From Thalassospira povalilytica (GTDB lineage Bacteria; Pseudomonadota; Alphaproteobacteria; Rhodospirillales; Thalassospiraceae): a stretch of 64,000 nt of DNA. Below, one piece after another: positions 1 through 64,000 of this stretch (position 1 is its first letter; each line of letters opens with the position of its first letter). The position numbers and the translations under genes were made by a program. The notes below the pieces were generated by a model, which was given only the letters and a program-made list of their open reading frames with translations, was not told the origin of the DNA and did no database searches. The stretch lies in contig NZ_PGTS01000004.1 of assembly GCF_002844235.1 (NCBI RefSeq), positions 124,001 to 188,000 on the forward strand, read 5' to 3'.

Positions 1-248
1 CCCATAACCGCGACAATGCCAAACGGTTTGCCCGTCTTCTGGCCGATTTACCCGAAGTCCTTGAAGCCTTTTCCCTGACCGGGGAAATGGACTATCACCT
101 GAAAGTCGCGACCAAAGACCTGGCCGCACTGTCGCATTTCGTCAACGAGGTGCTGCTGCCCCATGATTCCGTGCAACATGTCAAAACATCGATTGTTTTA
201 AATGTGTTAAAGGATTTCGAAGGGCTGGCCGTCAGCCCCGATCTTTAG
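1..248 (+). CDS. Lrp/AsnC-family regulator, C-terminal part (partial)
   Basis: Only the last 81 residues are in the window; the reading frame is open from position 3 to a TAG at 246-248. The sequence fits the RAM/effector-binding half of Lrp/AsnC regulators: a stretch ending in LTGEMDYHLKVATKDL (the G-x-x-D-Y-x-L-x-V core that forms the ligand-binding fold), then a helix and a final beta strand ending TSIVLNVLKDFEGL, as in the family's usual C-terminus. The DNA-binding half lies upstream of the window. Such proteins are amino-acid-responsive DNA-binding octamers; the ligand and targets cannot be told from this fragment. Confidence 0.8.
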   Translation, partial: HNRDNAKRFARLLADLPEVLEAFSLTGEMDYHLKVATKDLAALSHFVNEVLLPHDSVQHVKTSIVLNVLKDFEGLAVSPDL

Positions 249-261
249 GATCAAAATGGCA

Positions 262-287
262 AAGGCCGCACCTGCTGGCGCGGCCTT
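262..287. terminator. Hairpin between the convergent Lrp-like gene and the liv operon
   Basis: A perfect 8-bp stem (AAGGCCGC at 262-269, GCGGCCTT at 280-287) with a 10-nt loop lies between two genes that end towards each other. On the minus strand it is followed by TTTGCCATTTTG, a weak U-rich tail, so it could end the liv transcript; no proper T-run follows on the plus strand. Confidence 0.5.
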
Positions 288-347
288 ACCTGTCCCGAAG
301 CCCCCCTTACAACAAAGCCTCGGCGACACCCCCCTATTTTTCGGAAA

Positions 348-1100
348 TCAGATGGCCAGATACTGGTCACGCAATTCCGCATCATCAAGAACAGCCTGGG
401 CTGTTCCGTCAAAGACGATTTCGCCGCTATCCATGATGATGGCGCGATCGGCAAGCTTCAGGGCCGCGATTGCATTCTGTTCAACGATGATGGTGGTGAT
501 GCCCAGTTTCTTGACGTTTTGAAGCGTCTTTTCGATTTCCTGAACAATCACCGGTGCCAGACCTTCGTACGGTTCATCAAGCAGCAATATCTTGATATCG
601 CGTGCCAAAGCCCGCCCGATCGCCAGCATCTGCTGTTCACCACCCGAAAGCGTGATGGCTTCCTGTTCCGCCCTTTCGCCAAGGCGCGGGAACAGCTCAT
701 AGATGCGTTCGACCGACCAGCCGATCGGTTCGGCAATCTGGGCCAGCTCAAGGTTTTGCTGAACCGTCATGCCCGGAATGATCCGGCGGTCTTCGGGGAC
801 AAGCTGCAATCCGAGACGGGCGGCCTGCCACGCCTTCATGGTGTGCAATGGCTGATGATCAAGCCAGATTTCCCCATGTTTGACTTCCGGGTCGGACATG
901 CGGGCCAGCGCACGCAAGGTCGATGTTTTCCCCGCCCCGTTTCGGCCAAGAAGAGCCAGAATTTCGCCTTCGCGGATGTCAAAGGACACCCCCTGAACGA
1001 TATAGCTTTCACCATAATAGGCATGCAGGTCATAGACCGAGAAAAAGGCCGGGTCGCCGCCCTGTTTGCGGACAGGTTCCTGTTTTGGCAGCGCGTTCAT
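348..1100 (-). CDS. livF: Branched-chain amino acid-type ABC transporter ATPase, LivF-like
   Basis: One of two cytoplasmic ATPases that power uptake by the importer encoded just upstream on the same strand. The 250-residue protein has the usual LivF length. Walker A GRNGAGKTS is at residues 52-60, the ABC signature LSGGEQ at 151-156 and Walker B ILLLDEP at 171-177, followed by the Liv-type YEGLAP. Its start overlaps the end of the LivG-like gene by 4 nt, so the two are translationally coupled. It is the last gene of the operon; a hairpin at 262-287 may terminate it. The substrate of the system cannot be fixed from the ATPase. Confidence 0.9.
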   Translation of the reverse strand: MNALPKQEPVRKQGGDPAFFSVYDLHAYYGESYIVQGVSFDIREGEILALLGRNGAGKTSTLRALARMSDPEVKHGEIWLDHQPLHTMKAWQAARLGLQLVPEDRRIIPGMTVQQNLELAQIAEPIGWSVERIYELFPRLGERAEQEAITLSGGEQQMLAIGRALARDIKILLLDEPYEGLAPVIVQEIEKTLQNVKKLGITTIIVEQNAIAALKLADRAIIMDSGEIVFDGTAQAVLDDAELRDQYLAI

Positions 1101-1858
1101 ACTGCTTCCCCTCCGAGATAGGCTTCTTTTACTCTGGGATCATTGCGGACTTCTTCGGGCGTGCCTTCGCAAATGATCGCCCCCTGTGCCAGCACACTGA
1201 TACGGTCAGCCAGACTGAAGACAACATGCATGTCATGTTCAATGATCACTTTGGTCATGCCGCGTTCCTTGATCCGTTTGAGCAGATCAATCGTGCGGTT
1301 GGTATCATGACGCGACATACCCGCCGTCGGTTCATCAAGCAGGAACAGCTTGGGATGCTGTCCCAGACACATGGCCAGTTCGAGACGCCGTTTGTCACCA
1401 CGCGACATCGATCCCGCAACATTGTCCTTTTGCGAAATCAGCCCGACATCTTCCAGCAGATGTTCGGCATGTTCGCGGATCTCGTTTTCGGCAAACAGGC
1501 TTTTGAGGAAGCCCAGCTTGAACTCGCCATCGCGCTTGGCAAAGGCAGGAACCATCACATTTTGCAAAAGCGAGAGTTCCGGGAAAATTTCCGGGGTCTG
1601 GAACACACGCGCCACACCAAGCTGGTTGATTTCGTGTGGCTGCTTGCCGGTCAGAACCTGATCGCCAAGCAGTACCCGCCCGCGATTGGGGGCAAGGCGC
1701 CCGACAATCACGTTCAGCAAGGTCGATTTCCCGGCACCGTTCGGTCCGATAATGGCGTGAACCGTACCTTCCTTGACCCGAAGATTGATGTCGGAAAGCG
1801 CACGCAAACCGCCAAAATTCTTGTCTACATCGGTTACATCAAGAATGTATTCAGACAT
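1097..1858 (-). CDS. livG: Branched-chain amino acid-type ABC transporter ATPase, LivG-like
   Basis: Second ATPase of the importer, 253 residues. Walker A GPNGAGKST is at residues 38-46 and Walker B LFLLDEP at 171-177, followed by TAGMSRHDT. The ABC signature reads MSRGDKR (151-157) rather than LSGGQ. The rest of the domain is intact, so this looks like a subfamily trait, not decay. It lies 3 nt after the LivM-like gene and overlaps the LivF-like gene. The AGMS stretch is closer to urea/amide-type transporters (UrtD) than to the classical leucine system, which would fit the unusual binding protein of this operon. Confidence 0.9.
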   Translation of the reverse strand: MSEYILDVTDVDKNFGGLRALSDINLRVKEGTVHAIIGPNGAGKSTLLNVIVGRLAPNRGRVLLGDQVLTGKQPHEINQLGVARVFQTPEIFPELSLLQNVMVPAFAKRDGEFKLGFLKSLFAENEIREHAEHLLEDVGLISQKDNVAGSMSRGDKRRLELAMCLGQHPKLFLLDEPTAGMSRHDTNRTIDLLKRIKERGMTKVIIEHDMHVVFSLADRISVLAQGAIICEGTPEEVRNDPRVKEAYLGGEAV

Positions 1859-1861
1859 TGA

Positions 1862-3040
1862 TCAGACCTCCCCCGCCGATGCTTGTTCTTTTTCTTTGTT
1901 TTCATGTGCGCCGGATTTCGGTTCGGCCTTGTTGCGGTTGGTGATCAGTCGTGCAAGACGGCTGATCCCTTCCATGATACCACCTGGCAGGAAGATCACG
2001 ATTAGCATGAAGACCAGACCAAGGGTCAGGTGCCAGCCTTCGCCAACGAACAACCCGACCACAGCCGCAACCGGATGCGCCAGCCAGTCCGGCAGGAACG
2101 AAAAGGCATTCAGAAGCACCGTCTCGTTAAAGGCCGAAAAGATGTTTTCGAAATACTTGATGATACCCGCACCAAGCAGCGGACCGATCAGGGTGCCGAC
2201 GCCGCCAAGAATGGTGATCAGAACCACCTCGCCCGAGGCCGTCCACTGCATGCGTTCCGCACCGGCAAGCGGATCGGTCACCGCCAGAAGGGACCCGGCA
2301 AGCCCGGCATACATCCCCGAAATGACAAAGGCCGTCATCAGATAGGGTCGGGTATTGTACCCGGTATAGCCCATGCGGTTCTGGTTGGACTTGATCGCGC
2401 GCAGTTTAAGCCCGAAGGGCGAACGGAAAATGCGCAGATAGATAAAGAACGAAATCAGCATCAGGGCCGCACAGATATAAAAGCCCGAATAGCCGATCCC
2501 TTCGATCCCGAACAGGTTCGGGGTCGGAAGCGACGCATCGGCTTCGATCCCGGCCATCCGGTCGAGAACACGCGCATCACCCTGGGTCAATTGCAGACCG
2601 GTTTCACCATTGGTGATCGGGGTCAGCACCGAATAGGCCAGGTTATAGGACATCTGCGCAAAGGCCAGCGTCAGGATCGAGAAGTAAATCCCCGACCGGC
2701 GCAAGCTGACAAACCCGATGGCAAGAGCAAACAGACCCGAAAGGATGGTGCCAAAGATCAAAGCCGGAATGACATTCATCGACAGCAGCTTGAACGACCA
2801 GACAGCGGTGTAGGACCCCACCCCGAGAAAGGCCGCATGCCCGAATGACAGATAACCGGTCAACCCGAACAGAATGTTATAGCCGATGGCAAAAATGCCA
2901 AAGATCATGAATTTCTGCATCAGATCGGGATAGGCCGCACCAAATGGCTGCAACCAGATCGGCATGGTCAGGACCACCACCGACAGGATCGCCATGTAAA
3001 GAAGGTCCTGCTTGGGGGAGACGATTTTTGTGTTTGTCAT
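1862..3040 (-). CDS. livM: Branched-chain amino acid-type ABC permease, LivM-like
   Basis: Inner-membrane permease, 392 residues, with many hydrophobic segments and the family core [21 protein letters not shown] near residues 53-73. This pairs with the LivH-like protein to form the import channel. A polar insert around residues 147-170 and a charged tail rich in Lys and Glu (about 370-392) are the only uncommon parts. The gene starts 1 nt after LivH ends and stops 3 nt before LivG starts, so the four Liv genes form one transcript. Confidence 0.9.
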
Positions 3041-3041
3041 T

Positions 3042-4058
3042 TTAGCTCTCCATCACGCCCCGACGACCCATCAGACCACGCGGGCGGGTCAGCAGAATGA
3101 CGACGGCAACAAGGTAAATGATGATCTGGTCAATGCCCGGGAAGATGTCTTTCACTTCGGTCATGGACGAGAAGGATTGCAGAATGCCAAGCAGGAAGCC
3201 TGCAAGCACCGCACCGGGCAAGGAGCCCATACCCCCGACAACCACCACAACAAATGACAGCACAAGGAAGTCCATGCCCAGATGATAATCCGGTGGCAGG
3301 ACAGGCGTGTACATCACCCCGGCAAGACCGGCGACCACCGCCGCGATGCCAAACACAATCGTAAATCGCCGTTCGATATTGATGCCAAGAAGTTCGACCG
3401 TTTCACGGTCTGCCATGCCCGCACGCACCACCATCCCATAGGTGGTGAAATGCAGGAACGAAAAGACAAGCCCGATGGTCAGAAGCGAGAAGGCCAGATA
3501 AATCAGACGCCACCACGGATAGACAACCGACTCACCCAATCCGAAAACCGCACCAATTGCCGCAGAACCCGCCACAATATCAGGGGCACCTTGCGGGATC
3601 GGGTTGGCCCCGAAGAAGGATTTGACCAGTTCCTGCAACACAATGGCCAGACCAAAAGTCACAAGGATCTGTTCGGCGTGCGGACGCTTGTAGAAATACC
3701 GGATCAGACTGCGTTCCATCACAATACCGATCAACAGCATCACGGGTATCGCCAGTATGATCGAAAGCGGCACGGACCAGTCAATGATAGCCTTGCCGGT
3801 TTCACCGAACCAGACTTCGAGATAAGGGGTTTCCTTATAGGCATCAAAGAAGGTCACGGACTCATCCTTGACCCGCACAGACAGGGTCAGGATTTTTTCG
3901 AGCGTAACAGCACAAAAGGCGCCCATCATGAAAATGGCGCCATGGGCAAAGTTCACCACGCCAAGCGTGCCGAACACCAAAGTCAGGCCAAGTGCAATCA
4001 GCGCATAGGCCCCGCCCTTGTCCAGACCGTTGAGAATTTGAAGAAATATAGCGTCCAT
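3042..4058 (-). CDS. livH: Branched-chain amino acid-type ABC permease, LivH-like
   Basis: Inner-membrane permease of 338 residues. The N-terminus carries the typical LivH run [22 protein letters not shown], and about eight hydrophobic segments follow. A periplasmic-looking insert with many charged residues lies at about 57-90 ([20 protein letters not shown]), longer than in classical LivH. A hairpin in the gap upstream (4127-4154) could reduce transcription of livHMGF relative to the binding protein. Confidence 0.9.
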
Positions 4059-4126
4059 CAGTTATCCGCCGCGTATTCGTAAAGGACTTAATGAAAAGAC
4101 CGTTGGGACATCTTGAGGGGCAAAAT

Positions 4127-4154
4127 GGGCCGACCACTGGGAAATGGCCGGCCC
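4127..4154 (-). terminator. Intercistronic hairpin between binding protein and LivH genes (attenuator-like)
   Basis: On the minus strand a 9-bp stem with one G-U pair (arms at 4146-4154 and 4127-4135) and a 10-nt loop is followed by ATTTTG. It sits in the 118-nt gap after the binding-protein stop. Partial terminators at this place are common in importer operons and keep binding protein in excess over permease. Confidence 0.5.
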
Positions 4155-4176
4155 TGCTTGCATCACTTGGGCTGTA

Positions 4177-5538
4177 TCAGACCTGATACGGGCCAAGCTC
4201 CCCACCGAACATGTCGGCCGGATACTCAACCTGCGAACGCGGTACCTGTTTGACGACTTCAAGAAGGTCAAAGTTGGACTGCGGTTCCTGTTTACCACGC
4301 ACCACAAGAACATCCTTGAAGCACTGGTGATCTTCCGCACGGTACAGGGTCGGGCCATTGCCCGCGCCATCGAACTCGAACCCTTCGAGCTGCTTGATGA
4401 CTTCCCAGGGTGCGAACGTACCGGCCATTTCACAGGCGTTTGCATAAAGCAGCGTCTGGACATAGCAGGTGTGTGCAGCCTGGGACGGCGGGAAGCCGTA
4501 TTCCTGACCGAAGGATTTGACAAAGGCCTGCGAACCCGGATCGGTCAGCGACCAGTGCCAGTTGGTGGTCCCCAGAATGCCCTTGGCGGCATCACCGGCA
4601 CCCTGTGCCATCAGGCGCGAATACAGCGGAACAACGATTTCGAAGTTCTTGCCATTGACCTGCTTGTCACGCAGACCGAACTGAACCGCCTGGGTCAGGG
4701 AGTTGACCATGTCCTTGCCATAGTGGTTCAGGATCAGAACATCCGCACCCGAGTTCAGAACCGGCGTGATATACTGCGAGAAGTCACCCGCACCAACCGG
4801 GGTCCGGACGGTGTTGACGGTTTCCCAACCGATATTCTCGGTCGCGGCCTTGATCGATTCTTCCTGGGTCCAGCCCCAGGTATAATCTGCCGTCAGGTGA
4901 TAGGCGCGGCGATCGGTGCCATATTCATCCTTGAGCACCGGCGCAATTGCCTGACCGGACATATAAGCGTTGAAGAAGTGGCGGAAGCCATAACGCTTTC
5001 TGTCCTTGCCCGTGGTGTCGTTGGAGTGGGTAAGACCCGCCATGAAGATGACGCCCATTTCCTGGCAAAGACCCTGAACGGCAATCGCAACACCCGATGA
5101 CGAACCACCGGTAACCATTGCGACATTGTCTTTTTCGATCATGCGCTTGGCAGATGCACGTGCGGCATCGGACTTGGTCTGGGTATCGCCGGTCACGAAC
5201 TCGACCTTCTTGCCGAGAATACCGTTTCCTTTGAGTTCAAGCGGCTTGATGGTGTTGAGCATGCCGCCGTCACCTTCACCATTCAGGTGCTTGACCGCAA
5301 GCTGATAGGCACGCAATTCGTCAGCGCCTTCGTCGGCATACGGACCGGTCTGCGGTACGTTGAAGCCGAGTTTCACACTGCCTGAACTACCCGGATCGCC
5401 ACGGAAAGTCTGGGCGTGGGCATTCTTGATGAAATGCATCGGGAACGTGCCACCGATCAGCGCCGCACCGGTCGTCGCAGCTGTCCCCTTCAGGATCGTA
5501 CGACGAGTTACATTTCGGGTATTTTTAGTCTCCGACAT
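4177..5538 (-). CDS. Tat-exported ABC transporter substrate-binding protein, amide/urea-like type
   Basis: Periplasmic receptor of the Liv-type importer, Peripla_BP_6 class. I chose the start at 5538 because GGAGG lies 6 nt upstream; an upstream in-frame Met at 5553 has no such site. That gives 453 residues. The N-terminus has a twin-arginine signal (TRRTILKG at residues 11-18, a hydrophobic stretch, then NAHAQ), so the protein is probably folded before export. The motifs GGSSSGVAIAVQ and DYTWGWTQE fit the urea/short-chain amide branch more than leucine receptors, but the ligand is unknown. It is first in the operon and divergent from the ScfR-type regulator, a likely controller. Confidence 0.88.
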   Translation of the reverse strand: MSETKNTRNVTRRTILKGTAATTGAALIGGTFPMHFIKNAHAQTFRGDPGSSGSVKLGFNVPQTGPYADEGADELRAYQLAVKHLNGEGDGGMLNTIKPLELKGNGILGKKVEFVTGDTQTKSDAARASAKRMIEKDNVAMVTGGSSSGVAIAVQGLCQEMGVIFMAGLTHSNDTTGKDRKRYGFRHFFNAYMSGQAIAPVLKDEYGTDRRAYHLTADYTWGWTQEESIKAATENIGWETVNTVRTPVGAGDFSQYITPVLNSGADVLILNHYGKDMVNSLTQAVQFGLRDKQVNGKNFEIVVPLYSRLMAQGAGDAAKGILGTTNWHWSLTDPGSQAFVKSFGQEYGFPPSQAAHTCYVQTLLYANACEMAGTFAPWEVIKQLEGFEFDGAGNGPTLYRAEDHQCFKDVLVVRGKQEPQSNFDLLEVVKQVPRSQVEYPADMFGGELGPYQV

Positions 5539-5646
5539 GGTTTTCCTCCCCAATGTCTTGGGATCTGTTTCAGAGAAATCTGAGGTCTGTTTTCTGGTTG
5601 GTTTTTTTCACGACCTGTCAAAACAATGGGCACGTTCTGAAAACTA

Positions 5647-5663
5647 ATCAACACTGAGTTGAT
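5647..5663. promoter_or_regulatory. Inverted repeat in the divergent promoter region
   Basis: ATCAAC-N5-GTTGAT, perfect 6-bp arms, lies between the divergent binding-protein and ScfR-type genes. The 200-bp gap is AT-rich, so the promoters of both genes must be here; this dyad is a candidate operator. Confidence 0.35.
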
Positions 5664-5703
5664 ATATAACGATTTTTTTGTAAATATATCGGCGAGAGAG
5701 ATG

Positions 5704-5719
5704 AAAATTTGTAAATTTT
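5704..5719. promoter_or_regulatory. Palindrome 20 bp upstream of the ScfR-type gene
   Basis: AAAATTT-GT-AAATTTT is a perfect 7+2+7 palindrome ending 20 nt before the start codon. RamB/ScfR-type regulators commonly bind A/T-rich dyads in their own promoters, so this is a candidate autoregulatory site. No binding data support it. Confidence 0.4.
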
Positions 5720-5739
5720 GTCAAGATTGAGGTTGCCAC

Positions 5740-7320
5740 ATGTCCCGCCAGGCCCCCATCGGACACCGCATTCGCGGCCGCCGCAAAGATATCGGCATGA
5801 CGCAAAATGCCCTGGCAAAAGCCGCCGGGATTTCGCCGAGCTATCTGAACCTGATTGAACATAACCGCCGATCAATCGGCGGCGGGTTGCTGATGCGGAT
5901 CGCAGCCATTCTCGACATCCATCCCCACACCTTGTCGGGATCAGAAGAAGGCCGCCTGCTTGCAGATCTGAGCGAAGCCGCATCCGATCCGGTTTTTTAC
6001 AATACCCCGATCGAAAGCCGCGAATTCCCTGCGATGATTGCAGCCGCACCGGGAATGATCAGCGCGTTTCTTGCCCTGTACCGTGCCTATCGCAGCGGCC
6101 TTGACGAGGTCGACGCCCTGTCGGAACGCCTGAGCCATGATCCGTTCCTGACCGAGGCCAGCCATTCGATCCTGACGCGGATCACATCGATCCGCACAGT
6201 TGCCGAGATTTTTGATGATTATGACAACCTGTCACCGCAACAGCGCGCCCGGTTCAACGCGACACTGGTCAAGGAATCCCATCGGCTGGCGGAATCCGCG
6301 ACCGAGATTTTCAACTTTCTTGAACGCGGAAATGCCGGACGCCCGGCCAACAACCCGGCCGAAGAAGTCGATGATCTGCTTTATGACAATGCCAACTACT
6401 TTCCCGCCCTCGAAGACAGTGCCGCCAGACTGCGCCCCGAGATTGATCCCGATGGCGGGCTTTATCTGACCGATTTGATCAATTACCTTGAAAGCGCGCA
6501 TAATATCCGGGTCGAACGCCTGCCGTCCGAAGACTTTGCCACCAACGGATATCACTGGGACACAGAACAAAAAACGCTGCGCATTTCGCGCGCCCTTCCC
6601 ATCACATCGGCCCGGTTTCAGGCCGCCCGCACCATCTGCAAACTTGAAGCAGGCGATACGGTCAATGCGGTTCTTGCCACCGCCAATATCAGCAGCGATG
6701 CCGGACGCATGCGCGCCTATGAGGCGTTGATATCCTATTGCGCGGCGGCACTTATCCTGCCCTATGATGCGTTTCTGGCCGATGCGCACGACCTGCGCCA
6801 CGACATCGAATTGCTTCAGCAACGCTATGCGGCAAGCTGGGAGCAAATCTGCCACCGGCTGACCACATTGCGACGCCCCGGCGCAGAAGGCGTGCCTTTT
6901 CACCTGATCCGCACCGACATTGCCGGCAATATTTCCAAACGGTTTTCAGCATCCGGCCTGCAATTGCCACGATATGGCGGCGCCTGCCCGCGATGGGCCG
7001 TGCATGAGGCATATCTGGCGCCGGAACGGGTGATTTCGCAATTCGTGCGCCTGCCTGACAACAGCGAATATCTGTTTGTGGCCCGGGCCTTGCGCACCGG
7101 GGCTGGTGGCTATGGCACGCCGCAATCGGTTCATTCGGTCATGATCGGCTGCGACACGGCATTTGCCAATGAAGTGATCTATGCCGATGCCTTGCCGCTT
7201 GAACGTCCGGAATCCGCCGTTCCGGTCGGCATTGCCTGTCGCCAGTGCCCGCGTGAAGATTGCGCACAGCGCGCCTATGAAATGTCTGACACCGCCGATG
7301 GCCGGTCCAGTCGGGCGTAA
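5740..7320 (+). CDS. XRE-family regulator with ScfR (short-chain fatty acyl) domain
   Basis: Cytoplasmic DNA-binding protein of 526 residues. Residues 8-63 form a Cro/XRE helix-turn-helix (RRKDIGMTQNALAKAAGISPSYLNLIE). A long middle part contains the IrrE/DUF955-like region, and the C-terminus has the cysteine cluster CRQCPREDCAQRAYE, diagnostic of ScfR regulators such as RamB, MccR and PrpR-type proteins. Known members sense acyl-CoA esters and control acetate, propionate or methylcitrate genes. GAGG lies 8 nt upstream of the ATG. It is divergent from the Tat-exported binding protein and lies upstream of a transporter-linked kinase, so it may govern uptake of a carboxylate or amide; the ligand is not shown by the sequence. 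Confidence 0.88.
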   Translation: MSRQAPIGHRIRGRRKDIGMTQNALAKAAGISPSYLNLIEHNRRSIGGGLLMRIAAILDIHPHTLSGSEEGRLLADLSEAASDPVFYNTPIESREFPAMIAAAPGMISAFLALYRAYRSGLDEVDALSERLSHDPFLTEASHSILTRITSIRTVAEIFDDYDNLSPQQRARFNATLVKESHRLAESATEIFNFLERGNAGRPANNPAEEVDDLLYDNANYFPALEDSAARLRPEIDPDGGLYLTDLINYLESAHNIRVERLPSEDFATNGYHWDTEQKTLRISRALPITSARFQAARTICKLEAGDTVNAVLATANISSDAGRMRAYEALISYCAAALILPYDAFLADAHDLRHDIELLQQRYAASWEQICHRLTTLRRPGAEGVPFHLIRTDIAGNISKRFSASGLQLPRYGGACPRWAVHEAYLAPERVISQFVRLPDNSEYLFVARALRTGAGGYGTPQSVHSVMIGCDTAFANEVIYADALPLERPESAVPVGIACRQCPREDCAQRAYEMSDTADGRSSRA

Positions 7321-7477
7321 TGGCGCGCACGGTCGGAACCGCGGGTTGTTTTCACCGGCATTTTCCCGGCTGGCAACCGCACAAACCCGCCAGATTTGCC
7401 CCCACCCAAAGTAGCATTATAATTCCTTAAATTAACAGATAGGATTACCATCATAAGAATCAGAAAAATCGGGGAGA

Positions 7478-7867
7478 ATGTCCTTGAATGAGAGACCAAA
7501 GGTCCTGATTGCTGAAGATGAGGAAACCATTGTCGAATCCCTAAGCTTTCTTATGGAAAAGGAAGGCTATGACGTGCGTGTGGCCACCGACGGCCAGACC
7601 GCGATTTCCATGATCGCCCGCGATGCGCCAGACATGGTTTTGCTTGATGTCATGATGCCCGGCTGTGACGGGTTCGAAGTCGTGCGCGCGGTGCGCAGTG
7701 ATGCCAATACCAAACTGATCCCGATCATGATGCTGACGGCCAAGACCCGCGAAGTCGACCGGCGCAAGGGGCTGGAACTTGGCGTTGACGATTTTGTCAC
7801 CAAGCCGTTTTCGACCCGCGATGTGGTGTCGCGGGTGCGCGCCCTGCTTGAACGGGCAGATAACTGA
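7478..7867 (+). CDS. Single-domain (CheY-like) response regulator
   Basis: A stand-alone receiver of 129 residues with no output domain. The acidic pocket is AEDEE near residues 12-16, the phosphoacceptor is D57 in LLDVMMPG, the conserved Thr lies in MMLTAKT and the Lys in FVTKPF, so it should be phosphorylatable. GGGGAG lies only 1 nt before the ATG at 7478, while an in-frame TTG at 7484 sits 7 nt behind it; translation may really start there (127 residues). It precedes a small membrane protein and an SSF-domain histidine kinase, the probable phosphodonor. Without an output domain it must act on another protein. Confidence 0.9.
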   Translation: MSLNERPKVLIAEDEETIVESLSFLMEKEGYDVRVATDGQTAISMIARDAPDMVLLDVMMPGCDGFEVVRAVRSDANTKLIPIMMLTAKTREVDRRKGLELGVDDFVTKPFSTRDVVSRVRALLERADN

Positions 7868-7916
7868 AAACACCGCAAAAAGACCGTTTTCCGACCGACA
7901 ATCAGGAGACATTCCC

Positions 7917-8138
7917 ATCACGCCACCCCGCAGACTGACAGAACGTGCGCTTGCCTTGATGCTGGTCGCCCTGTTTCTCTGGATACCACCACTTGTCGGG
8001 ATGTTTTCCCTTGATGGCATGGTATTCGGGTTGCCGATCCTGTTTGTCTATTTCTTTGCCGGCTGGGGAATTCTGATCATATTTTGCGCGCTGTTGACGC
8101 GGGCCTTGCGCAACGCGGCACAATCCGAGGGGCGATAA
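7917..8138 (+). CDS. Small membrane protein preceding the SSF histidine kinase (DUF3311/CbrX-like)
   Basis: About 73 residues with two hydrophobic segments (LMLVALFLWIPPLVGMF and a second around FGLPILFVYFFAGWGILIIF) after a basic N-terminus. It resembles the short partners found before sodium:solute symporters and before CbrA-type kinases. No ATG, GTG or TTG sits at the right place: a strong AGGAG at 7904-7908 is followed 8 nt later by ATC (7917) and 2 nt later by ATT (7911). The first in-frame ATG (7959) would cut off the basic residues and has no ribosome site. I therefore propose an AUC or AUU start; the exact start is uncertain. The TAA ends 3 nt before the kinase ATG. Confidence 0.6.
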   Translation: MTPPRRLTERALALMLVALFLWIPPLVGMFSLDGMVFGLPILFVYFFAGWGILIIFCALLTRALRNAAQSEGR

Positions 8139-8141
8139 AAA

Positions 8142-10922
8142 ATGCTGTCCTCGGAACTGGTGATTTTCGTTTCGCTGTTTTATGTCGGGCTGCTTTACAC
8201 CATTGCCTGGTGGGGCGACAAACGGGCCCGTGATGGGCATTCCTGGGTCCGGAATCCGACGGTCTATACCCTGTCGATTGCGGTTTACTGCACATCCTGG
8301 ACATTTTATGGCGCGGTCGGAACGGCGGCACGCAACGGGCTGGAATATCTGACGATCTATCTTGGTCCGACAGTGATTTTCCTGGGCTGGTGGTTTTTGT
8401 TGCGCAAGATGCTGCGCATTTCCAAGGCCCATCGCATCACCTCCATCGCCGACTTCATTTCATCGCGTTACGGCAAAAGCACCCAGCTTTCCGTGCTTGT
8501 CACCCTGATCGCTGTTGTTGGCACCACGCCCTATATCGCGCTTCAGCTCAAGGCGATTGCAACCAGCTATACGGTTTTGACCGTCTGGGACCATGGTATG
8601 GTCGATACCGCGCAGCACAGTCTTTCGATCTTTTCCGATAGCGGCTTCTGGGCGGCCCTTGGTCTCGCGCTATTTGGCATTCTGTTTGGCACGCGCTTCA
8701 TTGATGCCGACGAACATCACGAAGGCATGGTTGCCGCCATCGCCTTTGAAAGCCTGGTAAAGATGTTCGCCCTTCTTGCGGTCGGTATTTTTGTCTGCTT
8801 TGTGATGTATGGCGGGATCGGTGATCTGTTTGCACAGGCCGCGGCCAATCCCGATACGGCGCAATTGCTGCTTTTGCGCGAAGACAGCGCGCCGCGCTGG
8901 CTGACGCTTATGATGCTGTCGATGGCGGCAATCCTGTGTCTGCCCCGCCAGTTTCAGGTGATCATTGTTGAAAATGTCGATGAACGCCATCTTGCCACGG
9001 CCAGCTGGGCCTTTCCGCTTTATCTGTTGTTGATGAACCTGTTTGTGTTGCCCATCGCCCTTGCCGGGCTTGGCGCCCTGCCCGCCTGGGCGGACCCGGA
9101 CTTTTTCGTCATTTCCGTGCCACTGTTTGAAAACCAGTCGATGCTGGCATTGCTGGCCTATGTCGGCGGGCTTTCGGCCAGCACAAGCATGGTGATTGTT
9201 GCCACCATCGCATTGTCGACCATGGTTTGTAATGACCTGATTGTCCCCGCACTTTTGCGCATCAAGCCGCTGCGTCTGACCGAACGCGATGATCTGACCG
9301 GACTTTTGATTTTCATCCGCCGCGCATCGATTGTTGTCGTGGTGTTTTTGGGCTTTGCCTATTACCGGTCGGCGGGCGCCACCGATGCACTGGCCGAAAT
9401 CGGACTGATTTCCTTTGCTGCCACCGCGCAATTCATTCCGATCATGATTGGTGGCCTTTACTGGAAAGGCGGCACCAAAACCGGCGCACAGGTCGGGCTT
9501 GTCGTCGGCTTTGCGCTGTGGGGATATACCCTGTTGCTGCCATCCCTTGCCGATAGTGGCTGGATGGACCCGGCCCTGATCCAGAACGGCGCATTCGGGC
9601 ATCCGTGGTTGCGGCCCGAAAACCTGCTGGGCCTGACCGGATTTGCCCCGCTGACCCATGCGCTGATCTGGTCGATTTCACTTAATACCGCCTTTTACGT
9701 GCTGATCAGCCTGTTCACCCAGCCAAGCGCGCTTGAACGTATTCAGGCGACCCTGTTTGTCGATGCCTTTTCGCGCAAAGGCCAGGATACGGTGATCTGG
9801 CGGTCATCGGCATCGATTGATGATCTGTATGAGCTGGTTGAACGGTTTCTGGGACGCGAACGCGCCTTTCATTCGTTCCGCGAATTTGGTTGGGAAAAAG
9901 ACACATCCTGGCGCGGCAAGGGCGAAGCAGATGCCGATATGATCGCCTTTACCGAACGATTGCTTGCCGGGTCCATCGGGGCGGCATCGGCGCGCGTGAT
10001 GGTGTCATCGGTTGCCAAGGGCGAAATGGTCAGCCTTGAAGAAGTCCTTGAGATCCTTGAAGAAACATCGCATGTGATCGAATATTCCCAACGGCTTGAA
10101 CAAAAATCCCATGAACTGGAAAAAGCCGCCGCCGAATTGCGGGCCGCCAATGACCGGCTCAAGGAGCTTGACCGGCTCAAGGATGAATTCCTGACCATGG
10201 TCAGCCATGAATTCCGGACACCTTTGACATCGATCCGGTCATTTTCGGAAATTCTGGTCGATACCCCCAACCTTGAACATGACAAGGTCGAACATTTCCT
10301 GTCGATCATTGTCCGCGAAAGCGAACGCCTGACCCGTCTGATTGATGACCATCTTGATCTGGCCCGGCTTGAAGCCGGACATTCAGACTGGCGCGCAGTT
10401 GATGTCGATCCGCGTACCGTGCTTGATGAAAGTGTCGAAGCGGTCAAGGGACTGTTTGACAGTCGCGCCGTGCAGCTGACGACCGAGTTTTCACGTCAGT
10501 CGGTATTGCTGCATGTTGATCGCGACCGTCTGACACAGGTGTTTATCAATCTTCTGTCCAATGCCGCCAAATTTGCCGATCCCGACCATCCCAGCGTGAC
10601 CGTACGCGGCGAGGCCATGGATGGCGGATATCTGGTGTCGATTACCGATAATGGCCGCGGGGTTGCCCAGACTGAACTTGAAACCATCTTCGACAAGTTT
10701 TCACGCAGCGGCAAATATGCCGATGATCAGCCCAAACCATCCGGGTCGGGCCTTGGACTGGCGATTGCCCGCCATGTTGTCGAACATTGCCAGGGCAAAA
10801 TATGGGCTGAAAGCCCGCCAGGTCAGGGCGCGACTTTCCGGGTATTCATTCCCGGCCAGATCATGGAGGCCATCGATGCGGTCCGCCCGGGCGTTTTCCG
10901 CACGGACAGTTTTGGCACCTGA
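8142..10922 (+). CDS. Transporter-fused sensor histidine kinase (SSF + STAC + HisKA + HATPase), CbrA/CrbS-like
   Basis: Inner-membrane sensor of 926 residues. Residues 1 to about 530 form a sodium:solute symporter-type region with about 13 membrane spans (TSIADFISSRYGKS is a typical SSF signature). A STAC-like linker follows (about 545-625), then a coiled coil near 640-680. The kinase core has the phosphoacceptor H689 in SHEFRTPLTS and an ATPase domain with N- and G-boxes (INLLSNAAKF, DNGRGV, GSGLGLAI). Related CbrA and CrbS proteins sense or carry histidine or acetate and control carbon use. No PAS domain is evident. It lies in one transcript with the receiver at 7478. Confidence 0.92.
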   Translation: MLSSELVIFVSLFYVGLLYTIAWWGDKRARDGHSWVRNPTVYTLSIAVYCTSWTFYGAVGTAARNGLEYLTIYLGPTVIFLGWWFLLRKMLRISKAHRITSIADFISSRYGKSTQLSVLVTLIAVVGTTPYIALQLKAIATSYTVLTVWDHGMVDTAQHSLSIFSDSGFWAALGLALFGILFGTRFIDADEHHEGMVAAIAFESLVKMFALLAVGIFVCFVMYGGIGDLFAQAAANPDTAQLLLLREDSAPRWLTLMMLSMAAILCLPRQFQVIIVENVDERHLATASWAFPLYLLLMNLFVLPIALAGLGALPAWADPDFFVISVPLFENQSMLALLAYVGGLSASTSMVIVATIALSTMVCNDLIVPALLRIKPLRLTERDDLTGLLIFIRRASIVVVVFLGFAYYRSAGATDALAEIGLISFAATAQFIPIMIGGLYWKGGTKTGAQVGLVVGFALWGYTLLLPSLADSGWMDPALIQNGAFGHPWLRPENLLGLTGFAPLTHALIWSISLNTAFYVLISLFTQPSALERIQATLFVDAFSRKGQDTVIWRSSASIDDLYELVERFLGRERAFHSFREFGWEKDTSWRGKGEADADMIAFTERLLAGSIGAASARVMVSSVAKGEMVSLEEVLEILEETSHVIEYSQRLEQKSHELEKAAAELRAANDRLKELDRLKDEFLTMVSHEFRTPLTSIRSFSEILVDTPNLEHDKVEHFLSIIVRESERLTRLIDDHLDLARLEAGHSDWRAVDVDPRTVLDESVEAVKGLFDSRAVQLTTEFSRQSVLLHVDRDRLTQVFINLLSNAAKFADPDHPSVTVRGEAMDGGYLVSITDNGRGVAQTELETIFDKFSRSGKYADDQPKPSGSGLGLAIARHVVEHCQGKIWAESPPGQGATFRVFIPGQIMEAIDAVRPGVFRTDSFGT

Positions 10923-10951
10923 CCCAGCGTCCGTCTTCCCGATAGCGCCGA

Positions 10952-12133
10952 TCAGCTGACCTTTTCTGGATCAAAAACCGTATTATCAAGGAAACTGTCG
11001 GGCCCGACAAAGGACCGGTCATCGGCATCATTTGCGCCTTCGACCCGCCAGTCATGTTTGGGCACTGCGACATCAAGATCAGCCACCGCCGCGCGATACA
11101 GATCGGGGCGATAAACCTGGCGCACCACGGAATTAAGATCGGAATCTGCGGGCACCTGTCCCCAGCGTTTCATCTGTGTCCCCACCCAGCTTCCCTGTGA
11201 CAGCCACGGGAAAGTAGCGGTATAGCGATAAAACACATGGCGATCGGGGATATCGGTCGGGGCTTCGCCCGGGCGCAGAACCGGCCGCCCGCCCAGCGAC
11301 GCCTTAAGAATTTCATAGGGCGCGCCGACATTGGATTCTTCGGACAACATTTGCGCCAGCTCGGAACGGTTGCCCGGCTGATCGGCCCATTCGGCGGCAC
11401 GCACAAGGGCCCGGACAAGACCCGATACCGTTTCCGGGCTGGAATTCACCCAGTCTTCGCGAATGCCCAGAACCTTTTCCGGGCTGCGCGGCCAGATATC
11501 ATCCTTAAGCGCGACAATCACGCCATCGCCATGAAATACCGCGCGCTGGTTCCAGGGCTCACCCACGCAATAACCATCGACCCAGCCATTGCGCAGACTG
11601 TCAAACATGCGCGGCGGGGCAATCACACCGATATTCACATCCCGATCCGGATCGATCCCGGCCGCCGCCATCCAGTAGCGCAGCTCGTAATTATGGCTGG
11701 AGAACGGAAATACCGTCGCAAAGGACATGACCGGCCGACCCGCGGCGCGATCTTCATCAATCACCTTTTTAAGGGCGCGGCCTGAAAGTCCGCGCGGGCC
11801 ATGCATTGCCGCCGGGTCGGCTTCAAGCATGCGCTGATACAATCTGGTTGAAACCGTGATCGCATTTCCCCCGCGCCCCAATGCCATCGGCACGACAATA
11901 TGCTGAACCGGGACCCCGCCAAGGCCAAGACGGGCGGCAATCGGGATGCCTGCCAGAAGATGGGCTGCTTCGAACACGCCATAGGAAAGCTTGTCGCGAA
12001 TGGCCGCCCATGACATTTCACGGACCAGTTCCAGATCAATATTTTCCTGCTCGGCAAAGCCCATCGCGCGCGCGACAACCGGTATGGCGCAATCAACAAG
12101 CGGGACAAAACCAAGACGAACCTTTTCAGCCAT
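10952..12133 (-). CDS. nasS: NasS-like nitrate sensor, antagonist of NasT
   Basis: 393 residues of the NrtA/CmpA/SsuA binding-protein fold (VRLGFVPLVDCAIPVVARAMGFAEQENIDL at the start), but with no signal peptide or lipobox, so it acts in the cytoplasm. In studied systems (Azotobacter, Paracoccus, Bradyrhizobium) NasS binds NasT and blocks it until nitrate or nitrite releases the pair. The gene starts 3 nt after the nasT stop, and both lie beside the nitrate genes, which supports the call over a transporter subunit. Confidence 0.93.
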   Translation of the reverse strand: MAEKVRLGFVPLVDCAIPVVARAMGFAEQENIDLELVREMSWAAIRDKLSYGVFEAAHLLAGIPIAARLGLGGVPVQHIVVPMALGRGGNAITVSTRLYQRMLEADPAAMHGPRGLSGRALKKVIDEDRAAGRPVMSFATVFPFSSHNYELRYWMAAAGIDPDRDVNIGVIAPPRMFDSLRNGWVDGYCVGEPWNQRAVFHGDGVIVALKDDIWPRSPEKVLGIREDWVNSSPETVSGLVRALVRAAEWADQPGNRSELAQMLSEESNVGAPYEILKASLGGRPVLRPGEAPTDIPDRHVFYRYTATFPWLSQGSWVGTQMKRWGQVPADSDLNSVVRQVYRPDLYRAAVADLDVAVPKHDWRVEGANDADDRSFVGPDSFLDNTVFDPEKVS

Positions 12134-12136
12134 TCC

Positions 12137-12727
12137 TCAAAACTCCAACTGAAACGCCGTGATGACGCTTTGGGCGATCTCGTAAATCTTGCGATTCTGT
12201 TTCATGGCGTTCTTGCGCAGCAGCGCATAAGAATCTTCTTCGGACAGGCCTTTTTCCTTCATCAGGATGCCTTTGGCCCGTTCGATCAGTTTGCGTTCAT
12301 TGAGTTTTGCCTGCGCCTCGTCGCGTTCGCGTCTGAGCTGATCAAAAACATTGAAGCGCGATATCGCCATTTCGACGATGGGGCGAATGCGGTCCTGTCG
12401 CAGACCGTCCACCACATAGGCACTGACCCCGGCCGATACGGCTTCCTGGATCATTGAGGCGTCGCTTTGATCAACAAACATCGCGATCGGGCGGGCAATG
12501 GCGCGCGACACCTGAAACATCTGTTCAAGCGTGTCACGGTCCGGGTTTTCCAGATCAATAATGATGATATCAGGCGCCAGCGCCTGAATGCGTTCGACCA
12601 GATTATGTGACGTCCCGATACGGGCGACGCGGGCATATCCGCTTTCGACCAGGCCACGTTCGACAATGGCTGCGCGATCGGGATTCTCGTCAATTACCAG
12701 AATGTTATATTCTTCCAGCTTTACCAA
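12137..12727 (-). CDS. nasT: NasT-like ANTAR-domain antiterminator
   Basis: 196 residues: a receiver-like domain with Asp at position 58 (IIIIDLE) and a C-terminal ANTAR RNA-binding domain at about 137-192 (ERAKGILMKEKGLSEEDSYALLRK). The usual receiver Lys looks replaced (VVDGL), as expected when control comes from NasS binding and not phosphorylation. ANTAR proteins bind paired hexaloop hairpins in leader RNA and prevent termination; such hairpins are present before narK and nirB in this window. The likely start is TTG at 12727 (no ATG fits), with GGGAG about 12 nt upstream. Confidence 0.93.
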   Translation of the reverse strand: MVKLEEYNILVIDENPDRAAIVERGLVESGYARVARIGTSHNLVERIQALAPDIIIIDLENPDRDTLEQMFQVSRAIARPIAMFVDQSDASMIQEAVSAGVSAYVVDGLRQDRIRPIVEMAISRFNVFDQLRRERDEAQAKLNERKLIERAKGILMKEKGLSEEDSYALLRKNAMKQNRKIYEIAQSVITAFQLEF

Positions 12728-12816
12728 AATTAACTCTAACTCCCTGACAACCCGGGTGGTCGCGTCTCTCTTTTGTTTTTAATTTCCGTCCCGTTTTCGG
12801 ATCCGGATTGGTGTCC

Positions 12817-12841
12817 GGGATGCGATATCCACCGCATCCCG
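12817..12841. other. Intercistronic hairpin between narK and nasT
   Basis: Perfect 9-bp stem (CGGGATGCG at 12817-12825, CGCATCCCG at 12833-12841) with a 7-nt loop in the 137-nt gap between narK and nasT. No T-run follows on the minus strand, so it may be an RNA processing or stability element and not a full terminator. Confidence 0.4.
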
Positions 12842-12864
12842 AAAAGATCTGATTGGCGGAAACC

Positions 12865-14229
12865 TTATTCCGCCGGTACTGCCTGTGCCGGTGATGACGC
12901 AGCAAGGCGTTCGGCCTGTGCGCTTTCAAACCGTGCTTTTTCCTCGGCCTGGGTCGCAGCTGAGAACCGCACCGCCAGAGCCGCGAACGAGCAAACGATC
13001 ACGGCACAGCCCAGATACAGAAGCCCTTCCTGATAGGTAAGTTCTTCGGACTTGAACAGGAAGCCCGCCGCAACCGCACCGGCATTGCCACCGGCACCAA
13101 CGATACCGGCAACCGAACCCAGTGCCTTGCGATTGACAAACGGTACGATCCCGAAAGTTGCACCTTCGGACATCTGCACAAACAGCGAGAAGACGATCAT
13201 CACGGCAACCGCAACAGCCAGTGCTTCCATCTGGGAGAAGGCAACAAGTGCGACACCTTCGATGAACAGCGCCATGAACAGGAATTTGACGCGACCAGAA
13301 AGGCCACCCTTGGCGGCAAACTTATCGGAAAACACCCCGCCCAGCGTGCGGGCAAAGATGTTCATCAGACCAAACAGACCGGCAATCATGCCCGCCGTTG
13401 CCAGCGACAGTTCAAACTTGTCGAAGAAATAGATCGCCGCAATGTTGTTGATGGTCAGTTCAACGCCAAAGCAGGCAGCATAGACCAGGAACAATGCCCA
13501 AACGCGATAATCGGAAACCGCGGCCATCATGCCCTTGGCAGCACCGGCTGTATCATCTTCGGGTTTGAGCGCGCCGCTTTTGCGCATCTCGTCATAGTTA
13601 CCTTCCGGGCAATCCGTGGTGAATTTCCAGTACAGGGCGGCAACCACCAGCATGATCGCACCCGGGAACACCATCGCCAAACGCCAGCCCATGGTTTCCG
13701 CAACCCCGAAACCGAGCACCATGGCAAGGATCAGCGGCATGACCATCTGGGTGACACCACCGCCAAGGTTACCCCAGCCGGCCGTCGTGGCATTTGCCGT
13801 GCCGACGACATTGGGGGCAAACATCATGGATGTATGATACTGGGTAATCACAAAGGATGCCCCGATCGCCCCGATGGCAAGACGCGCCAAAAGGAAGGTT
13901 TCATAGCTGTCAGCAAGACCGATCAGCATGACCGGAAGCGACCCCAGAACCAGAAGCCCGGTATAGGTCTTGCGCGGGCCGATCTTGTCGCAAAGCGGCC
14001 CGATCAAAAGCCGCACCAGAACCGTGATGGCAACCGATGCAATGATGGTGCTGCCGATTTCGCTTTTGGTAAGTCCAAGATCATCGCGCACCAGCGGCAT
14101 CAACGGCGCGATCCCGAACCAGCCAAAGAAGCACAGGAAGAATGAAAGCCAGGTCAGGTGAAAAGTCCGCATCTGAACAGTCTTGAGACTGAAAAGATTT
14201 ATGCGTGTAGCCTTGTTCTTGATTTCCAT
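12865..14229 (-). CDS. narK: Nitrate/nitrite transporter, NarK/NasA-type MFS protein
   Basis: Inner-membrane transporter that brings nitrate in for assimilation, about 12 membrane spans, 454 residues from the chosen start. I chose Met at 14229 (MEIKNKATRINLF) because family members begin this way; the open frame extends upstream to 14316 but that part is the leader RNA. The nitrate signature GWGNLGGGVTQ is present, and FFGWFGIAPLMPLVR marks the first helix. It is the first gene of the minus-strand nas transcript ahead of nasT and nasS, behind a sigma-54-like promoter and ANTAR-type hairpins. Confidence 0.93.
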   Translation of the reverse strand: MEIKNKATRINLFSLKTVQMRTFHLTWLSFFLCFFGWFGIAPLMPLVRDDLGLTKSEIGSTIIASVAITVLVRLLIGPLCDKIGPRKTYTGLLVLGSLPVMLIGLADSYETFLLARLAIGAIGASFVITQYHTSMMFAPNVVGTANATTAGWGNLGGGVTQMVMPLILAMVLGFGVAETMGWRLAMVFPGAIMLVVAALYWKFTTDCPEGNYDEMRKSGALKPEDDTAGAAKGMMAAVSDYRVWALFLVYAACFGVELTINNIAAIYFFDKFELSLATAGMIAGLFGLMNIFARTLGGVFSDKFAAKGGLSGRVKFLFMALFIEGVALVAFSQMEALAVAVAVMIVFSLFVQMSEGATFGIVPFVNRKALGSVAGIVGAGGNAGAVAAGFLFKSEELTYQEGLLYLGCAVIVCSFAALAVRFSAATQAEEKARFESAQAERLAASSPAQAVPAE

Positions 14230-14394
14230 AATGTGAAGCCCTTCGTTTAGGTCGCGCAGAGCTTGCGAGATGCTGTGTACGACCGACGGTTTTTCCCCAT
14301 GGGCCTCTTGCTTCATCTGATGGATTCCGCAGGCGACCCGTCATTCGTATCGGAAAGGCTGCGCGTCCATCGCGCTGCTGTTCCAAACGTCTGA

Positions 14395-14439
14395 TCGTCC
14401 GCCGTTGGACGAAGAACTGTGAGCCACCCGTCGTTGGGC
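14395..14439 (-). promoter_or_regulatory. Paired hexaloop hairpins (ANTAR target) in the narK leader
   Basis: On the minus strand two small hairpins lie in series. P1 (14439-14426) has stem GCCC/GGGU and loop AACGAC. P2 (14412-14395) has stem UCGUCC/GGACGA and loop AACGGC. Both loops are six bases with A first and G fourth, the known recognition rule for ANTAR proteins; the linker is 13 nt. A third hairpin downstream (arms 14371-14375 and 14361-14365) has no clear U-tract, so the terminator it should control is not obvious. Confidence 0.7.
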
Positions 14440-14476
14440 CTGCTTTCGTCAAAGCTGCTCACACAGGATGACATGC

Positions 14477-14492
14477 TGCAAACAGCGCGCCA
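14477..14492 (-). promoter_or_regulatory. Sigma-54-like promoter for narK
   Basis: The minus strand reads TGGCGCG-N4-TTGCA, with the invariant GG and GC 10 nt apart, very close to the RpoN consensus. Transcription would start near 14465, about 25 nt before the first ANTAR-type hairpin and about 235 nt before the narK ATG. Confidence 0.65.
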
Positions 14493-14742
14493 GTTTTTTC
14501 GCGATGCGGGATAAAATCTGCAAATTGCTGGAATCCAATGGTTTTGGACGAACGCGCCTGCAAACAGCGATTTTGGATTTTTGCAAATTTCGCAATTTTG
14601 CACATTTTTTAATCTTATCAATTTTGCACTGTTTATTTTTTAATCAGATACGATTATTCCCCGCATCACAACTCAACCATCCGGATTGCAATCCCCGTTA
14701 AATTACAGACGGTTGCAAGATAATTTTCCCCGTTTTCCATTC
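14493..14742. promoter_or_regulatory. AT-rich control region between the divergent nas transcripts
   Basis: About 250 bp with no gene. It is much more AT-rich than its surroundings and contains AATTTTGCAC twice as a direct repeat (14594-14603 and 14620-14629) plus related TTTTGCAAA at 14578-14586. A sigma-54 activator such as NtrC would need sites here; I cannot match the repeats to a canonical NtrC site. A short open frame on the plus strand here has no ribosome site and is not called. Confidence 0.45.
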
Positions 14743-14758
14743 TGGCACGGGACTTGAA
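14743..14758 (+). promoter_or_regulatory. Sigma-54-like promoter for nirB
   Basis: TGGCACG-N4-TTGAA. The -24 part is a perfect RpoN match; the -12 part has GA where GC is usual, so strength may be reduced. The start would fall near 14768-14770, immediately before hairpin P1 at 14772. Confidence 0.6.
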
Positions 14759-14771
14759 TATATCGAAGTAT

Positions 14772-14862
14772 GAGCGCGGGCAGTGTCGCCTGCGGCTCCG
14801 GCCGAAAAGCCGATTGCATATATAAAGAATCCAAAGACGGGTTCACCGGATAACGACGTCCG
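14772..14862 (+). promoter_or_regulatory. Paired hexaloop hairpins (ANTAR target) in the nirB leader
   Basis: P1 (14772-14798): ten stem pairs with one G-U pair and one bulged G, loop AGUGUC at 14782-14787. P2 (14847-14862): stem CGGAU/GUCCG, loop AACGAC at 14852-14857. Both loops have A first and G fourth. P2 uses exactly the loop of narK P1. The 48-nt linker is longer than in the narK leader. A terminator follows at 14868-14909. Confidence 0.75.
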
Positions 14863-14867
14863 TTGCG

Positions 14868-14909
14868 AAATGCCTTTTAAAAGAGCAGGCCGCATCGGGC
14901 GTTTTTTTT
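14868..14909 (+). terminator. Leader terminator upstream of nirB, probably relieved by NasT
   Basis: The arms AAATGCC (14868-14874) and GGCGTTT (14898-14904) pair with one G-U, and a compact inner CCG/CGG hairpin lies at 14890-14898. Eight T residues follow (14902-14909). It lies 5 nt after hairpin P2 and 39 nt before the nirB ATG, the expected place for an antitermination-controlled terminator. Confidence 0.65.
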
Positions 14910-14948
14910 GTGCCAACTTCGCATCCCGCGACGAGGAGCCAGAGACAA

Positions 14949-17420
14949 ATGAACCACGTCCCTGCAAACATAAAAGCCGCAAAATCCCGCCTGATTGTCA
15001 TTGGCAACGGCATGGCCGGTATGAGAACGGTCGAAGAAATCCTGAACCGCGCACCGGACAAATACGACATCACGGTTTTCGGTGCCGAACCGCGCGTGAA
15101 CTATAACCGCATCATGCTTTCGCCCCTGCTGTCGGGCGAAAAGAATTTTGACGAAATCGTCATCAACACCCCGGAATGGTATCGCGAAAACAACATCCAT
15201 CTTTATTCCGGCGACCCGGTTGTTGAAATTGACCGTATCCGCAAGGTCGTCATTTCCAAAAGCGGTACGGAAACCGAATATGACCGCCTGTTGCTTGCAA
15301 CCGGTTCGGACCCGATCATCATTCCGGTTCCCGGCCACAAACTTTCTGGCGTTGTTACCTTCCGCGATGTCGATGATGTTGACGTCATGCTGGGTGCTGC
15401 GGCCAAGGGCGGTCCAGCCGTTGTGATTGGCGGCGGGCTTTTGGGTCTTGAAGCCGCGGTCGGGCTTCAGGCACGCGGCATGGATGTGACGGTTTTGCAT
15501 CTGGCAGGGCACGTCATGGAACGCCAGCTTGATCCGTCGGCGGGTTACCTTTTGGCACAGGAACTTGAACGGCGCGGCATCACTGTAATTACCGAGGCGG
15601 ACACCGCCGAAATCGTCGGAACGGAAACCGTAACCGGCGTGCGTCTTAAGGACGGACGCATGATCCCGGCTGATCTGGTGGTCATGGCTGTTGGCATTCG
15701 CCCCAACGGGCGCCTTGCCGCAGACACCGGCATCGCAGTCGAACGTGGCATTGTCGTTGACGATGTCATGACCACCAGTGATCCGGCGATCTTTGCGGTT
15801 GGCGAATGCGTACAGCATCGCGGCCAGTGTTATGGCCTTGTCGCACCGCTGTTTGAAATGGCGAAATCCTGTGCCGATCATTTGACAGAGATTGAGACCG
15901 ATGGCTACGCCGGGTCGGTCACCTCGACCAAACTTAAGGTCACGGGTGTTGATGTCTTTTCCGCCGGTGATTTTTCAGGTGGCGGCAATACAGAAGAAAT
16001 CGTGTTCCGCGATGCCGGACGCGGTGTTTACAAACGCATCGTCCTTGAAGACGGCAAGATCAAGGGCGCGGTTCTTTACGGCGATACCACCGATGGCGGC
16101 TGGTATTTCCAGCTGATGAAGGACGGACAGGATGTTACGGAACTGCGTGACACCCTTGCCTTTGGTCAGGCGTTTGCCGGGGGATCTGCCGGAAACCCTC
16201 TTGACGCCGTTGCAGCCCTGCCAGATGACGCAGAAATTTGTGGCTGTAACGGCGTTTGCAAAGGTTCCATCGTTTCTGCCATCACCGAAAAGGGCCTGAC
16301 GACCCTTGATGAAGTCAAAGGCCACACCAAGGCGTCGGCGTCCTGCGGATCATGTGCAGGGCTGGTTGAAAACCTGCTTGCGGCGACCCTTGGCGGTGAG
16401 TATCAGGCCGCAACGGTCAAGCCGATCTGCACCTGTACCGATCATGATCATGACAGCGTGCGCCGCCTGATCATTGCCAAGGGTCTTAAATCGATGCCGG
16501 CAATCATGCAGGAACTGGAATGGAAATCATCCGATGGGTGCCATGTTTGCCGCCCGGCATTGAACTATTACCTTCTGGCTGCATGGCCGGGGGAATATGT
16601 CGATCATGGCGCATCACGTTTCATCAATGAACGCGTGCATGCCAACATCCAGAAAGACGGCACCTATTCCGTGGTGCCGCGCATGTGGGGTGGCCTGACC
16701 AACCCGCGCGAATTGCGCGCAATTGCCGATGTCGCCGATAAATTCGACATCCCGACGGTCAAGGTTACCGGCGGTCAGCGCATTGATCTTTTGGGTGTGA
16801 AAAAGGAAGACCTGCCGGCGGTCTGGGCCGATCTTAATGCCGCAGGCATGGTATCGGGTCATGCCTATGGCAAATCGCTTCGGACTGTCAAAACATGCGT
16901 CGGACAGGAATGGTGTCGTTTCGGCACCCAGATGTCGATGAGCATGGGGGTCGAACTTGAAAAAATGACCTGGGGATCCTGGATGCCCCACAAGTTCAAA
17001 ATGGCTGTATCGGGCTGTCCGCGCAACTGTGCCGAAGCAACCATCAAGGATTTCGGCGTGGTGGCAACCGATGGCGGCTGGGATTTGCATGTTGGCGGCA
17101 ATGGCGGCATCCATGTCCGCGCGACCGAACTTCTGTGCAAGGTCACAACCGATGAAGAGGTCAAGGAATATTGCGGTGCCTTCATCCAGCTTTACCGCGA
17201 AGAGGCCCGTTATCTGGAACGCACCGCACCGTGGATCGAACGCGTTGGTCTGAAACATGTTCAGGAACGCGTTGTGGATGATGCCGAAAACCGCAAGGCC
17301 CTGTTTGATCGCTTCATGATCAGTCAGCAAACCGCCCAGAAAGACCCATGGGCCGAACGCGCATCCGAGGGCGTTGACGCCCACGAATTCAAACCCCTTT
17401 CGATGGTCGCAGCGGAGTAA
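14949..17420 (+). CDS. nirB: Assimilatory nitrite reductase large subunit, NirB
   Basis: Reduces nitrite to ammonium in the cytoplasm with NAD(P)H electrons. 823 residues from the ATG at 14949, which has GAGGAG about 10 nt upstream (an in-frame GTG at 14910 lies inside the terminator T-run and is rejected). Order: FAD/NAD(P)H oxidoreductase with GNGMAGMR near 19-26; BFD-like [2Fe-2S] domain with CGCNGVC near 430 and a second Cys pair near 466; sirohaem/[4Fe-4S] reductase with C650, C656, C690 and C694 (C-x5-C, C-x3-C). First gene of nirB-nirD-nasC-cysG. Confidence 0.96.
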   Translation: MNHVPANIKAAKSRLIVIGNGMAGMRTVEEILNRAPDKYDITVFGAEPRVNYNRIMLSPLLSGEKNFDEIVINTPEWYRENNIHLYSGDPVVEIDRIRKVVISKSGTETEYDRLLLATGSDPIIIPVPGHKLSGVVTFRDVDDVDVMLGAAAKGGPAVVIGGGLLGLEAAVGLQARGMDVTVLHLAGHVMERQLDPSAGYLLAQELERRGITVITEADTAEIVGTETVTGVRLKDGRMIPADLVVMAVGIRPNGRLAADTGIAVERGIVVDDVMTTSDPAIFAVGECVQHRGQCYGLVAPLFEMAKSCADHLTEIETDGYAGSVTSTKLKVTGVDVFSAGDFSGGGNTEEIVFRDAGRGVYKRIVLEDGKIKGAVLYGDTTDGGWYFQLMKDGQDVTELRDTLAFGQAFAGGSAGNPLDAVAALPDDAEICGCNGVCKGSIVSAITEKGLTTLDEVKGHTKASASCGSCAGLVENLLAATLGGEYQAATVKPICTCTDHDHDSVRRLIIAKGLKSMPAIMQELEWKSSDGCHVCRPALNYYLLAAWPGEYVDHGASRFINERVHANIQKDGTYSVVPRMWGGLTNPRELRAIADVADKFDIPTVKVTGGQRIDLLGVKKEDLPAVWADLNAAGMVSGHAYGKSLRTVKTCVGQEWCRFGTQMSMSMGVELEKMTWGSWMPHKFKMAVSGCPRNCAEATIKDFGVVATDGGWDLHVGGNGGIHVRATELLCKVTTDEEVKEYCGAFIQLYREEARYLERTAPWIERVGLKHVQERVVDDAENRKALFDRFMISQQTAQKDPWAERASEGVDAHEFKPLSMVAAE

Positions 17421-17425
17421 GACAG

Positions 17426-17776
17426 ATGACGAACAATCTGACATGGGTAGAAGTCGGACCCGCTGCCAATATCCCGCAGCAAGGCGCGCGTACCCTGCAA
17501 ACCCAAACCGATCGCATCGCGATTTTCAGAACCCTTGACGATCAGATCTTTGCCCTGCTTGATCGCTGCCCGCATAAGCAAGGCCCCCTGGCACAAGGCA
17601 TCGTGCATGGCCATTTCGTCACCTGCCCGCTTCATAACATGGTGTTTTCGCTTGAAACCGGCGAGGCACAGGGCCCCGATGACGGCTGTGCCGCCAAGGT
17701 CGAATGCAAGGTCATTGACGGCATGGTGCGGGTTGGCCTGACCGAACTGCAAGCTGGATTGCGCCATGCGGGATGA
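17426..17776 (+). CDS. nirD: Nitrite reductase small subunit, NirD (Rieske-type)
   Basis: 116 residues with a Rieske fold. A full [2Fe-2S] ligand set is visible: C48-P-H50 and C67-P-L-H70. It partners NirB in the NAD(P)H-dependent nitrite reductase. The gene begins 5 nt after nirB and its end overlaps the start of the nitrate reductase gene by 11 nt, so expression of all three should be coupled. Confidence 0.95.
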   Translation: MTNNLTWVEVGPAANIPQQGARTLQTQTDRIAIFRTLDDQIFALLDRCPHKQGPLAQGIVHGHFVTCPLHNMVFSLETGEAQGPDDGCAAKVECKVIDGMVRVGLTELQAGLRHAG

Positions 17777-20474
17777 GGTCAAAACAACCTGCCCCTATTG
17801 CGGTGTTGGCTGTGGCCTGATCATTTCGCCAACCCGTGACGGATGGGCTGTGGGCGGCGACCCCGACCACCCCGCCAACCTTGGGCGCATTTGTTCCAAG
17901 GGTGCGGCCCTGATCGATACGATCATGGCCGAGACCAAACGCGATTTTCGCCTGCTTGAACCCGAAGTCGACGGCAAACAGGTTGGCTGGAAAACCGCCA
18001 TTGCCGAAACCGCAAATCGCCTGCGCGACACCATTGAAAAACATGGTCCGAAATCGGTGGCCTTTTACGTGTCAGGGCAGCTCCTGACCGAGGATTATTA
18101 TGTCGCCAACAAACTGATCAAGGGCTTTATCGGATCGCCCCATATCGATACCAATTCACGTCTTTGCATGGCATCGACCGTGGTCGGGCACAAGCGCGCC
18201 TTTGGCGCCGATGTGGTGCCCGGATGTTACGAAGACCTTGAAATCGCCGATCTGGTCATTCTGACCGGGTCAAATCTGGCATGGTGCCACCCGGTGCTTA
18301 ATCAGCGCCTGCGTGCGGCCAGGGAAAAGCACGGCACAAAGATTGTTGTGATTGATCCAAGACGGACGGCAAGTTGCGATATTGCCGATTTGCACCTTGC
18401 CATCAAGCCGGGCAGCGACGTTGCCCTGTTTAACGGTTTGCTGGCCTGGCTTGACCAGACGGGCAATACCGATCTTCGTTATGTAGCCCGCCATGTGAGT
18501 GGCTATGAACAAGCCGTGGCAGAGGCGCGTGCCGACTGCCCGGATATCGAGACAACCGCACAAAAATGCGGGCTCGACCTGCAAGACAGCGCCGATGAAA
18601 CCGGCTCAGGTCTGGGAAAACTGGAAACGTTGTTTAACTGGTTTGCGGCTTTTGATCGTACCGTCACGGTCTTTTCACAAGGCGTGAACCAGTCATCTAG
18701 CGGGTCGGATAAGGTCAATGCGATCCTTAATTGCCATCTGGCAACCGGTCGTGTCGGAAAACCGGGTTCAAGCCCGTTTTCCGTCACCGGCCAACCCAAT
18801 GCCATGGGCGGGCGCGAAGTTGGCGGCCTCGCCAATCAGCTTGCCGCCCACATGAACCCCAATGATCCGGTCGATATTGATCGTGTCAGACGGTTCTGGA
18901 AATCCGACGCCCTTGAACCGGGCGAAGGATACAAGGCCGTCGACATGTTTCGCGCCATTGAAACCGGTGAAATCAAGGCCGTCTGGATCATGGCAACCAA
19001 CCCGGCAGTCAGCCTTCCGGATGCGGATCGAGTGCGCCTTGCACTGTCGCGTTGTCCGCTTGTGATTGCATCCGATGTCGTCAATGACACCGACACATTG
19101 CGCCACGCCCATATCAAACTGCCCGCCACCGGCTGGGCAGAAAAATCGGGCACCGTCACCAATTCCGAACGGCGCATATCGCGCCAACGCCCGTTCCGCG
19201 AGGCCCAGGGCAATGCCAAGCCCGACTGGTGGATCATGACCCAAGTCGCGCGTGCCATGGGATATGGCAAGGCTTTCAAATACAAGGATCCCGCCGATAT
19301 CTTTGCCGAACATGCCGCCCTTTCGGAATTTGAAAATGACGGCATGCGGGCCTTTGATATCGGCATCTGGCACAAGGCCAGGAAATCGGCCTATGACGCG
19401 ATGGAACCGTTTCAGTGGCCGGCTTCTCGCAAACATCAACCGGCCAGCGGTTCCCAACGGCTTTATGGTGATGGCATATTCACCACATCAAGCGGTCGGG
19501 CCAAAATGCTGGCTGTTGCGCATATTCCACCGCAATCCCGAACCAGTCGCGACTTCCCGCTGATTGCCAATAGCGGCCGGTACCGCGATCAATGGCACAC
19601 CATGACGCGCACCGGAACAGCGGCACGTCTTTCGGCCCATCGTCCGGAACCGCTGCTTGAAATCCACCCAAAGGACGCCGCCAAATTCGGGCTTTCGGAT
19701 GGTGGCATTGCCCGGATCAAAAGCAGCCATGGTACGTCCCTGATGCGGGTTCTGGTCACAGATGCGCAAATGCCCGGACAGGTTTTCATTCCCATGCACT
19801 GGAACGATATCTTTTCGGCAGCAGGCGGGATCGGTCGGCTTTTGCCCCCCAATGTTGATCCCCATTCCGGCCAGCCCGAAAGCAAACATGTCCCCGTTGC
19901 CCTCGAACCATTTGCCCCGAAATGGCAGGGATTGCTGTTTTCAAGCACCCCGGTTGATCTTGGCAGCCTGCCCTATTGGGTGGCGGCGACCGGACCGGGC
20001 AGCATGATTTATGAAATCGCCGGCTCCGAACCGATGATGTTCAAGTCCCTTTTGCCGATTGCGGCCAATGAGGATGACGAACAGGTCATTGAATATAGCG
20101 ACAGCAAAAAGGGCGTTCATCGTTATGCCCGATTGAACGGTGATCGCGTTACCGGCGCCCTTTTCATCGGCCCGGACCGCCCGGCCCTTGGCCGGGATTG
20201 GGTTTCAAACCTGCTGGCAACCGATCAGGTCGCCCCTCTCGAACGCAATGCCCTTCTGGCCGGGCGGATGCCCGATGCGGGCGCAATCAATGATCGCCTG
20301 ATCTGTTCATGTTTCTCGGTCGGGCTGGCGGCCATCAGCCGTGCCATTTCTGATCAGAATGCCGTAACCGCCGCCGATATTGGCCGTTTGCTTCAGGCCG
20401 GGACCGGGTGCGGTTCGTGCCTGCCGGAAATAAAGGAGATTCTCGATGACGCATTACCGCGCGCCGCAGAATAA
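17766..20474 (+). CDS. nasC: Assimilatory nitrate reductase catalytic subunit
   Basis: Molybdenum bis-MGD enzyme reducing nitrate to nitrite in the cytoplasm; 902 residues. The [4Fe-4S] ligands are C9, C12, C16 and C43 (CPYCGVGC). C134 (SRLCMAS) is the expected Mo ligand. A molybdopterin-dinucleotide-binding domain follows near residue 600, and a C-terminal BFD-like [2Fe-2S] domain has C847, C849, C882 and C885, as in NasA/NasC reductases that take electrons through extra clusters. The gene is called nasA in some species. No separate NasB-type electron-transfer gene is in this operon. Confidence 0.95.
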   Translation: MRDEVKTTCPYCGVGCGLIISPTRDGWAVGGDPDHPANLGRICSKGAALIDTIMAETKRDFRLLEPEVDGKQVGWKTAIAETANRLRDTIEKHGPKSVAFYVSGQLLTEDYYVANKLIKGFIGSPHIDTNSRLCMASTVVGHKRAFGADVVPGCYEDLEIADLVILTGSNLAWCHPVLNQRLRAAREKHGTKIVVIDPRRTASCDIADLHLAIKPGSDVALFNGLLAWLDQTGNTDLRYVARHVSGYEQAVAEARADCPDIETTAQKCGLDLQDSADETGSGLGKLETLFNWFAAFDRTVTVFSQGVNQSSSGSDKVNAILNCHLATGRVGKPGSSPFSVTGQPNAMGGREVGGLANQLAAHMNPNDPVDIDRVRRFWKSDALEPGEGYKAVDMFRAIETGEIKAVWIMATNPAVSLPDADRVRLALSRCPLVIASDVVNDTDTLRHAHIKLPATGWAEKSGTVTNSERRISRQRPFREAQGNAKPDWWIMTQVARAMGYGKAFKYKDPADIFAEHAALSEFENDGMRAFDIGIWHKARKSAYDAMEPFQWPASRKHQPASGSQRLYGDGIFTTSSGRAKMLAVAHIPPQSRTSRDFPLIANSGRYRDQWHTMTRTGTAARLSAHRPEPLLEIHPKDAAKFGLSDGGIARIKSSHGTSLMRVLVTDAQMPGQVFIPMHWNDIFSAAGGIGRLLPPNVDPHSGQPESKHVPVALEPFAPKWQGLLFSSTPVDLGSLPYWVAATGPGSMIYEIAGSEPMMFKSLLPIAANEDDEQVIEYSDSKKGVHRYARLNGDRVTGALFIGPDRPALGRDWVSNLLATDQVAPLERNALLAGRMPDAGAINDRLICSCFSVGLAAISRAISDQNAVTAADIGRLLQAGTGCGSCLPEIKEILDDALPRAAE

Positions 20475-21456
20475 TCGCGGGCTTACGCCAGATGTTGCTG
20501 CCCATGCTGCGACATCTGAAAACTTCGCCTATTTTCCCGCCTTCATACATGTGACCGGCAAAAAGGTATTGGTGCTGGGCGGCGGCGAAGTCGCACTTGG
20601 CAAGCTGCGCCTGCTTGTGCGCAGTCAGGCAAAGATCACGGTCGTCGCACCCGAAATCTGCGACGACATTGCCGTGATGGTGGACGAAGGGCGGATCGTT
20701 TGGGAAAGCGCGCCCTTCGTCGACACCATGATCAACCGGGCGGTCATGGTATTTGATGCCGCCGATGATCCGCATTTGACCGCACGGGTGCAGGCCGCGA
20801 CCAGACGGCGCAACATCCTTTTGAATGTGGTCGACAAGACCCCGCATTGCGATTTCATCGTGCCGGCAATCCTTGATCGCGCACCGGTAATGATCACGAT
20901 ATCAACCGGTGCCTGTGCCCCGGCCCTTGCACGCATCATCCGGCAGCGCCTTGAGACTGTTCTTCCGGCATCCATGGCACAACTGGCCCGCATTGCCCGC
21001 GATGCGCGGCAAAAGGTCGCCGAACACCTTCATGACAATGTGTCACGCCAGCGGTTCTGGACCCATTTTTTCCAGCGCGGACTGCAAGAATCCCCGACCG
21101 GCACCGCACGCGACAGCGATATTGACCATGCCCTGCGCCAGTTCGTTCCCGATGGCAGCAGCGCGACCGTCCCCGGCGGGCAGATCATGAATGCCGAAAT
21201 CCATGCTGATACTGCCTTTGATCTTCCGCACGGCATCGCGCGCGCGATTGAAACCGCCGATATCGTCTTTCACGAAGACCACATTGCCGAAGATATCCTG
21301 ACGCTTGCCCGGCGCGATGCCACCCTGATCCCGATTGGCTGCATCAGCCTTGATCACGACCCCGACGCCAAACGTGACAGCATCGAACAGCAAACCAGAA
21401 TTTTCGCCCGACAGGGTTTCAATATCGTCACCCTGACCCAGGCAATCACGCACTAG
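20446..21456 (+). CDS. cysG: CysG-like sirohaem synthase with only a remnant of the methyltransferase domain
   Basis: 336 residues, against about 457 for CysG. Residues about 30-225 form the precorrin-2 dehydrogenase/ferrochelatase part: NAD motif VLGGGEVALGK (44-54), NVVDKTP with the conserved Asp, and ISTGACAPALAR. Residues about 245-336 still resemble the first third of uroporphyrinogen-III methyltransferase (IETADIVFHEDHIAEDILTLARRDA) and then stop, with no SAM-binding remainder. It can supply sirohaem for NirB only if a separate CobA-type enzyme makes precorrin-2. It overlaps nasC by 29 nt. Confidence 0.85.
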   Translation: MTHYRAPQNNRGLTPDVAAHAATSENFAYFPAFIHVTGKKVLVLGGGEVALGKLRLLVRSQAKITVVAPEICDDIAVMVDEGRIVWESAPFVDTMINRAVMVFDAADDPHLTARVQAATRRRNILLNVVDKTPHCDFIVPAILDRAPVMITISTGACAPALARIIRQRLETVLPASMAQLARIARDARQKVAEHLHDNVSRQRFWTHFFQRGLQESPTGTARDSDIDHALRQFVPDGSSATVPGGQIMNAEIHADTAFDLPHGIARAIETADIVFHEDHIAEDILTLARRDATLIPIGCISLDHDPDAKRDSIEQQTRIFARQGFNIVTLTQAITH

Positions 21457-21518
21457 ATCATCCTGACGTCCTTCCGGTTCACCCTGTGGATTATGGCTCC
21501 CCGTATTCCACAAAAACT

Positions 21519-21556
21519 AAAGGCGCGCAAAGTACCCCCTGCGCGCCTTTCTTTTT
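21519..21556. terminator. Bidirectional intrinsic terminator between cysG and mmsA
   Basis: Perfect 11-bp stem (AAAGGCGCGCA at 21519-21529, TGCGCGCCTTT at 21540-21550), 10-nt loop, then CTTTTT. On the minus strand the tail is TTTAGTTTTT, so it serves both convergent operons. Confidence 0.85.
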
Positions 21557-21572
21557 GCCAGAATGGCAAAAG

Positions 21573-23072
<1,500 letters not shown>

Positions 23073-23145
23073 GGGGTTCCTCCCGACTAAACCTGATTTC
23101 GGATTGCCTGATTTCATCACCGGCAAACTGGACCCATTATGACTA

Positions 23146-23192
23146 TGCACTGCAATGCACATCAATTATCATTCCTGCAAATTCGATGTGCA
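23146..23192. promoter_or_regulatory. Nested repeats in the mmsA/LysR promoter region
   Basis: TGCACATC at 23156-23163 and GATGTGCA at 23185-23192 form a perfect 8-bp inverted repeat separated by 21 nt; TGCACTGCAATGCA (23146-23159), a triple TGCA, overlaps the left arm. This lies between the divergent genes, 33 nt from the regulator start, the usual place for a LysR site. Confidence 0.5.
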
Positions 23193-23224
23193 AAAATTAA
23201 AGTCATCAGAGGTCATTCACCGTA

Positions 23225-24112
23225 ATGGATTGGGATCGCTTCCGCATTTTCCTTGCCGTCGCCAGGCAGGGCCAAATCCTGGCCGCTGCACGCCAGCTTG
23301 GCCTGAACCATGCAACGGTCGGACGGCAATTGGCCGCCCTTGAACAGGAACTTGGCACCAAGCTGATTGACCGGCGCACCACCGGATCGGAATTGACCAC
23401 GGCGGGGCGCGAATTGATGGCTGCGGCGGAGGCCGCTGAATCTGCCTTTCTGCGGGCCGGGACCGCTGTTTCGAACCAGTCCGAAGTCATCAGCGGCACG
23501 GTCCGGGTTGGTGTGCCCGATGGATTGGGGAATTATTTTCTGGCAAGTGAGTTGGCTCACTTTGCGGCAAATCATCCGGATCTGGTTATCCAGATTGTGC
23601 CGCTGCCACGCACATTTTCCCTGTCACAACGCGAAGCCGACATCGCCATTACCCTTGATCGCCCCAAACAGGGACGGCTGGTGATCAAGAAGCTGACCGA
23701 CTATACGCTCAGCGTCTATGCCAGCCGGAATTACATTGAGCGTTACGGGGATGTTCGGACAGAGGCCGACCTGTCAGACCGGCTGTTTGTCACCCATATC
23801 GAAGACCTGATTTACAGCCGTGCGCTTGATTATGCTGCCCGGCTTGGCAAATTGATGAAACGTCGCTTTGAATGCGGCAGCGTGGTCGCCCAGATGGAAG
23901 CCGTACGCAACGGACATGGCATCGGCATCCTGCATGATTATGCCACCGATGGTGTGCCTGATCTTGTGCGTTTGCTGCCTGAAATCCGCTTTACCCGCAA
24001 TTACTGGATGCTTCAGCACCCTGACACGAAGGATACGCGCAGCGTTGCGTCGGTCGCGGAATATATCACGCGGGTTGTCCGCGCAGCGCGCGACCAGTTC
24101 GTCATGAGCTAG
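23225..24112 (+). CDS. LysR-family transcriptional regulator, probable mmsA regulator
   Basis: 295 residues. The N-terminal winged helix-turn-helix ([40 protein letters not shown], first 60 residues) is followed by the substrate-binding domain beginning [19 protein letters not shown]. Such proteins bind DNA as tetramers and respond to a small metabolite, often an intermediate of the neighbouring pathway. Position opposite mmsA suggests it controls that gene and itself; the effector is not shown. Confidence 0.9.
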
Positions 24113-24166
24113 CCCACCAACCCCGAACCCGAACCCATGGCGATAAACCCTTGCCCGAAACGACAT

Positions 24167-24199
24167 CAGGCACAAAGACAGGATCTGTCCTTGTGCCTG
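24167..24199 (+). terminator. Long hairpin after the LysR gene
   Basis: Arms of about 15 bp (CAGGCACAA-A-GACAG and CTGTC-C-TTGTGCCTG, one mismatch) with a 3-nt loop, 55 nt after the LysR stop. No T-run follows, so it may end or protect the transcript instead of being a classical terminator. Confidence 0.4.
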
Positions 24200-24259
24200 G
24201 ATGGGGTCCGCTTTTGCGGGCGGATCTGACAGTCAAAGACCGGTCAGATCAAATATTAA

Positions 24260-24272
24260 TGACCAATGGTCA
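24260..24272. promoter_or_regulatory. Palindrome TGACCA-A-TGGTCA overlapping the stop of the DUF2218-like gene
   Basis: 6+1+6 palindrome whose right end overlaps the minus-strand stop codon (24270-24272). It shares its core with the longer palindrome at 24771-24789 on the other side of the same gene. Operator-like; the binding protein is unknown. Confidence 0.4.
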
Positions 24273-24674
24273 ATGTTTACGCCAGTCAAATTCGATCACT
24301 TGCTGATCGGACAGGCTCCGCAATTTTTCTTCGAAATAACCGCGGATCTGATCAAGACCCTTACCGTCGGAAGCCGACATCGCGACAGTCAGGAAAGATG
24401 AGCTGGCAGAGATTTCACAAACCCCGTCCTCAAAGGCCAGAAGACCCTTGTTTGCATCGCGCAGTTCACCATGAACCGGTTCCTGCACAGAACCAAGAAA
24501 GCCTTCAAGATAGCGGGGGGCGTTGCGTAGATAGATATCCGCAAAACAATAATTGGCGTCCATATCCTGATCCAATTCCATATCCGGATGGTTTGTCATT
24601 TCCGATGATTCCGCCGGGGCATCATCATCCTTATCTTGGCCGGTACCCTGTGCCTTGATTATCCGGTCAGACAT
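24270..24674 (-). CDS. Small DUF2218-like protein
   Basis: 134 residues from the ATG at 24674; a TTG at 24770 is an alternative start but the added part has no matching features. The N-terminal 50 residues are polar and acidic. The rest (ADIYLRNAPRYLEGF to the C-terminal VIEFDWRKH) has the pattern of DUF2218 proteins: a YL helix, a GxLxF-type strand, an AxDxxxLxxxxxxxExxL helix and a terminal WR motif. DUF2218 has no firm function. It stands alone, flanked by two TGACCA-N-TGGTCA palindromes. Confidence 0.6.
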   Translation of the reverse strand: MSDRIIKAQGTGQDKDDDAPAESSEMTNHPDMELDQDMDANYCFADIYLRNAPRYLEGFLGSVQEPVHGELRDANKGLLAFEDGVCEISASSSFLTVAMSASDGKGLDQIRGYFEEKLRSLSDQQVIEFDWRKH

Positions 24675-24770
24675 GCACAAACCCATTTCTTCCAATGGCG
24701 CATATAATGCACCAAACGAATCCCCATTACCCCTATCACCTGCATAGCACAGAATACATGCACGCGACAA

Positions 24771-24789
24771 TAGTGACCAGTGGTCACTA
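24771..24789. promoter_or_regulatory. Perfect 19-bp palindrome upstream of the DUF2218-like gene
   Basis: TAGTGACCA-G-TGGTCACTA, arms of 9 bp with a single central base, 97 bp upstream of the 24674 start. Length and symmetry suit a TetR- or GntR-type homodimer site. Confidence 0.55.
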
Positions 24790-25280
24790 AAATGTGAGCT
24801 TTAATGTAAAGACCACATTTTCTAAAGCGGAAAATGTCTCAAAATCGTCGAAGCGCAACCCGTCATGGCGATTTTTTTCATGAAAATCTTATTTTCTGCC
24901 AATTCGATGACGATCAAAAATCGAAAATGTCATAAAAATCCCATGAAACCAGCGACCTGCACCTTGGGACGCAGCCGCAAAAAATTCACGAAATGGCGAC
25001 TCCATGCACGAAACTTACGGCTCTTGGGACCAGCTTTCACCACATCGGAACAGGGCCAAACCAGATATTTCCACGACGGCGCGACACCCCGGCAAGACAA
25101 ACCAAACCGTCGGGATCACCAACCAGCCGCGCAGATACATCCGCAGTCATGGCTTGGACATACCCAAGGCATGCCATTTCGCCATGAAGGACAACCGGCC
25201 TGTGCTAAACACGTGACCATGTAAGACAGCGCGCCAACCAACGTGTTTCTGGATGCTTAACCGCGCGATATCGCGATCGG
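24790..25280. other. Intergenic stretch of about 490 bp without a credible gene
   Basis: The left part is AT-rich and holds an inverted repeat ACATTTTC-N7-GAAAATGT (24815-24837). The right part is GC-rich and includes a 12-bp palindrome CGCGATATCGCG at 25264-25275, close to the end of the transferase gene. An open frame of 119 codons on the plus strand (24865-25224) has no ribosome site, an odd composition rich in His, Lys, Arg and Gln, and no family features, so I do not call it. A small RNA or short peptide cannot be excluded. Confidence 0.5.
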
Positions 25281-25934
25281 TCAGGACGCCGTCACGACAA
25301 GGTGGCCTGCAAAACCCGCTGGCAGTTTCGGTACATGTTCTTCGATTGGCGACACCCTTTTCTGTGCCTGCGGGTCGATAATTCCCGTGGCCTTGAAAAC
25401 CGCTTCATAGCGGCACCACGCCTGATAGAAATCATCAAGGCTGATTGATCGCGGCAACAACAATTGTTCTGCCATGTCGGCAACCGGTCGGCGGGCGTCC
25501 TTATATTCAATGTCGATACCGACCGAAATGCCCGGTCGTGTCGCCAGCGCGACCGCAATCACGTGCCGGGAATGGCTGATCGAGGCCGATCGATTTGCCC
25601 CATCCCGACCTGTCCCCCGCACCCAGGGCCGCCCATCGGCATCCTTGAAAACAAGTCCCTGTCCGTCGCCGAGATCATGACCAATGTCATCATGCGGCCC
25701 CGCATCCTGTATCCCGGCACGGGGAAAATCACCACTTTCCGAAACGACTTTTCTGGCAAGAAGCCCCAGCAATTCATGTGCGAGCGCGGACATTTCCCGG
25801 CGTGATGAGCGGGCAGTCGGCAGCTCGGCCCCATGGGTGCGGATCGCGTAAACAACCCCTTCATCCAAAGCTGAACAATGCGCCATTCCCGGCAAACGGT
25901 CGATCCCAAAAGTGGTACTTGTCGCCACCAGCAC
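25281..25934 (-). CDS. 4'-Phosphopantetheinyl transferase (Sfp-like)
   Basis: Moves the phosphopantetheine arm from CoA to carrier proteins. 217 residues. The Mg/CoA motif V-G-I-D-I-E at 138-143 and W173-C-R-Y-E177-A-V-F-K181 match the Sfp/AcpT pattern; SISHSRHVIAVAL precedes them. It is divergent from the aryl polyene cluster, which carries two acyl carrier proteins, so its natural job is to activate these. The N-terminal 30 residues and the GTG start at 25934 are uncertain, since no clear ribosome site is visible. Confidence 0.85.
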   Translation of the reverse strand: MLVATSTTFGIDRLPGMAHCSALDEGVVYAIRTHGAELPTARSSRREMSALAHELLGLLARKVVSESGDFPRAGIQDAGPHDDIGHDLGDGQGLVFKDADGRPWVRGTGRDGANRSASISHSRHVIAVALATRPGISVGIDIEYKDARRPVADMAEQLLLPRSISLDDFYQAWCRYEAVFKATGIIDPQAQKRVSPIEEHVPKLPAGFAGHLVVTAS

Positions 25935-26059
25935 AATCCATTATTGCTGAACTCTGGTCACACGAGCACGGTCAGAAGCAATGAAAAATCATGTTTCCCG
26001 GCCAATCATGACTGCGATCAATTGAATTCGTTTTCACCAAAGAATCAAGGCAGATCAAA

Positions 26060-26458
26060 ATGCGTAGCTTGAAACTTGCAGCAGTTGCCATCGTTTTTGC
26101 GGCACTCAGTGCCTGCACGGCAACTGTTCAGAACTTTTCGAACCAGCCCTTCCCGAGCGATGTCGAAAAGCTCAGCATGGAAGAAATTGAAGCAACCATC
26201 ATCGAAGCCGCATCTGCACGCGACTGGATTGTTCAGCGCGAAGGCGAAGGACATCTCAAGGCAACCTATGCACCGCGTTCGCACAGCGCGGAAGTTGCCA
26301 TCTCCTTTGATAAAAAGAACTATTCGATCATTTATGTCGACAGCACCAATCTGAACTATAATGGCACCCAGATTCACCGGAACTATAACCGTTGGGTCAA
26401 TAACCTGAGACAGGATATCCTGCGTGCGGTCTCTGCCCGCGCCGCACTTGCCAACTAG
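26060..26458 (+). CDS. Putative lipoprotein at the head of the aryl polyene cluster
   Basis: 132 residues with a lipoprotein signal (hydrophobic AAVAIVFAALSAC, lipobox LSAC with Cys near 19). The mature part is small, with the recurring pattern EEIEATIIEAASARDWIVQ and a beta-rich SAEVAISFDKKNYSIIYVDSTNLNYNG, reminiscent of small periplasmic lipoproteins; I do not recognise a named family. It is the first plus-strand gene after the control region and ends 8 nt before the next gene, so it is probably part of the pigment operon and may help with export or anchoring. Confidence 0.8.
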   Translation: MRSLKLAAVAIVFAALSACTATVQNFSNQPFPSDVEKLSMEEIEATIIEAASARDWIVQREGEGHLKATYAPRSHSAEVAISFDKKNYSIIYVDSTNLNYNGTQIHRNYNRWVNNLRQDILRAVSARAALAN

Positions 26459-26466
26459 GACTTCAG

Positions 26467-27234
26467 ATGACGCTGCTTTGCGCCTGCCTACCCTGCTGGG
26501 CTTTTTGGGAAAATACCGATGGTCAGGCCACCCTGACCACAAAGCGTGACGGGGATCCCCGGATCACAACCGAACCATCGGATCCCGCCCAACTGGCGCG
26601 CAGCATCAAACCAGCCTGGCGGCGGCGACTGGACCTGTTTGGTCGCGCCGCCGCCGAGGTGCTGTCCCACACACTCCAGACCACCGAAAATCCGCGCATC
26701 GTTTTCTGTTCGCGCCACGGCAATATCGACCGCACGGTCAAACTCCTTCATCAGGTTGCCACCGATGATGCCGTTTCCCCCGCCGATTTCAGCATGTCGG
26801 TCCATAATGCCTTTATCGGGGTGGCATCCATCAACTGGTCGATCACCGAAAGCCATACGGCCATTTCCGCCGGGGATGACAGCCTGATTGCCGCACTGAC
26901 CGAAACACTTGCGCAACTTGCATCAGATGCACGGCCGGTCATTCTGTGTTTTGTCGATCTTCCCCTGCCGGAAATCTATAATGATCAAACTACACAGTCC
27001 GATCAGGGCATGGCACTTGCCATCCGTTTTGATCCGCAAAATGGCGATCGCAATAGCGATCATGATGGCGAGCTGTACCGTTTCAAAAGCCTGACCACAG
27101 ACGAACGCAGCATGCTTTCGCCCGCAAGCGCCATTGACCATGGCAAGGCACTGGTTGATCTTTTATCGTCACGTCAGAACGATATTCGCATTGCCGGAAA
27201 ATCAAGCGCCTGGACCATCACACGCCATGACTAA
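26467..27234 (+). CDS. apeC: Ketosynthase-like chain-length factor, ApeC-like
   Basis: 255 residues of the short ketoacyl-synthase-like family (PF13723 type). The conserved stretch FSMSVHNAFIGVASINW is present, but there is no active-site Cys at the catalytic place, so it cannot condense alone. In the E. coli aryl polyene system ApeC pairs with the ketosynthase ApeO to set chain length. Here the ApeO-like gene is 12 kb downstream in the same operon. AGGA lies 5 nt before the ATG. Confidence 0.85.
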   Translation: MTLLCACLPCWAFWENTDGQATLTTKRDGDPRITTEPSDPAQLARSIKPAWRRRLDLFGRAAAEVLSHTLQTTENPRIVFCSRHGNIDRTVKLLHQVATDDAVSPADFSMSVHNAFIGVASINWSITESHTAISAGDDSLIAALTETLAQLASDARPVILCFVDLPLPEIYNDQTTQSDQGMALAIRFDPQNGDRNSDHDGELYRFKSLTTDERSMLSPASAIDHGKALVDLLSSRQNDIRIAGKSSAWTITRHD

Positions 27235-28177
27235 ACCCGCCCTGGCCCAGCGCCCCGACGCCCCGGATCATCCCCGCACGCAAGCGCCCGAACAAACGGT
27301 GGCAGGCGCCAGACCCGCGCGCGACACACACGCGGACAAGCCCCGCAATACCAGCAAACCCCGCAAAACCCCGCCCCGTCAGGCCCGTGGCCTTAACTGG
27401 TACTGGCGGTTATTTGCCACCGGATTTGCCTTTTGCAGTTTCGGGCTTGGCGGGCTGTTGATGGCACTTACGATTTTTCCGGCCATGATGGTGGTTCTGC
27501 AAAACCGCGCCAGACGCCGCAAATACGCGCAATTTGTCATTTGCCGCGGATTTCGGCTGTTTACCTGGATGCTCGATATCACCGGGGTCGCCGGTGTAGA
27601 AGCACACAATGTCGACCGTTTGCGCACTGCGCGCGGCGCACTGATCATTGCCAATCACCCGACCCTGCTTGATGTGGTGATGATCCTGTCACGGATGGAC
27701 AGATGCCAGTGCGTGGTCAAGCACGAGCTATTTCGCAACCCGTTTCTGTTCGGGGTGGTGCGCGCGGCGGGTTTCATCCGCAATGACGACAATCCGGAAA
27801 ACCTGATTGTTCAGGCCCGTCATCATCTGGCCGCCGGGGCGAATATCATGATCTTTCCCGAAGGCACCCGAACCCCGCCGAAATGCAAGCTCGGCAAGCT
27901 TCAGCGCGGGGCTGCAAACATCGCGATAGAGACACAAGCCGACTTGATTCCTGTGGTTGTACACTGTAATCACGATACGTTGAAAAAAGGGGTCCCGTGG
28001 TATCGTATTCCGCCGTCCAAAATCCAATTCCGGCTGGAAGTTGATCCCCCCATCTTATTTAACGACATACATGATCCCGGGTTGCCGCGGGCGAAGCAAT
28101 CGCGCGCGCTGACACGGTTCATCAAAGAATATATCTTGAGCAGATTGAAACATGACTTCGCTGGAAACAGAACTTAA
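27227..28177 (+). CDS. apeD: Lysophospholipid-type acyltransferase, ApeD-like
   Basis: 316 residues from the ATG at 27227, which overlaps the previous gene by 8 nt; an earlier in-frame Met at 27134 lies inside that gene and is less likely. After a proline- and charge-rich start (about 60 residues) comes a membrane helix (FATGFAFCSFGLGGLLMALTIF). The PlsC-type motifs NHPTLLD (H-x4-D) and FPEGTRTP are both present. In aryl polyene clusters such enzymes are thought to attach the polyene or a fatty chain to the glycerol-type core of the membrane-bound product. Confidence 0.88.
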   Translation: MTKPALAQRPDAPDHPRTQAPEQTVAGARPARDTHADKPRNTSKPRKTPPRQARGLNWYWRLFATGFAFCSFGLGGLLMALTIFPAMMVVLQNRARRRKYAQFVICRGFRLFTWMLDITGVAGVEAHNVDRLRTARGALIIANHPTLLDVVMILSRMDRCQCVVKHELFRNPFLFGVVRAAGFIRNDDNPENLIVQARHHLAAGANIMIFPEGTRTPPKCKLGKLQRGAANIAIETQADLIPVVVHCNHDTLKKGVPWYRIPPSKIQFRLEVDPPILFNDIHDPGLPRAKQSRALTRFIKEYILSRLKHDFAGNRT

Positions 28178-28412
28178 AGCCTTCATCATCGAGACCCTTA
28201 ATCTTGAAGATGTGCAGGTCGACGATATCGACAGCACCGAAGCCCTGTTTGTTGATGGGCTGGGCCTTGATTCCATCGATGCCCTGGAACTTGGCGTCGC
28301 GCTTCAGAAAAAATACGATGTGCGCATTGATGCCAAAGACGAAAACGTCAAAACGCATTTTGCCTCTGTACGCAATCTGGCGACCTTCATCCAGTCAGAG
28401 AAAGGGGCGTAA
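28152..28412 (+). CDS. apeE: Acyl carrier protein 1, ApeE-like
   Basis: 86 residues, acidic. The phosphopantetheine site is the Ser in GLGLDSIDALEL (DSID). It carries the growing chain; the divergent transferase at 25281-25934 is the likely activator. The start overlaps the acyltransferase gene by 26 nt, and the second carrier protein gene follows after 2 nt. Two dissimilar carriers are standard in aryl polyene clusters. Confidence 0.93.
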   Translation: MTSLETELKAFIIETLNLEDVQVDDIDSTEALFVDGLGLDSIDALELGVALQKKYDVRIDAKDENVKTHFASVRNLATFIQSEKGA

Positions 28413-28414
28413 AC

Positions 28415-28663
28415 ATGCATAGTCGCGACGAAATCTATAACCAGTTGCACGCCTATCTGGTCGAGTTGTTCGAAGTTCCGGCCGAAGACATTTCCCCGGA
28501 TGCTCATTTGATGGATGACCTTGATCTCGACAGCATCGATGCGGTTGATCTGATTGTGAAATTCCAGGAACTGACCGGCAAGAAAATCCCGGCAACTGAA
28601 TTCAAATCGGTCCGAACCGTCGATGACGTGGTCGAGAAAATTCATGACCTGGTCAGTTCCTAA
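28415..28663 (+). CDS. apeF: Acyl carrier protein 2, ApeF-like
   Basis: 82 residues. The attachment Ser is in DLDLDSIDAVDLIVKF. It differs clearly from the first carrier in the flanking helices, which suggests one loads the starter and the other carries extension intermediates, as argued for E. coli ApeE/ApeF. The gene overlaps the next one by 20 nt. Confidence 0.93.
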   Translation: MHSRDEIYNQLHAYLVELFEVPAEDISPDAHLMDDLDLDSIDAVDLIVKFQELTGKKIPATEFKSVRTVDDVVEKIHDLVSS

Positions 28664-29249
28664 TCGCATTGGTGCCATACTGCTTGCGATACTGGGTATT
28701 GCCTATCCGGTACTGGTCTATTTCGGATTATCGGTCTTTTCACCGCGCCTGATTCTGATTGTGCTGATTGTGGCTGTGTTGCTGCGTGCGGCGCTGTTTC
28801 TTGGCAGTGGCAAGCGCGTGCAGGCAATCACCTTTCTGTTGGTTGCGGCGATCCTTGCCTGTGCGGGTATCGCCAGCGAACTGGTGGCAATCCGGTTTTA
28901 TCCGGTCATTGTTTCAGCAACGCTTGCGGCGTTGTTCGGGGTATCTCTTTTTGTCGGACGTCCGATGATTGAACGCTTTGCGCGGTTGCGCACCCCCGAA
29001 CTTGACGATTATGCCATCGGCTATACCCGCATACTGACAGCGGTCTGGGTCGGCTTTTTTATTGCAAATGGCAGCATTGCGGCCTGGACGGCCCTTTATG
29101 CCAGTATCAAGACATGGACCCTTTATAACGGGCTGATATCCTATGTGCTGATTGCGGTCCTGTTCGTCGGTGAATGGCCGGTGCGCCGTATTCTGCGTGC
29201 CCGCCATGATCGCAAAACACAAGACAGCACCGGTCAGGAGAACGCATGA
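28644..29249 (+). CDS. apeG: COG4648-type membrane protein, ApeG-like
   Basis: 201 residues from the ATG at 28644. Four to six hydrophobic segments (IGAILLAILGIAYPVLVYFGLSVF, LILIVLIVAVLLRAALFLG, ITFLLVAAILACAGIA and two C-terminal) with positive loops. Members of this family occur almost only in aryl polyene and related pigment clusters; the biochemical role is not known. The start lies inside the carrier protein gene (20-nt overlap) and the end overlaps the ligase gene by 4 nt. Confidence 0.85.
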   Translation: MTWSVPNRIGAILLAILGIAYPVLVYFGLSVFSPRLILIVLIVAVLLRAALFLGSGKRVQAITFLLVAAILACAGIASELVAIRFYPVIVSATLAALFGVSLFVGRPMIERFARLRTPELDDYAIGYTRILTAVWVGFFIANGSIAAWTALYASIKTWTLYNGLISYVLIAVLFVGEWPVRRILRARHDRKTQDSTGQENA

Positions 29250-30973
29250 GCGTTTTTTTCACAAATCTCGGCAATCCGCAAAATGCCCATACCGGACTGT
29301 GTTTTGAAAATGACACCACGCTTTCGGTTGGGGCGATCAATGCGGATATTGACCGCCTGACCACACAGCTTGATGCGGGCAAACGCATTTCAATTTATTG
29401 CCAGTCGACACGCCTGTTCATGATCGCGCTGGCCGCCGTCTGGCGGGCCGGTTCAACCGCGATCCTGCCGGCAACCGACAAAAGCGGGTATCTTGATGAA
29501 ATCGGCCAACAGTTCGATACCCACCTTGATGATGCCAGAATTCAGCAATTGCTGATCGCCGCGAACACCAAGCCCGTCCCGACAACACCCGGCATTCCGC
29601 CCGCAACATCATGCCAGGCGATCTTCTTTACATCCGGATCCAGCGGCACACCGAAACCGGTGATCAAAACCCTGGCCCAGATCGAAGATGAAATCACAAT
29701 CCAGTCGCCCCTTTGGCGGCCGCTTATGGGCGATGATGCCCGCATCATCGGTCTTGTGTCCCATCAACATATTTACGGTCTGATCTTTCGGGTGATCTGG
29801 CCGGTCATGACCAAACAGATCACCTGCGCCCAGCAGGCCCAGTTCTGGGACATGGTTCTTGGCGAAATGCAGACCGGGGATATGCTGGTCGCAAGCCCGG
29901 CACAGCTTAAAAACCTGCATCCTGATCTGGCAACAGCGCCGCGCCCGGCATTGGTGCTGAGTTCCGGTGGCCCGCTTGATTTCGCAGCAGCACAGTCGGC
30001 GACGGCCATGCTTGGCGTCTGCCCGACCGAGATTTATGGCAGCACGGAAACCGGCGGCATTGCTTGGCGTCAACAGCATCAAGAAAACGCCCCCTGGCAC
30101 CCATTGCCACAACTTGAAACCGGGCTGAACGATGTCGGATGTTTGCGGGTCCGCGCCCCCCATATTGCCGGGACCGACTGGTATCAGACCGAAGACCGCG
30201 CGATGCTTGATCGGGAAAAGAACTGCTTTGTCCTTAAGGGGCGCGCGGATCGTGTCGTCAAGATCGGTGGCAAGCGGGTGTCGCTTGGCGCGGTCGAAGA
30301 ACATCTGCGCCGTAATGAACTTATCGAGGATGCGGTTGCCTTGCTGGCACGCGAAGATGATCCGCGGCTTGCCGTCGTTGCCGTCCTGACACCGGATGGA
30401 AAGGCTGAACTGGAAAAGCGTGGCCGCTTTCGCATGGGGCGGCTGTTGCGCCGCGAACTTTCAAAATTCGAAGAAGACGCCGCCTTGCCGCAACGCTGGC
30501 GGTTTGTCGATCGCCTGCCCACCGACAGCCAGGGCAAGAAGCCGCTTCATCTGTTGCGTGCCCTGTTTGATGACAATGGCAATGCCTTGCCCGAGGTTAC
30601 CGAACATGTGCGCAATCACGAACGCGATGCCGTATCGCTGACGCTTAAACTTGACGGCGACATGACCTGTTTCAAGGGTCATTTTCCCGGGCAGCCGATC
30701 TTACCCGGCGTCATTCAGCTGCATTGGGCCGCCCTGTTCGGGGCATCGGTTTTTGGGTCTTCGCGCAATGTTGCCGAAGTCAGCCAGCTGAAATTCCGCA
30801 AACCCATCACGCCATCCGACGTGATCCGGCTTGAACTTGATCTCGATGCGTCTGCCCATCGCCTTAAATTCAGCTACCGTTCCGATCAGGACGATCTGCA
30901 CAGTTCGGGAACACTGAAATTGCGGGTGCCGCAAGATGACGGGGCAAAGGACGAAGGGGAAAAGATCGCGTGA
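29246..30973 (+). CDS. apeH: Fused acyl/aryl-ACP ligase and dehydratase (ApeH-ApeI fusion)
   Basis: 575 residues. Residues 1 to about 440 are an adenylate-forming ligase: P-loop FFTSGSSGTPKPV (127-139), YGSTETGG (264-271), YQTEDRA and a C-terminal catalytic Lys in the SQGKK region (429-433). Residues about 460-575 are a hotdog dehydratase of the FabZ/ApeI type with GHFPGQPILPGV (478-489) and catalytic-type H479. In E. coli the two activities are separate proteins, ApeH and ApeI. The ligase should load the aromatic starter on a carrier protein; the dehydratase removes water in each extension cycle. ATGA overlaps on both sides. Confidence 0.9.
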   Translation: MSVFFTNLGNPQNAHTGLCFENDTTLSVGAINADIDRLTTQLDAGKRISIYCQSTRLFMIALAAVWRAGSTAILPATDKSGYLDEIGQQFDTHLDDARIQQLLIAANTKPVPTTPGIPPATSCQAIFFTSGSSGTPKPVIKTLAQIEDEITIQSPLWRPLMGDDARIIGLVSHQHIYGLIFRVIWPVMTKQITCAQQAQFWDMVLGEMQTGDMLVASPAQLKNLHPDLATAPRPALVLSSGGPLDFAAAQSATAMLGVCPTEIYGSTETGGIAWRQQHQENAPWHPLPQLETGLNDVGCLRVRAPHIAGTDWYQTEDRAMLDREKNCFVLKGRADRVVKIGGKRVSLGAVEEHLRRNELIEDAVALLAREDDPRLAVVAVLTPDGKAELEKRGRFRMGRLLRRELSKFEEDAALPQRWRFVDRLPTDSQGKKPLHLLRALFDDNGNALPEVTEHVRNHERDAVSLTLKLDGDMTCFKGHFPGQPILPGVIQLHWAALFGASVFGSSRNVAEVSQLKFRKPITPSDVIRLELDLDASAHRLKFSYRSDQDDLHSSGTLKLRVPQDDGAKDEGEKIA

Positions 30974-32679
30974 AAATCTGTGCGCTGATCCCGACCTATA
31001 ATCACCACACCGTTCTGGCTGATGTCGTCGCCAAGGCGCGATCCTTTGATCTGAGCGTTTTCATCATTGATGACGGATCGAACGCGCAAACCCGTCAGGT
31101 AGTCGCAAACCTTCATGATCCCGATCATGGCGTATTTTGCCATCGTCTTGCGCACAATGGCGGCAAGGGTGTTGCTGTCATGACCGGCATGAAACTGGCC
31201 CATCAGGCCGGGTTCACCCACGCCATTCAGATCGATGCCGATGGTCAGCATGATCTTGATCGAATTCCCGAAATGCTACGCGCTGCGCGAAATGCACCGG
31301 ATGCACTTGTCACCGGGCTTCCGGTTTATGATGACAGCATCCCGACCGGCCGCAAAATCGGGCGCTGGGTCACCCATTTCTGGGTCTGGATCGAAACATT
31401 GTCCTTTGCCATCCGCGACAGCATGTGCGGCTTTCGCGTTTATCCACTTGCGCAAAGTCTTGCCGTCTGGCGCAGCGAAGGTCTTGGCAAAAAGATGGAT
31501 TTCGACACCGAACTGATGGTGCGGCTTTACTGGCGGGGTGTTCCGGTGATCCACATCCCGACAAAGGTGACCTATCCCGACGGCAACATATCGAATTTCC
31601 GGATGTGGAAAGACAATGTCCTGATCAGTGCGATGCATACGCGTCTGGTCTTTGGCATGATCTGGCGACTGCCCGGTTATTTCCGGCGCGGGGCGACCTT
31701 TGCCCCGCGACAACGCGATTTTGCACCTGACAACCCGCCCGTCTCGTCCGAACACTGGTCGGAAATCGACGAACGCGGCATGTATTTGGGCATGCGTTTT
31801 CTGGGGGCTGTGTACCGTTATTTCGGTCGCCGGTTCTGTCTGGCTGTGATGATGCCCATCATCTTCTATTTCTATCTGACCGGAAAAAATGCGCGCCGGG
31901 CATCGCATGATTTTCTGATCCGCGCCCAAAAGGCCGGTGCCAATATCACCCCGACCAGAATGAATGTTTTTCGGCATTTCATGCGGTTCGGGGAAAGTGC
32001 ACTCGACAAGATTGCGGCATGGTGCGGCAAGCTGGGCGAAGGCAATCTTGACCTTCCTGATGATGCCGAAAGCCTGTTTGACTATCTTCCGCGCGATCAG
32101 GCGGTCGTGCTGCTGGTGTCGCATTTCGGCAATATGGAACTGGTCCGCGCGATTGCCAGCCGCGACCGCGACTTTCGCGTCAATGTTTTGCTTCATCAAA
32201 AAAACGCGGCCCGGTTTGGCCGGGTTCTTCGGAAATTTGCCCCTGAAAGCCAGGTCGACCTGATTGAAGTAACCGACATCGGCCCGGACACCGCCATCAT
32301 GTTGCGCGAACGGGTTGATCGCGGCGAATGGGTGGTGATTGCGGCTGATCGCATTGCTATTGGCGCGCGCGACAAGACTGTGCTGACGCCATTTCTGGGC
32401 GAAGATGCTCAATTCCCGCAAGGCCCGTTCATTCTGGCCTATTTGCTGCAATGTCCGGTTTATGCGGCGGCGGCATGGCGATCGGGCAAGACATTCCGGA
32501 TTGCCTGGCACAAACTGGCCGATCAGATGATCCTGCCACGCGCCAACCGGCAGGCCGAGATCACGAAATATGCCAGTGCCTATGCGCAATGGCTTGAAAA
32601 GATTGTTGTTAACGAACCGCTGCAATGGTTCAATTTCTATGACTTCTGGGCGAAGAAAAAGGCTGATAATGACCAATAA
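30970..32679 (+). CDS. apeJ: Glycosyltransferase family 2 - acyltransferase fusion, ApeJ-like
   Basis: 569 residues with two parts. The N-terminal ~250 residues are a GT-A glycosyltransferase (IPTYNHHTVLADV, DDGSN, and the DxD-type motif DADGQHD). From about 260 to the end follows an LpxL/HtrB-type acyltransferase with the HFGNMELV motif (H-x4-E). This fusion is a hallmark of aryl polyene clusters and is thought to build the glycolipid-type anchor of the pigment at the inner membrane. The end overlaps the ammonia-lyase start by 11 nt. Confidence 0.9.
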   Translation: MKICALIPTYNHHTVLADVVAKARSFDLSVFIIDDGSNAQTRQVVANLHDPDHGVFCHRLAHNGGKGVAVMTGMKLAHQAGFTHAIQIDADGQHDLDRIPEMLRAARNAPDALVTGLPVYDDSIPTGRKIGRWVTHFWVWIETLSFAIRDSMCGFRVYPLAQSLAVWRSEGLGKKMDFDTELMVRLYWRGVPVIHIPTKVTYPDGNISNFRMWKDNVLISAMHTRLVFGMIWRLPGYFRRGATFAPRQRDFAPDNPPVSSEHWSEIDERGMYLGMRFLGAVYRYFGRRFCLAVMMPIIFYFYLTGKNARRASHDFLIRAQKAGANITPTRMNVFRHFMRFGESALDKIAAWCGKLGEGNLDLPDDAESLFDYLPRDQAVVLLVSHFGNMELVRAIASRDRDFRVNVLLHQKNAARFGRVLRKFAPESQVDLIEVTDIGPDTAIMLRERVDRGEWVVIAADRIAIGARDKTVLTPFLGEDAQFPQGPFILAYLLQCPVYAAAAWRSGKTFRIAWHKLADQMILPRANRQAEITKYASAYAQWLEKIVVNEPLQWFNFYDFWAKKKADNDQ

Positions 32680-34228
32680 TCACATCAACATCATTTTTGG
32701 CGAAAACGATCTGACGATCGAAGATGTGATTGCCCTGTCCGAGCAACGCGCCCGCCCTGTCCTGTCCGGAAGCAGCGAATTTCGCGCCCGCATCCAGAAG
32801 GGGGCCGATTTCCTTGATCAGGAACTGCGCGAACATGGTCATATCTATGGGGTGACAACCGGATATGGCGATTCCGTTTCACGCCGTGTGCCCCCCGAAC
32901 TGGTGGCCGAACTTCCCCTGCATCTTAGCCGCTTTCACGGTTGCGGACTGGGCAATATCCTACCCGCGGATCAGGCGCGCGCCGTTCTTGCCGTCCGGCT
33001 GGCATCACTTTGCAGCGGCTATTCCGCGGTAAGTGTCGATCTGCTTGATCAACTGACCGGGCTTCTGGCCCATGACATCACGCCGCTGATCCCCGAAGAA
33101 GGATCGGTCGGCGCATCAGGCGATCTGACCCCGCTTTCCTATGTCGCCGCCGCCCTGATCGGGGAACGTGACGTGCTTTATCGCGGTACCAGAACCACCG
33201 CGCGCGACGCCCTTGATAAGGCGGGGCTTCCCCCGCTTGTCCTGCGCCCGAAAGAAGCCCTGGCGATCATGAATGGTACGGCGGTGATGACCGCATTGAT
33301 GTGTCAGGCCTTTGTCCGGGCGCAATATCTTTGCAAACTGACCAGCCGCATTACCGCAATGGCCAGCATCGGCTTGCTTGGCAATCCGGCGCATTTTGAC
33401 AAACGGCTTTTTGCTGCCAAACCCCATCCGGGACAGGCGCAAATCGCGGCATGGATCGAAGGGGACCTTGGCCATCTTGGCGATGATTTCGAGCCGGCCC
33501 GCTTGCAGGACCGGTATTCATTGCGCTGTGCGCCCCATGTGATTGGTGTGCTGGCCGATATGATGCCGACATTCCGCAAAACACTGGAAATCGAACTCAA
33601 TAGCGCCAATGATAATCCGTTGCTTGATGTCGGGGAAAACACCATCCTGCATGGCGGGCATTTTTATGGCGGGCATGTTGCCTTTGTTGCCGATGGCATG
33701 AAAACGCTGGTTGCCAATCTTGCCGATCTGATGGATCGCCAGATGGCGCTTCTGGTTGATACCAAATTCAATCATGGTTTGCCGTCCAACCTGTCGGGAT
33801 CGAATGCGGAACGCGCGTCAATCAATCACGGCCTTAAGGCTGTTCAGATCGGTGCATCTGCCTGGACGGCCGAAGCATTGAAACAAACCATGCCCGCCAG
33901 CGTCTTTTCGCGTTCCACCGAATGCCATAACCAGGACAAGGTCAGCATGGGCACGATTGCCGCGCGCGATTGCCTGCGCGTGCTGCAATTGACCGAACAG
34001 GTGGTCGCTGCCAACCTGATTGCCGCCCTTCAGGCCATCCGCCTGCGCGAAAAGTCGGGCGAAATCACGCAAAAGCAGCTTGGCCCGGATCTGGTGGCGT
34101 TCCTTGATCACCTGAAACAGGACATCGATTTCATCGACGAGGACAAGCCGCTTGAAGCCACCTTGCGTCTGGTGATTTCGCGCATCCAGAACCGCGACTG
34201 GACGCTTTATGACGGGGATATCGCATGA
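32669..34228 (+). CDS. Aromatic amino acid ammonia-lyase (HAL/TAL family)
   Basis: 519 residues; start at 32669 (the longer open frame upstream runs inside apeJ). The MIO cofactor forms from A149-S150-G151 in GASGDLTPLSY, and YGVTTGYGDS (60-69) is the family's mobile-loop motif. Residues at the selectivity site read F89-H90, where histidine lyases have Ser-His and bacterial tyrosine lyases often His-Leu, so the substrate is not decided by this pair. In the pigment setting, as in flexirubin and Vibrio-type aryl polyene clusters, it would make a cinnamate or coumarate starter. No other histidine-utilisation gene is nearby. Confidence 0.9.
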   Translation: MTNNHINIIFGENDLTIEDVIALSEQRARPVLSGSSEFRARIQKGADFLDQELREHGHIYGVTTGYGDSVSRRVPPELVAELPLHLSRFHGCGLGNILPADQARAVLAVRLASLCSGYSAVSVDLLDQLTGLLAHDITPLIPEEGSVGASGDLTPLSYVAAALIGERDVLYRGTRTTARDALDKAGLPPLVLRPKEALAIMNGTAVMTALMCQAFVRAQYLCKLTSRITAMASIGLLGNPAHFDKRLFAAKPHPGQAQIAAWIEGDLGHLGDDFEPARLQDRYSLRCAPHVIGVLADMMPTFRKTLEIELNSANDNPLLDVGENTILHGGHFYGGHVAFVADGMKTLVANLADLMDRQMALLVDTKFNHGLPSNLSGSNAERASINHGLKAVQIGASAWTAEALKQTMPASVFSRSTECHNQDKVSMGTIAARDCLRVLQLTEQVVAANLIAALQAIRLREKSGEITQKQLGPDLVAFLDHLKQDIDFIDEDKPLEATLRLVISRIQNRDWTLYDGDIA

Positions 34229-34632
34229 TAGCCGCATCCGTCACCGAAACCATCCAGTTCTATCATCTTGATCCGATGAATGTGGTCTGGCACGGCAATT
34301 ACGTGCAATTTTTCGAAAATGCCCGCTGCGCGCTTCTTGACCGGATTGACTATAATTATCCGCAAATGGATGAAAGCGGCTATCTGTGGCCGATCGTCGA
34401 CATGCGGGTGAAATATGTCCGTCCCTGCCGGTTCGGGCAGAAAATCAAAATCACCGCCACGCTTAAGGAATATGAAAACCGTCTCAAGATCGACTATCTG
34501 ATCAGCGATGCTGATAGCGGTGAAAAACTGACCAAGGGCTTTACCATTCAGGTTGCCGTTGAAAAGGCCACGGGCGAAATGCTGTTTGCCAGCCCGCAAT
34601 GTCTGATCGACAAGCTGGAAGCCCGAAAATGA
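34225..34632 (+). CDS. apeK: Acyl-CoA/ACP thioesterase (4HBT hotdog), ApeK-like
   Basis: 135 residues. The catalytic segment FYHLDPMNVVWHGNYVQFFE has the 4-hydroxybenzoyl-CoA thioesterase pattern (D-P-x-x-V-V-W-H-x-x-Y) with the active Asp near residue 12. The single hotdog fold matches ApeK-type proteins, which may release or proofread chains. It overlaps both neighbours by 4 nt. Confidence 0.88.
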   Translation: MIAASVTETIQFYHLDPMNVVWHGNYVQFFENARCALLDRIDYNYPQMDESGYLWPIVDMRVKYVRPCRFGQKIKITATLKEYENRLKIDYLISDADSGEKLTKGFTIQVAVEKATGEMLFASPQCLIDKLEARK

Positions 34633-35315
34633 CGCAGTTCCTGCCCGCATCAAAGCAGATCATTTTGCACATTGCCCTGATCGTGTTTTTCGCGATGACA
34701 GGCCATGTGGCATCGGCCCGCGCGGATGCCGCGCTGCCCGCCACCAAACTGCAACAGATCGGTGATGATCAGTATCTTGCCGGTGCATTTCGCCTTGATC
34801 GGTATCTTGCCGGGTTTGAACAGCCACTGATTTCAAAGGGGGCCTTTACCCTGTCGCCAGGCGACGGGCTGGTCTGGCAAAACCGTGAACCGTTTCCCGA
34901 CGTCACCGTCATGACCGATCGCGGCATCACCCGTATCGGGGATGACGGAAGCCGTGAAACCATCGCCAATGGCGCGCAATTCAATCAGTTCATCACCCTG
35001 ATTTCAGCCGTTCTTTCCGGTAACTGGGATGCACTTTCCCAACATTTCATAGTTACTGAACGGTCTGCTGAAACCGATGATGCAACTGACGGCGACAGTG
35101 CCAGCACCTGGCAGATCGAACTGACCCCGATTGCCGGGCGCCCGATTGCCGATCAGATCGCGCACATTACCGCATCAGGCCGTGATTTTGTCGATCATGT
35201 CCGGATTGACAAACCCACCGACGATCATGACGAAATCACCCTGTCAAACCAGACGGCTGCGTCCCTGCCACTTCCTGATGACATCGCAGCCCTTTTGGCC
35301 GGGCAGGTACAATAA
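34629..35315 (+). CDS. apeL: LolA-like outer-membrane carrier protein, ApeL-like
   Basis: 228 residues from the ATG at 34629 (4-nt overlap with the thioesterase gene). A signal peptide (KQIILHIALIVFFAMTGHVASARA) precedes a LolA-like part with FEQPLISKGAFTLSPGDGLVWQNREPF. Chaperones of this type in pigment clusters are thought to carry the hydrophobic product across the periplasm, working with the MMPL exporter encoded next. Outer-membrane lipoprotein carriage is the known role of the family; use for the polyene is inferred. Confidence 0.87.
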   Translation: MTQFLPASKQIILHIALIVFFAMTGHVASARADAALPATKLQQIGDDQYLAGAFRLDRYLAGFEQPLISKGAFTLSPGDGLVWQNREPFPDVTVMTDRGITRIGDDGSRETIANGAQFNQFITLISAVLSGNWDALSQHFIVTERSAETDDATDGDSASTWQIELTPIAGRPIADQIAHITASGRDFVDHVRIDKPTDDHDEITLSNQTAASLPLPDDIAALLAGQVQ

Positions 35316-37654
35316 TGAATGTACGCGCCGTCATATGGGTTTTGTGCCTGATCGTTATGGGGGTTCTGACCTTCTGGCAGATCAATGCCCAAAACGCCAA
35401 GATTGACGGTGATATCCTGTCCCTGATCGGGCGCGAACATCATGACGGGGATGCCGACCAACAGGATCGGTCAAGCGACATCACTATTGTCCGGGATCTT
35501 TTGCGGCGTGATGCCAATCAGGTCATCATCATGATGTCCCATCCCGACCGCGACCAGCTTGAAAAAGCAAGCCGCACCCTTGCCCAACACTTCCGCGACA
35601 TGGATGGTACCACATCGGTCAGTCTGCCCGGGTTTGAAACCGGCGATGCAAGTTCCCTTTATGGGTTTTATCTTGATCATGCCGGGGGGCTGTTATCGCA
35701 AAAAGACCGTGACATGCTGATTAATGGTGACGGGCAACGCATATACAAGCGTGCGGTCCAATCGCTCTATGCGCCGTCATCCATGATCTCTGCGCAATCG
35801 CTTGCCAGTGATCCGTTTTCATTGCTGCCAGGCTTTTTGGCTGAACTCGGTGACAAGATCGGGCAAAGCGGCCTTGTGCACAAAGATGACCGTCATGGAA
35901 CGCCAATCATCATCACTCTTGCCCCGCATGTCAGGACAAGCGGGTTTGAAGCCGACTGGGTCAACCATGCCAATGACCTGATTGCCACCGCGACGGCATC
36001 GGATGACGCGCTTTTGATTGCCAAAACCGGACAAATTTTCTTTGCTGTGTCCGAAGCCAGCCACGCAAAATCAGACGTCCAGCGCATTGCCGTGATTGCA
36101 ACACTCGGGGTGATTGCGATGGTGGTTTGGGTATTCATGTCACCACTTCCGATCCTGGCAGCCTTGTTGACCGTCGGAAGCGGTCTTCTTGCCGGTATCA
36201 CCGCCCTTGTTCTGATCTTTGACAGCATCCATGCCATTGCGCTGGTTTTTGGCGCCAGCCTGATCGGGATTTCCATCGACTATGCACTGCATTATCTGGT
36301 TTTACCCGGATCAGACAGAACGGATGACACACGGCTTTCGCATGTTCGACCGGGGCTTCGACTGGGTCTTTTGACCACGGTTTGCGGATTTTCCGCATTG
36401 GCCTTCACACCGACGATCCTGCTTGCGCAAATATCGGTTTATTCGATTGCCGGTTTGATTGCCGCCTATGTCACTGTGGTGACCATTTTGCCATGTCTGC
36501 CGGCCCGCAATATCCGCGACCGCGCCGCCATCAGAGTGATCTATCAGAAAATCGATACTGTTCTTTTGGCTGTTCGGCCATCGAACGGACTGCGTCATGT
36601 CATGCTGGCTCTGGCGACTGTTGCGTTGATTGGGGCGGCATTTTATCTGCCCGCCAACGATGATATCGCCGCCCTTGGCCATGGGGATGACGCCCTGATT
36701 GCCGATGCACGGATGATTGGTGAGACCCTTGGCATGGGCGGGAACCCTCAATTCATCCGGGTGGATGGCGATGACATTCAGGACCGCCTTGAAACCGGCG
36801 AAGCCATCCGCGATGCAGTGCGTCCGCTGATCGCCGATGGACGTATCGGCAGTTTGTTTGGTCTGTCCGATGTCATACCGTCCATCAGCCGCCAGAACGC
36901 CAACCGCGCCCTGATCACATCGCAATTGATTGCGCCATTTGGCCCGCAATTGCAGGCCGTCATTCCGGTGGACATTTCCAGCACACAAGACACCAAAACC
37001 CCGCTTGAACCCGCCCCGGAAATTCTTGCAGCCATTCCCGGATTATCCGGCCTGCAACGCGGTGAAACCGATATCATCCGCCTTAATGCGGTAAAGGACG
37101 TCGATGCCGTGCGCGATGCGATATCGCATATCGGGCAGGCCCGCCTGATCAATCCGCGCGAAACCATCACCGGTCAGTTTGCCCGATACCGTGTCTGGGC
37201 CAGCATCGCGCTTGGCGTGTCGCTGCTTGTTGCGGGACTGGTTGCGGTGTTGCGATACGGGTTTCCTGACGGACTGCATGTCGTGGCCGCACCGCTGATT
37301 GCCATCCTTTGTGCTGTAAGCGGGGCCTTTGTGCTTGGTGTGACGATCAATTTCTTTGCCATTATGGCGCTGTTTCTGGTGTTTGCCATTGGCGCGGATT
37401 ACGCGATCTTTACATCCGAAAGCCACCAGCACGGCACACAGGATGCAACCCGATTTGCCGTGTTCCTGTCACTGATCAGCAGTGTTCTGGCATTCGGGCT
37501 TCTGGCGACAAGTTCGGTTCCGGTGGTCAATGCCATCGGAACCATCATTTCGATCGGGCTGATATCGGCGTGGGTGCTGTCATACTGGATGTGCGCCGGA
37601 CATAACGGCAACGATCACCACACCACCCACCCGCAATCCAGGGGACACCAATAA
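35315..37654 (+). CDS. apeM: MMPL/RND-type exporter, ApeM-like
   Basis: 779 residues with two repeats, each with a periplasmic domain after the first helix and a cluster of membrane helices (near 265-390 and 620-760), as in the MMPL branch of RND transporters. The intramembrane motif around LIGISIDYALHYLV (near 318-331) and IGADYAIFTSE (near 690) carries the expected Asp-Tyr pairs. It probably lifts the polyene lipid out of the inner membrane. The ATG shares one base with the preceding TAA. Confidence 0.9.
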   Translation: MNVRAVIWVLCLIVMGVLTFWQINAQNAKIDGDILSLIGREHHDGDADQQDRSSDITIVRDLLRRDANQVIIMMSHPDRDQLEKASRTLAQHFRDMDGTTSVSLPGFETGDASSLYGFYLDHAGGLLSQKDRDMLINGDGQRIYKRAVQSLYAPSSMISAQSLASDPFSLLPGFLAELGDKIGQSGLVHKDDRHGTPIIITLAPHVRTSGFEADWVNHANDLIATATASDDALLIAKTGQIFFAVSEASHAKSDVQRIAVIATLGVIAMVVWVFMSPLPILAALLTVGSGLLAGITALVLIFDSIHAIALVFGASLIGISIDYALHYLVLPGSDRTDDTRLSHVRPGLRLGLLTTVCGFSALAFTPTILLAQISVYSIAGLIAAYVTVVTILPCLPARNIRDRAAIRVIYQKIDTVLLAVRPSNGLRHVMLALATVALIGAAFYLPANDDIAALGHGDDALIADARMIGETLGMGGNPQFIRVDGDDIQDRLETGEAIRDAVRPLIADGRIGSLFGLSDVIPSISRQNANRALITSQLIAPFGPQLQAVIPVDISSTQDTKTPLEPAPEILAAIPGLSGLQRGETDIIRLNAVKDVDAVRDAISHIGQARLINPRETITGQFARYRVWASIALGVSLLVAGLVAVLRYGFPDGLHVVAAPLIAILCAVSGAFVLGVTINFFAIMALFLVFAIGADYAIFTSESHQHGTQDATRFAVFLSLISSVLAFGLLATSSVPVVNAIGTIISIGLISAWVLSYWMCAGHNGNDHHTTHPQSRGHQ

Positions 37655-38883
37655 TGCACGATTGCGACATTGCGATCATCGGCGCCGGACCGGCCGGGGC
37701 CGTGGCGGCAAAATTGCTTCATGATGCGGGCATGCATGTCACCGTGCTTGAGGCACAGACATTTCCGCGCTTTGTCATTGGCGAAAGCCTGTTGCCCAAC
37801 TGCATGAATATCCTTGAACGCGCGGGCCTTCTTGATGCGGTTCAAAAGGCCGGGTTTCAATTCAAGAACGGTGCGGTTTTCGAACGTGGCCCGCTGTATC
37901 AGTCCATCGATTTTCGCAAGAATTTCGAACCATCAGGCTGGGGCACCACATTCCAGGTCCAGCGCGCGCGATTTGACAAAATCCTGACCGATACCGCCAT
38001 TGCCGCGGGCATTGATATCCGGTTTGCGCACAAGGTTACCGAAGCCAGCCTGACCGATGGCGACTGCCAGCTGACATTCCAGAATGACCGTGGCGAAACC
38101 GGCAAACTGCGCGCGTCATTTGTCCTTGATGCCAGCGGATATGGCCGCGTCCTGCCCCGGATGCTCGGCATTGCGCGGTCCGGCCAATCCATCGAACGGC
38201 GCGCACTGTTTACCCATGTTCAAGATAACATGTCGCCAACCGATCACGACCGGAACAAAATCCTGATCACGGTTCACCCGACCCATCAGGAAGTCTGGTA
38301 CTGGCTGATTCCGTTTTCGGATGGCACATCATCCGTCGGCGTGATTTTCCCCGATCAGGATCCCCGATGGTCATCAATGGATGAACAGGCGATCTTTGAT
38401 CAACTGATTGCCGATACCCGCCTTGGAACCATCCTTGCCGATGCCAGACCGATCCGTCCGCTTAATGCGATTGCCGGATACAGCGCCCAGTCCGATCAGC
38501 TGTTCGGCGACGGATATGCGTTGCTTGGCAATTCGGCGGGCTTCCTTGATCCGGTCTTTTCATCGGGTGTCACCATTGCCATGCAGTCGGCCGAAATGGC
38601 GGCCAACGTTCTGATCAATCGTCACAATGCCAAGAATGTCGATTGGCAAAACGATTATGCCATTCCGCTTGAACGTGGTGTTGCGACCTTTCGTTCCTAT
38701 GTCGACGCGTGGTATGACGGGCGGCTTCAGACCATCATTTTCAATCAGCCGACCGAAGACACCAAGGTCAAGCGCATGGTTGTTTCGATCCTTGCCGGAT
38801 ATGCCTGGAATCTCGACAATCCGCTTGTAAGCAAAACCGATCATTACCTTAAGATGTTGCACGACCTATGCGATCCGTCCTGA
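37654..38883 (+). CDS. FAD-dependent oxidoreductase, halogenase/geranylgeranyl reductase-like
   Basis: 409 residues. N-terminal FAD motif IGAGPAGAVAAKLL (8-21), then FPRFVIGESLLPNCMNIL (residues 36-53), a stretch shared by flavin-dependent halogenases and by geranylgeranyl-type reductases. WYWLIPFSDG and the dinucleotide-binding GYALLGNSAGFLDPVFSSG follow. Homologues occur in several aryl polyene and flexirubin clusters, where they may hydroxylate or halogenate the aryl head or act on the chain. Sequence alone does not settle which. It overlaps the exporter by 1 nt and the next gene by 16 nt. Confidence 0.85.
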   Translation: MHDCDIAIIGAGPAGAVAAKLLHDAGMHVTVLEAQTFPRFVIGESLLPNCMNILERAGLLDAVQKAGFQFKNGAVFERGPLYQSIDFRKNFEPSGWGTTFQVQRARFDKILTDTAIAAGIDIRFAHKVTEASLTDGDCQLTFQNDRGETGKLRASFVLDASGYGRVLPRMLGIARSGQSIERRALFTHVQDNMSPTDHDRNKILITVHPTHQEVWYWLIPFSDGTSSVGVIFPDQDPRWSSMDEQAIFDQLIADTRLGTILADARPIRPLNAIAGYSAQSDQLFGDGYALLGNSAGFLDPVFSSGVTIAMQSAEMAANVLINRHNAKNVDWQNDYAIPLERGVATFRSYVDAWYDGRLQTIIFNQPTEDTKVKRMVVSILAGYAWNLDNPLVSKTDHYLKMLHDLCDPS

Positions 38884-39503
38884 CCATCATGGTTGCCGCA
38901 ATCCTCGGTGCCTGCAGCCCGCAATTTGCCGATCGCCCGGATGGCGATCCGGTGAATGCGTCTGTCCGTGATCTGGTGGTGCCCGATGGTGAGAACGATG
39001 TTTTCCTGACCCTGCCTGCCAATCCATGGAAGGCTGCCGACCCGATCAATATCGCCCAACAGGTCAGCGCAACCTGGACCGACCCGGAAGCGGCAGAAAC
39101 CAGGGAACGCACAACCTTTATCGCCCGCATTGCCATCACCACCAACCACGTTATGGTTACGGTGCTTGACGGTTTGGGACGGCGTGCCCTTGATATCGAC
39201 TGGACGGAAAACGCACTGAATGTCACACGCGCGGACTGGTTGCCCGACCGGATCGATGCGCGCCGTCTGCTGGCTGACATGTTTGTCACCTATTGGCCGC
39301 TTGACGATGTTAAAAATGCACTTGGTCACGGCATGACGATCCAACAGACCCCGTCAGGCAGGATCATCCATGCCGATCATACCCAAAATGCCCTGATCAC
39401 GGTCACCCGTCCCGCAACCGATCCCTGGCAGGGAACGGCAACATTGCATAACGCGCGCCATGGATACACACTGACCATCAATTCACAGCGGATGGCACCA
39501 TGA
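38868..39503 (+). CDS. apeN: DUF3261 lipoprotein, ApeN-like
   Basis: 211 residues with a short lipoprotein signal (VLTIMVAAILGAC, lipobox LGAC near residues 13-16). The mature part is beta-rich with TFIARIAITTNHVMVTVLDGLGRRALDIDW, typical of DUF3261 proteins, which are found in aryl polyene loci and resemble outer-membrane anchoring lipoproteins of the LolB type. It probably accepts the pigment at the outer membrane from the LolA-like protein. Confidence 0.83.
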   Translation: MRSVLTIMVAAILGACSPQFADRPDGDPVNASVRDLVVPDGENDVFLTLPANPWKAADPINIAQQVSATWTDPEAAETRERTTFIARIAITTNHVMVTVLDGLGRRALDIDWTENALNVTRADWLPDRIDARRLLADMFVTYWPLDDVKNALGHGMTIQQTPSGRIIHADHTQNALITVTRPATDPWQGTATLHNARHGYTLTINSQRMAP

Positions 39504-40726
39504 CAGCGACCGGAAAACCCGCCTTTCTGTCGGCCCTTGGTGTTGTATCGGCACTGGGATCGGGCAAGGTACAATCATCAGAAACCCTGTTTGGCGACCG
39601 CCCCGCCGACATGATCCTGCATGACGATTATCTGGTCGATGCCAGCACCATCCTTGGCACCGTCACAAGCCCGCCCGATGCCCTGCCCGACCATCTTGGC
39701 CACTATGATACGCGCAACAATCGCCTGTTATGGACGGCGGCCAACCAGATCGCCGATGAAATTTCCGATGTCATTGCAACATTCGGTAAGGATCGGGTGG
39801 CGATCATTCTGGGCACCAGCACATCGGGGATCGAAGAAGGCACATCGGGATATCGTGAAAAACTTGCGACCGGGAAATGGTCGGACACCTTCCGCTATGA
39901 ACATCAGGAAATCGGATCACCGGCAGATTTCCTGCGCGATGCCCTTGGTCTGCAAAATCAGGCCTATGTGATTTCAACAGCCTGTTCTTCAAGTGCCAAG
40001 GCCTTTGCCGCGGCAAGACGCCTGATGAATGCCGGGTTTTGCGATGCCGTGCTGGTCGGGGGTGTGGACAGCCTTTGCCGACTGACCGTTCGGGGTTTTC
40101 ATTCGCTGAGCTCGGTTGCAACGGGGATTTGCAATCCACTGAGCATCAATCGCGACGGCATCAATATCGGCGAAGGTGCGGCCCTGTTTGTCATGCGCCC
40201 GGACCGGGGGGATATTTCGGTGCTCGGCGTTGGGGAAACATCCGATGCCCATCACCCCAACGCCCCCCATCCCGATGGCATCGGTGCGACCGCGGCCATG
40301 CGGGCCGCCCTGGATCAGGCGGGCCTGCCCCCGACGGCAGTGTCCTATGTCAATATGCATGGCACTGCGACCCCGCTTAATGACAGCATGGAAGCACGCG
40401 CCATTCATCAGGTTTTTGATCATGACATTGCCGTCAGTTCGACCAAACCCATGACCGGTCATACACTTGGTGCCGCTGGCGCGATTGAGGCCGCCATTCT
40501 TTGGCTGTCCCTGACCGAAATGGAAAACGGCACCCCGCTGCCCCGTCATATCTGGGACGGCGCAGCCGACCCGGACATCCCGGAAATCAATCTTGTCAAA
40601 ACAGTCGGCCAACGACTTGCACCGGCTGAACAATCTGCAATGATGAGCAACTCCTTCGCCTTTGGCGGCAGCAATGTATCCGTCATTCTGGGGCGGGGAT
40701 TTAACCGTATTGGTCCGTCATCATGA
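39500..40726 (+). CDS. apeO: Beta-ketoacyl synthase, ApeO-like
   Basis: 408 residues of the FabF fold. The catalytic Cys is C162 in STACSSSAKAF; the two His lie in NMHGTATPLND and KPMTGHTLGAAGAIEA. It should extend the polyene chain with malonyl units. In E. coli ApeO works as a heterodimer with the ApeC chain-length factor, which is also in this cluster. 4-nt overlaps on both sides. Confidence 0.93.
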   Translation: MTATGKPAFLSALGVVSALGSGKVQSSETLFGDRPADMILHDDYLVDASTILGTVTSPPDALPDHLGHYDTRNNRLLWTAANQIADEISDVIATFGKDRVAIILGTSTSGIEEGTSGYREKLATGKWSDTFRYEHQEIGSPADFLRDALGLQNQAYVISTACSSSAKAFAAARRLMNAGFCDAVLVGGVDSLCRLTVRGFHSLSSVATGICNPLSINRDGINIGEGAALFVMRPDRGDISVLGVGETSDAHHPNAPHPDGIGATAAMRAALDQAGLPPTAVSYVNMHGTATPLNDSMEARAIHQVFDHDIAVSSTKPMTGHTLGAAGAIEAAILWLSLTEMENGTPLPRHIWDGAADPDIPEINLVKTVGQRLAPAEQSAMMSNSFAFGGSNVSVILGRGFNRIGPSS

Positions 40727-41229
40727 CTGCACATAACACCCCGTCCTTGATGCCACCGGTTGACGAGCTTGTCCTGCATGCAGCCCCGATGTTGCTGATT
40801 GATGAAGTATGTTCTGCCGACCCAGACCGGCTGCATGCCCGTGTTCGCATTCATAAAAACAGCATCTTCTTCGAAGACGGCATCGGGGTTCCGGCCTATG
40901 TCGGCATTGAATATATTGCCCAGGCCGTCGCCGCCTATAGTGGCTGGCGCGGCAAACAGGCCGACCCGACCACGCCGCCGCGCATCGGCTATTTGTTGGG
41001 GACACGCAAGATGACCCTGGCCTGCGACGGCTTTACGGTGGGCAGTTGCCTTGATGTCTTTGTTAAAAACATTTTCGAAGATGACCAGATGGGCGTCTTT
41101 GAAGGCGAGGTCAGAAACGGTGGAACCGTTCTGGTCAAAGCCCAGATCAATGTCTTCCAGCCGGCATCTGCCCCGGATCAGTCGGAAGACACCATGACGA
41201 CCACCAACCAAGAAACGACACAGCCATGA
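40723..41229 (+). CDS. apeP: 3-Hydroxyacyl-ACP dehydratase, ApeP-like
   Basis: 168 residues, hotdog fold, with VLHAAPMLLIDEV at residues 18-30 and a polar C-terminal tail. In the E. coli system ApeP forms a heteromer with ApeI and both are needed for dehydration; here the ApeI part is fused to the ligase, so the complex would include the ligase too. It overlaps its neighbours by 4 nt. Confidence 0.88.
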   Translation: MTAHNTPSLMPPVDELVLHAAPMLLIDEVCSADPDRLHARVRIHKNSIFFEDGIGVPAYVGIEYIAQAVAAYSGWRGKQADPTTPPRIGYLLGTRKMTLACDGFTVGSCLDVFVKNIFEDDQMGVFEGEVRNGGTVLVKAQINVFQPASAPDQSEDTMTTTNQETTQP

Positions 41230-41951
41230 CACAGACCATTCTGGTAACCGGTGCCAGCAAGGGCATTGGTGCCGCCACTGCAAGACGCCTTGCCCGTGAC
41301 GGATTTGACATCATCGTGCATTACAATTCGGACCGCGATGGTGCGCAATCGGTACTTGATGATGTCATGGCCGCGGGACGCAGCGGGCGTCTGATCAGTT
41401 TTGATATCGCCAATCGTGATGCGACACGCACCGCCATCGAAGACGATATTGCGCAACATGGTGCACCATACGGGGTTGTCCTGAATGCGGGCCTGACGCG
41501 CGATGCCGCGTTTCCGGCCCTTGAAGATGATGATTGGGACAGTGTGCTGCACACCAATCTGGACGGATTTTACAATGTGATCAAACCCGTGATCATGCCA
41601 ATCATCCAGCGCCGCAAAGGCGGGCGCATTGTCGCATTGACGTCAATTGCCGGACTGGCGGGCAATCGCGGACAGGTCAATTATGCCGCCTCCAAGGCCG
41701 GGATTATCGGCGCGGTGAAATCATTGGCGCTGGAACTGGCCAAACGCAAGATCACGGTCAATGCCGTGGCACCGGGCGTCATCGAAACCCGGATGACCGA
41801 AGACCTGCCGGAAGACGAGGTCAAGGCAATGATCCCGATGCGCCGTTATGGCACGGTTGACGAAATCGCCGCCGCTGTGGCGTTCCTGTGCAGTGACGAT
41901 GCGTCCTATATCACCCGCCAGGTCATCAGTGTGAACGGGGGGATGCTATGA
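41226..41951 (+). CDS. apeQ: 3-Oxoacyl-ACP reductase, FabG/ApeQ-like
   Basis: 241 residues of the short-chain dehydrogenase family: NAD(P) motif TGASKGIGAAT (8-18), catalytic Ser in ALTSIAG, YAASK near 155-159. It reduces the 3-keto group before dehydration. NADPH use is likely from FabG similarity. 4-nt overlaps with the neighbouring genes. Confidence 0.93.
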   Translation: MTQTILVTGASKGIGAATARRLARDGFDIIVHYNSDRDGAQSVLDDVMAAGRSGRLISFDIANRDATRTAIEDDIAQHGAPYGVVLNAGLTRDAAFPALEDDDWDSVLHTNLDGFYNVIKPVIMPIIQRRKGGRIVALTSIAGLAGNRGQVNYAASKAGIIGAVKSLALELAKRKITVNAVAPGVIETRMTEDLPEDEVKAMIPMRRYGTVDEIAAAVAFLCSDDASYITRQVISVNGGML

Positions 41952-43177
41952 CCAGACGGGTTGTTGTAACCGGCATGGCCGGGATCACCGCACTTGGTGA
42001 TGACTGGCAAACCATTTCTGCACGTATGAATGCCGGGGAAACCGGCATCCGGCGCATGGATGAATGGGACGGGAAATATGATCTTCGTACCCGGCTTGCC
42101 GGCCCGGTAGAAGGCTTTAACCTGAAAGGCAAGTTCACCCGCAAACAGTTGCGCAGCATGGGCCGCGTTGCCCAGATGTCGGTTGCTGCCACGGATAAGG
42201 CACTTGAAATCGCCGGTCTTCGCGATGAAAAGTCGATTTTGCAGGGCGGACGCCTTGGGATTGCCTATGGGTCGTCATTTGGCAGCACCCCGCCGGTGCT
42301 GGGTTTCACCCGGTTGATGGAAACCGGTGACAGCAACGCCATCACCGCCACCAGCTATATCCAGATGATGAGCCATACATCAGCGGTCAATATCGGGGTT
42401 CTGTATGGCATTTGCGGGCGCATCATCCCGACATCGACCGCCTGCACATCGGGCAGCATGGGAATCGGTTATGCCTACGAAGCCATCAAATACGGCATGC
42501 AGGATGTCATGATTGCCGGTGGGGCAGAAGAACTCTGTCCGACCATGGTTGCGGTGTTCGACACCCTGTTTGCCACCAGCGACAATAACGATCAGCCCGA
42601 TGTTACCCCGCGCCCCTATGACCAGAACCGCGATGGTCTGGTAATTGGCGAAGGTGCTGGAACCCTGATCCTTGAAGAATACGAACATGCGGTTGCCCGG
42701 GGTGCGACCATCTTTGGCGAAATTGTCGGGTTTGCCTCAAACTCCGACGGCGCACATATCACCCAGCCACAGGCCGACAAGATGGAAATTGCCCTGCGCA
42801 AATCACTTGAAGATGCGCGACTGTCGCCGGCCGATATCGATATCGTCAATGGTCACGGCACCGCGACCGATCATGGTGACCTTGCCGAAAGCAAGGCAAC
42901 CCGTGCCGTATTCGACCGCGCCATTCCGATCCACACCCTTAAGGGGCATTTCGGCCATACGCTGGGGGCGTGCGGTGCGATCGAAGCATGGCTTGGTCTG
43001 GAAATGATGCGGGACGAAACCTTTGTACCGACCGCAAATCTTGTTTCGCCCGACCCGGAATGCGCCGATCTTGATTATATCCGATCCGAACCGCGTACCA
43101 TTTCCGCCGAATATCTGATGAGCAACAATTTCGCCTTTGGCGGCATCAATACATCGCTGATTTTCGCCAGAATATAA
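41948..43177 (+). CDS. apeR: Beta-ketoacyl synthase, ApeR-like
   Basis: 409 residues, FabF fold with C166 in PTSTACTSGSMG, His in NGHGTATDHGD and KGHFGHTLGACG. It differs from the ApeO-like protein in the N-terminal third, consistent with a separate role, for example the first condensation onto the aromatic starter. It is the last gene of the tightly overlapping operon. Confidence 0.92.
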   Translation: MTRRVVVTGMAGITALGDDWQTISARMNAGETGIRRMDEWDGKYDLRTRLAGPVEGFNLKGKFTRKQLRSMGRVAQMSVAATDKALEIAGLRDEKSILQGGRLGIAYGSSFGSTPPVLGFTRLMETGDSNAITATSYIQMMSHTSAVNIGVLYGICGRIIPTSTACTSGSMGIGYAYEAIKYGMQDVMIAGGAEELCPTMVAVFDTLFATSDNNDQPDVTPRPYDQNRDGLVIGEGAGTLILEEYEHAVARGATIFGEIVGFASNSDGAHITQPQADKMEIALRKSLEDARLSPADIDIVNGHGTATDHGDLAESKATRAVFDRAIPIHTLKGHFGHTLGACGAIEAWLGLEMMRDETFVPTANLVSPDPECADLDYIRSEPRTISAEYLMSNNFAFGGINTSLIFARI

Positions 43178-43212
43178 ATGCTTTGACCTTATCCCATACA
43201 GGACACCCGACC

Positions 43213-44166
43213 ATGCGTATTGCCATCCTTGACGACTACCAAAAACTTGCCCTGCAATCGGCTGACTGGTCTGCTGTCAAGGCACATGGCGAGATTACGG
43301 TCTTTCATGACACCATCACTGACAAGAATGCGTTGCGTGACCGGTTGATGCCGTTTGACATCCTGTGTGTCATGCGCGAACGCACACCGATTTCGGGCGA
43401 CCTGATCCGCAGCCTGCCCAATCTGAAACTGATCGTCACGTCGGGCAAACGCAATGCGGCAATTGATGTGGCAACCGCCCATGAATGCGGGATTACGGTC
43501 TGCGGAACGGAATCCCCTTCGACTGCGACACCGGAACTGGCATTTGCCCTTATGCTGGGACTTGCACGCAATATTGTGGGTGAAAATGCCTCGATGCGCA
43601 GTGGCGGCTGGCAGATCGGGCTGGGTCAGGATCTTGCCGGATCGACATTGGGTATTATCGGCCTTGGCCGGCTTGGGGCGCAAATCGCCAAAATCGCCCA
43701 GGCCTTTGACATGCACATCACCGCATGGAGCACCAACCTGACACCGGAACGCTGTCAGGAAGTCGGTGTTGAATACAAACCCAGCAAGGAAGCCCTGTTG
43801 CGCGATGCCGATTTCGTCACCATCCATCAGCGTCTTTCAGACCGCACACGCGGCCTGATCGGCAGCGAAGAATTCCGGCAGATGAAGAAAACCGCGTTTC
43901 TGATCAATACATCACGCGGGCCGATTGTCGATGACGCGGCCCTGATTGATGCCGTCAACGAGGGCGAAATCGCAGGCGCAGGTATTGATGTCTATGATCA
44001 GGAACCGCTGCCGGCTGCCCATCCGCTGCGCAAATGCGACAAGCTGTTGCTGACCCCGCATCTGGGCTATGTCACCCGCCATACCTGGGATGTGTTTTAT
44101 GGCCAGACGGTTGAGGCGGTGCTGGCCTGGATCAATGGTGATCCGATCCGGGTTCTTCCATCATAG
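43213..44166 (+). CDS. D-2-hydroxyacid dehydrogenase (NAD-dependent)
   Basis: 317 residues from the ATG at 43213; a Met at 43183 is too close to the previous stop and lacks a ribosome site. The nucleotide motif GIIGLGRLGAQIAK is present, with catalytic Arg in NTSRGPIVDDAAL, Glu in QEPLP and His in LTPHLGYVTRH. It could be a phosphoglycerate-like or glyoxylate-type enzyme. It lies 35 nt after apeR, so it may share the transcript, but such an enzyme is not a known part of aryl polyene clusters. Confidence 0.85.
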   Translation: MRIAILDDYQKLALQSADWSAVKAHGEITVFHDTITDKNALRDRLMPFDILCVMRERTPISGDLIRSLPNLKLIVTSGKRNAAIDVATAHECGITVCGTESPSTATPELAFALMLGLARNIVGENASMRSGGWQIGLGQDLAGSTLGIIGLGRLGAQIAKIAQAFDMHITAWSTNLTPERCQEVGVEYKPSKEALLRDADFVTIHQRLSDRTRGLIGSEEFRQMKKTAFLINTSRGPIVDDAALIDAVNEGEIAGAGIDVYDQEPLPAAHPLRKCDKLLLTPHLGYVTRHTWDVFYGQTVEAVLAWINGDPIRVLPS

Positions 44167-44225
44167 CATCATCGCAAACGATATCTGCCGTCGCTTGCCC
44201 GGACGGATCGGGATCTTGATGTGAC

Positions 44226-44246
44226 CACGGTTACTTTTTGACCGTG
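44226..44246. terminator. Weak hairpin after the hydroxyacid dehydrogenase gene
   Basis: CACGGT and ACCGTG arms (6 bp) around a 9-nt T-rich loop, 60 nt after the stop. No T-run follows. The rest of the 247-bp gap up to 44413 shows nothing else I can name; the promoter of the next gene must lie here. Confidence 0.3.
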
Positions 44247-44413
44247 ATAGCGCGTTTGTGACTTGTGAAAAAATCAGGATAGATGACAATCATTCGCACG
44301 CAGGGGCCAGGACGCAAAACAGCGCCCCCTGATGCGACGTGCGTTGATCTGATTTGTCTTTGTTACCGTCACCACCAGCCCCCCAATCCCCGTGTCACTC
44401 AGGACAGGAGCGC

Positions 44414-45304
44414 ATGATGGAACGTCTGACTGCCAAGGATTTTTCGCCCGAACTGCTTGAACTATATGATTTTTACGCGCATGGGATGATTGACCGGCGC
44501 GAATTTCTTGATCGTGCGGGCCGCTATGCGGTTGGCGGCATGACGGCACTGGCCATCCTTAATGCCATGAGCCCGAATTACGCAATGGCCCATCAGGTTG
44601 ATTTCACCGATCCCGACATTGTTGCGGAATATATCACCTATCCGTCCCCCAATGGCCATGGCGAGGTCCGCGCCTATCTGGTCAAACCGGCCAATGTCAC
44701 GGGCAAGGTTCCCGGTGTGGTTGTTGTTCACGAAAACCGCGGGCTTAACCCCTATATCGAAGATGTCGCACGCCGGGTCGCCAAGGCGGGCTTTATCGCC
44801 CTTGCGCCGGATGGTCTGACATCGGTTGGCGGTTATCCCGGCAATGATGACAAGGGTCGCGAATTGCAACGTACCGTCGATCCGACCAAACTGATGAATG
44901 ACTTCTTTGCGGCCATTGAATTCCTGACCGCCCACGAAGCCACCACCGGGAAAACCGGCATTACCGGTTTTTGCTATGGTGGCGGGGTCGCCAATGCGGC
45001 TGCGGTTGCCTATCCCGATCTTGGTGCTGCTGTCCCGTTCTATGGCCGTCAGGCCGATGCCGACGATGTTCCGCGCATTCAGGCACCGATCCTTTTGCAA
45101 TATGGCGAACTTGATGAACGGATCAATGCCGGATGGCCGGCCTATGAAGAAGCCCTGAAAGCCAATAACAAGGTGTATGAAGCCTATATCTATCCCGGTG
45201 CCAATCATGGTTTCCACAATGATTCCACACCGCGCTATGACAAGGAAGCCGCCGAATTGGCATGGCAACGCACCATCGACTGGTTCAACAAATACCTGAA
45301 ATAG
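44414..45304 (+). CDS. Tat-exported dienelactone hydrolase-family protein
   Basis: 296 residues, alpha/beta hydrolase. The catalytic triad is C187 (GFCYGG), D234 (GELDER) and H265 (GANHGFHN), in the order and spacing of dienelactone hydrolases. The N-terminus has DRREFLDRAG followed by a hydrophobic stretch (AVGGMTALAILNAM), a twin-arginine signal, so it acts in the periplasm, unlike classical cytoplasmic ClcD. AGGAG lies 3 nt before the ATG at 44414 and 6 nt before a second ATG. The natural substrate is unknown. A strong terminator follows. Confidence 0.88.
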   Translation: MMERLTAKDFSPELLELYDFYAHGMIDRREFLDRAGRYAVGGMTALAILNAMSPNYAMAHQVDFTDPDIVAEYITYPSPNGHGEVRAYLVKPANVTGKVPGVVVVHENRGLNPYIEDVARRVAKAGFIALAPDGLTSVGGYPGNDDKGRELQRTVDPTKLMNDFFAAIEFLTAHEATTGKTGITGFCYGGGVANAAAVAYPDLGAAVPFYGRQADADDVPRIQAPILLQYGELDERINAGWPAYEEALKANNKVYEAYIYPGANHGFHNDSTPRYDKEAAELAWQRTIDWFNKYLK

Positions 45305-45348
45305 GCCGGTCCATTTGACGGATCAACCAGACCCGACACAGACAAAAA

Positions 45349-45384
45349 AAACACCGTGACCGATATGAACCGGTCACGGTGTTT
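45349..45384. terminator. Bidirectional intrinsic terminator between convergent genes
   Basis: Perfect 14-bp stem (AAACACCGTGACCG and its complement at 45371-45384) around an 8-nt loop. A run of A's before it gives a T-tract on the minus strand, and the plus strand continues GTTTCATCAT. It serves the hydrolase gene and the minus-strand reductase gene. Confidence 0.85.
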
Positions 45385-45416
45385 CATCATGTGCGCATTG
45401 GGAAATTTCGGGCGGC

Positions 45417-46469
45417 TTAGTCGCCTGCCCTGTTATGCAGGGCCCAGTCGCCGTCGCTGAATCTGTCGCGGGCAAACTGGCCCTGATGCCAGTAGGGATA
45501 GATCAAAGGTGGCTGGCTGACCTTGTCCAGACGGGTCAGGTCATCTTCATCAAGTTTAAGGTCAATCGCGCGGAAATTGTTGATGAATTGCTGTTCGGAA
45601 CTGCCACCGACAACCAGCGAAGATACCGCCGGGCGCGTCAGCAACCAGGCCAGTGCGACCTGGGCGGCTTCAACGCCGTGTTTTTCACCCACCGAGATCA
45701 GGACGTCAACTATATCCCACAAACGTCCTTGATCCCGGATGGGTGGTTCGGTCCAGCCCGCCTCTTGCCTTGACCCTTTTGCAACAGGATTTTGGCGGGT
45801 GTGTTTACCGCTCAGCAAACCGGCCGCCAACGGGCTCCAGACCAGAACACCTAACCCCTGATCGACCGAAACCGGAAGCAATTCATATTCCGCTTCGCGG
45901 GCTTCAAGGGTGTAATGGATTTGCTGCGTGACGAACCGGACACGACGGTCGCGTTCGGATGCCTGCAACGATTTCATGATGTGCCAACCCGAATAGTTCG
46001 AACAGCCGACATAGCGTACCTTGCCCTGTGTCACGAGGGTATCAAGGGCCGCCATCTTTTCTTCGACCGGTGTGACACCATCCCATTCATGCATGTAATA
46101 GATATCGATATGATCGGTTCTGAGATTGCGCAGCGACTTTTCGCATTCACGGATCAGGTGATAACGGCTGACACCTTCGTCATTTGGGCCGTCGCCAATG
46201 CGCATGCGCGCCTTTGAAGTCACCAGAACCTGATCACGCCGCCCGTCAAGAACTTCGCCAAGAATCTGTTCGGACAGGCCGGTCGAATACATGTTGGCGG
46301 TATCAAAAACATTCACGCCGTGATCAATGCAGCAATCGACAAGACGTCGTGCTTCGGGCACGCCCTGCTTGCCGACCATGGCAAACGGCCCCTGCCCGCC
46401 AAAGGTGAATGTGCCCATTGAAATGGCTGAGACTTTCAAGCCGGATCGGCCAAGGGTTCTGTATTCCAT
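45417..46469 (-). CDS. Aldo/keto reductase
   Basis: 350 residues from the ATG at 46469 (AGGAA about 7 nt upstream; a Met at 46484 is less likely). NADPH-dependent TIM-barrel oxidoreductase with the tetrad segments FDTANMY (Asp, Tyr), VLVTSKARM (Lys) and YYMHEWDG (His). It belongs to the YghZ/Tas-like type that reduces sugar-derived aldehydes. It is the last gene of the kinase/transporter operon (96 nt after dhaL), so it likely acts on the same sugar or a by-product. Confidence 0.88.
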   Translation of the reverse strand: MEYRTLGRSGLKVSAISMGTFTFGGQGPFAMVGKQGVPEARRLVDCCIDHGVNVFDTANMYSTGLSEQILGEVLDGRRDQVLVTSKARMRIGDGPNDEGVSRYHLIRECEKSLRNLRTDHIDIYYMHEWDGVTPVEEKMAALDTLVTQGKVRYVGCSNYSGWHIMKSLQASERDRRVRFVTQQIHYTLEAREAEYELLPVSVDQGLGVLVWSPLAAGLLSGKHTRQNPVAKGSRQEAGWTEPPIRDQGRLWDIVDVLISVGEKHGVEAAQVALAWLLTRPAVSSLVVGGSSEQQFINNFRAIDLKLDEDDLTRLDKVSQPPLIYPYWHQGQFARDRFSDGDWALHNRAGD

Positions 46470-46565
46470 GGTGGGTTCCTGCATTTATCAAAGACGAAAA
46501 CTTTTGATGGCACGGCATGCGACCAGATCAGAGGGAGAGGCCAATCTGAACCGCATGCCGCCGCA

Positions 46566-47201
46566 TCAGCGGTTACAAAATTCTGCAACCGTTTCGATCA
46601 AAAGGGCCGCGACCGTGCTGCCGGCATCCTGAAGACCTTTGCTTTTTTCGGCAAAGGCGGCTGCCTTGCCATGTTGCGCAACAAGGTTCTTGGTAGCTTC
46701 AAGCGCGGCCTTGGCATCGCTGGATGCTTTGCTTGTGGATTCTGCCAGTGACAATCCCGCTGCAACCGATGCTTCGAGGCTTTCGGCAATCGGTACCAGA
46801 ACATCGAGAACCGTCTTGTCCCCCAGCTTGGCCTTGCCGCGTTCGGCAATACCATCGGCATAGGCCCGCCAGAATGCGGCCATCTCGGTCGCACCGATTG
46901 CATCGGCATCGCCAAGCGCCTTGCCACCGCGCATGAAACCGGTCGCGGTCAGCGTCCCCATGGTTGACGGGGCTGCCTTTGCCATTGCCGCACCGGCCAG
47001 CATGAACTGTTTGCCCATCGGGGTATCGGTCTGGGCGGTGACTGTTGCCGCCGCGGCTTCGAAGGCAGCATTCATCGTAATGCCCAGATCGCTGTCACCG
47101 ACCTTGGCATCAAGGGCGATCAGTTCATCGCGTTTGTCACGGAACGTCGCGTGCAGGGCTTCGAACAATGCGGTGATGTCACCACTGGTAATCTTGTCCA
47201 T
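46566..47201 (-). CDS. dhaL: Dihydroxyacetone kinase-type ADP/ATP-binding subunit, DhaL-like
   Basis: 211 residues. The Mg-binding segment DAKVGDSDLG has D31, D36 and D38 in the DhaL places (E. coli reads GDGDHG). With DhaK it phosphorylates dihydroxyacetone or a related ketose. Whether ATP or phosphoenolpyruvate (via DhaM) drives it is not settled; no DhaM gene is in the window. It lies 12 nt after dhaK. Confidence 0.9.
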   Translation of the reverse strand: MDKITSGDITALFEALHATFRDKRDELIALDAKVGDSDLGITMNAAFEAAAATVTAQTDTPMGKQFMLAGAAMAKAAPSTMGTLTATGFMRGGKALGDADAIGATEMAAFWRAYADGIAERGKAKLGDKTVLDVLVPIAESLEASVAAGLSLAESTSKASSDAKAALEATKNLVAQHGKAAAFAEKSKGLQDAGSTVAALLIETVAEFCNR

Positions 47202-47213
47202 CTTGGCCTCGGC

Positions 47214-48215
47214 TTACTTGGCAAAATGTTTGAAGAACGGGGTGTCGGCCTTGGCCGCCATCAGACGATCAAGTTCGTCATCAAGATGCAGCACCGAAAC
47301 AGATGCCCCGGCCATTTCCATTGATGTCGCGAACTCGCCGATCCAGACATGCTTGACGTTGACCTTGCGTTCGCTCATCAGCTGATGGACGCGACGGAAC
47401 AGGATATAAAGTTCTTCAAGCGGGGTGCCGCCAAGACCGTTGACCAGGATGGCAACGCCGTCACCGGCCTTGTAATCCTGTTCGGCAAAGATCTTGTCCA
47501 TCATCTCGTCAACCAGCGGGTCGGCGGCGGTCAGTTTTTTGCGACTGATGCCGTTTTCGCCGTGGATACCCATGCCGATTTCCATTTCATCGGCACCGAT
47601 TTCAAAGGACGGCTTGCCGATTTCCGGGATCACGCAACTGCTTAGCGCGACACCGATGGTGCGCGTGCGGTCCTTTGCCTTTTCGGCAACGCGGGCGACT
47701 TCTTCAAGCGACATGCCTTCTTCGGATGCAGCACCGGCGGCCTTATACAGGAAGAAGATCCCGGCAACGCCACGGCGCTTGTGTTCTTCGCCAACCACGG
47801 ACGATGCAACATCGTCATTGCCGACCACCGAAAGAACCTTGATGTCTTCCATGTCGGCCAGTTCGGTCGCCATATCGAAATTGATGATGTCGCCGGTATA
47901 GTTGCCATAGATATAAAGAACGCCCGCACCCTGATCGATATATTTGGTGACTTCGAGCATCTGCTCGGCACTGGGTGACTGGAACACACCGCCTACGGCC
48001 GCACCATCAAGCATGCCCTCACCAACATAGCCCAGAAACAGCGGAAGGTGACCCGAACCGCCACCGGTCGCAATGCCGACCTTGCCCGGTTTCGGGGATG
48101 CCTTCACATAGCAGCGCTTGTCATCATTGACATAGGTGACATCGCTGTTGGCGAGATAGATACCCTCAAGCATCTCATCGACGAAATTCTTGGGATCATT
48201 CAGAAACTTTTTCAT
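47214..48215 (-). CDS. dhaK: Dihydroxyacetone kinase-type substrate-binding subunit, DhaK-like
   Basis: 333 residues. Both key residues agree with the E. coli enzyme in kind and position: D109 (GNYTGD) and H218 (GMGIHGE), the His that binds the ketose carbonyl covalently. The GGGSGHLPLF stretch is also intact. Related kinases phosphorylate erythrulose or tetrose derivatives, so the true substrate may be a 3- or 4-carbon ketose delivered by the ABC importer encoded upstream. It lies 11 nt after the permease gene. Confidence 0.92.
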   Translation of the reverse strand: MKKFLNDPKNFVDEMLEGIYLANSDVTYVNDDKRCYVKASPKPGKVGIATGGGSGHLPLFLGYVGEGMLDGAAVGGVFQSPSAEQMLEVTKYIDQGAGVLYIYGNYTGDIINFDMATELADMEDIKVLSVVGNDDVASSVVGEEHKRRGVAGIFFLYKAAGAASEEGMSLEEVARVAEKAKDRTRTIGVALSSCVIPEIGKPSFEIGADEMEIGMGIHGENGISRKKLTAADPLVDEMMDKIFAEQDYKAGDGVAILVNGLGGTPLEELYILFRRVHQLMSERKVNVKHVWIGEFATSMEMAGASVSVLHLDDELDRLMAAKADTPFFKHFAK

Positions 48216-48226
48216 GATTTTCTCTT

Positions 48227-49273
48227 TTATTTCGCAGGTTTGAATTTGCGCTGTCGGGTGACAAAGAAGGCCGCGGCAAGCAGGATGAACGCGCCGACAA
48301 ACACACGCTGCCAGGTGCTGGGAATGCCGACCATCACCAGAACGTTGTCGACAACAACCACCAGCAAAACACCCAGCATGGTGCCGATAACCGACCCGGT
48401 TCCCCCGGTGATCCGCGCCCCGCCAAGTACCACGGCTGCGATCACGGAAATCTCGGTCCCGACAAGATCAAACGGGTTGGCAAGCCGGTTCGCGGTGATA
48501 TGGACAATCCCCGCCAGACCGGCCAATGCACCGGCATATCCAAAAACAAACAGGTGAACGATTTTGACGTTGTAACCCAGGCGTGCGGTAACTTCCGGAT
48601 TGCCGCCCAGCGAAAAGATCGCCCGCCCCATCAGGGTACGCCGCATGATCCACCAGGTCAGAACCGCAACCACCGGCAGGATCAGGAAATAAACCGGAAG
48701 ACTGACGATCGCGCCATTTGCGGTTTCAAATTCCAGAAGCGACAAACGTCCGAATGTCGCCATCTCCCCGGGCAGTTCCATGATCCAGGTTGTCCCGATA
48801 AAGGCCAGCAACCCGCCCCGGAAGAAATATTGCGTCCCGATGGTCACAATCAGCGATGGCACGCGCAGCGTATAAACCAGAAAACCGTTCACAACGCCCA
48901 GAAACACACCGCCGGCAATCGCAATGGCAAACACCACAACAATCGACAGATCCGGCGCATATTTCTGAACCAGAAGCGTGATCGAATACATCGTCAATGC
49001 GGCAATGGCGGTAAAGGAAACATCAATCCCGCCCGCCGCAAGAATGACAAACACGCCCAGCGCAAACAGCCCGGTCACGACACTTGCCCGCCCGATATCA
49101 ATCAGGGTGGAGGGCTGCAAAAATGCCGGATTGGCAATCGTCACGGCGATACAGATCGCCATCAGCAAAACAAGGGTGACAAATTCCGGTCGTTTGGCGA
49201 TCAGACCGCTCAATCCGCCGCCCGGCCCGGCATTTGCCGCGGCCTGATTATGCGAGGTTCCAGCCGCACTCAT
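48227..49273 (-). CDS. Ribose-type sugar ABC permease
   Basis: 348 residues, RbsC family, about eight to ten membrane spans; the signature GINVSFTAIAAL-like segment reads GGIDVSFTAIAALT and GGARITGGTGSVIGT lies near the end. Together with the second permease (51979-53001) it would form a heterodimer, as in autoinducer-2- or erythritol-type systems. It overlaps the ATPase gene by 4 nt. Confidence 0.88.
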   Translation of the reverse strand: MSAAGTSHNQAAANAGPGGGLSGLIAKRPEFVTLVLLMAICIAVTIANPAFLQPSTLIDIGRASVVTGLFALGVFVILAAGGIDVSFTAIAALTMYSITLLVQKYAPDLSIVVVFAIAIAGGVFLGVVNGFLVYTLRVPSLIVTIGTQYFFRGGLLAFIGTTWIMELPGEMATFGRLSLLEFETANGAIVSLPVYFLILPVVAVLTWWIMRRTLMGRAIFSLGGNPEVTARLGYNVKIVHLFVFGYAGALAGLAGIVHITANRLANPFDLVGTEISVIAAVVLGGARITGGTGSVIGTMLGVLLVVVVDNVLVMVGIPSTWQRVFVGAFILLAAAFFVTRQRKFKPAK

Positions 49274-50817
49274 GCTGCACCTTCCTGTACTGAACCAAGC
49301 ATCGCCTGGTAGATCTCGTCTTCATTTGCGCCCGCGCCATTCAGATCGGCGACGATTTCACCGGCACTCATCACAAGAATGCGGTCGCAATTCTGCAAAA
49401 GTTCGGGAAGGTCATCACTGACGATGACAAGTCCGATGCCCTGTTCGGCCATTTTCTGGATGGTCTGGTAAATCGCATCCTTTGATCCGACATCAACACC
49501 GACCGTCGGCCCGTGCAGCACCAGAATTTCCGGATCGATGCTCAGCCAGCGGCCAATCAGAACGCGCTGCTGGTTACCGCCCGAAAGCGCCGATACCGGC
49601 AATTCGATATCTGCGGTATTCAGGCGCATCTTTTCGGAAATGTCGCGGGCAATTTCCTTGCCCTTTTTCATGTCGAGAATGCCGAACTTGCTGGCAAGTT
49701 TGCGCAGGATCAGCGCGATTTCATTCTGATAGATCGACTTGTCCAGAAACAGACCTTCGGACAGGCGGTCTTCGGGGACATAGCCGATCCCGGCATCAAT
49801 TGATTCCGACGCGCTATGGATGCGCACCGGCTTGCCATTGACCGAAATCGAACCACCGGCCGCCGGTTTGATCCCGGCAATCGCCAGTGCCAGTTCGTTC
49901 CTGCCGGAATCCGAAAGGCCAGTAATGCCAAGAACCTCGCCCTTATGCAGTTTGAAGCTGACATCGCGAAAACGCCCGGGTACTTCAAGACGATCCAGCA
50001 CCATCAGGGTTTCGGCCGATGGCGCCCCGGTGCGATAGCGTTTTTCACTGATCTTGCGTCCCGTCATCAGTTCGGCAAGATCCGTGCGGCTGTAATTATT
50101 GATCGGCCCCTGGGCAACGCATTGGCCGTCACGGAAGACGATGGCATGGCCACCGATCCGGTAACATTCTTCGAGTTTGTGAGTAACGAACAGTACGGCC
50201 ACATTTCGCGACCGCAGTTTTGACACCACATCAATCAGGTTTTCGACCTCGCGCCGGGTCAGCGACGTGGTCGGTTCATCCATGATCACAAGGCGCGCTT
50301 CGCACGCAATGGCGCGCGCAATCGCCACAAGCTGACGAATGGCAAGCGGAAGGTCAGACACAATGGTCGACAACAATTCCGCCGTAACATTCAGCCCGAC
50401 CTGCGACAGGGCCTTGGTTGCGGTTTCTTTCAAACGTGCGCGGTCAAGTGTACGCAAAAGGCGACCATGGCCTTCGACAAGCTGCTCGCCAAGCGCAACA
50501 TTTTCCATCACGGTCAGATTGGGGATCAGCGACAGGTCCTGATAAACCGTCTCGATCCCGAAATCGAGTGACTGGATCGGCGTCAGTTCATCATGAACCT
50601 CGCCATCAAGAATGATCTGTCCTTCGCTGGGCGGATGCGCACCAGCCATGATCTTGATTACGGTACTTTTGCCACATCCGTTTTCACCAAGCAGGTGATA
50701 GACCTCACCAGCCTGAAGCGACATGTCCACCCCTCTGAGGGCATGCACACCGCCAAACCGTTTGTGGATGTTTCGCAGCTCAAGGAAGCAGCGATTTTGC
50801 GGATCTTGCTTGGTCAC
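49270..50817 (-). CDS. Ribose-type sugar ABC ATPase with two nucleotide-binding domains
   Basis: 515 residues, RbsA/MglA layout. First domain: Walker A GENGCGKST near 43-51. Second domain: the degenerate but family-typical GLSDSGRNELALAIAG, then signature LSGGNQQRVLIGRWL. It follows the binding-protein gene after a 92-nt gap containing a strong hairpin. Confidence 0.92.
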   Translation of the reverse strand: MTKQDPQNRCFLELRNIHKRFGGVHALRGVDMSLQAGEVYHLLGENGCGKSTVIKIMAGAHPPSEGQIILDGEVHDELTPIQSLDFGIETVYQDLSLIPNLTVMENVALGEQLVEGHGRLLRTLDRARLKETATKALSQVGLNVTAELLSTIVSDLPLAIRQLVAIARAIACEARLVIMDEPTTSLTRREVENLIDVVSKLRSRNVAVLFVTHKLEECYRIGGHAIVFRDGQCVAQGPINNYSRTDLAELMTGRKISEKRYRTGAPSAETLMVLDRLEVPGRFRDVSFKLHKGEVLGITGLSDSGRNELALAIAGIKPAAGGSISVNGKPVRIHSASESIDAGIGYVPEDRLSEGLFLDKSIYQNEIALILRKLASKFGILDMKKGKEIARDISEKMRLNTADIELPVSALSGGNQQRVLIGRWLSIDPEILVLHGPTVGVDVGSKDAIYQTIQKMAEQGIGLVIVSDDLPELLQNCDRILVMSAGEIVADLNGAGANEDEIYQAMLGSVQEGAA

Positions 50818-50863
50818 CAGTTATTCCCTTTCTGCTGACGTTTCTGTCAGGCACAGCCATGCA

Positions 50864-50891
50864 GTCCGGCGCATTGTGCGTTGCGCCGGAC
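50864..50891 (-). other. Strong hairpin between the binding-protein and ATPase genes
   Basis: Perfect 10-bp GC-rich stem (GTCCGGCGCA and TGCGCCGGAC) with an 8-nt loop, 19 nt after the binding-protein stop. No T-run. Such elements protect the upstream message and raise binding protein over the membrane parts. Confidence 0.55.
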
Positions 50892-50909
50892 CACTGGCAT
50901 CAGGTGATC

Positions 50910-51920
50910 TTAGAAAAGGTAGTCCTTGTAGGTGTCCTTGTCGGCCAGCACCATGCCGTTACCAACAATCAGAAGACCCTTGCCGGCACCCGGTTTGACG
51001 GTGACGCTTTCATAGCCTTCAACACCAAGATCCATACCGTCGGTAATTTCCTTGCCTTCGAGCATGAATTTCGCGACCGCATTCATCGCCATGCCGGCTT
51101 TCTGCGGATCCCAGAAACCGATCGCGGTGATGGCACCGGAATCCAGATACGCTGCCGACGGGTTCGGAAGACCGGTACCGACCAGGCAAACCTTGCCAGC
51201 CAGACCTGCTTCTTCGATTGCACGACCTACACCCAGAACATCGTTACCAGCCGAGGTCTGGAACCCTTTGATATCGGGATGTTTGCGCAGGATTTCCTTG
51301 GCCTTTTCATAGGTGCCGTTGGCGTCATCGAACGATTCATTGTTCGGATCGACCAGTTCCATGCCCGGATATTTCTTGGCATTTTCTTCACCGGCACCAA
51401 CCCACTGCATGTGGGTACGGCTGCCCAGCGAACCGACAAAGGTGGTCCATTTGCCTTCGCCGCCCATGCACTGGGCCAGACGTTCGTTCAGTGCCGCACC
51501 GTAATCGGCATTGTCAAAGGCCTCGATATCGGCATGGGTGTTGGCCTGGTTGTCGGCTTCGTGGGTGACGATGATCGTGCCACGATCCATCGCACGGCCC
51601 AGAATACCTTCAAGAATATCCGGATCCATCGGCACAACCGCCAGCGCATCCACACCGGTTGCCACCAGATCCTGAACGATCTGAAGCTGCTGTGCGGAAT
51701 CCGCAGTTGCCGGACCGACCTGGCGAATGTCCATTTCCGGGTTCTGTTCGGCGAATTTGTTTACGCCGGTTTCCATACGGTCAAACCACGGAATACCGCT
51801 GATTTTAACAACCGTGGTGATGGCCTTGCCATCCTGTGCCGATGCCGGTGCGGCAACGCCGACCATGGACAGGGCAGCAACCGCAAAGGCAGAGCTTTTC
51901 AAAAGTGTCGAAATTTTCAT
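50910..51920 (-). CDS. Periplasmic sugar-binding protein of the ribose type
   Basis: 336 residues with a Sec signal (LLKSSAFAVAALSMVGVAAPASAQD) and a LacI-like periplasmic fold (VAVVPMDPDILEGILGRAMDRGTIIVTHEAD is a typical hinge region). GGGAGGAA lies 8 nt before the ATG. The ligand is unknown; the neighbouring DhaK/DhaL suggests a small ketose, polyol or derivative. Confidence 0.92.
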   Translation of the reverse strand: MKISTLLKSSAFAVAALSMVGVAAPASAQDGKAITTVVKISGIPWFDRMETGVNKFAEQNPEMDIRQVGPATADSAQQLQIVQDLVATGVDALAVVPMDPDILEGILGRAMDRGTIIVTHEADNQANTHADIEAFDNADYGAALNERLAQCMGGEGKWTTFVGSLGSRTHMQWVGAGEENAKKYPGMELVDPNNESFDDANGTYEKAKEILRKHPDIKGFQTSAGNDVLGVGRAIEEAGLAGKVCLVGTGLPNPSAAYLDSGAITAIGFWDPQKAGMAMNAVAKFMLEGKEITDGMDLGVEGYESVTVKPGAGKGLLIVGNGMVLADKDTYKDYLF

Positions 51921-51978
51921 TGTTTTCCTCCCGAATTGGAAAATTCTGTTAGGCAGACAGTGCCCTCGTTCCTTGTTT

Positions 51979-53001
51979 TTATTTCCGTGCTTGAGGGCGT
52001 TGCACAGATGCCGTGACCGCGCGAAATTGCGGACTGAAGAAGTCCGTCAGACGGAACCGTCCGATGGCCAGGAAACCAAGAAGCAAGGCACCCCAGGCAA
52101 AATCGCGGACAAAGTTGGAAAGCCCCATGAAGTTGAGCATGCTCGACATCATCTGAAGGGCGATGGCAGACAGGACCACACAGACAACACGTCCATATCC
52201 GCCTTCCGGACGCACCCCGGCCATGACGGCAATCAGGATGGCCACCAGAAGATAGGATGTGCCGTAGTCCCATTTCACATTGATGGTTCGTGCCGCGATG
52301 ATGATACCGGCCAGCGATGACAGAACGCCGCTGACGGTATAGGTCGCGATAATCACCTTGTTCTGCGGGAAACCTGCATATTCGGACGCCTTGGGGTTCG
52401 ATCCGTTAAGCATCAGCCACAGACCAAACGGCGTATAGCGCAGAACAAAGCCGATCAGACCGGCAACCGCGATGAACAGAAGAAAGCTGATCGGGATTTC
52501 AAACAGGAACCCGTTGCCGATTTCATAAAGCGGGCCCGGCGCACCAACACGCACCGACCGCCCGTCGGACAGAACCACCGCCAGTCCGATAAAGAACATC
52601 TGCGTACCAAGGGTGCAAAGGATCGCCGTGATTTTCAGATAGGCGATCAGCAATCCATTCAGCAAACCGCCCAGCAGCCCGACCGCCAGCGCAACCAGAA
52701 TGAAGAACAGCGAAAACATGCCCGGGTCGCTTGATGCCGAAAAGTGACCGGCAACAAGCGTTGCCGCAGCAACGCCGGACAGATTGGCAAGCGCAATACC
52801 CGAAAGTTCGATACCGCCATTGCCCACCGACATTGCCAGCATGACACCGATCGCCAGCAACCCGATTTCCGGCACCTGACCGGCCATCGACTGCAAGTTA
52901 AACAATGAGAGATAGTTCCCACCAGATACAATGGCGCCAGCTGTCATGAGCACCACAATAAGTGCAACCAGGACAGTGAAATGCCCGTCTTTGGTACGCA
53001 T
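51979..53001 (-). CDS. Ribose-type sugar ABC permease (second)
   Basis: 340 residues, RbsC-like with NGGIELSGIALANLSGVAAATLV. It is the first gene of the minus-strand operon, 185 bp from the divergent LacI gene. Two different permease genes in one operon point to a heterodimeric channel. Confidence 0.9.
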   Translation of the reverse strand: MRTKDGHFTVLVALIVVLMTAGAIVSGGNYLSLFNLQSMAGQVPEIGLLAIGVMLAMSVGNGGIELSGIALANLSGVAAATLVAGHFSASSDPGMFSLFFILVALAVGLLGGLLNGLLIAYLKITAILCTLGTQMFFIGLAVVLSDGRSVRVGAPGPLYEIGNGFLFEIPISFLLFIAVAGLIGFVLRYTPFGLWLMLNGSNPKASEYAGFPQNKVIIATYTVSGVLSSLAGIIIAARTINVKWDYGTSYLLVAILIAVMAGVRPEGGYGRVVCVVLSAIALQMMSSMLNFMGLSNFVRDFAWGALLLGFLAIGRFRLTDFFSPQFRAVTASVQRPQARK

Positions 53002-53018
53002 AAATCCTCCCTTATGCG

Positions 53019-53148
53019 TTTAGTAAATTTTTTGTTTTGTTGACTAAAACTACCAACTCATTTTTATGTTGGCAAGCAGGCACTTTCACTAAAATACTCA
53101 GTGCAAGGTTGCATTGCGCCGTGCAGAATGTTTATTAAACAAACTAAA
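53019..53148. promoter_or_regulatory. Divergent promoter region with repeated ACTAAA half-sites
   Basis: TTTAGT at 53019-53024 and ACTAAA at 53043-53048, 53088-53093 and 53143-53148; the first two form an inverted pair 18 nt apart. CCAAC and GTTGG arms flank a T-rich centre near 53052-53072. The region is AT-rich and serves both the transporter operon and the LacI gene, so one or more of these is likely the operator. Confidence 0.4.
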
Positions 53149-53186
53149 CAAGAAAAATTCAGGGACGGGACCCCGGGGACAACCAT

Positions 53187-54218
53187 ATGAAAAAAAACAA
53201 TAAAACCACGATCAAAGAGATTGCCGAACGTGCAGGCGTTTCGCCGTCTACCGTGTCGCTCGTGCTGAATGGAAAAGGCGAAATTTCCGGAACCACCCGT
53301 TCGCGGGTTCTCGAGGTCGTGTCATCCCTGAACTACACGCCGCGCACACCGAAAAAACGCGCAACAACCCAGAAAACCATCAAGTTTCTCAAGATTGCCA
53401 AGCACGGTCATACGGTTAACCGCGACCACAGCCACTTCATTTCCGATTACATTGATGGCATGTCGCAAGAAGCGACGAGTCGGGGCTACAAATTACAGGT
53501 CCTGAGCTACGAGAATGTCACCGCAGACGACATTACCGACATTCTCGCGACCTCGGATGCGACCGCCGTCATCATCCTGGGCACGGAATTAAGCCGCGAA
53601 GACATTCAGAAAATCCAGGATCTGCACTTACCGATTGTTTTTATTGATACTTTCTATGATCTGGTCGAAGCCAATTTTGTCGATATGAACAATGGCGACG
53701 CGGTTTATACCGTTCTTGAGCACCTAAAAAGTCTTGGTTTTACTAAAATTGGCTATGTCGGCAGTGAAACCCAGACCCGGAACTTTGCCCTGCGCAAGGA
53801 CGCCTTTATCAGCAATATGGCGACCCTTGGCCTGCCGGTGGCCCCTGAACATGTACTGTCGATCGGATCAACGCTGTCATCGGCCTATGAGGACAGCGTT
53901 GATGCCCTGGGCAATGACATCGCCGAGGCCTATTTTTGTGCCAATGACATCATGGCCTATGGCTTTACCAAGGCGCTGAAGGAAAAAGGCTACAAGGTGC
54001 CCGAAGATGTCTCGGTGATCGGTTTTGACAACCTTCCCATGAGCATCACACTCGACCCGCCATTGACCACCATTGATGTGTCCAAACGCAAAATCGGCAG
54101 CATGGCGATCACAGTACTTGATGAGCTGATCAATGCCGACACCATGCCCCCTGCGGTCAAGGTGCTGGTTGGTGCGCAACTGATCAAACGCGCCAGCACG
54201 CGCCCCAAAAACGGATAG
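53187..54218 (+). CDS. LacI-family regulator
   Basis: 343 residues. The helix-turn-helix with hinge (TIKEIAERAGVSPSTVSLVLNGKGEISGTTRSRVLEVVSSLNY) is at residues 8-51; a ribose-binding-like effector domain follows (GFTKIGYVGSETQTRNFALRKDAF, DVSVIGFDNLPMS). A basic, Thr-rich linker (RTPKKRATTQKT) is longer than usual. Divergent from the ribose-type importer operon, which it probably controls with the imported sugar or its phosphate as effector. Confidence 0.92.
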   Translation: MKKNNKTTIKEIAERAGVSPSTVSLVLNGKGEISGTTRSRVLEVVSSLNYTPRTPKKRATTQKTIKFLKIAKHGHTVNRDHSHFISDYIDGMSQEATSRGYKLQVLSYENVTADDITDILATSDATAVIILGTELSREDIQKIQDLHLPIVFIDTFYDLVEANFVDMNNGDAVYTVLEHLKSLGFTKIGYVGSETQTRNFALRKDAFISNMATLGLPVAPEHVLSIGSTLSSAYEDSVDALGNDIAEAYFCANDIMAYGFTKALKEKGYKVPEDVSVIGFDNLPMSITLDPPLTTIDVSKRKIGSMAITVLDELINADTMPPAVKVLVGAQLIKRASTRPKNG

Positions 54219-54225
54219 CAGCACC

Positions 54226-54241
54226 CCCAAACCTGTTTGGG
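54226..54241. terminator. Small hairpin between convergent regulator genes
   Basis: CCCAAA and TTTGGG arms (6 bp) with a 4-nt loop, 8 nt after the LacI stop. No T-run follows. The remaining gap to 54399 is GC-rich and shows nothing further that I can name. Confidence 0.3.
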
Positions 54242-54399
54242 CCATCGGCGCGGATGCAGCAGGCGGCGTGACCGGATGATCGGGCCCACTGGACCTTCTG
54301 GGGCGTCTCTGGCCCAGCCCCCTCTGTCCTGCATGCCCCCGCCAACACCCGCCATCCAAGCCCGTTTGACCCCAGTTAGCCCACCAACCGACAAGACGG

Positions 54400-55284
54400 T
54401 CAGGAACTTTCACGCATCCGGGTTCTGAACTGGCGCGGTGTTTCCCCGGCCTGGGCGGAAAAGAACCGGGTGAAATAGGACGGGCTTGAAAATTCAAGCA
54501 TATAGGCGACCTCGGAAATCGGTAGATCGGAAAAAACCAGCTTGCGCTTGGCAGCCAGCAACAGGCGATCACTGATCATTTCCCCGGCTGTTTTGCCGGT
54601 AACCGTCTTGACCGTGCGGCTCAGATGGGTGGTGGTGACCGACAACATGCCGGCATAATCGGCCACCGAAAACTTGTCGGTTTCGTGCTGTTCAAGCAGA
54701 GTCTGGAACCGGTTGACCAGTTGCTGTTGGCGGCCCGATGACTGATCATTGAAATCGGGGTTGGCCGACAATCCGCGATTAAGCGAAATCAGCAACAACA
54801 TGAACAGGGATTCGAGTGCGACATTGCGCTCCTCGCCCAGTTTTTTATGTTCCTTTTCAACCTGCTGAACCAGTCCGAGCGTCTCGGTCAAAAGATCACG
54901 ATGCAACGCCCCGACAACCAGTTGCGGCCGCCCGATCCAGTTCTGGCACCAGCTGTTATGTTTGCCAATCCGCATCACATCAATGGTCGGAACCGTGATC
55001 ACCCAGCCATTCATGCCAACCTGATAGTCAAAGGCATGACTGCAAAGTGCGGGCAACCACACGATGGCCGGCCCGACGATATCGCGTGACAGGTAATCGA
55101 TTTGCCCCTTCACCCGTCCGTCGCCAAACACAAACATCTGGGCCAGACCTTCGTGATAATGCGGCTCGACCGACCAGCCGTGAATATGGCTGCGCTCGAC
55201 AATACGTTCGCAATTCAAAAAGCCGACATGATCGGACGGATCCCCCAAAACATAGCGTTCCCGATCAAGATGCGTCTGGGTCAT
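54400..55284 (-). CDS. AraC-family regulator, PobR-like
   Basis: 294 residues: an N-terminal cupin-like sensing domain (HIHGWSVEPHYHEGLAQMFVF, metal- or ligand-pocket-type His) and a C-terminal double helix-turn-helix ending TPRQFRTRMR (family end PxxYR/PRQFR). Members of this branch activate hydroxybenzoate catabolism. It is divergent from the aromatic operon and probably activates it; the inducer is inferred only from the pathway. Confidence 0.88.
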   Translation of the reverse strand: MTQTHLDRERYVLGDPSDHVGFLNCERIVERSHIHGWSVEPHYHEGLAQMFVFGDGRVKGQIDYLSRDIVGPAIVWLPALCSHAFDYQVGMNGWVITVPTIDVMRIGKHNSWCQNWIGRPQLVVGALHRDLLTETLGLVQQVEKEHKKLGEERNVALESLFMLLLISLNRGLSANPDFNDQSSGRQQQLVNRFQTLLEQHETDKFSVADYAGMLSVTTTHLSRTVKTVTGKTAGEMISDRLLLAAKRKLVFSDLPISEVAYMLEFSSPSYFTRFFSAQAGETPRQFRTRMRESS

Positions 55285-55442
55285 CGGCCATCCAAATGTT
55301 GAAATATTGAAATTTTAAATCCGTTGCGTGGCTTGTTCGAAACCCCGTGTCGCGGAACAATCACCGCAACATGGCGCACGGAAGACTTTGCACTCTTTCG
55401 TCAGAAAAACAAGGCATACCAAGCTAAATCGGGAGAACATCC

Positions 55443-56654
55443 ATGACAACCATTGCAATTGCGGGCGCTGGCATTGGCGGACTGACGGCGGCACTTTATC
55501 TACATCGCAAGGGCTTCGATGTGAAAGTTTTCGAAGCGGTAAAGGAAATCAAACCGCTGGGGGTCGGCATCAATGTCATGCCCCATTCGTCGAAATTGCT
55601 GCATGACCTTGGCTTGGGTGACAAACTTGACTTCACCGGCATTCGCACCCGCTGCATCGAATATCGCACCAAATTCGGGCATGTGATCCAGTCCGACCCG
55701 CGTTGCGTCGAAGCAGGCTTCCCCGCCCCGCAATATTCAATCCATCGCGGCGCCTTGCAGTTTCTGTTGCTGTCCGAAGTCCATAACCGCGTCGGCCCCG
55801 GATCGGTACAGACCGGCAACCCGGTTACCGGTTATCGTCAGAATGACGACGGGGTGACCGTTCTGTTTCAGGACGGATCGGAATTTGCCGCCGATTTCCT
55901 GATCGGCGCAGAAGGACTGCGTTCCCAAATTCGCCGGCAAATGCATCCCGACGAAGGCCCGCTGAAATATGAAGGCACCATGATGTTCCGCGGTGCTGTT
56001 GAAATGGACATGATCGGCGATGGCAAAACCATGGTGATTGCCGGGGATCACGATGTGAAATTCGTCACCTACCCGATCAGTGAAAAACTGCGCAAACAGG
56101 GCAAGGCACTGACAAACTGGGTGGCAGAACTGCGCCACAGCAGCCCGCGCCACATTGACGATGCCGACTGGACCCGCGGGGCAACGATTGATTACATCAC
56201 GCCGTTTCGCGAATTCCAGATGTGGGACATGAATTGCGCCGCCATCATGGAAGCAACCGACATCGTCACCGAATTCCCGATGGTTGATCGCGACCCGCTG
56301 GATTTCTGGACCGATGGGCGGGTGACCCTTTTGGGGGATGCGGCCCATCCGATGTATCCGATCGGCGCCAACGGGGCCAGCCAGGCCATTCTTGATGCCC
56401 ATATGCTGGCCGAATGTCTGGGGCAACAAAACAGTCCCGACGGACTTATCGCCTATGAAAACAACCGTCGTCCCGCCACGGCCAATGTCGTTCTCAGCAA
56501 CCGTCAGGGCGGCCCTGAACGGGTTCTTGATATCGCGGCATCGCGTGTCACCGGCCCCGATGACCGGATCGAAGACCTGATCACGCCCGAAGAACTCGAA
56601 CAGGTCGCAGCCGGGTATCGCAATGTCGCCGGTTTCCAGAAAAAGGCGGTGTGA
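55443..56654 (+). CDS. FAD-dependent aromatic monooxygenase
   Basis: 403 residues, class A flavoprotein hydroxylase: GAGIGGLTAALYLHRKGFDV (FAD, 7-26), the internal DG-type motif, and GDAAHPMYPIGANGASQAILDA (FAD ribityl). Enzymes of this group (salicylate, 4-hydroxybenzoate 1-hydroxylase, resorcinol types) hydroxylate a phenolic acid, sometimes with loss of CO2. In front of hydroxyquinol-type ring cleavage it would make hydroxyquinol or hydroquinone. It starts the operon; the next gene follows after 3 nt. Confidence 0.88.
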   Translation: MTTIAIAGAGIGGLTAALYLHRKGFDVKVFEAVKEIKPLGVGINVMPHSSKLLHDLGLGDKLDFTGIRTRCIEYRTKFGHVIQSDPRCVEAGFPAPQYSIHRGALQFLLLSEVHNRVGPGSVQTGNPVTGYRQNDDGVTVLFQDGSEFAADFLIGAEGLRSQIRRQMHPDEGPLKYEGTMMFRGAVEMDMIGDGKTMVIAGDHDVKFVTYPISEKLRKQGKALTNWVAELRHSSPRHIDDADWTRGATIDYITPFREFQMWDMNCAAIMEATDIVTEFPMVDRDPLDFWTDGRVTLLGDAAHPMYPIGANGASQAILDAHMLAECLGQQNSPDGLIAYENNRRPATANVVLSNRQGGPERVLDIAASRVTGPDDRIEDLITPEELEQVAAGYRNVAGFQKKAV

Positions 56655-56657
56655 TCC

Positions 56658-57743
56658 ATGTCGATTTTCAATGTGGGCTTTGACCGCCAAGGCACCGCCG
56701 TCCAGGTCCGTTTCCAAAAGGGCGGGCGTTCCGACCTTGGCCCCGAACTTGATGCCATCAAGGCAAAACGGCCACTGGTTCTGACCACTCCGGAACAGGT
56801 TGATCAGGGCGAAGCCCTTCTGGACACGCTTGCCGGTCGCGCAGCCGGTCTTTATACCCGCGCCACCATGCACACGCCGGTTGATATCACCCGGGATGCG
56901 CTGGAAACGGTCAAGAAATCCAAAGCAGATTGCGTGATTGCCATTGGCGGCGGATCGACGATCGGACTGGGCAAGGCGATTGCCTATCACACCGATCTGC
57001 CACAAATCGTGTTGCCCACCACCTATGCCGGGTCCGAAGCAACCCCGGTTCTGGGGCAGACCGAAAACGGGGTCAAATCGACCCTGAAATCCGAACGCGT
57101 CCAGCCCGAAGCCATCCTTTATGATGCGGAACTTGTGCGCAGCCTGCCGGTTCCGATGTCGGTCACGAGCGGTCTGAACGCCATGGCGCATGCGGTCGAA
57201 GCCCTTTACGCCCGCGATGCCAACCGCCTTTCAAGTGAACTTGCACTTTCGGGTTTGCGGGCCTTTGTCACCGGTCTTCCGGTGGTGGTGTCATCGCCTG
57301 ATGATCTGGATGCCCGTGAAGACACCCTGTTCGGGGCCTGGACATGCGGGGCGGTGCTGGCACAGGTTGGCATGGCCTTGCATCACAAACTTTGTCACAC
57401 TCTTGGCGGTACCCTGAACTTACCGCACGCGGCGACCCATGCGATCATACTTCCGCATGCCACCGCCTATAACGAAGCCGCTGCACCTGAAAAACTCGCC
57501 CCGCTTGCTGCCATTCTTGGCAGCGATACCGCTGGCGGCGGGCTTTTTGATTTTGCCGGAAAACTTGGCGCACCGACGGATTTGAAGTCCCTTGGCGTTG
57601 CCGAGCGTGATCTGGACCGGGTTGCTGATCTGGCTGTGCAAAATCCCTACTGGAATCCTGTCGCAATCGAACGCCGGGCCATTCGGGCCCTGCTGCAAAA
57701 TGCCTATGACGGGGTTCGTCCAGAAACGGGAGTCACATCATGA
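56658..57743 (+). CDS. Maleylacetate reductase
   Basis: 361 residues of the iron-alcohol-dehydrogenase family, short maleylacetate-reductase type. GGGSTIGLGKAIAYHTDLPQIVLPTTYAGSEATPVLGQTE is the family signature; metal/catalytic His lie in MAHAVEAL, LHHKLCHTLGG and LPHATAYN. It reduces maleylacetate to 3-oxoadipate with NAD(P)H, the step after hydroxyquinol cleavage. Its end overlaps the dioxygenase start by 4 nt. Confidence 0.93.
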   Translation: MSIFNVGFDRQGTAVQVRFQKGGRSDLGPELDAIKAKRPLVLTTPEQVDQGEALLDTLAGRAAGLYTRATMHTPVDITRDALETVKKSKADCVIAIGGGSTIGLGKAIAYHTDLPQIVLPTTYAGSEATPVLGQTENGVKSTLKSERVQPEAILYDAELVRSLPVPMSVTSGLNAMAHAVEALYARDANRLSSELALSGLRAFVTGLPVVVSSPDDLDAREDTLFGAWTCGAVLAQVGMALHHKLCHTLGGTLNLPHAATHAIILPHATAYNEAAAPEKLAPLAAILGSDTAGGGLFDFAGKLGAPTDLKSLGVAERDLDRVADLAVQNPYWNPVAIERRAIRALLQNAYDGVRPETGVTS

Positions 57744-58582
57744 CCGGCTTTTTCACCGAAGAAAATTCAGCCCAGACCGTCAATGCCCGGATGGGCGATG
57801 ACATTGACCCGCGTCTGAAAACCATCATGGCCGCACTGGTCAAACATTTGCACGCCTTCGTCAAGGACGTCGAACTGACCGAAGACGAATGGAACAGCGC
57901 CATCGCGTTTCTGACCAAAACCGGTCAGATCTGTAGCACCGAACGCCAGGAATACATTCTTCTAAGCGACGTTCTGGGTGTCTCTATGCTGGTCGATGCG
58001 ATCAATAACCGGCGCCCGGACGGTGCCACCGAAAACACTGTGTTTGGTCCCTTCCACGTCAAGGACGCACCGGTCCGCCAGATGGGCGACAGCATCTCGC
58101 TTGATGGCAAAGGCGAGCCCTGCCTGTTTACCGGCCGGGTTCTTGATCTGGATGGCAATCCGGTCAAAGGGGCTAAAATTGATGTCTGGTCGGACAATGC
58201 CGATGGCTATTACGACGTCCAGCAACCTGACAGTCAGCCCAAATGGAACAATCGCGGCATCTTCGTCACCGGTTCGGACGGCGCATACAGTTTCGTCGGC
58301 ATCAAGCCGGTCAGCTACCCGATCCCTGATGACGGCCCGGTTGGCAAGATGCTGGCAGCCCTTGGACGCCATCCGTTTCGCCCGGCCCATACCCATTTTC
58401 TGGTTACCGCACCGGGATATCAGAAACTGGTGACTCACACCTTTGTCGGGGACGACCCGTATCTGGCATCCGACACGGTATTTGGCGTCAAGGAAACCCT
58501 TGTTGCCCCGTTCGAACCCAACCCGGATGGCGTCACAAAATGGGTATCGAAATTTGACTTCATTCTGGTGCCCGAAACCTGA
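57740..58582 (+). CDS. Intradiol ring-cleavage dioxygenase, hydroxyquinol 1,2-dioxygenase-like
   Basis: 280 residues. The N-terminal helical dimerisation part is followed by the beta-sandwich. Iron ligands fit Y158 (ADGYYDVQ), Y193 (VSYPIP), H217 and H219 (RPAHTHF). The ATENTVFGPFHVKDAP stretch is typical of the hydroxyquinol subgroup, which cuts hydroxyquinol to maleylacetate with O2. Maleylacetate reductase next door supports this over catechol dioxygenase. Confidence 0.93.
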   Translation: MTGFFTEENSAQTVNARMGDDIDPRLKTIMAALVKHLHAFVKDVELTEDEWNSAIAFLTKTGQICSTERQEYILLSDVLGVSMLVDAINNRRPDGATENTVFGPFHVKDAPVRQMGDSISLDGKGEPCLFTGRVLDLDGNPVKGAKIDVWSDNADGYYDVQQPDSQPKWNNRGIFVTGSDGAYSFVGIKPVSYPIPDDGPVGKMLAALGRHPFRPAHTHFLVTAPGYQKLVTHTFVGDDPYLASDTVFGVKETLVAPFEPNPDGVTKWVSKFDFILVPET

Positions 58583-58674
58583 CCGGGATGGCGCACCGCA
58601 TGAAACACCCGGCACAACAACCATCATAAAACGCTGCAACACCGAATTTGCGCAGCACAGGGAAGGAAATCGCA

Positions 58675-60126
58675 ATGAATATCGACATGCTTATCGGGGG
58701 CACCCCGACCCAATCGATCAGCAATGAAATGTTTGATCGCAAGAACCCCGTCACCGGCGAGGTCGTGACAACCGCACCCGCAGCCAAAAGTGGCGATGTC
58801 GACCTTGCAGTCAAGGCCGCGGCCGACGCGTTCAAGACCTGGTCGAAAACTGGCCCGTCGGAACGGCGCGCCATCCTGCTTAAGGTTGCCGAAGAATTTC
58901 AGGCAGCGGTTGCCGACTTCATGCAGATCGCCGCACAGGAAACCGGCGCAACCAAGGTCTGGCTTGGCTTCAATGTCAAAGTTGCATCGGGCATGATCCG
59001 CGAAGCTGCCGCCATGACCACCCAGCTCAAGGGTGAAGTCATTCCGACCGACAAGCCGGGATCGCTTGCCATGTCGGTGCGCCGCCCGGTTGGCGTACTG
59101 GTGGGCATGGCACCCTGGAACGCGCCGATTATTCTGGCGGTGCGTGCGGTTGTCATGGCGATTGCCTGTGGCAATACCGTGGTGCTCAAGGCATCCGAAC
59201 GCTGCCCGCATACCCACCGCCTGATTGCCGAAGTTTTCCAACGCGGCGGCCTGCCCAAGGGGGTGCTTAATGTCATTACCCATTCCGCCGATGACGCGCC
59301 CGAGGTTGTCTCGGCCCTGATTGCCCATCCCGATGTCAAACGGATCAATTTCACCGGATCGACCCGGGTCGGGCGCATCATTGCCGAACAGGCCGGCAAG
59401 CATCTTAAACCCGTGTTGCTTGAACTGGGTGGCAAGGCACCGCTGATTGTTCTTGAAGATGCCGATCTTGATGCCGCGGTTAATGCCTCCGCATTCGGGG
59501 CCTTCCTTAATCAGGGGCAAATCTGCATGTCGACCGAACGTATCATTGTCGATGACAGTATTGCTGATGAATTTGTCCGCCGCTTCGCCCAAAAGGCCAA
59601 ATCCCTGACCTGCGGGGATGCCAACAAGCAGGATGTCATTCTGGGATCAGTCGTTGATCGCGACATCATCGATCGGGTGCGTCATCTGGTTGATGATGCG
59701 ACGGGCAAGGGGGCTGTCATTGCATCGGGCGGCGTTCCTGATGACAGCACCATCATGCCGGCAACCATTGTCGACAAAGTCACACCGGATATGGACATCT
59801 ACCGGGATGAAAGTTTCGGTCCGGTTGTCGCGGTGCTGCGTGCCCGCGATGCCGATCACGCCATCGAACTGGCCAATGACAATGCGTATGGTTTGTCGGC
59901 ATCGGTTTTCGGATCGGATATCACCCGGGCGATGCGTGTTGCCGATGCCATTGAATCGGGTATCTGCCATATCAATGGCCCGACGGTTGCGGACGAAGCC
60001 CAGATGCCATTTGGCGGGGTGAAGGCATCGGGCTATGGCAAGTTCGGCAGCTTGCAGGGCATGGAACAGTTCACCGAACTGCGCTGGATCACCATCGAAG
60101 ATCCCCACCAGCATTATCCGTTCTGA
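58675..60126 (+). CDS. Aldehyde dehydrogenase, aromatic-aldehyde type
   Basis: 483 residues from the ATG at 58675 (AAGGAA 7 nt upstream; an earlier Met at 58648 lacks a site). Catalytic C284 in NQGQICMSTERIIVDD, Glu in LELGGKAP, and the NAD-binding FTGSTRVGRI. The QGQICMSTER pattern is shared with vanillin, benzaldehyde and salicylaldehyde dehydrogenases. It would oxidise the aldehyde made by the benzoylformate decarboxylase downstream. The gene follows the dioxygenase after 92 nt and ends before a terminator. Confidence 0.92.
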   Translation: MNIDMLIGGTPTQSISNEMFDRKNPVTGEVVTTAPAAKSGDVDLAVKAAADAFKTWSKTGPSERRAILLKVAEEFQAAVADFMQIAAQETGATKVWLGFNVKVASGMIREAAAMTTQLKGEVIPTDKPGSLAMSVRRPVGVLVGMAPWNAPIILAVRAVVMAIACGNTVVLKASERCPHTHRLIAEVFQRGGLPKGVLNVITHSADDAPEVVSALIAHPDVKRINFTGSTRVGRIIAEQAGKHLKPVLLELGGKAPLIVLEDADLDAAVNASAFGAFLNQGQICMSTERIIVDDSIADEFVRRFAQKAKSLTCGDANKQDVILGSVVDRDIIDRVRHLVDDATGKGAVIASGGVPDDSTIMPATIVDKVTPDMDIYRDESFGPVVAVLRARDADHAIELANDNAYGLSASVFGSDITRAMRVADAIESGICHINGPTVADEAQMPFGGVKASGYGKFGSLQGMEQFTELRWITIEDPHQHYPF

Positions 60127-60198
60127 CCTGACCGGGCCTTATCGCCATGCTTCTGATTGGGCCAGGCACGTCTTGATCTGACCCGATCGATCCAGTTT

Positions 60199-60235
60199 GC
60201 CGGTTGCCGATCCGTATGGGCAACCGGCCCCTTTT
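60199..60235 (+). terminator. Intrinsic terminator after the aldehyde dehydrogenase gene
   Basis: Perfect 10-bp stem (GCCGGTTGCC at 60199-60208, GGCAACCGGC at 60219-60228), 10-nt loop, then CCCCTTTT. It closes the monooxygenase-to-dehydrogenase transcript, so the decarboxylase may have its own promoter or rely on read-through. Confidence 0.7.
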
Positions 60236-60267
60236 CGCCACCTCATCGCAGCCAAGGATGCCAACGC

Positions 60268-61887
60268 ATGACATCTTCACTTAACGCCCGAAAATCCGGT
60301 GACTGGACAACTGTTCGCGAAGCAACGTTCGATTTCTTCCGTTCTGTCGGGGTCGATACGTTTTTTGGCAATCCGGGATCAACCGAACTGGCCATGCTCG
60401 ATCGCTGGCCTGAGGATATTCGCTATGTGCTGGGCCTGCATGAAGCATCGGTTGTTGGCATGGCTGACGGTTATGCGCGTGCCACCGGCAAGGCGGCCTT
60501 TGTCAATGTCCATTCGGCCGCCGGCCTTGGGCATGCACTTGGCAATGTCTATACGGCCTATCGCAACCGGGCACCGATGGTGATCATTGCCGGTCAGCAA
60601 TCGCGTGAACTGCTTCCCAATCAGTCGTTTCTTGGTGCCAGCAATGCCGCCGATTTTCCGAAACCCTATGTGAAATACAGCATCGAACCCGCCCGGGCCG
60701 AAGATGTGCCCGCCGCCATTGCCCATGCCTACCGGATTGCGATGCAGCGCCCTTATGGTCCGACCTTTGTTTCGGTTCCTGCCGATGACTGGAACGTGCG
60801 GTGCAAACCGCTTGTCCCGCGCCAGATATCGTCGAAGACCGCGCCTGATCCGCGCATGATTTCCGATGCGGCCACTACCATTTCATCTGCAAAATCGATT
60901 GCCTTTGTGGTTGGCGCTGAAGTCGACGAAGAAGGTGCGGGTGATGCGCTGGTTCGTCTGGTCGAACGTCTTCAGGCCCCGGTTTATGCCGCCCCCTTTG
61001 CTGCACGGGTTACATTCCCCGAACATCACGATCTGTTTGCCGGGTTCCTGCCCGCCGCCCCGGCCAAGGTTTCAAGCACCCTTACCAAATATGATCTGGT
61101 GATTGCTGTCGGGGCACCGGTCTTTACCTATCATGTGCCCGGTCCGTCCGATCTGCTCGACAGTGACACCACGATCATTCATTTGACCACCGACCCCGAT
61201 GCCGCATCTTCGGCCCCGCTTGGTACCAGTATCGTCGGAAGTCTTGCATTCGGGTTACCGATGCTGGCTGATCTGGTTGATGTCCGCCCGGCACGCAGCG
61301 AACCTTTTGCCCGCCCGAAACCGGTTGTTCCGGATCGCGGCACGCATATTTCACCTGATTATTTCCTGCATCGCCTTGGGCGGGAAATGACCGACGATAC
61401 GGTTCTGTTTGAAGAAACCCCATCCGTGCGCCCTGCCTTGCAGGATCATGTCCGCATTGCGAACTGGAACCGCTTCTTTACCATGGCCAGCGGCGGGCTT
61501 GGTTATGGCCTGCCCGGTGCGGTCGGCTTCGGGCTTGCCCAACCCGATCAAAAGGTCATTTGCCTGATCGGTGATGGATCATTCATGTATTCCCCCCAGG
61601 CCCTTTGGACCGCAGTTCAGCATGATCAGGATCTTGCGGTGATTATCCTTAATAACGGGGGCTATGGCGCGATGCGATCCTTTAGCAAGGTTTTGCAGGT
61701 GCGCGATGTGCCGGGGATCGAACTTCGGGGACTTGATTTTGTCGAACTTGCACGCGGCATGGGCTGCCCGGCCGACCGTGTAACGTCATCTGATGAGCTT
61801 GATGCCCGGTTTGCGTCCTTCATGGCGCAAAGCGGTCCGCGGCTTCTTGAAGTCGTGATCGATCCGGAAATCCAGATTTTGTATTAG
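60268..61887 (+). CDS. mdlC: Benzoylformate decarboxylase (ThDP-dependent)
   Basis: 539 residues from the ATG at 60268. All catalytic residues of Pseudomonas MdlC can be matched: S38 (FFGNPGST), the cofactor Glu E59, H82 (NVHSAAG) and H289 (PVFTYH). ThDP binding is seen in IGDGSFMYSP and NNGGYGAM. The reaction is aryl glyoxylate to aryl aldehyde plus CO2. No mandelate racemase or dehydrogenase gene is visible, so the glyoxylate must come from elsewhere. Confidence 0.93.
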   Translation: MTSSLNARKSGDWTTVREATFDFFRSVGVDTFFGNPGSTELAMLDRWPEDIRYVLGLHEASVVGMADGYARATGKAAFVNVHSAAGLGHALGNVYTAYRNRAPMVIIAGQQSRELLPNQSFLGASNAADFPKPYVKYSIEPARAEDVPAAIAHAYRIAMQRPYGPTFVSVPADDWNVRCKPLVPRQISSKTAPDPRMISDAATTISSAKSIAFVVGAEVDEEGAGDALVRLVERLQAPVYAAPFAARVTFPEHHDLFAGFLPAAPAKVSSTLTKYDLVIAVGAPVFTYHVPGPSDLLDSDTTIIHLTTDPDAASSAPLGTSIVGSLAFGLPMLADLVDVRPARSEPFARPKPVVPDRGTHISPDYFLHRLGREMTDDTVLFEETPSVRPALQDHVRIANWNRFFTMASGGLGYGLPGAVGFGLAQPDQKVICLIGDGSFMYSPQALWTAVQHDQDLAVIILNNGGYGAMRSFSKVLQVRDVPGIELRGLDFVELARGMGCPADRVTSSDELDARFASFMAQSGPRLLEVVIDPEIQILY

Positions 61888-61951
61888 CCCCGCGTCACAA
61901 TGCCACCCAAACCGTTCAACCATTCCCCATGTTAAAACCGCCGGTAACCCC

Positions 61952-62284
61952 ATGCCCAATGCCAAACTTTATGTCGATCACAGCGTCTGGACCGAAAATC
62001 AGGCCGAACTGCACGGATCATTGCCCAAACTTCGCGATATCCTGTGCCAGCGGCTGAATGTTGCCCCGAACGCCTGTCAGCTGGCGCTGATCCCGGTTTA
62101 CGGCCTTGCCGATCAGCCCGCCATCAATATCGAACTGCATATCATGCCCCATCCCAAGCGCACCCGGGATCTGCTTGAAACCCTTGGCGGGGATCTTCAA
62201 GCCATGATCGGGGATCTGGCCGGTTGCCCGTGTGCTGTACGCATCGCGACCCTTGATCGGCAAACCTATGTTGCGTTGAAATAG
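61952..62284 (+). CDS. Tautomerase, 5-carboxymethyl-2-hydroxymuconate isomerase-like
   Basis: 110 residues. The second residue is Pro (MPNAKLYVDHSVW), so the mature protein would carry the catalytic N-terminal proline of the tautomerase superfamily. The pattern fits the CHMI branch more than 4-oxalocrotonate tautomerases. It follows the decarboxylase after 64 nt and precedes a strong terminator; the substrate in this setting is unclear, because hydroxyquinol cleavage by the intradiol route does not need an isomerase of this type. Confidence 0.8.
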   Translation: MPNAKLYVDHSVWTENQAELHGSLPKLRDILCQRLNVAPNACQLALIPVYGLADQPAINIELHIMPHPKRTRDLLETLGGDLQAMIGDLAGCPCAVRIATLDRQTYVALK

Positions 62285-62311
62285 CACCAAACCCGCCGTA
62301 ATGCACATCTG

Positions 62312-62350
62312 ATAACCGCCTGCTGTCCCGGTGATGGCAGGCGGTTATTT
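62312..62350 (+). terminator. Intrinsic terminator after the tautomerase gene
   Basis: Perfect 12-bp stem (ATAACCGCCTGC at 62312-62323, GCAGGCGGTTAT at 62337-62348) with a 13-nt loop and a short TTT tail. Confidence 0.65.
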
Positions 62351-62459
62351 CAGGAATCCCGGCCATTGCGCGATCATCAGGGTTTCGCACAGTTTAACTA
62401 TGAAAATGCGAAGCATTCCTATATGAAGAAGGGGCCACTTTTTCCTTGGAATCCCCTTG

Positions 62460-64000
62460 ATGATCAAAGAATTCTTTTCCTATTACCTGCCCCATAAACG
62501 CCTGTTCATGCTTGATTTCGGCTGCGCGGTTCTGTCGGGCGTCCTTGCGCTTGGTTTTCCGGTCGCGGTTGCCGGTTTCGTCGACGTGTTGCTGCCCAAA
62601 CAGGACTGGTTTCTGATTGTTCTTGCCGCAATCGGCTTGCTGATTGTCTATGTCATCAATACCGGTCTGATGGCGGTTGTCACCTATTGGGGGCATGTGC
62701 TGGGCATTACCATTGAAACGGAAATGCGCCGACGTGCCTTTGATCATCTGCAAAAGCTGTCTTTCCGGTTCTATGACAACCAGAAAACCGGCCATCTGGT
62801 CGCCCGTGTGACCAAGGATCTCGAAGAAATCGGTGAAGTCGCCCATCACGGTCCCGAGGACCTGTTTGTCGCGGTAATGACCTTTATCGGTGCGCTGATC
62901 CTGATGTTCATGGTGCATGTGCCACTTGCACTGATTGCCATGACCATTGCCCCGTTGATCATGTGGCTGGTGGTGCGGTTTGGCGGCGATATGACCCGCA
63001 ACTGGCAAAGCCAGTTTGGCCGGGTGCGCGCCTTTAACGCCCGGATCGAGGAAAATGTCGGCGGTGTCCGCGTTGTGCGTGCCTTTGCCAACGAAGAACA
63101 TGAACGCGCCCTGTTCCACAAGGACAACGAACAATATCGCACCGTCAAACTTCAGGCATATGCCATCATGGCGATCAGCCTTGCCATCAATTATTTGGGC
63201 ATGCGCATTGTTCAGGTGGTGATCCTGCTGGCCGGGACCTATTACGTCGTGACCGGCGGGCTGAGCATCGGCGGTTTTGTCGGGTTCCTGCTGCTGGTCA
63301 ATGTGTTTTATCAGCCGCTTGAAAAGATCGCAGCCGTTGTTGAAACCTATCCCAAGGGCATTGCCGGTTTCCGCAATTATCAGGAATTGATGGCAACCGA
63401 GCCCGACATTATCGACCGGCCGACCGCGCGTGATGATATCGTTTTGCGGGGCAATCTGGTGTTTGAAAATGTCGATTTCGGCTATAGCCCCGATCGCACC
63501 ATCCTCAACAATATCAATATCGCGATCGAAGCCGGCGAAACCGTGGCCTTTGTCGGCCCGTCCGGGGCGGGGAAAACCACCCTGTGTTCGCTGGTGCCGC
63601 GCTTTTACGATGTCACTGGTGGTTGCATCATGATTGATGGCTGCGATATCCGTGACATCACCATGAAATCCCTGCGTCAACAGATCGGCATCGTACAACA
63701 GGATGTCTTCCTGTTTGCCGGAACCCTGCGCGAAAATATCGCCTATGGCCGCCTGACAGCCAGCGATGATGAAATCGTCGATGCGGCACGCCGGGCCCGT
63801 CTTGATGATCTGATTGCGACCCTGCCCGACGGGATTGATACCATTATTGGTGAACGCGGGGTCAAGCTATCCGGCGGTCAGAAACAGCGCGTTGCGATTG
63901 CGCGGATTTTCCTTAAAAACCCGCCGATCCTGATCCTGGACGAAGCAACTTCGGCCCTTGATACCGAAACCGAACGCGCCATCCAGCAATCGCTTGATGA
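62460..64000 (+). CDS. ABC exporter with fused membrane and ATPase domains (partial)
   Basis: Open to the window edge; 513 complete codons are visible. The N-terminal six-helix membrane domain (to about residue 310) is followed by an ATPase with Walker A GPSGAGKTT near 365-373, the Q-loop IGIVQQDVFLFAG, signature LSGGQKQR and Walker B ILILDEATSALD. This is the MsbA/LmrA-type half-transporter, exporting a lipid or hydrophobic compound as a dimer. The start is ATG at 62460; a T-rich, A-poor region precedes it and the terminator at 62312-62350 separates it from the catabolic genes. Confidence 0.93.
   Translation, partial: MIKEFFSYYLPHKRLFMLDFGCAVLSGVLALGFPVAVAGFVDVLLPKQDWFLIVLAAIGLLIVYVINTGLMAVVTYWGHVLGITIETEMRRRAFDHLQKLSFRFYDNQKTGHLVARVTKDLEEIGEVAHHGPEDLFVAVMTFIGALILMFMVHVPLALIAMTIAPLIMWLVVRFGGDMTRNWQSQFGRVRAFNARIEENVGGVRVVRAFANEEHERALFHKDNEQYRTVKLQAYAIMAISLAINYLGMRIVQVVILLAGTYYVVTGGLSIGGFVGFLLLVNVFYQPLEKIAAVVETYPKGIAGFRNYQELMATEPDIIDRPTARDDIVLRGNLVFENVDFGYSPDRTILNNINIAIEAGETVAFVGPSGAGKTTLCSLVPRFYDVTGGCIMIDGCDIRDITMKSLRQQIGIVQQDVFLFAGTLRENIAYGRLTASDDEIVDAARRARLDDLIATLPDGIDTIIGERGVKLSGGQKQRVAIARIFLKNPPILILDEATSALDTETERAIQQSLD

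Follow-up and report, generated by a model that had tools for sequence, protein, structure and literature searches.

The 64-kb stretch of DNA analysed here (the window), whose closest named loci are those of Thalassospira, holds a 0.7-kb intergenic region common to two divergent gene sets, narK-nasT-nasS on the minus strand and nirB with nasA on the plus strand. The minus-strand set comprises a narK-type MFS transporter (12865..14229, -; Pfam MFS_1), a receiver and ANTAR protein, NasT, presumed to be an RNA-binding regulator (12137..12727, -; Pfam ANTAR 5e-20, Response_reg 3.7e-11), and an NMT1-like protein, NasS (10952..12133, -; Pfam NMT1_2 7.9e-74), presumed to be the nitrate-sensing partner of NasT, a role taken from the available part of PMC3795266. 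These domains bear out the preliminary description of this DNA, in which a NasT-like ANTAR protein and NasS were placed beside the leaders; phmmer matches of NasT in the PDB were 6wsh (4.1e-22), 1s8n (2.3e-21) and the nitrate regulatory protein 4akk (2.5e-8). The plus-strand set consists of a putative nirB-type nitrite reductase (14949..17420, +) and, 3' of it, a molybdopterin oxidoreductase read as nasA (17766-20474, +), both named by inference from their Pfam domains. The narK start was placed at ATG 14229-14227; ATG 14316 was rejected as a start, the upstream in-frame extension being unlike in relatives, four of which have only six open codons there.

Most of the genus keeps this arrangement: 22 of the 28 other Thalassospira genomes carry a close nasT, and the narK//nirB intergenic region with both leaders was recovered in all 22, the six genomes without a close nasT (G003, G007, G008, G013, G019, G027) being left out of the genus set. 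Each transcript is preceded by a sigma54-like promoter, TGGCGCGCTGTTTGCA for narK (TGGCGCG-N4-TTTGCA; 14477..14492, -) and TGGCACGGGACTTGAA for nirB (TGGCAC-N5-TTGAA; 14743..14758, +), and both are kept in the genus with the exception of L034, whose nirB promoter is a run of N. The label is given on what we take to be the sigma54 consensus, from which the -12 part of the nirB promoter (TTGAA/TTGTA) deviates. Between the two promoters lie the AT-rich direct repeats TGATTAAAAAATAAACA and AGATTAAAAAATGTGCA (14599-14646, -), largely kept in the genus alignment, which may be activator sites and which by eye are unlike the NtrC pattern quoted in the accessible text of PMC5424462.

The nirB leader carries three hairpins whose six-base loops have A at position 1 and G at position 4: H0, CGCGGGC[AGUGUC]GCCUGCG (14775..14794, +), H1, GAAUCC[AAAGAC]GGGUUC (14827..14844, +), and H2, CGGAU[AACGAC]GUCCG (14847..14862, +). 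The preliminary description had paired H0 with H2; both hairpins exist, but it overlooked H1, which ends 2 nt 5' of H2 and is its partner in the tandem ANTAR pair, H0 being an additional hairpin 52 nt 5' of H2. The linker between H1 and H2 measures 1-7 nt among the 33 leaders listed. Across the 23 genus sequences the H0 loop is variable with A1 and G4 invariant, and three hairpins also precede nirB in Niveispirillum, Azospirillum sp., Caenispirillum and others, although H0 is weak (3 bp) in L080, L081, L085, L095 and, within Thalassospira, L040.

Downstream, a T8 tract (14902..14909, +) closes a terminator stem-loop, ACGUCCGUUGCG...CGCAUCGGGCGU (14856..14902, +), in which minimum-energy and consensus folds alike place the 3' arm of H2. 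The terminator had been described as a hairpin with T8 following the pair; the T8 tract is where it was reported, but the 5' arm of the terminator has 14856-14862 in common with H2, so that the two structures are mutually exclusive rather than merely consecutive. A run of at least five T follows H2 in 36 of 38 nirB leaders (23 from the genus and 15 others), and the remaining two have T4. The nirB leader thus has the anatomy of ordinary ANTAR antitermination.

The narK leader holds a tandem pair of its own, P1, GCCC[AACGAC]GGGU (14439-14426, -), and P2, UCGUCC[AACGGC]GGACGA (14412-14395, -), so that the four hairpins first named at this locus, like the T8 run, were present at their reported positions, as was the loop AACGAC common to both leaders. 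The P1-P2 linker is 12-14 nt in 21 of the 23 Thalassospira leaders (13 in the window), 9 nt in the other two and 5-12 nt in 12 further leaders. The absence of a U-tract, already suspected, proved general: no run of at least five T stands between P2 and the narK start codon in any of 35 leaders (23 from the genus, 11 other named loci and L182), and the overlap between second hairpin and intrinsic terminator that marks an ANTAR antiterminator is missing from the narK leader. The 11 named loci were defined by a narK of at least 60% identity lying upstream of nasT, and all 11 have the P2 pattern, whereas L182, from another family, was found through the P2 pattern itself; L147-L149, L175 and L176, which by eye look the same as named loci, and L174, with a slightly different leader, stand outside these counts. 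A promoter and terminator scanner returned no site of either kind in 14100-15000, and it missed the nirB terminator too, for which reason its silence on the narK leader and on the narK-nasT gap is weak evidence.

Further structure lies between P2 and narK. A small hairpin, GGUCGU...GCGACC (14250..14284, -), 5' of the narK Shine-Dalgarno sequence shows pair changes in relatives, and two more hairpins, 14342-14394 and 14301-14339 (-), show changes on both sides. The narK leaders of L082-L084, L087 and L088 have a third A1/G4 hexaloop hairpin, e.g. CAGGC[AAUGGC]GCCUG, directly 3' of P2.

When hexaloop pairs with A1 and G4 were sought in dinucleotide shuffles (stems of at least 4, summing to at least 10 bp, linker 0-20), they arose in 1 of 2000 for the narK leader and 6 of 2000 for the nirB leader, the qualifying real nirB pair being H1 with H2. 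The bare pair pattern nonetheless occurs six times in the 64-kb window, both leaders included; it is not rare by itself, and the case therefore rests on conservation. Loop positions A1 and G4 hold in all five window hairpins, and two tandem six-base-loop hairpins stand in both leaders; among relatives, whose loops were counted by a script that demanded G4 and a purine at position 1, the P1 loop begins with G in 12 of 35.

P1, H1 and H0 covary across genera, with 21, 19 and 20 distinct 22-nt windows, respectively (L091, in which no H1 was found, being excluded from the H1 counts). The arms of P1, for example, read GCCC/GGGU in the window, AUUUCCCC/GGGGAAAU in L051, UUCCUCC/GGAGGAA in L052 and GUCCUCCU/GGGAGGAC in L182. 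None of 1000 3'-arm shuffles matched the observed pairing for any of these three hairpins at depths 4, 5 or 6, a control that flatters them because the hairpins were chosen by best stem. P2 and H2 are nearly unvarying across leaders; the same control is uninformative for them because they barely change, and such constancy is what one would look for in an arm that has to pair with two partners. The comparison with relatives that had been proposed as a source of covariation thus supplied it for the first hairpins, whereas the second hairpins hardly vary. Taken with the kept G4 and mostly kept A1, the adjoining nasT-nasS genes and the terminator overlap in the nirB leader, this covariation sustains the earlier proposal that both leaders are predicted NasT targets, which they probably are. 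An Rfam scan of 14000-15200 gave no match at the gathering threshold and five at E<=10, all below it.

The RNAalifold consensus of the 23 genus narK leaders points to what P2 may exclude if it is not a terminator. In this consensus the candidate anti-Shine-Dalgarno sequence GUUCUUCGU (14409..14417, -), which overlaps the 5' arm of P2, is paired with the narK Shine-Dalgarno region ACGAAGGGC (14238..14246, -) in preference to P2, and GGCGG of P2 pairs with CCGUC. All nine pairs of the GUUCUUCGU/ACGAAGGGC helix, the proposed OFF pairing, are present in 22 of the 23 genus leaders (L040 loses two), and in the conserved-helix scan it exceeds in length every other helix kept in at least 90% of 24 leaders (the 23 and L182). 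The next long-range helices have 6 bp, and one of them, between CGGCGG of the P2 loop and 3' arm (14399..14404, -) and CCGUCG (14284..14289, -), also uses P2. With columns shuffled, 4 of 200 trials contained a long-range helix of at least 9, and 9 of 1000 contained such a helix linking the P2 window to the Shine-Dalgarno window. Columns explained by the OFF pairing alone, picked after the helix was known, are invariant in 14 of 15 cases versus 56 of 203 elsewhere. Because the helix is nearly invariant it offers no compensatory proof; L087 and L091 were considered as compensatory changes and rejected, since by hand their pairing required a one-base shift of register.

In short, the candidate alternative helix over the narK Shine-Dalgarno sequence, exclusive with the bound form, is a conserved one of 9 bp, but energies do not favour it and the single-sequence tests are weak. 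Across ViennaRNA ensembles of the 23 leaders, the mean cost is 1.25 kcal/mol for holding P2 and 4.37 for forcing the OFF form. The OFF form lies a mean 3.1 kcal/mol (sd 2.3) behind the P2-held ON form in stability, and the openness of the Shine-Dalgarno sequence rises only from 0.29 to 0.37 upon holding P2. By the energy model OFF is not the default state, and as modelled these energies would lend the helix weak support. When the 18-nt anti-Shine-Dalgarno segment was shuffled, p fell below 0.05 in 16 of the 23 genus leaders, which are related and not independent (window 0.038), and in one of 11 others (L086); with a 50-nt segment it did so in none of the 23 (window 0.095) and in three of 11 others (L086, L091, L094). 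Shuffling the target gave p values of 0.086 for the window, 0.187 for L182 and 0.085 for nine clades combined, against 0.90 for ten nirB controls.

We propose, with a probability of roughly 0.57, that the locus has two outputs, antitermination at nirB and, at narK, a translational switch in which the Shine-Dalgarno sequence is hidden and NasT relieves the block. Both transcripts would start at the divergent sigma54-like promoters and carry NasT-binding leaders. By default, H2 would be absorbed into the T8 terminator of the nirB-nasA transcript; upon exposure to nitrate, NasS would release NasT, which H0 and H1 would recruit, and H2 would be held, allowing read-through into nirB-nasA. On the narK side, GUUCUUCGU, formed by the 5' arm of P2 and its flank, would by default pair with ACGAAGGGC, and CGGCGG with CCGUCG, leaving narK transcribed and poorly translated, until NasT, by holding P1 and P2 as hairpins, would free the Shine-Dalgarno sequence for translation. 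NasT binding, both default states, the direction of regulation and the one-operon rationale given below are what we infer.

The fuller proposition, that a single ANTAR regulator would act through divergent leaders, antiterminating nirB-nasA and activating narK translation while nasTS is transcribed without nitrate, strikes us as just short of an even bet. The transporter would then be switched on by nitrate, and the downstream nasT-nasS genes would be transcribed even in its absence. narK is likely the first gene of a narK-nasT-nasS transcript, and its 137-nt gap to nasT contains no terminator-like site detected by the scanner; the distance between the narK stop codon and the nasT match is 30 nt in L080, L081, L086 and L090 and 116-258 nt in six other loci, L094 falling outside these measurements. 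A terminator acting in the leader would deprive the sensor genes of transcription, which translational control of narK would not do, so an operon of this kind may avoid termination. The layout of L085 and L095, in which narK is gone and the leader stands before nasT, is not predicted by this rationale and counts against it.

The reading that survives best beside ours is that both leaders antiterminate, the narK terminator being of a kind other than the U-tract one (one that depends on Rho, or a structure that causes pausing, for instance the recurring GGCCGCC hairpin) that NasT-held P2 lets polymerase pass. It accords with the accessible portions of PMC5424462 and PMC6759348, where NasT is described as acting by antitermination, even though a translational level has also been proposed for Paracoccus, and with the recurrence by eye, in other genera, of a hairpin of GGCCGCC type in the stretch separating P2 from narK, with which GGCGG of P2 can pair over 5 bp. 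Since none of the 35 narK leaders has the T run after P2, and since this explanation leaves the conserved Shine-Dalgarno complement unaccounted for, we regard it as unlikely, albeit seriously to be weighed. Less probable still, and distinctly improbable in our estimate, is that P1 and P2 bind NasT with P2 constant only as a sequence that NasT reads, the Shine-Dalgarno match being accidental and any action of NasT on narK going through RNA stability; the OFF helix varies too little for a covariation test, is not favoured by the energies and has weak single-sequence complementarity tests, but invariance extends beyond the P2 and Shine-Dalgarno core to letters that only the OFF pairing explains (GUUCU, CCGUCG, AC, GC; the 14 of 15 columns above), and L182 keeps the OFF-pairing letters although its P1 is wholly different. 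That the hairpins are chance structures, or targets of a factor other than NasT, might appeal to the six occurrences of the bare pattern and to an H1-H2 linker of 2 nt, below the 5-12 nt given for eut leaders in the available part of PMC3369931, but conservation and covariation across genera beside nasT-nasS and a terminator overlap typical of ANTAR targets leave it hardly any credence.

The two-output reading finds partial counterparts in systems already described, which we cite from the portions of the papers accessible to us. The nasABGHC leader of Paracoccus denitrificans is likewise served by a NasT-type ANTAR protein and NasS (PMC5424462, PMC3795266), and its hairpins are thought to act by termination and antitermination, as at nirB here, with NtrBC nitrogen control above NasT and a translational level of nas control also proposed (PMC5424462). 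It differs in that nasTS precede nasA and the leader lies between nasS and nasA, and the accessible text describes no leader that hides a Shine-Dalgarno sequence (PMC5424462). The EutV RNAs of Enterococcus faecalis share with the present leaders two A1/G4 hexaloop hairpins, the second overlapping a terminator as H2 does (PMC3369931, PMC8934654); of the two, the first is the recruiter and the second the switch, a division of labour that variable first and constant second hairpins fit (PMC8934654). They differ in that the nirB leader here adds a third hairpin, with 1-7 nt between H1 and H2, and that narK is without an intrinsic terminator; eut linkers measure 5-12 nt, and 3 or 14 impaired function (PMC3369931), and no specific protein contact to loop A1 is reported in the available part of PMC8934654.

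Closer to the narK proposal are actinobacterial and mycobacterial ANTAR RNAs, whose output is at the ribosome-binding site (PMC8164766, in the part available), although in those RNAs the site is part of the motif and repression follows from protein binding, whereas here P2 lies about 150 nt upstream, would hide the site from afar, and its binding would activate. Translational control has been suggested for terminator-less ANTAR hits, one of them overlapping a ribosome site, in the accessible text of PMC3369931. As described in the available part of PMC6759348, the NasT regulon of Bradyrhizobium diazoefficiens resembles the present locus in that NasT-type hairpins are predicted in a narK leader, but differs in that NasT loss raised narK, and no mechanism for narK is given there. 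ANTAR regulators are mostly described as antiterminators, and a conserved ANTAR-driven activation of translation would, if true, widen their repertoire; what would be new is that an ANTAR protein activates by relieving a Shine-Dalgarno block from afar, and that one divergent locus has two outputs. The layout of narK also suggests why an operon holding its own sensor genes should avoid termination. The mainly non-subscription literature on ANTAR, NasT/narK and Thalassospira nasT, in its accessible parts, yielded no ANTAR activation through such a distant block.

Within the genome itself there is a single exact copy of the P2 pattern. Two models, R1 and R2, into which the window's leaders had been built, recover those leaders; the next best among the candidates scored (150 of 3550 and 150 of 1847) had E values of 8.35 and 0.04. 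A strong narK match was found in 7 of 385 genomes, four of which have the P2 pattern; the more distant narK homologues of the other three (L186, L187, L188) are without a P1-P2 leader, L188 having one hexaloop hairpin. In the order relatives L053-L061, a strict loop filter returned four pairs in three of the nine loci (L056, L060, L061), and only that of L060 lies just before nirB. A NasS/NrtA-like gene replaces narK in L089, L092 and L093, and by eye hexaloop-like hairpins, followed by T6 runs, precede that gene. Where narK is missing, in L085 and L095, nasT is directly preceded by the narK promoter with its P1-P2 leader, a layout that suggests nasT autoregulation and that L175 appears to share with L085. 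Two loci from other genomes of the order, L144 and L145, have a P2-like hairpin 5' of a NasT-like gene.
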